Origin: Candidatus Woesearchaeota archaeon
Lineage (GTDB): Archaea; Nanoarchaeota; Nanoarchaeia; Woesearchaeales; JAGVZT01
Direction: 5' to 3'
Length of the DNA: 17,024 nt
Assembly: GCA_017608295.1 (NCBI GenBank)
Contig: JAFCGF010000038.1
Location: 1-17,024 of the forward strand
Shown: positions 1 to 17,024 of the stretch, in pieces
Layout: every line of letters starts with the position of its first letter
Numbering within the stretch: the first letter of the stretch is position 1
Program-made: the position numbers and the translations under genes
Notes under the pieces: model-generated
The model's database searches: none
The model's input: only the letters and a program-made list of their open reading frames with translations
What the model was told of the DNA's origin: nothing

Positions 1-930
1 GGAGAAGAATTCCACCTTGTCCTTGAGGGCAAAACAATCACCAACGATGCAATCGGTCAAGGTTCAGCAACGCGGGAATACGTATTTTCCTGTGTTTCAA
101 AAACCGCTCAATTGCTGGAGACAGTCAACGAGCGCATGATTGCCAGCCGCCTGACTGCTTCATTTCCCGCCGGTACCATGGCCTCGGAACTGCTCGACAC
201 AATCATGTATAATATCGGCCCATGGTCGCTGAGTGTTTCCGATTTTCCTGTCGGTACCAAGACAATTGAGTGGGATGATACGCCGCGAGCAACAGCCCTT
301 CGACAAATCTTCCCCGGCGGCAGCGAGCTGGATCAGGAATGGGTGATCAACACTTCAGCGACCGGCACTCTGGAAATCAGCCGTTTTTTTGGCAGCATTG
401 TTCCGGAGCTGCTATCTGATGCGGAACCGGACAAAACTATCCATTGTTCATCAAAATCATTGACACCGCCGGAGGGATTGTTGTATACTGAGGTTAGAGT
501 CAGTAATTACAGCCAAGAGGCGGGCGCGACCGGGCTGACCTTGGAGGTTCACGAAAACGGAGATGGCACAGGCGAGTTTCATATTTATTCCGTTCCATTT
601 ACAGATCAAGTTGAGCTTGATACCTCGGCTGTTTCCGGGCTAGTTGTAGCGAGAGTGGGGGTTGAGGAAGTAGAGGTCACCGACAAAGATGTCGAATTTG
701 TTGACGGCACGGCCAGTACTTCCAAGCCAATTTATTCAGCTGTTGAGATTGACTGGCTGAATAATGACAATCTTAACCCGGTGATAGCAGCAGAAAATAG
801 AACGTTGATGACCGAGGCAGAACCACTTAATTCAGTCGGAAACGCAACCTACACGACCAAACTAATAAAATACACCTACAGTAACGGGCGCGGTAATGTT
901 GCTCAGGTTCAAGCGAGGTATAAAAAATGA
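1..930 (+). CDS. Tail/baseplate-like structural protein, 5'-truncated
   Basis: The frame is open from the first base, so the start lies upstream; 309 residues are visible. TTG at 112 is only an internal codon. No family was recognised for certain. The visible part begins with a beta-rich stretch, followed by a helix-like segment and a repeated pattern of short strands (IEWDDT, EWVINTSATGTLEISRF) that resembles domains of siphophage tail-hub and baseplate proteins. The C-terminal half is acidic and predicted all-beta. It is followed after 13 bases by the next gene and lies a few small genes upstream of the tail fibre, which fits a virion role. Gene order and composition support a tail assignment; the exact part is inference. 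Confidence 0.6.
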   Translation, partial: GEEFHLVLEGKTITNDAIGQGSATREYVFSCVSKTAQLLETVNERMIASRLTASFPAGTMASELLDTIMYNIGPWSLSVSDFPVGTKTIEWDDTPRATALRQIFPGGSELDQEWVINTSATGTLEISRFFGSIVPELLSDAEPDKTIHCSSKSLTPPEGLLYTEVRVSNYSQEAGATGLTLEVHENGDGTGEFHIYSVPFTDQVELDTSAVSGLVVARVGVEEVEVTDKDVEFVDGTASTSKPIYSAVEIDWLNNDNLNPVIAAENRTLMTEAEPLNSVGNATYTTKLIKYTYSNGRGNVAQVQARYKK

Positions 931-943
931 AAGGATCAAGTAT

Positions 944-1303
944 ATGACCAATTACAGTGATAGCATTTGTAGAGATTGCCTGCACGATGAGCCTTACTGT
1001 AAGTGCGGGGGTAGGCCAAATTATGTCCGTTCTACCGTTCCCAATAAACCAACCGCACCTCCGCCTCGCCCGCCAAAGCTGCGAATGAGAGACAGTGGTT
1101 GTAATAAGCTTTCTCTCGCAGAAACCATTTTGATGAATGAAAATAAGTCTCTTCATAAACTGATAAGGCGGTGCGAATTAGATAATGCTGAGCGATTATG
1201 TCACGTACTTGAGCGCGCTACACGCGAGCACTTCAAATTATTGCGTGATATCGATCCTACTGTATTTGATTATATTAAGGGAGTAATAAATGAAATCCAC
1301 TGA
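944..1303 (+). CDS. Small Cys4 and proline-rich protein, unknown function
   Basis: A protein of 119 residues. ATG at 944 is preferred over upstream in-frame starts because AAGGA sits 8 bases before it and it avoids overlapping the previous gene. The N-terminus carries Cys9, Cys12, Cys19 and Cys21 (CxxC, then CxC), a likely zinc knuckle. Residues about 22-45 are basic and proline-rich (PTAPPPRPP) and look disordered. The C-terminal half looks helical. It sits inside the tail operon, but a zinc knuckle with a flexible linker is not typical of a tail protein. It could be a small regulator or an assembly factor. I recognise no family. Confidence 0.7.
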   Translation: MTNYSDSICRDCLHDEPYCKCGGRPNYVRSTVPNKPTAPPPRPPKLRMRDSGCNKLSLAETILMNENKSLHKLIRRCELDNAERLCHVLERATREHFKLLRDIDPTVFDYIKGVINEIH

Positions 1304-1309
1304 GAATAT

Positions 1310-1852
1310 ATGACCAAAGTAACAACGCTCCTTCACCCACAATCATCGGCTGAGGTCTCCGATTCCCAGCCATTCCTCGACCCAGTCGAGCACCCGGACG
1401 GCAATATCGCTCCGGGCGATGCTATCTTTCTGCTGTTTCAGACTCCGACCGGAACGGAATACGACCATGGAGTTGCGAGCGATGGGCAGTCACTGACCAA
1501 TAAGGGGGATGTCCAACGCGAGCAGCTTCAGGCCGGTCTGGAACTTACAAATAACACGCGAGAAATCGCACTGACCTACAGGCCGACAGGTACCCCAAAG
1601 GTTATTTTTTTTGGAAGAACTCTCAACTTAGATATCAGTAAACTCAGGGGCGGCGTGGTTTCTCCATTGAAATACGATGGTGAACCTATCAAATTCAACG
1701 TGACCTATCAAGCAGAATTTAAACAACTCAAACATACCCCTGCACACCCGACGCTGGTTGATACGGATCTGGGCGGAATCCTACATGAGGACTACAGAGG
1801 GCAAGGTGATCATGCGAGTTGGCCTGTGGTATACGAAATAACATATGGCTAA
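1310..1852 (+). CDS. Putative virion protein, unknown function
   Basis: A protein of 180 residues starting at ATG 1310, seven bases after the previous stop, with a weak GAG 5 bases upstream. The sequence is soluble, mildly acidic and beta-rich, with no signal peptide, membrane segment or Cys cluster. The middle (ALTYRPTGTPKVIFFGRTLNLDI) alternates short strands, and the C-terminal part (FNVTYQAEF, then WPVVYEITYG) ends in a strand-like Tyr-rich segment. Position between a baseplate-like gene and the tail fibre suggests a small tail-tip, baseplate or fibre-attachment part. That role is inferred from gene order only. Confidence 0.7.
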   Translation: MTKVTTLLHPQSSAEVSDSQPFLDPVEHPDGNIAPGDAIFLLFQTPTGTEYDHGVASDGQSLTNKGDVQREQLQAGLELTNNTREIALTYRPTGTPKVIFFGRTLNLDISKLRGGVVSPLKYDGEPIKFNVTYQAEFKQLKHTPAHPTLVDTDLGGILHEDYRGQGDHASWPVVYEITYG

Positions 1853-2177
1853 TATCAATATCATACGTAAACTGTCTGGCATACCCGCCGAGGAGTTGAT
1901 CACGAAGGAGGTGGTCGATGAGTTGATCGTCTCCCCGCAGATTGCCGAGGGCCGGGCGCAATATATACTGGACAGGCAGGGTCGCAAGTGGTTTGTTTTG
2001 GCCGCCACCACTCAGGCGACCGTGATGCTAAACAGGCTGGATGTTATAGAATTTTGGCTTGATGGGGAGCGGGAAATTGGTTTTTTTCCGTCGCATCCCC
2101 ATGGCCGGAAACAAATATCGCAGGGCAAATCTAGTATGAGCTGGGACATGACAATTTTATTTTTAGAGGGATTATGA
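1845..2177 (+). CDS. Small tail-operon protein, unknown function
   Basis: A protein of 110 residues. Its ATG at 1845 overlaps the previous stop by eight bases (ATGGCTAA), so translation is probably coupled; no good ribosome site is visible. The N-terminal third is helical and acidic (AEELITKEVVDELI), and the middle (RKWFVLAATTQATVMLNRLDVIEFWLDG) looks like an alpha/beta core. There are no Cys residues or membrane segments. I do not recognise it. Coupling on both sides suggests it is made in fixed ratio with its neighbours. Confidence 0.65.
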   Translation: MANINIIRKLSGIPAEELITKEVVDELIVSPQIAEGRAQYILDRQGRKWFVLAATTQATVMLNRLDVIEFWLDGEREIGFFPSHPHGRKQISQGKSSMSWDMTILFLEGL

Positions 2178-2410
2178 GCAAGGGAATGATAATTGGGAAT
2201 GCATTTGATCAATATCGAGTTCATACCATTGATGATCGTGGATGGTGTATCGCTCAACTCTATGGTGAGTTACGTGTAGGGATGTGGTATTTGCAGCATA
2301 ATGGCACATTACATAATACTGTTAATGGGCACAGTGGTGGTTTCTATCCTACCTCACAATCTGCTATCCGGTTTCTACATAGTTACTTACGGAGACGATC
2401 AATCTCATGA
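2174..2410 (+). CDS. Small tail-operon protein, unknown function
   Basis: A protein of 78 residues joined to the previous gene by an ATGA overlap and to the tail fibre by a second ATGA overlap at 2407-2410. GAGGG lies 3 bases before the start. The sequence is rich in aromatic residues, Gly and His (GMWYLQHNGTLHNTVNGHSGG) and ends in a basic tail (LRRRSIS). No known domain is visible. It may be a small adaptor or chaperone translated with the fibre; that is inferred from coupling alone. Confidence 0.6.
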   Translation: MSKGMIIGNAFDQYRVHTIDDRGWCIAQLYGELRVGMWYLQHNGTLHNTVNGHSGGFYPTSQSAIRFLHSYLRRRSIS

Positions 2411-5400
2411 GCAACTTCAAACGCCTCGACTTAAAATTTACAACCGCGCTGGAACCGGTCGTTTATCTCGTGCCGTCCGATAATTACGACCCGACCGGTA
2501 AGGATGGGCGGTTGATTATCCGGTCAACCGCTGGCGTTGAGTTGTTCAACAAGATTGGGGCTGCGGCGGGGATCACTGTTGTTGACCATGTGCTGACGGA
2601 TGATATTTTGTTTCCGGATGGCAGTTCTATCGCGGAGGGTGAGACTGTTAAGGCGTTTCGGATCGCTCCTGATTTGTCTGGGTTGGCCGTGGCTGATCCG
2701 TTAAATGTATCAATGAAGCGCAATTGGTATGGGTTCACCCCGGAGATTGATAAAACCGGCTGGGGGCTGGAGGGCCACTGGGATATTTATCCTGATACCG
2801 GCCCGGTTCCTCACTGTAACGACAACGCTGAGACCGGGGTTCAGGTTAGCGGGTCGGTTCAGGTTGGCGTGTTTTTTCCGGGAACGCAAGGAGAGAGGGG
2901 GGATACTGGCTCGCCGGGTGCGCCAAACCCAGAGGATTATGCACTGATTGCAAATGTGCTTGTGCTGGATAACACGGTACCGTTCATGCCAGTTAATGAT
3001 TATGAACCAGTAACTAAAATTTATCAGGATCTGAGTTTTTCCGCTCATTTGACTGCTTATAATCATGACGATATTGATACGGCACTTCAGCCGGGTGATG
3101 CTCTTGATAATCTCGATACAACAGTGACCGGGGCGGAGCTTGATGCGGATCATACAAAACTCATCGGGATAAATGACGGTGCAACGGCTAATAGTCCTGA
3201 TGCCACATTGCTTGACCGGTCGAACCACACCGGTACACAGGCGGCATCAACAATTAGTGATTTTGACACCGAGGTATCCGGCAATGGTTCGGTTGCCGCT
3301 AACACAGCAAAAGTTTCCGCAGACGGTTCAGTTACCACTCACAATGATGTGACAGATGCAGGTAGTGGATTAATAACCACAGCAGCAGAAAGGGTCGCTT
3401 GGAATGCCAAACAGAATGCATTGACGTTTGATCTCGTGCCAACCGATGCCAGTACCAACCCGGTTGAGAGTAATGGGGTTTTTGACGCTTTTGTCACTCA
3501 TGAGGCACACGAGGATTCCCACGCAAACACAGAACAAACCCTAACAAATAAAACAATTGGACTGCTTGATAACCATGTTGAGTCGCCCTATGTAGCGCAA
3601 AAGGTCAAATCAGCACTCCCAGGCGGAATAGCCGCCGGAATAGCGGTAACTTTCGAGAGTATCAATCCCGGAACTGAAATTTACACGGTGCACCCAACAG
3701 ACCATACCGCCGAATTTACTAACGGGATTTTAACAACAGACCTGCCCGACGACTCCGCAATAGGCGTGGCCGTGCAGGTTGGGCGAGCTGAAAAATTACC
3801 CATTTGGGATGCTTCGTGGGTCGCTGGTGTAACAATTCTTTTTGTTAATGGTTCTGGTGTGCTCGTTTCAGACTGTCCAATCGCGCCGGACAATGCGCAA
3901 CCTGTTGCCCTCGTAATACGTAAAACCGGTTCCACAACCGACCTGCACATATTGATTGGCCCGTCATTACAACACGCCGCCGATGTGCAATTATTAACCG
4001 GATCAGGTACCCCAGTAGTTAATAACCTCCAATCCTATTTAACAAATATTGGCAGTTCTGGTTTTTTTGATGGTGGTGAGGTTACGGATGCAGGCGGCGG
4101 ACAGGTTGCCGTCGCCGTATTATCAGGCATGATCCGCGACACGGCGGATTCAACCGCAGAATTAAAATCATTTGCATCGACCGGAACTGTAGGGATCGCA
4201 ATCCCCACAGACACAGTAAGATATATTTTTTGCAATAACTCTGGAGTGATAAGTGTTGATGTAAATGAATTTTTAGAAGCGGAAAACTTGATATTGATTG
4301 GATGGGCTGTCAATGAGGCTGGGGTAATTGTTCATGTCGGAAATCTTGGTGTCCGTCTTGATGAGTCGATTGGGCAAGCTGGTCGATTTATCCGCAGGGT
4401 ACATTCAATCACTCGCGATAAACGCCGCGGTGGGTTATTTTTCGGAAACTCAGGAACGCGAAATATAATTGTGTCCATGGGGGTACTATGGTGGGGACGC
4501 ACCGAGTACCCTATTAGCGCAAAAGACACATCCGGGGCCGACACATTCGATATCTACTCCTCCTCTGGAAAAGAGGCATCTGATGTGCAGCAGTGGCCGA
4601 ATCTCCAGTATGATAACGGTGGGACACTGACCAACTTAGGGGCAAACAAATGGGGTGTGTTATGGTTTTACCTCGAAACTGATGAGGATATTATATGTGT
4701 GTATGGTACAGCAGTATACAATACACAGGCTGCGGCGGCACTGGCGGAGGAACCTCTCAGTAGCGTCCCGGATCGAGTCACAGCAAGTGGTGTGTTAGCA
4801 GCAAGATTAATTTTTAAATCCGGCGACGGTGCCTCAGCGTGGTCTTCCGCTTTCAAAACTGCCTTTTCCGGGGTCGCTGTGTCTGACCATGCTGATTTGT
4901 CTGGCATTGGTATAAAAACACATGCCGAATTAGACATACATTTAGGCAGCATTATTAACCCTCACGGCGTAACCAAAACGCAAGTTGGTTTAGGGAATGT
5001 AGATAATACAGCTGATCTATTTATAAAAGCGGCTTCAAATATTACGCTTGTAACTAGTTCTGATTTACTTGGTTTGGGTGTAACTCCAACTGCTAAATTG
5101 CATGCTAAAGGCTCAGGCTCAACTAATGCTACGTATGCTTTGAAGATTGATAACTCCAGCAGTGTTCCTCTAATGTCAATACAAAATGATGGTCAAACAT
5201 CTTTTTATAGTACAATTTCATCACTTTCCAATATTTTTGAGTGGTATTCTGGTTCTTCTACTCTAAGAAGTCAAATATCTGGATATGGAGGGCAAAGTTG
5301 GTTCCTCGGAAATGAGGAAGGAGAAGCAGGGAGGATAGTTTATTCCACCCCAGCAGGATTTCCTGGTATTGTATTTTTTGATACGCTTGGGGCAAATAGA

Positions 5401-5715
5401 AATCAAATTAAATCTATTCATGGAGTTGGATTGGCAATGGCGGCCAGTTTAACTAGCAGTCCCGGAGCAGACAGATTATTTGTTGTTCCTGATGGTGTAG
5501 GCATAAATAAAAGCTCAGTATCCGCTGAATTACACATAAAAGGCTCCGGTACTACAAGCGCAACATACGCTTTGAAAATAGATGATAGTTCTGATAACAC
5601 TTTATTGTATGTTCGAGACGATGGCGTAGTAATGATGGAAGGTTTACCAACCGCAAGTGCAGGCTTACCAACTGGTGCTTTATGGTCAAACGCAGGCGTA
5701 ATTAATATAGTTTAA
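2407..5715 (+). CDS. Phage tail fibre protein
   Basis: A protein of 1102 residues, the largest gene here. The N-terminal ~150 residues are a likely tail-attachment domain. A short collagen-like run of five Gly-x-y triplets follows (about residues 159-173, starting GTQGERGDT). Around 241-290 there are repeat motifs common in phage fibres (AELDADHTKLIGINDGATA and NHTGTQAASTISDFD), and at about 850-870 the fibre motif PHGVTKTQVGLGNVDNT. Two related modules begin near residues 897 and 1041 (KGSGSTNATYALKIDNSSS and KGSGTTSATYALKIDDSSD). The extreme C-terminus (GLPTGALWSNAGVINIV) resembles short fibre tips. No S74 chaperone follows. The 3' part, from roughly 4900 on, is AT-richer than the rest, suggesting a swapped receptor-binding end. 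Expected role: host recognition. Confidence 0.88.
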   Translation: MSNFKRLDLKFTTALEPVVYLVPSDNYDPTGKDGRLIIRSTAGVELFNKIGAAAGITVVDHVLTDDILFPDGSSIAEGETVKAFRIAPDLSGLAVADPLNVSMKRNWYGFTPEIDKTGWGLEGHWDIYPDTGPVPHCNDNAETGVQVSGSVQVGVFFPGTQGERGDTGSPGAPNPEDYALIANVLVLDNTVPFMPVNDYEPVTKIYQDLSFSAHLTAYNHDDIDTALQPGDALDNLDTTVTGAELDADHTKLIGINDGATANSPDATLLDRSNHTGTQAASTISDFDTEVSGNGSVAANTAKVSADGSVTTHNDVTDAGSGLITTAAERVAWNAKQNALTFDLVPTDASTNPVESNGVFDAFVTHEAHEDSHANTEQTLTNKTIGLLDNHVESPYVAQKVKSALPGGIAAGIAVTFESINPGTEIYTVHPTDHTAEFTNGILTTDLPDDSAIGVAVQVGRAEKLPIWDASWVAGVTILFVNGSGVLVSDCPIAPDNAQPVALVIRKTGSTTDLHILIGPSLQHAADVQLLTGSGTPVVNNLQSYLTNIGSSGFFDGGEVTDAGGGQVAVAVLSGMIRDTADSTAELKSFASTGTVGIAIPTDTVRYIFCNNSGVISVDVNEFLEAENLILIGWAVNEAGVIVHVGNLGVRLDESIGQAGRFIRRVHSITRDKRRGGLFFGNSGTRNIIVSMGVLWWGRTEYPISAKDTSGADTFDIYSSSGKEASDVQQWPNLQYDNGGTLTNLGANKWGVLWFYLETDEDIICVYGTAVYNTQAAAALAEEPLSSVPDRVTASGVLAARLIFKSGDGASAWSSAFKTAFSGVAVSDHADLSGIGIKTHAELDIHLGSIINPHGVTKTQVGLGNVDNTADLFIKAASNITLVTSSDLLGLGVTPTAKLHAKGSGSTNATYALKIDNSSSVPLMSIQNDGQTSFYSTISSLSNIFEWYSGSSTLRSQISGYGGQSWFLGNEEGEAGRIVYSTPAGFPGIVFFDTLGANRNQIKSIHGVGLAMAASLTSSPGADRLFVVPDGVGINKSSVSAELHIKGSGTTSATYALKIDDSSDNTLLYVRDDGVVMMEGLPTASAGLPTGALWSNAGVINIV
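5095..5643 (+). repeat. Two-copy internal repeat in the tail fibre C-terminus
   Basis: Two copies of an about 37-residue module start at 5095 and 5527, 432 bases apart. Both read LHxKGSG(S/T)TxATYALKID(N/D)SS followed by a hydrophobic strand and DG. The nucleotide sequences have diverged while the protein pattern is kept, so this is an old structural duplication and not a recent slip. Similar modules occur ahead of receptor-binding or chaperone tips in large fibres. Confidence 0.75.
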
Positions 5716-5737
5716 TTTATAACAAGGCACCACCTCT

Positions 5738-6178
5738 ATGTCAAAAACAATATGCTCTGCCGTGTTCCTTGTACTGCTCGCCACTGGCACCGGTGCGCTG
5801 TCGGCGGATAACAAACGACTGGATGACCTTGAGGAGCGCATGGATGCGGCTGAATTTCAAGGTGCGCCGACAGCCGCCGATAGCGCAAATCGAGAAATAG
5901 GCCACCTGCTGTTTGAATTTCGCGATGAATGGCGAGATTCCTTGGCGGAAATGAAATTTCTTAGGAAAGACATCAATTTAAATACGCATGAACGAACGGC
6001 AAATACCCGACAGATAGGAATCAATAGAGGGGATATTAAAAGCAATAGTGCGGGAATATCATTAAATACTGGATTACTCATCGTGTTGGCTGGCCTTATA
6101 GGTTGGATTGTGAGAAAAATGAAGAGTAACCCGGACAAGAAGAAAAAAGAAAAATCAAGAATTATCACAGGAAGGTGA
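5738..6178 (+). CDS. Small membrane protein with coiled-coil ectodomain; possible lysis protein
   Basis: A protein of 146 residues. Residues 5-22 form a hydrophobic N-terminal segment that could be a signal peptide (ending near ALSA) or an anchor. Residues 25-105 are polar and helical with coiled-coil character (RLDDLEERMDAAEF and on). Residues 111-125 are a second membrane segment (TGLLIVLAGLIGWIV) followed by a very basic tail rich in Lys. The layout of helical rod, membrane span and basic tail resembles XhlA-type or holin-accessory proteins, but the extra N-terminal hydrophobic segment is unusual. The start has only a weak ribosome site. Role in lysis is inferred from architecture and position after the fibre. 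Confidence 0.7.
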   Translation: MSKTICSAVFLVLLATGTGALSADNKRLDDLEERMDAAEFQGAPTAADSANREIGHLLFEFRDEWRDSLAEMKFLRKDINLNTHERTANTRQIGINRGDIKSNSAGISLNTGLLIVLAGLIGWIVRKMKSNPDKKKKEKSRIITGR

Positions 6179-6181
6179 ATC

Positions 6182-6823
6182 ATGGGTAAAGTAGGCAAAA
6201 CGAGAGATCAGTGGGGGAAGTTTATCGGCACCGTGGGTCTGTGCGTCGGCTCAGGAATCCTCGCTGGGCAATACGCTGTGCTGGGCGATATGACAAACAT
6301 GCTCGTTGCAGGTGTTTTTTTAGCACCACTCGGCGCATATGGCAATAAGGTTCGCCGGTTTGGGGCGGATGTGCGGTACAGGGCAGGCAAGTTACAGCGT
6401 ACGGGTGATGGCGGTCAGGATCAATGGACAGTTATCGTCGCAAAGCACTGGGTGCCATTTTGGAGGTCACCGCTAGACCATTTTAAACTCCCGTTCCATG
6501 CGACCGAGGTCACGGTTGACACTGGCGGGTATGCAGCCGGATCGGTGAGGTGCGGCAAGCGTCCAATTACAGTGATTGCTGGGCACGAAAAAACCGTTGT
6601 GCCAATCGGCAGTGACGATTCTGCACCATCAGCAACAAGGCATGAGGTTGCTCGCCTTGCAACCGTAGCCGTCAAGGCTGATATTGGCATGCGTAATATT
6701 ATGGCCTCTGATACTGGCTATGATGATCTGACAAAATTCCAGCGTCAAAAAATGAGTGAGAATGACTTTTATAAACTGCTCGGTTTATGTATCCTGAAGC
6801 GCGATGGATTAAAGTTGTCATAG
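6182..6823 (+). CDS. Protein with two N-terminal membrane segments, unknown function
   Basis: A protein of 213 residues, four bases after the previous gene, with a good AGGAAGG ribosome site. Two hydrophobic segments at about residues 14-34 (FIGTVGLCVGSGILAGQYAVL) and 38-54 are separated by a tight acidic turn. A basic stretch follows (NKVRRFGADVRYRAGK), then a soluble domain of about 140 residues. The double span resembles a holin hairpin, but the long soluble domain is not typical of holins. It is the last gene of the tail operon. It may act in lysis with its neighbour or be an inner-membrane accessory protein. Confidence 0.65.
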   Translation: MGKVGKTRDQWGKFIGTVGLCVGSGILAGQYAVLGDMTNMLVAGVFLAPLGAYGNKVRRFGADVRYRAGKLQRTGDGGQDQWTVIVAKHWVPFWRSPLDHFKLPFHATEVTVDTGGYAAGSVRCGKRPITVIAGHEKTVVPIGSDDSAPSATRHEVARLATVAVKADIGMRNIMASDTGYDDLTKFQRQKMSENDFYKLLGLCILKRDGLKLS

Positions 6824-6829
6824 TACCAA

Positions 6830-6858
6830 CTCGCCCTGCGCGTATTTCGCAGAGCGAG
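6830..6858. terminator. Inverted repeat between convergent operons, possible weak terminator
   Basis: Arms CTCGCCCTGCG and CGCAGAGCGAG pair over 11 bases with one mismatch around a 7-base loop, seven bases after the stop of the + operon. No T-run follows on either strand, so it is not a classical intrinsic terminator. A second dyad (TATCAGG and CCTGATA, 8-base spacer, roughly 6873-6894) follows. Both sit where two convergent operons must end. Confidence 0.4.
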
Positions 6859-6904
6859 GCCGTGATAATCCGATATCAGGTCAACCTGCCTGATAAAGTC
6901 GGTG

Positions 6905-7081
6905 TTATTCTTCACTGTCCAGTTCTTTCTTGACTTCTGGCCAGCACTGCGGGCAGTAATGCCCCTCAGAGAGATCATGCACATGCCAGCCTGCGTGGAT
7001 AACATCGCCTTCCGTGTCGCCATAAATCTCCACAGATCGACAGCAGTCAAGAGCATCACATGTCATTATTATTTTTATCAT
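6905..7081 (-). CDS. Tiny Cys-rich zinc-finger-like protein, 58 residues
   Basis: ATG at 7081 has AGGGGA 7 bases upstream and the frame ends in TAA at 6905. The product has Cys8, Cys13, Cys14 and a second pair Cys43/Cys46 in the context HYCPQCW, the usual shape of a small zinc ribbon. Between the two halves is an acidic stretch and a His-rich segment (HAGWHVHDL). The C-terminus is charged (EVKKELDSEE). It is the last gene of the operon headed by the ADP-ribosyltransferase-like protein and starts 13 bases after the preceding gene. The function is unknown; a small nucleic-acid or protein adaptor is likely. The product is too short for many gene finders. Confidence 0.75.
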   Translation of the reverse strand: MIKIIMTCDALDCCRSVEIYGDTEGDVIHAGWHVHDLSEGHYCPQCWPEVKKELDSEE

Positions 7082-7094
7082 GGTAAATTCCCCT

Positions 7095-7268
7095 TTAAAG
7101 TCTCCGCTGAATACGCAAAAGCGACTTTACCCTAGATTTGCAAACTGGGTGCACAAGCCCTTTTTGATCATACTTGGCCAATGTCTTATTGATCATCACC
7201 CGTGCTCTCTCCGGATCGCCGTAACTGAGTTTTAGGAAAAGTGCTGCGCTGAATTTCCGGGCGATCAT
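7095..7268 (-). CDS. Small basic protein, 57 residues, unknown function
   Basis: ATG at 7268 overlaps the stop of the preceding 54-residue gene (ATGA), so initiation is likely by coupling; there is no clear ribosome site. The product is helical and strongly basic, with a middle (LSYGDPERARVMINKTLAKY) that reads like a real helical bundle and a basic tail (SRVKSLLRIQRRL). There is one Cys and no membrane segment. Nothing was recognised. Being basic and small, it may bind nucleic acid. The frame stays open for about 25 codons upstream of the ATG without another start codon. Confidence 0.55.
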   Translation of the reverse strand: MIARKFSAALFLKLSYGDPERARVMINKTLAKYDQKGLVHPVCKSRVKSLLRIQRRL

Positions 7269-7429
7269 GATGTCAAAGTCCGGATGTTCAAAACATAAAG
7301 AAAAAACCGTTCGCTCCGGCGATTCAAAAACGTTTTCCGCGCTTCACGAGCCACAGCCCGCCTTCCAATTCTCATCCTTTTTCTGTTCCCCGTTGCCCGG
7401 CCTTGTTTTAGGATTGTTTTCGGTTTCAT
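7265..7429 (-). CDS. Small Arg/Lys-rich protein, 54 residues, unknown function
   Basis: ATG at 7429 has a strong GGAGGG site 5 bases upstream and lies 12 bases after the stop of the ADP-ribosyltransferase-like gene. The product is very basic (GNRKRMRIGRRAVAREARK), probably a single amphipathic helix, and ends in a hydrophobic patch (RFFLYVLNIRTLTS). Its stop overlaps the next start. The strong ribosome site is the best evidence that it is real, since so short a basic frame could arise by chance. Alternatively it may serve mainly as a leader that feeds ribosomes into the next gene. Confidence 0.5.
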   Translation of the reverse strand: MKPKTILKQGRATGNRKRMRIGRRAVAREARKTFLNRRSERFFLYVLNIRTLTS

Positions 7430-7441
7430 TATTCCCTCCGG

Positions 7442-7765
7442 TTAAATTCCTGATATTTCCTCATAATTCTCATAGTATGTATACTGTGCGTTCGGGATAG
7501 GCAGGTCATCATTTATGAAAACTTCAGCGTCATTTTCCAGTGCCTCATCCACATCCACCCAGTCACAACTCTCATTATCGGCCTGTAACGTTATTCCGGT
7601 GTCAATATCGTCGATAGTAATAACCACTCCACAGGAATCATTATTTAATGCATATTCAACAGCCTGCTCATAATTTGCCGTTAGGTAAACCGGGCCATTA
7701 ATTGTGCCACTTGCTTTTATTGAATGAGCATTTTCTCTTGAGGTGCCATGATATAATGCTTTCAT
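7442..7765 (-). CDS. Small ADP-ribosyltransferase-like protein
   Basis: A protein of 107 residues with GGAGA four bases before the ATG. The N-terminus LYHGTS (His6) followed by VYLT (Tyr27) and a helix with AVEYAL resembles the start of the H-Y-E branch of ADP-ribosyltransferase folds (PARP and RNA 2'-phosphotransferase type). The segment AEVFINDDLPIP near the C-terminus matches the place of the third conserved element, with Glu81 as the possible catalytic Glu. At 107 residues it is shorter than most of these enzymes, so it may be a minimal or inactive version. It is the first gene of a separate operon driven by a consensus promoter. Phage members of this fold modify host RNA polymerase, translation or defence proteins; a target here is not visible. 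Confidence 0.6.
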   Translation of the reverse strand: MKALYHGTSRENAHSIKASGTINGPVYLTANYEQAVEYALNNDSCGVVITIDDIDTGITLQADNESCDWVDVDEALENDAEVFINDDLPIPNAQYTYYENYEEISGI

Positions 7766-7806
7766 TTCGATCTCCGTTGAAGTTTTTCTTTCCTTTTCTT
7801 TACCCT

Positions 7807-7842
7807 ATACTTTATTATATGCGATATTCGCATAGCTGTCAA
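7807..7842 (-). promoter_or_regulatory. Consensus sigma-70 promoter for the ART-like operon
   Basis: On the - strand the -35 box TTGACA (7837-7842) and the -10 box TATAAT (7814-7819) both match consensus fully and are 17 bases apart, the optimal spacing. Transcription would start near 7807, some 40 bases before the ART-like gene. It lies directly behind the terminator of the lysis operon, so this operon has its own control. A promoter this strong on a phage normally needs a repressor; see the dyad in its spacer. Confidence 0.85.
7818..7834. promoter_or_regulatory. Operator-like dyad inside the promoter
   Basis: A perfect inverted repeat TATGCGA-ata-TCGCATA (- strand reading) fills most of the -35/-10 spacer and its last two bases are the first two of the -10 box. 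A dimeric repressor bound here would block RNA polymerase. No obvious repressor gene lies in the window. A half-site TATGCGA also overlaps the -10 box of repeat element A (11692-11698). Confidence 0.6.
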
Positions 7843-7843
7843 A

Positions 7844-7881
7844 TAAAAAAGCACCCGTTGAAAGAGAAAATCAGCGGGTGC
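7844..7881 (-). terminator. Intrinsic terminator after the lysis genes
   Basis: On the - strand a 10-base-pair stem, GCACCCGCTG with CAACGGGTGC (one G-U pair), around an 11-base loop is followed by a run of six T and then ATTT. It starts six bases after the stop of the peptidoglycan hydrolase. This is a textbook rho-independent terminator. Confidence 0.9.
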
Positions 7882-7886
7882 GGCGA

Positions 7887-8618
7887 TCAGTTTAAAATCT
7901 CGTCAACCAAATCCAGTATTTGACCAGCAGGAGGCCGCTTGACCGGCTGCAAGTGCCTCGTTGTTTGATATTCTGCCTGACCGACTGGCTGGGCATACAC
8001 GGGCCGTTTTTTGGCACTGTACCGTAGGGCTGGCGGTTGTGGAAATATTTTCCCCCTTGGAACATATCCCAGGGTTTCAAAGAAATGTTCGCCAACTTGA
8101 ACCCCCTTACTTGTCGCCCAATCTGGGATAATCACCTCTGGATTGTAATAGTGATCTGCGGTAAAATTCTTCACCCTTTCTAAGCGCAAAACTCGCTCGG
8201 TAAAATCAAGCCATTCCCCAAATTTTTGAGCACCGGAGCGTGTTGATAAACCAAGACGCTTCTGCAGACTCTGTTGTGACCCCAAATCATCCCATGCGGA
8301 AAATTGCCATTCCCGATGAAGCTCAACCGCCAAGGGTTGCCCGGTCAAGCGACTGCGATTTTCTGCCACCTGGAGAATGCGCAATGCCTCACCCAAAGCA
8401 TCCGGGCGATGCAGTGAGCCAATGGACAACTCGCCGGCAAATGTCACGGCCAGCAATACCCGGTCTCTGGCTGTATACGGATTCGGAATATATTTGACCG
8501 TCTCAATCCGTTTTACAATGACACGTTCCATAGGGCTGTTAACTGCCCGACATCCTGCGTAGACCAGCATTACCGCCAAGATCGCAGTAGCTAAATAGCA
8601 TAAAATTTCCTGTATCAT
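7887..8618 (-). CDS. Membrane-anchored SleB/CwlJ-type cell wall hydrolase, putative endolysin
   Basis: A protein of 243 residues. Residues 5-23 are a hydrophobic N-terminal anchor (ILCYLATAILAVMLVYAGC), consistent with a signal-anchor-release or permanently tethered endolysin. Residues about 52-170 resemble the Hydrolase_2 family: an early Glu (AGELS, Glu63), the conserved ILQVAENRSR helix, WQFSAWDD (104-111) and ADHYYNPEVIIPDWA (His156, Trp168). The family attacks peptidoglycan, in SleB as a lytic transglycosylase. The C-terminal about 70 residues are basic and proline-rich and belong to no domain I know. Its start overlaps the lipoprotein stop (ATGA), and a strong terminator follows, so it closes the operon. 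Confidence 0.75.
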   Translation of the reverse strand: MIQEILCYLATAILAVMLVYAGCRAVNSPMERVIVKRIETVKYIPNPYTARDRVLLAVTFAGELSIGSLHRPDALGEALRILQVAENRSRLTGQPLAVELHREWQFSAWDDLGSQQSLQKRLGLSTRSGAQKFGEWLDFTERVLRLERVKNFTADHYYNPEVIIPDWATSKGVQVGEHFFETLGYVPRGKIFPQPPALRYSAKKRPVYAQPVGQAEYQTTRHLQPVKRPPAGQILDLVDEILN

Positions 8619-9583
8619 TCACACACCCCGTACGTCACCATTTTTGCCGCAGGAAAGGTATATGTCCGCCCGTCGCGATCACATTGGATATCACCAGCCG
8701 GTACCTCGTGCTGGTTCCAATATGATTCGCGGCCCTCGTCCTGCCCATGATGAGGGATCTCCGTATTGCCAACATAGCAGCGGTCAAAATCCGCCGGTTG
8801 CCCTTCGCAAAGTACCAGAGATTTTCCGCCATCTGGGCCGCCTGAGGTAGTGTGGTGGAATTGGGCATTGTTACTGCTGCCAGCAGAAGTCTCCGTATTG
8901 GCATCGTCATGATCGTGTTCTCTTGTCGAGGTCAACCCATCAATCAGTTTACCGCCGAGGGAGTCCGCCAACTCAAACCCCTGCCCTGTGATCCACGCAG
9001 TTGTACCCATCCTCGCCACATTGCCGATAAGGTTCAACCCGCCAGAAATCAACTGCTCGCTCATTAGTTGCGGCTGGATATACTGCGGTGCTGCTTCGGG
9101 CACCTCGTCCGCCGCTGAATCAATAGTTGCGGCAGGGCTGTTAAGGTTGATATTCGCATCACCAAAAACAAAAATTGGCTGACCAGATTGCTGCGGAATG
9201 TTAGCGGTTACCGGCGCGGGCGGATCAATACCGCTAAGTATCCGCTTTGCCTGCTGTTTGAGCCTATCGCAATATTGCGCCTTCGTTTCATCCTGATCCT
9301 TGCACATGATCGCATACAAACCGGTTATATCAATTTGAGGCCGCTGGATAACAGGGGCGGAGGCAGGTGTCCTGAATGTTGCCAATGCCGCCATGCTCAA
9401 TTGATGCTTAGAGACCGCCTGATTATAGTCCGCCATCGCTGCCCGTTCCGCACTGCGCTCGATGCGAGTGTTGATTTCATCCGCCTGCTTTACCCTGCGC
9501 TCGTCAATCCGCTCGATAGCGGCACAGCCTAACAGTCCCTGCGTTACAGCAGTTAGCGCAAGTAACAAAAAATACATCTTCAT
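8615..9583 (-). CDS. Large lipoprotein of the lysis cassette, unknown function
   Basis: A protein of 322 residues with a signal peptide ending in the lipobox LLGC (Cys20), so it should be lipidated and placed in the outer or inner membrane. Residues about 22-65 are a charged helix that may form a coiled coil. The middle is Pro- and Ala-rich and then Gly-rich with a hydrophobic stretch (ISGGLNLIGNVARMGTTAWI). A His/Asp-rich linker leads to a C-terminal domain with four Cys, which may form disulfides in the periplasm. It is linked by ATGA overlaps to both the Ogr-like gene and the hydrolase. By place it could be an outer-membrane spanin component, but it is far longer than Rz1-type proteins and no inner-membrane partner is seen. 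Confidence 0.65.
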   Translation of the reverse strand: MKMYFLLLALTAVTQGLLGCAAIERIDERRVKQADEINTRIERSAERAAMADYNQAVSKHQLSMAALATFRTPASAPVIQRPQIDITGLYAIMCKDQDETKAQYCDRLKQQAKRILSGIDPPAPVTANIPQQSGQPIFVFGDANINLNSPAATIDSAADEVPEAAPQYIQPQLMSEQLISGGLNLIGNVARMGTTAWITGQGFELADSLGGKLIDGLTSTREHDHDDANTETSAGSSNNAQFHHTTSGGPDGGKSLVLCEGQPADFDRCYVGNTEIPHHGQDEGRESYWNQHEVPAGDIQCDRDGRTYTFPAAKMVTYGVCE

Positions 9584-10002
9584 GCGATTTCCTCTTTATC
9601 AAAAACAATATTATACGGCAGTACGTCAATCGCCTGACCGCTAATACCTCTCCCAATATGCAATACCTCCACGTCACCGGTAACCGCACCTAAAAGTGAC
9701 ACCTCAAAAGTGTCAAAATAAAAAGAGCCACCGACCTCCACCCGCGCCTTTATGACACCATCATGGTTGCTCAGTATCGTTAATGTCAAGAGGCGTTTAA
9801 ACACATCAAACATAACCGCAATTTGATAAGTCTCACTGACCAAAAACGCACCAGGTAGAAACTCCGGGCCGGTACCAGTCTCAACAAATTCCGCGCCGCA
9901 GAAATCGGACGTGCATTTGAAGGAATCCATCCATGCATGTTTTACCAATCTCGGACTGACTGGCGAGGCTGCATGATCGCACCGTGGGCATTTATTATTC
10001 AT
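9580..10002 (-). CDS. Ogr/Delta-like zinc-finger protein, putative late-gene activator
   Basis: A protein of 140 residues starting at ATG 10002; the longer in-frame start would put 26 residues inside the previous gene and lacks a ribosome site, while GGGG(T)GG precedes this ATG. Cys5, Cys8, Cys30 and Cys35 with CPRCDHAASPVSPRL and CTSDFCGAEF match the CxxC-(21-22)-CxxxxC layout and flanking residues of the P2 Ogr/Delta family, which activates late phage promoters through RNA polymerase alpha. Known members are about 70-80 residues; this one has an extra beta-rich domain (about 50-140) I do not recognise. It overlaps its upstream neighbour by 8 bases and the lipoprotein by 4. It could drive lysis or tail genes; a structural zinc-ribbon role cannot be excluded. 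Confidence 0.65.
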   Translation of the reverse strand: MNNKCPRCDHAASPVSPRLVKHAWMDSFKCTSDFCGAEFVETGTGPEFLPGAFLVSETYQIAVMFDVFKRLLTLTILSNHDGVIKARVEVGGSFYFDTFEVSLLGAVTGDVEVLHIGRGISGQAIDVLPYNIVFDKEEIA

Positions 10003-10276
10003 CGCCACCCCCCGTATCAAACAGCGATCCCGGCGACCCGACCTGTTGACACAGAGATTCCACCTCAGCGGCGCGCGCATGGGTCTGGTTTAATTTACTG
10101 GCAACAATTGCTTTAGCGACATCCTTAATTGCTGCCTGTATTGTTGGGTCACCAATTATATTTGCGATATATATCTCGTCAATCCGGTCGTCGATCTCCT
10201 GTTTAAATTCCGACAACTCTTCTAATGTGGCTACAATAGCAGTGATTGCGGTTTGCTTATTTTGTTCTGATGCCAT
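9995..10276 (-). CDS. Small helical protein, unknown function
   Basis: A protein of 93 residues with GGAGG 10 bases before the ATG. It is acidic and predicted almost fully helical (TLEELSEFKQEIDDRIDEI, then IQAAIKDVAKAIVASKL), with a Gly-rich end (SLFDTGGGDE) that overlaps the start of the Ogr-like gene by eight bases. It could be a small oligomeric adaptor. It starts two bases after the DUF1064-like gene. I recognise no family. Confidence 0.65.
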   Translation of the reverse strand: MASEQNKQTAITAIVATLEELSEFKQEIDDRIDEIYIANIIGDPTIQAAIKDVAKAIVASKLNQTHARAAEVESLCQQVGSPGSLFDTGGGDE

Positions 10277-10278
10277 TT

Positions 10279-10659
10279 TTAATATACCTCCAAAAATGCT
10301 ATTGATGAATATTGCTCATGAAACAATTGCCTCTTGAGCCGATATGTACTTTCCTTTGCTGTCGATGGTGATTTTACATCCTCAACAACGACAGTACCAG
10401 GGGTGATAATATCACTACACAGAGAAACATATTGAAAATCAGGGATATATTTCCGAGCTGCCATCATTCTGCCGGTGGCGGAATCCCTAACACCTCCAAG
10501 GCTGATTTTGAAAACCGGCTGAAGAATCAAATCGCAGATAATTCCGTCGTTAACCATTTGCTTAAGTTCAATGTACCGAAACATTTCCCGCCGAGAATCA
10601 AACTTGTACCCATCGCACTCAGGTTTCTTTTTGGATGTGTTGTATTTGAGCCGCTTCAT
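10279..10659 (-). CDS. DUF1064-like protein, putative PD-(D/E)XK nuclease
   Basis: A protein of 126 residues. The order of motifs matches the phage DUF1064 family: a basic N-terminus (KYNTSKKK), GYKFDSRREMFRY (Glu25), LILQPVF, YIPDFQY (Asp74), VVVEDVKS (Glu93/Asp94, Lys96) and a closing YRLKRQLF. The spaced Glu, Asp and (E/D)xK residues form the pattern of a restriction-like endonuclease fold. Members are common in phage DNA-metabolism regions; the substrate is not established and a branch- or end-specific nuclease is an inference. Its ATG overlaps the previous stop (ATGA), so it depends on coupling. Confidence 0.75.
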   Translation of the reverse strand: MKRLKYNTSKKKPECDGYKFDSRREMFRYIELKQMVNDGIICDLILQPVFKISLGGVRDSATGRMMAARKYIPDFQYVSLCSDIITPGTVVVEDVKSPSTAKESTYRLKRQLFHEQYSSIAFLEVY

Positions 10660-10844
10660 ACCGAATACCAGACGATATCCGAGAGCATTACATACGGATT
10701 ATGGTTCATGTTGCTGTCCATAAAAAACACCATGCCCAAAATTGTTGTATCATAGACACCAACCCTCATAATATTGTCAGTCCCGATAATAGTGGTTTCC
10801 TTTCCCTGCGCTGCTGATTTTTCGAAAATGTTAACTAATGACAT
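10656..10844 (-). CDS. Small protein, 62 residues, unknown function
   Basis: ATG at 10844 is chosen over one 12 bases upstream because GGAGGG lies 5 bases before it; the earlier ATG has that motif inside its second and third codons. The product has an alternating hydrophobic pattern (TTILGMVFFMDSN and PYVMLSDIVWYSV), probably a small beta-sheet protein and not a membrane protein. It overlaps the next gene by ATGA. No family recognised. Confidence 0.6.
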   Translation of the reverse strand: MSLVNIFEKSAAQGKETTIIGTDNIMRVGVYDTTILGMVFFMDSNMNHNPYVMLSDIVWYSV

Positions 10845-10875
10845 ACTGCCCTCCATTGGTATGATATCTCTTTTA

Positions 10876-11073
10876 TCAGCTGTTTTCGAATGCCAAGATG
10901 TGGGCGCGTAAGGCGACCGTATAAGCCTTCAACGTTTCATCGCCTAGCTCAATTCGACAGTCAAAGATTTCCCATAAGTTTAATGTTACTAGTGGATCAT
11001 CTCTCTCAAGTGCCGCGTGGCACTCATCAATTGTAGTTGGCACTTCGGTCATCCATTTAGCATCAGGTTTCAT
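10876..11073 (-). CDS. Small acidic helical protein, 65 residues, unknown function
   Basis: The ATG overlaps the preceding stop by 11 bases, and a weak AGG lies 9 bases upstream. The product is acidic and helical (TIDECHAALERDD, LWEIFDCRIELGDETLKAY, VALRAHILAF). It looks like a compact three-helix protein. No metal motif, membrane span or known domain is visible. It belongs to the run of overlapping small genes behind repeat element A. Confidence 0.6.
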   Translation of the reverse strand: MKPDAKWMTEVPTTIDECHAALERDDPLVTLNLWEIFDCRIELGDETLKAYTVALRAHILAFENS

Positions 11074-11290
11074 TATTGTTACCTATATTTAAGATTCTTC
11101 CAGCAGCTTCAACCGACCTCGGATCTCCGTAAACCTGCCCGCATTCACACAATGAGCTAGCCGACACACTCACCGGTTCAGTGGTCATCCTTAAAAGATC
11201 TGGGTATTCCGATATTTTAAAAACACCCTCTGCACATGAGCAGCACAATAAATCTTGATCAAACTGCATACCAATAGCGACAGTGTTCAT
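11063..11290 (-). CDS. Small Cys-rich protein, 75 residues, zinc-binding likely
   Basis: The ATG overlaps the previous stop (ATGA). Cys16, Cys17 and Cys19 near the N-terminus (LLCCSCAEGVF) pair with Cys48 and Cys50 (LCECGQVYG), an arrangement that suggests a zinc ribbon with two knuckles separated by a 28-residue beta segment. No DNA-binding domain is otherwise visible. The function is unknown. It belongs to a series of small Cys-pair proteins along this strand. Confidence 0.65.
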   Translation of the reverse strand: MNTVAIGMQFDQDLLCCSCAEGVFKISEYPDLLRMTTEPVSVSASSLCECGQVYGDPRSVEAAGRILNIGNNNET

Positions 11291-11586
11291 CGTTCCGTCA
11301 ACTCGCAGTATCTTGTTCCGAGTCCAGTAGAAAAAGTCTGGGCTCGTTCCGGGCTTACCAAGTAAGGTAACACCTTATCAGCATATTGACTTTCTAACGG
11401 CGAATACCCTCCATCTTTTTCCCGTTCAACCTCGTACTGCTCCTTGGTCAGTCCCCAGGTGTCACCCAAACGCTCCGAGATGACAAGCATGTTCATAAAA
11501 ATCTGCTCATGCTTACACGATTGGAATACGCTGCCCATAACAAAACTACCTTTAAAATGAGACGGCCTGATCGATACTGATTCCAT
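11287..11586 (-). CDS. First gene of the operon behind element A, unknown function
   Basis: A protein of 99 residues; TTGGAGA precedes the ATG by about six bases. The sequence begins with a Phe/Ser/Gly-rich part (HFKGSFVMGSVFQSC), then a helix (EQIFMNMLVISERLG), a charged stretch (KEQYEVEREKDGGY) and a C-terminal part with one Cys. Nothing was recognised. It is the first coding region after repeat element A, whose putative start site is about 95 bases upstream, so it is probably among the first products of that transcript. Confidence 0.65.
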   Translation of the reverse strand: MESVSIRPSHFKGSFVMGSVFQSCKHEQIFMNMLVISERLGDTWGLTKEQYEVEREKDGGYSPLESQYADKVLPYLVSPERAQTFSTGLGTRYCELTER

Positions 11587-11635
11587 GTATTTTCTCCAAT
11601 TATTATTGTTTTAGCTTGTATCTATAACCTATTTT

Positions 11636-11730
11636 AAGGGTCATCTGTTATCCGCAAGTCAATGCTTGTTTCCTGACCCTCTGTAAGTATTATCGCATAT
11701 TATGACGTTTTATACAAGGATAATCGGTCA
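11636..11730 (-). repeat. Repeat element A: two-copy intergenic control element
   Basis: This 95-base stretch is related to element B at 14944-15037. On the - strand both have a conserved box TGACCGATTATCCT, a variable middle of about 28 bases, a 28-base block identical in both (+ strand 11660-11687 here, 14968-14995 in B), a partly conserved link and a shared end ACAGATGACCCTT. AGGGTCA at the front of the identical block and TGACCCT at the end can pair as a 7-base stem. The element starts 16 bases after the stop of the Cys5 gene. It is likely a promoter plus structured leader. Confidence 0.8.
11689..11717 (-). promoter_or_regulatory. Putative promoter within element A
   Basis: On the - strand a -10 box GATAAT (11689-11694) carries an extended TGC just ahead and lies 17 bases from a poor -35 box TTGTAT (11712-11717). 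The conserved box TGACCGATTATCC lies immediately upstream of the -35, where an activator could replace the poor -35 contact. The start site would fall at the front of the conserved AGGGTCA block. The matching place in element B is only TAGACT and TAGTAA. Confidence 0.5.
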
Positions 11731-11746
11731 CGTCACAAAAGAATCG

Positions 11747-11923
11747 TCATGGATATTTAAGGTTAAAAATATCATATAAATTCTCCACGGTACTCGACGT
11801 ATCTGGCGCGTCCTGCACCGCCTCAGCAACCGCGCATGTGTCACACACATACACGGTTCCTTTTCGGATTTTCCCTTTAATGTCGCCGCAATACTCCCCG
11901 CAATATTGACAATAAATTTTCAT
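11747..11923 (-). CDS. Tiny zinc-ribbon protein, 58 residues
   Basis: The frame runs from ATG 11923 to TGA 11747. Cys5 and Cys8 (YCQYCG), Cys12, and Cys27 and Cys30 (VCDTC) give two CxxC pairs 18 residues apart, a classic small zinc ribbon; the basic stretch between them (IKGKIRKG) could contact nucleic acid. The C-terminal half is acidic (AVQDAPDTSSTVENLYDIF). It is too short for many gene finders but the Cys pattern and codon use support it. It starts 28 bases behind the 46-residue gene and is followed by element A. Confidence 0.8.
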   Translation of the reverse strand: MKIYCQYCGEYCGDIKGKIRKGTVYVCDTCAVAEAVQDAPDTSSTVENLYDIFNLKYP

Positions 11924-11951
11924 GGTATTGTCTCATCCCTGCAGTACAGTT

Positions 11952-12092
11952 TCAATATTTACTGCACCAATAATAATGCAGTCCATCGTTATCATCTCCA
12001 CATTCAGAGCAATATTTCGCTTTTTTCGGTTTTTTCCTACGCAAGACTCTAATCTTCTTCTTTAATTTCTTTATTTTCTTTTTATTACCCAT
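11952..12092 (-). CDS. Tiny Lys-rich protein with CxxC knuckle, 46 residues
   Basis: ATG at 12092 has AAGGAG 6 bases upstream. The first 26 residues are almost all Lys, Arg and aliphatic (KKKIKKLKKKIRVLRRKK), likely a basic helix that binds nucleic acid. The rest holds Cys28, Cys31, His39 and Cys43 (YCSECGD then HYYWCSKY), enough ligands for one zinc. A basic arm with a single zinc knuckle suits an RNA- or DNA-binding peptide. Function unknown. It lies 33 bases after the metallophosphoesterase. Confidence 0.75.
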   Translation of the reverse strand: MGNKKKIKKLKKKIRVLRRKKPKKAKYCSECGDDNDGLHYYWCSKY

Positions 12093-12124
12093 TCGAAACT
12101 CCTTAATATTTTTTTAATAATCAA

Positions 12125-12985
12125 TCAACTTAGTGGAATAAATTCAGCATGATTCGGAGCGTAAACAATGCCACACCCTAATACGCCCTTCCATTTTGCA
12201 TATTGCCCATATCTGGCCGCCAGCGAATCGGCATCAAAAAGACAACCGCAATTCATGCCGAAAATGGTATCTCGGTAATTACTCCGATATGCCACCATAG
12301 CATAACTGTGAGTATGTCCCTGACAAAAAGAAGACCGTTTGGCAATGGCCGTATTGATCGCACCATACATACCACCCGATCCGATCCCGTGCTCGATCAA
12401 GACGGCACCGTTAAATATCGTATGATACAGCGGTTCAATCTTCCAGCCTGCACTTAACCCATATAACTCATTTTTTTCCTTGAGAATACCCGGTGCAAGA
12501 CCAAGCAGTTTAATTTGTCTGCTGGGAATTGCATCGTGATTACCTTCCACCAAAACGCCAGTCGGGAAAGCTTTATTGACCGAATCACTCCACTCCAATG
12601 CTTTTTGATATTCGACCTCGGGTGATGGGCTATCGGTCTCGGATACAAAGCGGCTCATGGCGTGATGATCAAAAAAATCGCCCGCACATACGACCGACCC
12701 ACACCCGTGAGCGGAATAGGTGTCCTGTAAAAATTCTAGTGCCTTTACGTGCTGATACGGCGCATGAGTGTCGCTAAATACGAGCACAGGTTTATTCTCA
12801 GTGTCGATAACTCGCGACGGAGCACCGCAAAAAGAGGCGATTTCTTGCCGGTGTTTAAATGCGCTCAGTGCATTGCCCGCCTCATGACTAGATATGTCCA
12901 ACATTTTTGCAAGACGCGCCCGGCTTACCGTATCGCCCTGCTGATGCAGGGCGGCAATCTTCTCAAAAATTGCAAGAAATTTCAT
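12125..12985 (-). CDS. HTH-containing calcineurin-like metallophosphoesterase
   Basis: A protein of 286 residues; ATG 12985 is chosen because it follows AAGGAGGTGT directly, while the 17-codon longer frame lacks such a site. Residues about 1-55 form a winged-helix-like domain (DTVSRARLAKMLDISSHEAG). The rest is a metallophosphoesterase with all main metal motifs: SDTH (Asp72, His74), GDFFD (Asp103, Asp106), GNHD (Asn149, His150), His199 and GHTH (224-226). Such enzymes need two metal ions and cleave phosphoesters in DNA, RNA or nucleotides. The HTH suggests it is brought to DNA. It may process DNA ends or degrade host nucleic acid; the substrate cannot be told from sequence. Confidence 0.85.
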   Translation of the reverse strand: MKFLAIFEKIAALHQQGDTVSRARLAKMLDISSHEAGNALSAFKHRQEIASFCGAPSRVIDTENKPVLVFSDTHAPYQHVKALEFLQDTYSAHGCGSVVCAGDFFDHHAMSRFVSETDSPSPEVEYQKALEWSDSVNKAFPTGVLVEGNHDAIPSRQIKLLGLAPGILKEKNELYGLSAGWKIEPLYHTIFNGAVLIEHGIGSGGMYGAINTAIAKRSSFCQGHTHSYAMVAYRSNYRDTIFGMNCGCLFDADSLAARYGQYAKWKGVLGCGIVYAPNHAEFIPLS

Positions 12986-13036
12986 ACACCTCCTTCGACG
13001 CTGCACCATACATGCAACTGCTGCACTCTCGATCAT

Positions 13037-13462
13037 CTATCGACATTCTGCGCCCTCCTGTCCAATCGATACTGCTGGTTCCCAACGAGTGCCATCGCAT
13101 TCCGCACAGGGAGACTCATAAGAGGCTGTCCACATGTGAGCACATTCCGTGCACCGCCCAAAACCATCATACCCCCTGTATTGTTCAAAATATTGCAGAG
13201 ACCTCTTGCTGCCTGAACAATCCGACCCGCCGCAACAGGGCTTTGCCTTCATATCCATTTCCCGAATGACCATAAGAATTACAGTCACCGCCCTCATAAG
13301 GGTGATTCTTTTCAGTGGTTTTTTACACCTGACAATATAGTCATATAGTCCGATCAGCGTAACTCTCAACATACGAGCATCGCTCATGCTTATTTGAGAT
13401 ATATCACCAAGGCGATTTTGCACTTCAGCCAGCAACGCCTTTTCAGCACATTGTTTTTTCAT
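13037..13462 (-). CDS. Cys-rich protein with helical N-terminus, unknown function
   Basis: A protein of 141 residues whose ATG overlaps the previous stop (ATGA). The first 70 residues are helical and basic. The second half holds Cys76, Cys77, Cys82, then Cys104 and Cys107 (RCTECA) and Cys119 and Cys122 (PCAECDG), enough for one or two zinc sites, with Trp and Tyr between them. The closing part resembles a zinc ribbon. An internal ATG at Met69 or Met71 could start a separate Cys-rich protein, since GGGA lies upstream. Function unknown; nucleic-acid binding is a guess from the metal motif. Confidence 0.65.
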   Translation of the reverse strand: MKKQCAEKALLAEVQNRLGDISQISMSDARMLRVTLIGLYDYIVRCKKPLKRITLMRAVTVILMVIREMDMKAKPCCGGSDCSGSKRSLQYFEQYRGYDGFGRCTECAHMWTASYESPCAECDGTRWEPAVSIGQEGAECR

Positions 13463-13767
13463 TTGATCACTCCATATTGGGTTATCAGTCCAGTATGCAC
13501 CAATGCATCATTCAGCGCATTTTTATAATGATTTTCGATGCGCTCAGGTGCCCAGCCCTGCGGCAGTTGTTCGAAAACCCCGTGTGCAAACCCCAGGGCA
13601 TATTGTGTCACGACAAGAAAATCATGCACCAACTCCGGATCGTGTCGCGGGTCAAGTGCTGTATTTTTGATCATTCCGGCCATGACAGGAAACACATTAT
13701 AAAATACCCTATATGCCTCGATACCTCTATGTTCCCGGACAATTTGGAAAGCATTTTGTGGTCGCAT
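13459..13767 (-). CDS. Helical protein, 102 residues, unknown function
   Basis: This protein is soluble and helical, with His- and aromatic-rich segments (YRVFYNVFPVMAGM, VHDFLVVTQYALGFAHGVFEQL). It starts six bases after the preceding stop and overlaps the next gene by ATGA. No Cys, membrane span or known motif is present. The length and composition suggest a small helical bundle, perhaps a subunit of a larger complex. No family recognised. Confidence 0.65.
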   Translation of the reverse strand: MRPQNAFQIVREHRGIEAYRVFYNVFPVMAGMIKNTALDPRHDPELVHDFLVVTQYALGFAHGVFEQLPQGWAPERIENHYKNALNDALVHTGLITQYGVIK

Positions 13768-13773
13768 ATTACC

Positions 13774-14022
13774 CTAGTAGGTTATTGTGAGATTGCCTTC
13801 AAACTTATCGTATTGCGATGTATAACAACTATCGAGCAACGTTTGGATACCTGTCGCAGTTGCGATGTCAAGTTTATGTGACCCTTTGCTGTACACAAGG
13901 ATCGTGCGCCGTTTGACATTATGTATCACATTTAACCAGTGATATGCATCTCGCAAAAATTGTGTCAATCCGCTGGCTTTTCCGCTGTCCTTTCGGTATG
14001 CCTGCTTTTTTTTTGCGGTCAC
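13774..14022 (-). CDS. Small basic protein, 82 residues, GTG start
   Basis: The frame could begin at 14160, but that would overlap the next gene by more than 130 bases. GTG at 14022 lies four bases after the previous stop and has GAGGA 7 bases upstream, so it is preferred. The product starts basic (TAKKKQAYRKDSGKAS), then has a helix (LTQFLRDAYHWLNVIH) and a beta-like part (RRTILVYSKGSHKLDI). No family recognised. The basic start and small size would fit a DNA- or RNA-associated protein. Confidence 0.6.
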   Translation of the reverse strand: MTAKKKQAYRKDSGKASGLTQFLRDAYHWLNVIHNVKRRTILVYSKGSHKLDIATATGIQTLLDSCYTSQYDKFEGNLTITY

Positions 14023-14026
14023 CTGT

Positions 14027-14452
14027 CTATCCTCTATTACATGGTAATGTGCGTAATTCGTCAAGAATTTCTTCAACCCCAGGAAATTCCGTCTCGTCGA
14101 ACCAGTATAGGCCGTCACATAGGTATTTGGCAAAATTAGATACAATGCAGCATGCCTCATCTAGTAACAATTTCGCTGCTGGAATGGACGGAAATATTAC
14201 ATAACCGGCCTCTAAATCAACCAACATCCCATGCGCCGGAACACCAAATGAATATTGAATTTTGGCTTTTTCGATAGATTTCAACGCGCGACCGGCTGAC
14301 TGAATTATCAATGTCGCTGCCGCCTTTTTAAGGTTAGACCATGCCTTTCTCATGGCCACCGAAAACAATGCCCACATTTTTTGCTTATCTTGGATGAGTT
14401 TTTGATACTCATTTTGCCTCATTATCTTCCATGCGCTCGCTGTCAAATTCAT
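14027..14452 (-). CDS. Helical protein, 141 residues, unknown function
   Basis: ATG at 14452 follows a strong AGGAGG site 5 bases upstream. The N-terminal half is basic and helical (ALFSVAMRKAWSNLKKA is reminiscent of a short segment seen in several phage proteins); the middle is beta-like and hydrophobic (GMLVDLEAGYVIF), and the end is acidic. Two adjacent Cys (ACCIV) occur in a buried-looking helix. It is the first gene after the roughly 600-base gap and has a -10-like site about 80 bases upstream. No function can be assigned. Confidence 0.65.
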   Translation of the reverse strand: MNLTASAWKIMRQNEYQKLIQDKQKMWALFSVAMRKAWSNLKKAAATLIIQSAGRALKSIEKAKIQYSFGVPAHGMLVDLEAGYVIFPSIPAAKLLLDEACCIVSNFAKYLCDGLYWFDETEFPGVEEILDELRTLPCNRG

Positions 14453-14530
14453 TTGTTCCTCCTGATTTCATATTTCCGCCCTTGGTAATACGCCTGACCT
14501 ATCGCTGCCAGTCTTTCGCTGGCTCTTATC

Positions 14531-14536
14531 ATTATA
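14531..14536 (-). promoter_or_regulatory. Putative -10 box ahead of the 141-residue gene
   Basis: A perfect TATAAT on the - strand, about 80 bases upstream of ATG 14452. No good -35 box is found 16-18 bases ahead (the place reads CCCAAC), so it would need an activator. The dyad at 14561-14580 lies about 37 bases further upstream. Confidence 0.4.
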
Positions 14537-14560
14537 CTGCCTATGTATGTAGTGTTGGGC

Positions 14561-14580
14561 CGATTGTTAAAATACAATCG
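14561..14580. promoter_or_regulatory. Dyad CGATTGT-N6-ACAATCG, possible activator site
   Basis: A perfect inverted repeat of 7-base arms around TAAAAT. Its centre lies near -47 relative to the start expected from the TATAAT box, where an activator could bind. On the + strand it is followed by TTTTAC, so a weak hairpin terminator on that strand is an alternative. Confidence 0.4.
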
Positions 14581-14723
14581 TTTTACAAACCCGGATTTGT
14601 CCCTAGCAAATAATCCTACTTAGCTAGATCTTCATCTATTTATTTTCTACATTAGTGGGTACTCGCCATTGCGCAACCTCCCTTCGCTAATAATTCAGGA
14701 TCAATATTGAATTCCTCTAACCT

Positions 14724-14885
14724 TTAAGGGTTTTTCTTGTTACACCTCAGTCGGATCTTTGATATATCATCACCTCCTTTTCTGTTTGGCGCGTTTTTAG
14801 CGTTCAGTTTATGCTTACTTTTTCCATTTTCCTTCAGGCTGGAGGGCCGCTTCAAAGCTTTTTGATAGCTCCACGCCTCATCCAA
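14724..14885 (-). CDS. Possible Lys-rich small protein, 53 residues, TTG start
   Basis: A frame from TTG 14885 (GGAG six bases ahead) to TAA 14724 encodes a very Lys- and Asn-rich peptide (KENGKSKHKLNAKNAPNRKG). No ATG is available. Beyond the TAA the same frame stays open for 23 codons with protein-like content (EEFNIDPELLAKGGCAMASTH) and stops at 14652. The frame may be a small basic protein, a decayed gene, or a readthrough product; the region could also be RNA only. Weak evidence. Confidence 0.35.
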   Translation of the reverse strand: MDEAWSYQKALKRPSSLKENGKSKHKLNAKNAPNRKGGDDISKIRLRCNKKNP

Positions 14886-14943
14886 TTCGGCTCCACATTA
14901 CTAGACGACCTGATGCTTCAACGCCTACTATTTTACTCTTTCA

Positions 14944-15037
14944 AAGGGTCATCTGTAACCACAATTCAATGCTTGTTTCCTGACCCTCTGTAAACAGTCT
15001 ACCATGGTGGGATTTTTTTTACTAGGATAATCGGTCA
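14944..15037 (-). repeat. Repeat element B: second copy of the intergenic control element
   Basis: This 94-base stretch is related to element A (11636-11730) in the same orientation, with one single-base length difference. It begins 11 bases after the stop of the SSB gene. The 28-base identical core (14968-14995), the TGACCGATTATCCT box and the 7-base dyad arms AGGGTCA and TGACCCT are all kept, while the middle has diverged. The -10 position is only TAGACT, so if it is a promoter it is weaker or uses another polymerase or activator. Confidence 0.8.
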
Positions 15038-15048
15038 TACCTTGAAAA

Positions 15049-15462
15049 TTAAAACGGAACAGAATTGTCTCCACCGCTCGGTTCAACCGGGCCGGGATCA
15101 AAGCCGCCGCCGGAACCTCCCTGACCGCCGCCTTCACCGCGTGGAGTCAGCATCTTCATTTCGCGGGCCACAATTTCCGTTGTATAGCGGTCATTGCCGT
15201 CTTTATCCTGCCATTTTCGGGTTTGGAGCTTGCCCTCAATGTAAACTTTTGATCCCTTACTTAGATATTCACCGCAGATTTCAGCCAATCGCTTCCAAGT
15301 AACAATTGTATGCCATTCTGTTTGCTCCTGCATCTGCCCATCCTGCCCCTTCCAACGCTCAGTTGTGGCAACGCGGAAATTGGTTACGGATACGCCAGAG
15401 GTTGTTGTTTTCTGCTCTGGGTCGGCTCCAAGATTACCGATTAAAATGACTAAATTTTTCAT
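15049..15462 (-). CDS. ssb: Single-stranded DNA-binding protein
   Basis: A protein of 137 residues from ATG 15462; AAGGG lies 8 bases ahead, and an in-frame GTG nine bases earlier is less well placed. Residues 1-100 are an OB fold of the bacterial SSB family ([61 protein letters not shown]). A Gly-rich linker follows ([10 protein letters not shown]), then the tip GGDNSVPF. The usual tip is DDDIPF; here Pro-Phe is kept but only one acidic residue remains near it, so docking of host SSB partners may be weaker or phage-specific. It protects single-stranded DNA during phage replication and recombination and is last in the recombination block. Confidence 0.96.
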
Positions 15463-15467
15463 ATAAA

Positions 15468-15779
15468 TCACCCTTGCGATTTTCTTTCGCGCTCTGTTTT
15501 GATGATAATATCACGCAACTCCGCACATAAATCTGGGTATACTGCGCAATTAGATTGTACAGCATGATCTATCAAAGATATCGCCGCCGCTTTGCTGCTT
15601 TGCCACCTAAATGTAACACACACGGCAAAATCGTCCAGATACTGTGCATATAATGGAGTGTTCTCCCGTGCAAACTCAAAAAATACCTCCCTGCGGACTG
15701 GAACAATTACAATCCGAATTAAGTGGCCACTTATCAACCTGCGGTAAATTTTACATTCCTCTAAGGGTTCAACTGACAT
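15468..15779 (-). CDS. Small protein between exonuclease and SSB, unknown function
   Basis: A protein of 103 residues; the ATG overlaps the preceding stop by 11 bases, with AAGGTG about 8 bases upstream. It starts acidic, then has a beta-like basic segment ([23 protein letters not shown]) and a helical end with two Cys ([16 protein letters not shown]). No known motif is present. It is packed between the exonuclease and SSB, so a role in recombination or replication is plausible but inferred. Confidence 0.65.
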
Positions 15780-16128
15780 GGCTCAACACCTTCAGAATTC
15801 CAACACAATCCCGTAGCGGCGTGTGTCCGGTCAAATCCATTTTGACATGTAACTCGCCACCTAAATCGATAACCACAATAATCTGGTACCGTGAGGGTTT
15901 TCTACACACCAAAACCTCGTACCGGCCCGGTTCGGTGATTTCACTCCACGGCTCCGTCGGCATATGCAGAGTTTCGCACCAAACATGAAATTCCTTCAAT
16001 TCGCTCGGTGACAAAATCCTCTCGAAGCGTTTGTAATTTTTCTGCATCCAGCGCAATAACTTCAATTTGGTATTTTTCCGTAATGCCTCTGATTTGCAAC
16101 AGTCAAGAGCGTTATTTACTACTTCCAC
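15769..16128 (-). CDS. Protein of the recombination block, unknown function, GTG start
   Basis: A protein of 119 residues. GTG at 16128 is chosen because GGAGGA lies 6 bases ahead and the overlap with the exonuclease is only 10 bases; a longer start at 16161 has no ribosome site. Early Cys pair (LDCCKSEA), a basic helix (NTKLKLLRWMQKNYKRFE) and a beta-rich C-terminal half (RYEVLVCRKPSRYQIIVVIDLGGELHVKM) are visible. No family recognised. It may be a partner of the exonuclease; context only. Confidence 0.65.
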   Translation of the reverse strand: MEVVNNALDCCKSEALRKNTKLKLLRWMQKNYKRFERILSPSELKEFHVWCETLHMPTEPWSEITEPGRYEVLVCRKPSRYQIIVVIDLGGELHVKMDLTGHTPLRDCVGILKVLSHVS

Positions 16129-16784
16129 TTCAATTCCTCCACTTGTTTTGTCACAACACACTCAAAACCTTCAAGTCGTGTCTGTAGTTTTTTTACATTT
16201 TCCAGATAATCTAGGTCGTTAACTGATACCCTGACAATAAATAAATTATCAGGTGCGGAAATCTCAGTGCAAAAGCTGACAAAATCAAGCCACTGAACGG
16301 CTGGATTGCAAAACTGTGCCGAATAAAGCTCGTGCGTTGTTTGCCACCTATATGAGCTGTCGATTTTCCCCAATTTTAATCGTTTACGGTGTACCGATTC
16401 TATCCCAACCTTGACCTCTAAAACACCGTCACAATAAATAAGACCGTCCGGTGACGCTCCATGCGTTTTGTTATCAAAAAAACCGCCCGCTGCCACCTCG
16501 ACAAATCTTGTCGCCTCATAAAGTGCGATAGCGACCGGCTCCTGTTGTATGCCATGCGTCATGTGGGCATTGGCAAACCCGTCATCAATGATTGGTCTAC
16601 CGGTCACCCGCTCCTCTGCCAGTTTTGCCGCCAGTCGCAATGCCGGTTCACCAAAAACTGGTTCACCGAGTTCATTTTTTTTACCATAGTGAGCCATAAT
16701 CTTTGACATCTCCGAGCCAGTCACTTTACCGGCCCGGAGGTCAAACCATGCATCGGTGCGCTGTTCAATATCTACCCAGGGCAT
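16119..16784 (-). CDS. YqaJ-like phage recombination exonuclease
   Basis: A protein of 221 residues from ATG 16784 (TGATG junction with the preceding gene; an in-frame GTG nine bases earlier is possible). It has the YqaJ order of motifs: QRTDAWFDLRAGKVTGSE, HGIQQEPVAIALYE (Glu82), GASPDGL (Asp113), LEVKV (Glu123, Lys125) and YRWQTTHELY, which form the PD-(D/E)XK catalytic site of lambda Exo-like nucleases. Such enzymes degrade one strand of a double-stranded end and hand the other strand to an annealing protein for recombination. SSB lies two genes downstream. No annealing protein is visible in the window; it may lie beyond the right edge. Confidence 0.9.
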   Translation of the reverse strand: MPWVDIEQRTDAWFDLRAGKVTGSEMSKIMAHYGKKNELGEPVFGEPALRLAAKLAEERVTGRPIIDDGFANAHMTHGIQQEPVAIALYEATRFVEVAAGGFFDNKTHGASPDGLIYCDGVLEVKVGIESVHRKRLKLGKIDSSYRWQTTHELYSAQFCNPAVQWLDFVSFCTEISAPDNLFIVRVSVNDLDYLENVKKLQTRLEGFECVVTKQVEELKWK

Positions 16785-17024
16785 CAAGACCACGCTTCGC
16801 AGGTTTTTAAATCCTCACAGGATGAGCATTCACTGACCTGCACAGACCGATTATGCGATATACATTTAAAACCGGTTTTCATATTTTCTGCCTCTGCCAG
16901 TAGATCACGCTCTATTGCAGCCGGAATTGTCCGATGCTTTTTAACCACTGCCAGTCGACCGTCGAGCACTGCCGATATAGCATTAACCCACTCCTGCGGT
17001 TTGTTTTTATTGAGGTCTGGTTTT
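16784..17024 (-). CDS. C-terminal part of a Cys-containing protein, 5'-truncated
   Basis: The frame is open to the right edge of the window, so the start is outside; the GTG at 16969 is probably internal. Seventy-nine residues are visible. They include a helical part (AAIERDLLAEAENM) and a closing Cys cluster (CSSCEDLKTC), one CxxC with a further Cys, likely metal-binding. It overlaps the exonuclease by one base (TGATG), so it belongs to the same operon. In other phages the gene next to YqaJ is often an annealing protein, but I cannot recognise one in this tail. Confidence 0.6.
   Translation of the reverse strand, partial: KPDLNKNKPQEWVNAISAVLDGRLAVVKKHRTIPAAIERDLLAEAENMKTGFKCISHNRSVQVSECSSCEDLKTCEAWS

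Follow-up and report, generated by a model that had tools for sequence, protein, structure and literature searches.

Stem-loops of the ompA type, which lie at the 5′ end of an mRNA and stabilise it, are known for the position of the stem and not for a conserved loop. In the middle promoters of phage T4, a phage motif replaces or assists a weak −35 region and is followed by a −10 element for the host sigma-70. One account places the MotA box, (a/t)(a/t)(a/t)TGCTTtA, at 12 ± 1 bp from the −10, and gives the −10 as extended in about half of these promoters (PMC2988021). For phage HK022, put RNAs of ~70 nt with two stem-loops are described, and putL is placed just downstream of its promoter (PMC9378689). 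The PeSL elements of T4-like phages are called promoter-terminator motifs in a title cited by PMC4503421, and by that brief description they are compact, repeated intergenic units made of a promoter and a stem-loop. For a Pseudomonas PB1-like phage, conserved motifs between genes, with a function that is unclear, are mentioned in PMC3008698, so motifs that recur in phage intergenic regions are no novelty in themselves.

We compare with these systems an element that occurs twice in the 17,024-nt stretch of DNA analysed here (the window), which is a piece of the genome of a tailed phage, a virus of bacteria. At the left of the window, the plus strand carries genes that are probably structural, among which a single large ORF (2407-5715) has weak head/tail matches in PHROGs. 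The right side is a minus-strand run of DNA-metabolism genes, comprising an exonuclease, a single-strand DNA-binding protein (ssb), a metallophosphoesterase and a Holliday-junction resolvase by their PHROG matches. Of the window proteins compared with PHROGs (20 ORFs) and with Pfam (20 ORFs), none was recognised as a transcription regulator. Titles and abstracts of the literature found by topic, in which the letters of a sequence are not searchable, do not describe the element.

An earlier note on this DNA had reported two same-orientation copies, and both a direct-repeat listing and self-BLAST return them at the coordinates given there: copy A, of 95 nt, at 11636-11730 and copy B, of 94 nt, at 14944-15037. 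The meaningful strand of the element is the minus strand, which is also that of the neighbouring predicted genes. A and B are 81.05% identical over 95 columns (E 1.04e-18); with the intergenic filter applied, self-BLAST reports no other row for the window, and the pair also heads the direct-repeat families in a repeat search. Outside the edges the likeness ends, with matches at 14/60 and 19/60 positions in the 60-nt flanks. Three blocks are invariant between the copies, in agreement with the earlier claim of a 28-base block, a 14-base box and an end block: a 28-nt core (11659-11686 in A, 14966-14993 in B), which would hold the predicted start site and the 5′ half of a hairpin, the 14-nt box, and a 13-nt end block. 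Within 3 mismatches, a 19-nt core occurs twice in the window and never in 200 shuffles. The differences are clustered: a single 32-column stretch holds 14 of the 18 differing columns (p 0.0006 by permutation). Two simpler tests for clustering of the conserved columns gave less, the longest run being weak (p 0.016) and the number of run changes not significant (p 0.20). The middle of the element, which had been said to differ, has indeed diverged, yet it is homologous: the 32-nt spacer from the box to ACAGAGGG is identical at 18/32 positions (shuffle p 0.00075) and its length is exactly kept. The resemblance of A and B is more than chance.

Each copy closely follows a stop codon, as the earlier note had observed, and precedes further minus-strand ORFs. 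Copy A begins 16 nt after a 58-aa ORF (11747-11923, minus strand), and downstream of it lies a 99-aa ORF (11287-11586, minus strand) preceded by the Shine-Dalgarno-like TTGGAGAAA; this ORF has three relatives besides itself, at 64-79% identity, and neither a Pfam nor a PHROG match. Copy B begins 11 nt after ssb (15049-15471, minus strand; phrog_44, E 5.4e-52). It is followed by a gap of ~490 nt, which holds only a doubtful 53-aa ORF on the minus strand (14724-14885; TTG start, weakly supported, homologue search empty), and then by a gene at 14027-14452.

Read on the minus strand, each copy consists of the 14-nt box, the spacer of fixed length, an extended −10-like site, the core, a loop and a 3′ arm. 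The box, TGACCGATTATCCT, is identical in A (11717-11730) and B (15024-15037) and is a candidate regulator site, positioned at about −48 to −35 relative to the predicted start. These are its only exact copies in the window. If up to 3 mismatches are allowed, the total rises to 9, compared with 4.93 ± 2.08 in shuffles (9 of 200 shuffles reach 9), and the 7 additional, weaker matches are roughly as many as chance would supply.

The best-scoring extended −10-like site of A, TGCGATAAT (7/8; 11689-11697, minus strand), and that of B, TGGTAGACT (6/8; 14996-15004, minus strand), share one offset, which is not independent evidence because the copies are homologous. In both, a TGn directly precedes the putative −10 hexamer (TGC GATAAT in A, TGG TAGACT in B), a match of sequence only, and the hexamer of B fits the consensus at 4/6. 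Of ~34,000 window positions, counting both strands, 17 reach a score of 7 and a single one reaches 8. When 95-mers were sampled from the window, 4.6% attained the score of A and 42.6% that of B, so the extended −10 gives support short of proof. The −35 positions are poor (TTGTAT and TAGTAA, each 3/6, with a spacer of 17), and a two-hexamer sigma-70 consensus scan at 9/12 included neither copy among its 38 promoter-like sites. The combination of a weak −35 with an adjacent invariant box points to an activator, on the general principle of the T4 middle promoters. Unlike the MotA box, TGACCGATTATCCT lacks TGCTT, and 22 nt separate it from the −10 hexamer downstream. When the window was scanned for an extended −10 followed immediately by a stem, 17 sites were found, and 7, 4 and 6 after rough block shuffling, with 15 of the 17 outside the element; in 13 relative loci, 4 (L061, L065, L066 and L068) exceeded all three shuffles and 9 did not.

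The 7-nt arms AGGGTCA and TGACCCT, proposed earlier as a stem, are perfectly complementary in A and in B. In A they form, with an added G-U, 8 pairs around a 30-nt loop, giving a predicted hairpin of 46 nt (11636-11681, minus strand; −14.8 kcal/mol); in B the same arms, again with 8 pairs in all, enclose a 29-nt loop in a hairpin of 45 nt (14944-14988, minus strand; −14.2 kcal/mol). Pair probabilities of the arms in the predicted transcripts are 0.976-1.0 for A and 0.971-1.0 for B. Compared with shuffles, 55-nt pieces gave z −3.6 for A (0/200 as good) and z −1.6 for B (13/200 as good), and 101-nt pieces gave z −2.75 for A (3/200) and z −4.5 for B (1/200). Whole-element folds of the two copies diverge upstream of the hairpin. 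The strongest individual point in favour of a role for the RNA stem is that conservation stops where the stem closes, the closing pair being the exact edge of the likeness between A and B.

The hairpin begins at about +2 of the predicted transcript in both copies, and a hairpin at the very 5′ end would suit mRNA protection. Stem-loops of the ompA type similarly have their stem within ~2 nt of the 5′ end, which is here a predicted one; they differ from the element, where A and B share every base in the 5′ half of the loop. The loop keeps GGAAACAAGCATTGA, and the identity of its 5′ half suggests that something also reads the hairpin. An intrinsic terminator was rejected, as by reading no T run follows the stem (TAAAATAGG and TTGAAAGAG follow instead), and a scan limited to loops of 3-8 listed no terminator-like site at A or B. 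PeSL cassettes, compared by description, are similar in being compact repeated intergenic units of promoter and stem-loop, and differ in their terminator: the stem of the element follows its putative promoter and has no T run. Pairing of the box with the leader RNA was also rejected, as TTATCC/GGATAA pairing is possible in A and lost in B. Rfam 15 yielded no match anywhere in the window at the gathering score. With the limit relaxed to E 10, copy A again had none, and the region of B drew two chance-level hits (E 1.2 and 3.2), of which the sub-threshold CRISPR-DR24 hit at 14930-14959 (E 1.2) overlaps the 3′ arm of B.

Conservation in related phages, which the earlier note had proposed as a check, did not emerge: no homologous copy was found in viral_contigs, in phages, in plasmids (copy A only) or in 136 loci. 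Searches of viral_contigs gave 0 hits to the exact 28-mer. Matches to looser patterns were all unrelated by eye: 44 of 44 stretches with GATTATCC, a gap and AGGGTCAGG, 9/9 with CAGAGGGTCAGG, a gap and TGACCCT, 8/8 for a 16-mer, and 8/8 for the box with an extended −10. An apparent excess of the first pattern at a gap of 32 was due to families of near-identical contigs. The copy A region matched 149 phage records at E up to 10, the best 20 of which, all at E 2, are 37-nt stretches within genes of ICP1/JSF-group Vibrio phages; the copy B region matched no phage at E up to 1, and the copy A region no plasmid at E 1e-5. A two-copy profile run over the 136 loci found nothing beyond the window (best outside match, E 2).

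Relatives of the metallophosphoesterase, 63 proteins including that of the window (13 aligned, its own included), led to one genome locus and, among 436 viral loci, to the best 80. Intergenic self-repeat pairs were present in 18 of 83 loci examined; in the 11 of these 18 that were viewed, the repeats were by eye terminator-like, ribosome-site-like, AT-rich, tRNA-like or coding. By tblastn in phages, the metallophosphoesterase matched 646 records and the exonuclease 133, all below 60% identity, and SSB matched 2327, with 10 at 60-80% and a best identity of 61% among the matches listed. No match to the metallophosphoesterase was found in plasmids, no viral relative of the tail protein was found, and in 398 further genomes only the one already known matched. 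The nearest searchable metallophosphoesterase relatives are at 53% (a contig of a MAG labelled Erythrobacter) and at 52% or less; relatives at 52-53% are probably too distant for an intergenic element. Proteins closer to those of the window are encoded on metagenomic contigs (P0002, 78%; P0004, 72%; P0065, 76%).

Two copies, sharp borders, fixed spacing, co-located −10-like sites and a predicted stem are thus directly observed, and amount to one duplicated local element in one genome fragment. With a probability of roughly 0.58, we take it to be a regulated phage promoter cassette with a 5′-terminal hairpin leader, heading two early operons; we infer the promoter activity, the start site, the activator and the role of the hairpin. 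Host RNA polymerase would recognise the extended −10 with its poor −35, and the box, which abuts or overlaps the −35 region, would be bound by a regulator that is most likely an activator encoded by the phage. Transcription would start ~7 nt past the −10, at 11682 in A and 14989 in B (minus strand), and each mRNA would start with a 45-46-nt hairpin, whose 5′-terminal stem would shield it from 5′-end-dependent decay; a protein may read the stem as well. Two early operons, in the DNA-metabolism region, would in this way receive the same 5′-terminal RNA hairpin. A promoter with an activator box and a structured 5′ leader, one of the readings offered in the earlier note, is the best fit to the shared −10 offset, to the box at −48 to −35 and to the hairpin at about +2. 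Against this reading stand the facts that no third copy and no relative with the element was found, that the scans of window proteins revealed no regulator of transcription, that the consensus scan lists neither copy, and that z is −1.6 for the 55-nt piece of B.

The identical 5′ half of the loop, in suggesting a reader, keeps alive an explanation that we nevertheless consider unlikely, namely that the hairpin is mainly a processive antitermination site, either put-like with a direct action on RNA polymerase or nut-like with a phage protein, enabling read-through of terminators downstream. Each copy lies where a transcription unit is predicted to start, which recalls putL in HK022, and HK022 likewise has two related copies (putL and putR), one per early transcript; the 28 identical bases, which take in the 5′ arm and unpaired loop bases, exceed the needs of a plain stem. 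The put RNAs, of ~70 nt and with two stem-loops, differ from the one outer stem-loop of 45-46 nt, with its loop of 29-30 nt, found here; no Rfam family matches at the gathering score, and the upstream box and its fixed spacing are left unexplained. It is quite improbable that the identical leader, compact and with a single stem, is a new RNA that serves in antitermination or modifies RNA polymerase, with a dedicated regulated promoter of its own for each early operon. We would give equally little credence to a processing or stability site of the RNase III type within one long minus-strand mRNA that has no promoter here, where the hairpin would be cut or would protect 3′ or 5′ ends of the adjoining messages. 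Its stem is stable and both copies do lie in gaps of a co-directed run of minus-strand genes, but the 14-nt box has stayed identical even though ~30 nt of diverged sequence, constant in length, separate it from the core downstream, and it lies outside any RNA fold common to A and B; the −10-like site is conserved as well.

A duplicated homology patch or recombination boundary (a gene-shuffling cassette of promoter and stem-loop), or a short mobile element, would suit a direct repeat with sharp borders that flanks a 3.2-kb block of genes. It is very improbable: by reading, both a target-site duplication and inverted ends common to the two copies are absent, and conserved blocks at fixed spacing resemble binding sites more than passive homology. 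A MITE-like element was rejected on the same reading, with no flanking duplication and no shared terminal inverted repeats (A alone has a partial one, 9/13), and the earlier judgement that transposon ends are unlikely holds here too. Least credible is a promoter of a phage-coded single-subunit RNA polymerase, with the 28-nt core as the promoter. A long identical block does surround the predicted start, but the 17 kb hold two copies only and the stem arms would have no explanation. The proposal, also made in the earlier note, gained no support from PF00940, which was unseen in 13 distant records, several of them fragments (12 virus records and one MAG, each with a distant metallophosphoesterase relative), in a search that likewise gave no signal in any of 14 control genomes.

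The element is a real but fairly ordinary type of phage control element, and its unusual trait is the identical hairpin leader, loop bases included. If the promoter-cassette reading is true, an uncultured phage lineage would group its early operons under one regulator and give each mRNA the same RNA cap, and the conserved loop could point to a new RNA-binding or polymerase-modifying partner.

Within the predicted hairpin leader of both copies of the intergenic element, A and B (11636-11681 and 14944-14988, respectively, minus strand), the pentamer ACAGA is found at each stem arm (ACAGAGGGTCA and ACAGATGACCC), forming a short direct repeat. Inspection by eye of the hairpin loop revealed an AGGA motif in each copy, with a TTG eight bases further on. 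The frame opened by this TTG reads Met-Thr-Cys-Gly-stop in A and Met-Asn-Cys-Gly-Tyr-Arg-stop in B, and codons three and four differ between the copies only at the third base. This frame may encode a tiny leader peptide, but chance could easily explain it too.

Copy B is followed on the minus strand by about 490 nt without a convincing gene (14460-14944), containing a hairpin with CGATTGT/ACAATCG arms (14561-14580) and several Shine-Dalgarno-like sites that precede very short frames.

Elsewhere in the window, a promoter-like site with a perfect TTGACA-17-TATAAT arrangement (7814-7842, minus strand) is located upstream of a 107-aa ORF on the same strand (7442-7765), close to the convergence of plus- and minus-strand gene blocks.

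Finally, the phage metallophosphoesterase (12125-13036, minus strand) bears an N-terminal region that, on visual inspection, resembles a helix-turn-helix. In an alignment with 12 relatives, 10 of these have no comparable extension, and the related proteins P0002 and P0015 carry N-terminal extensions of different sequence.
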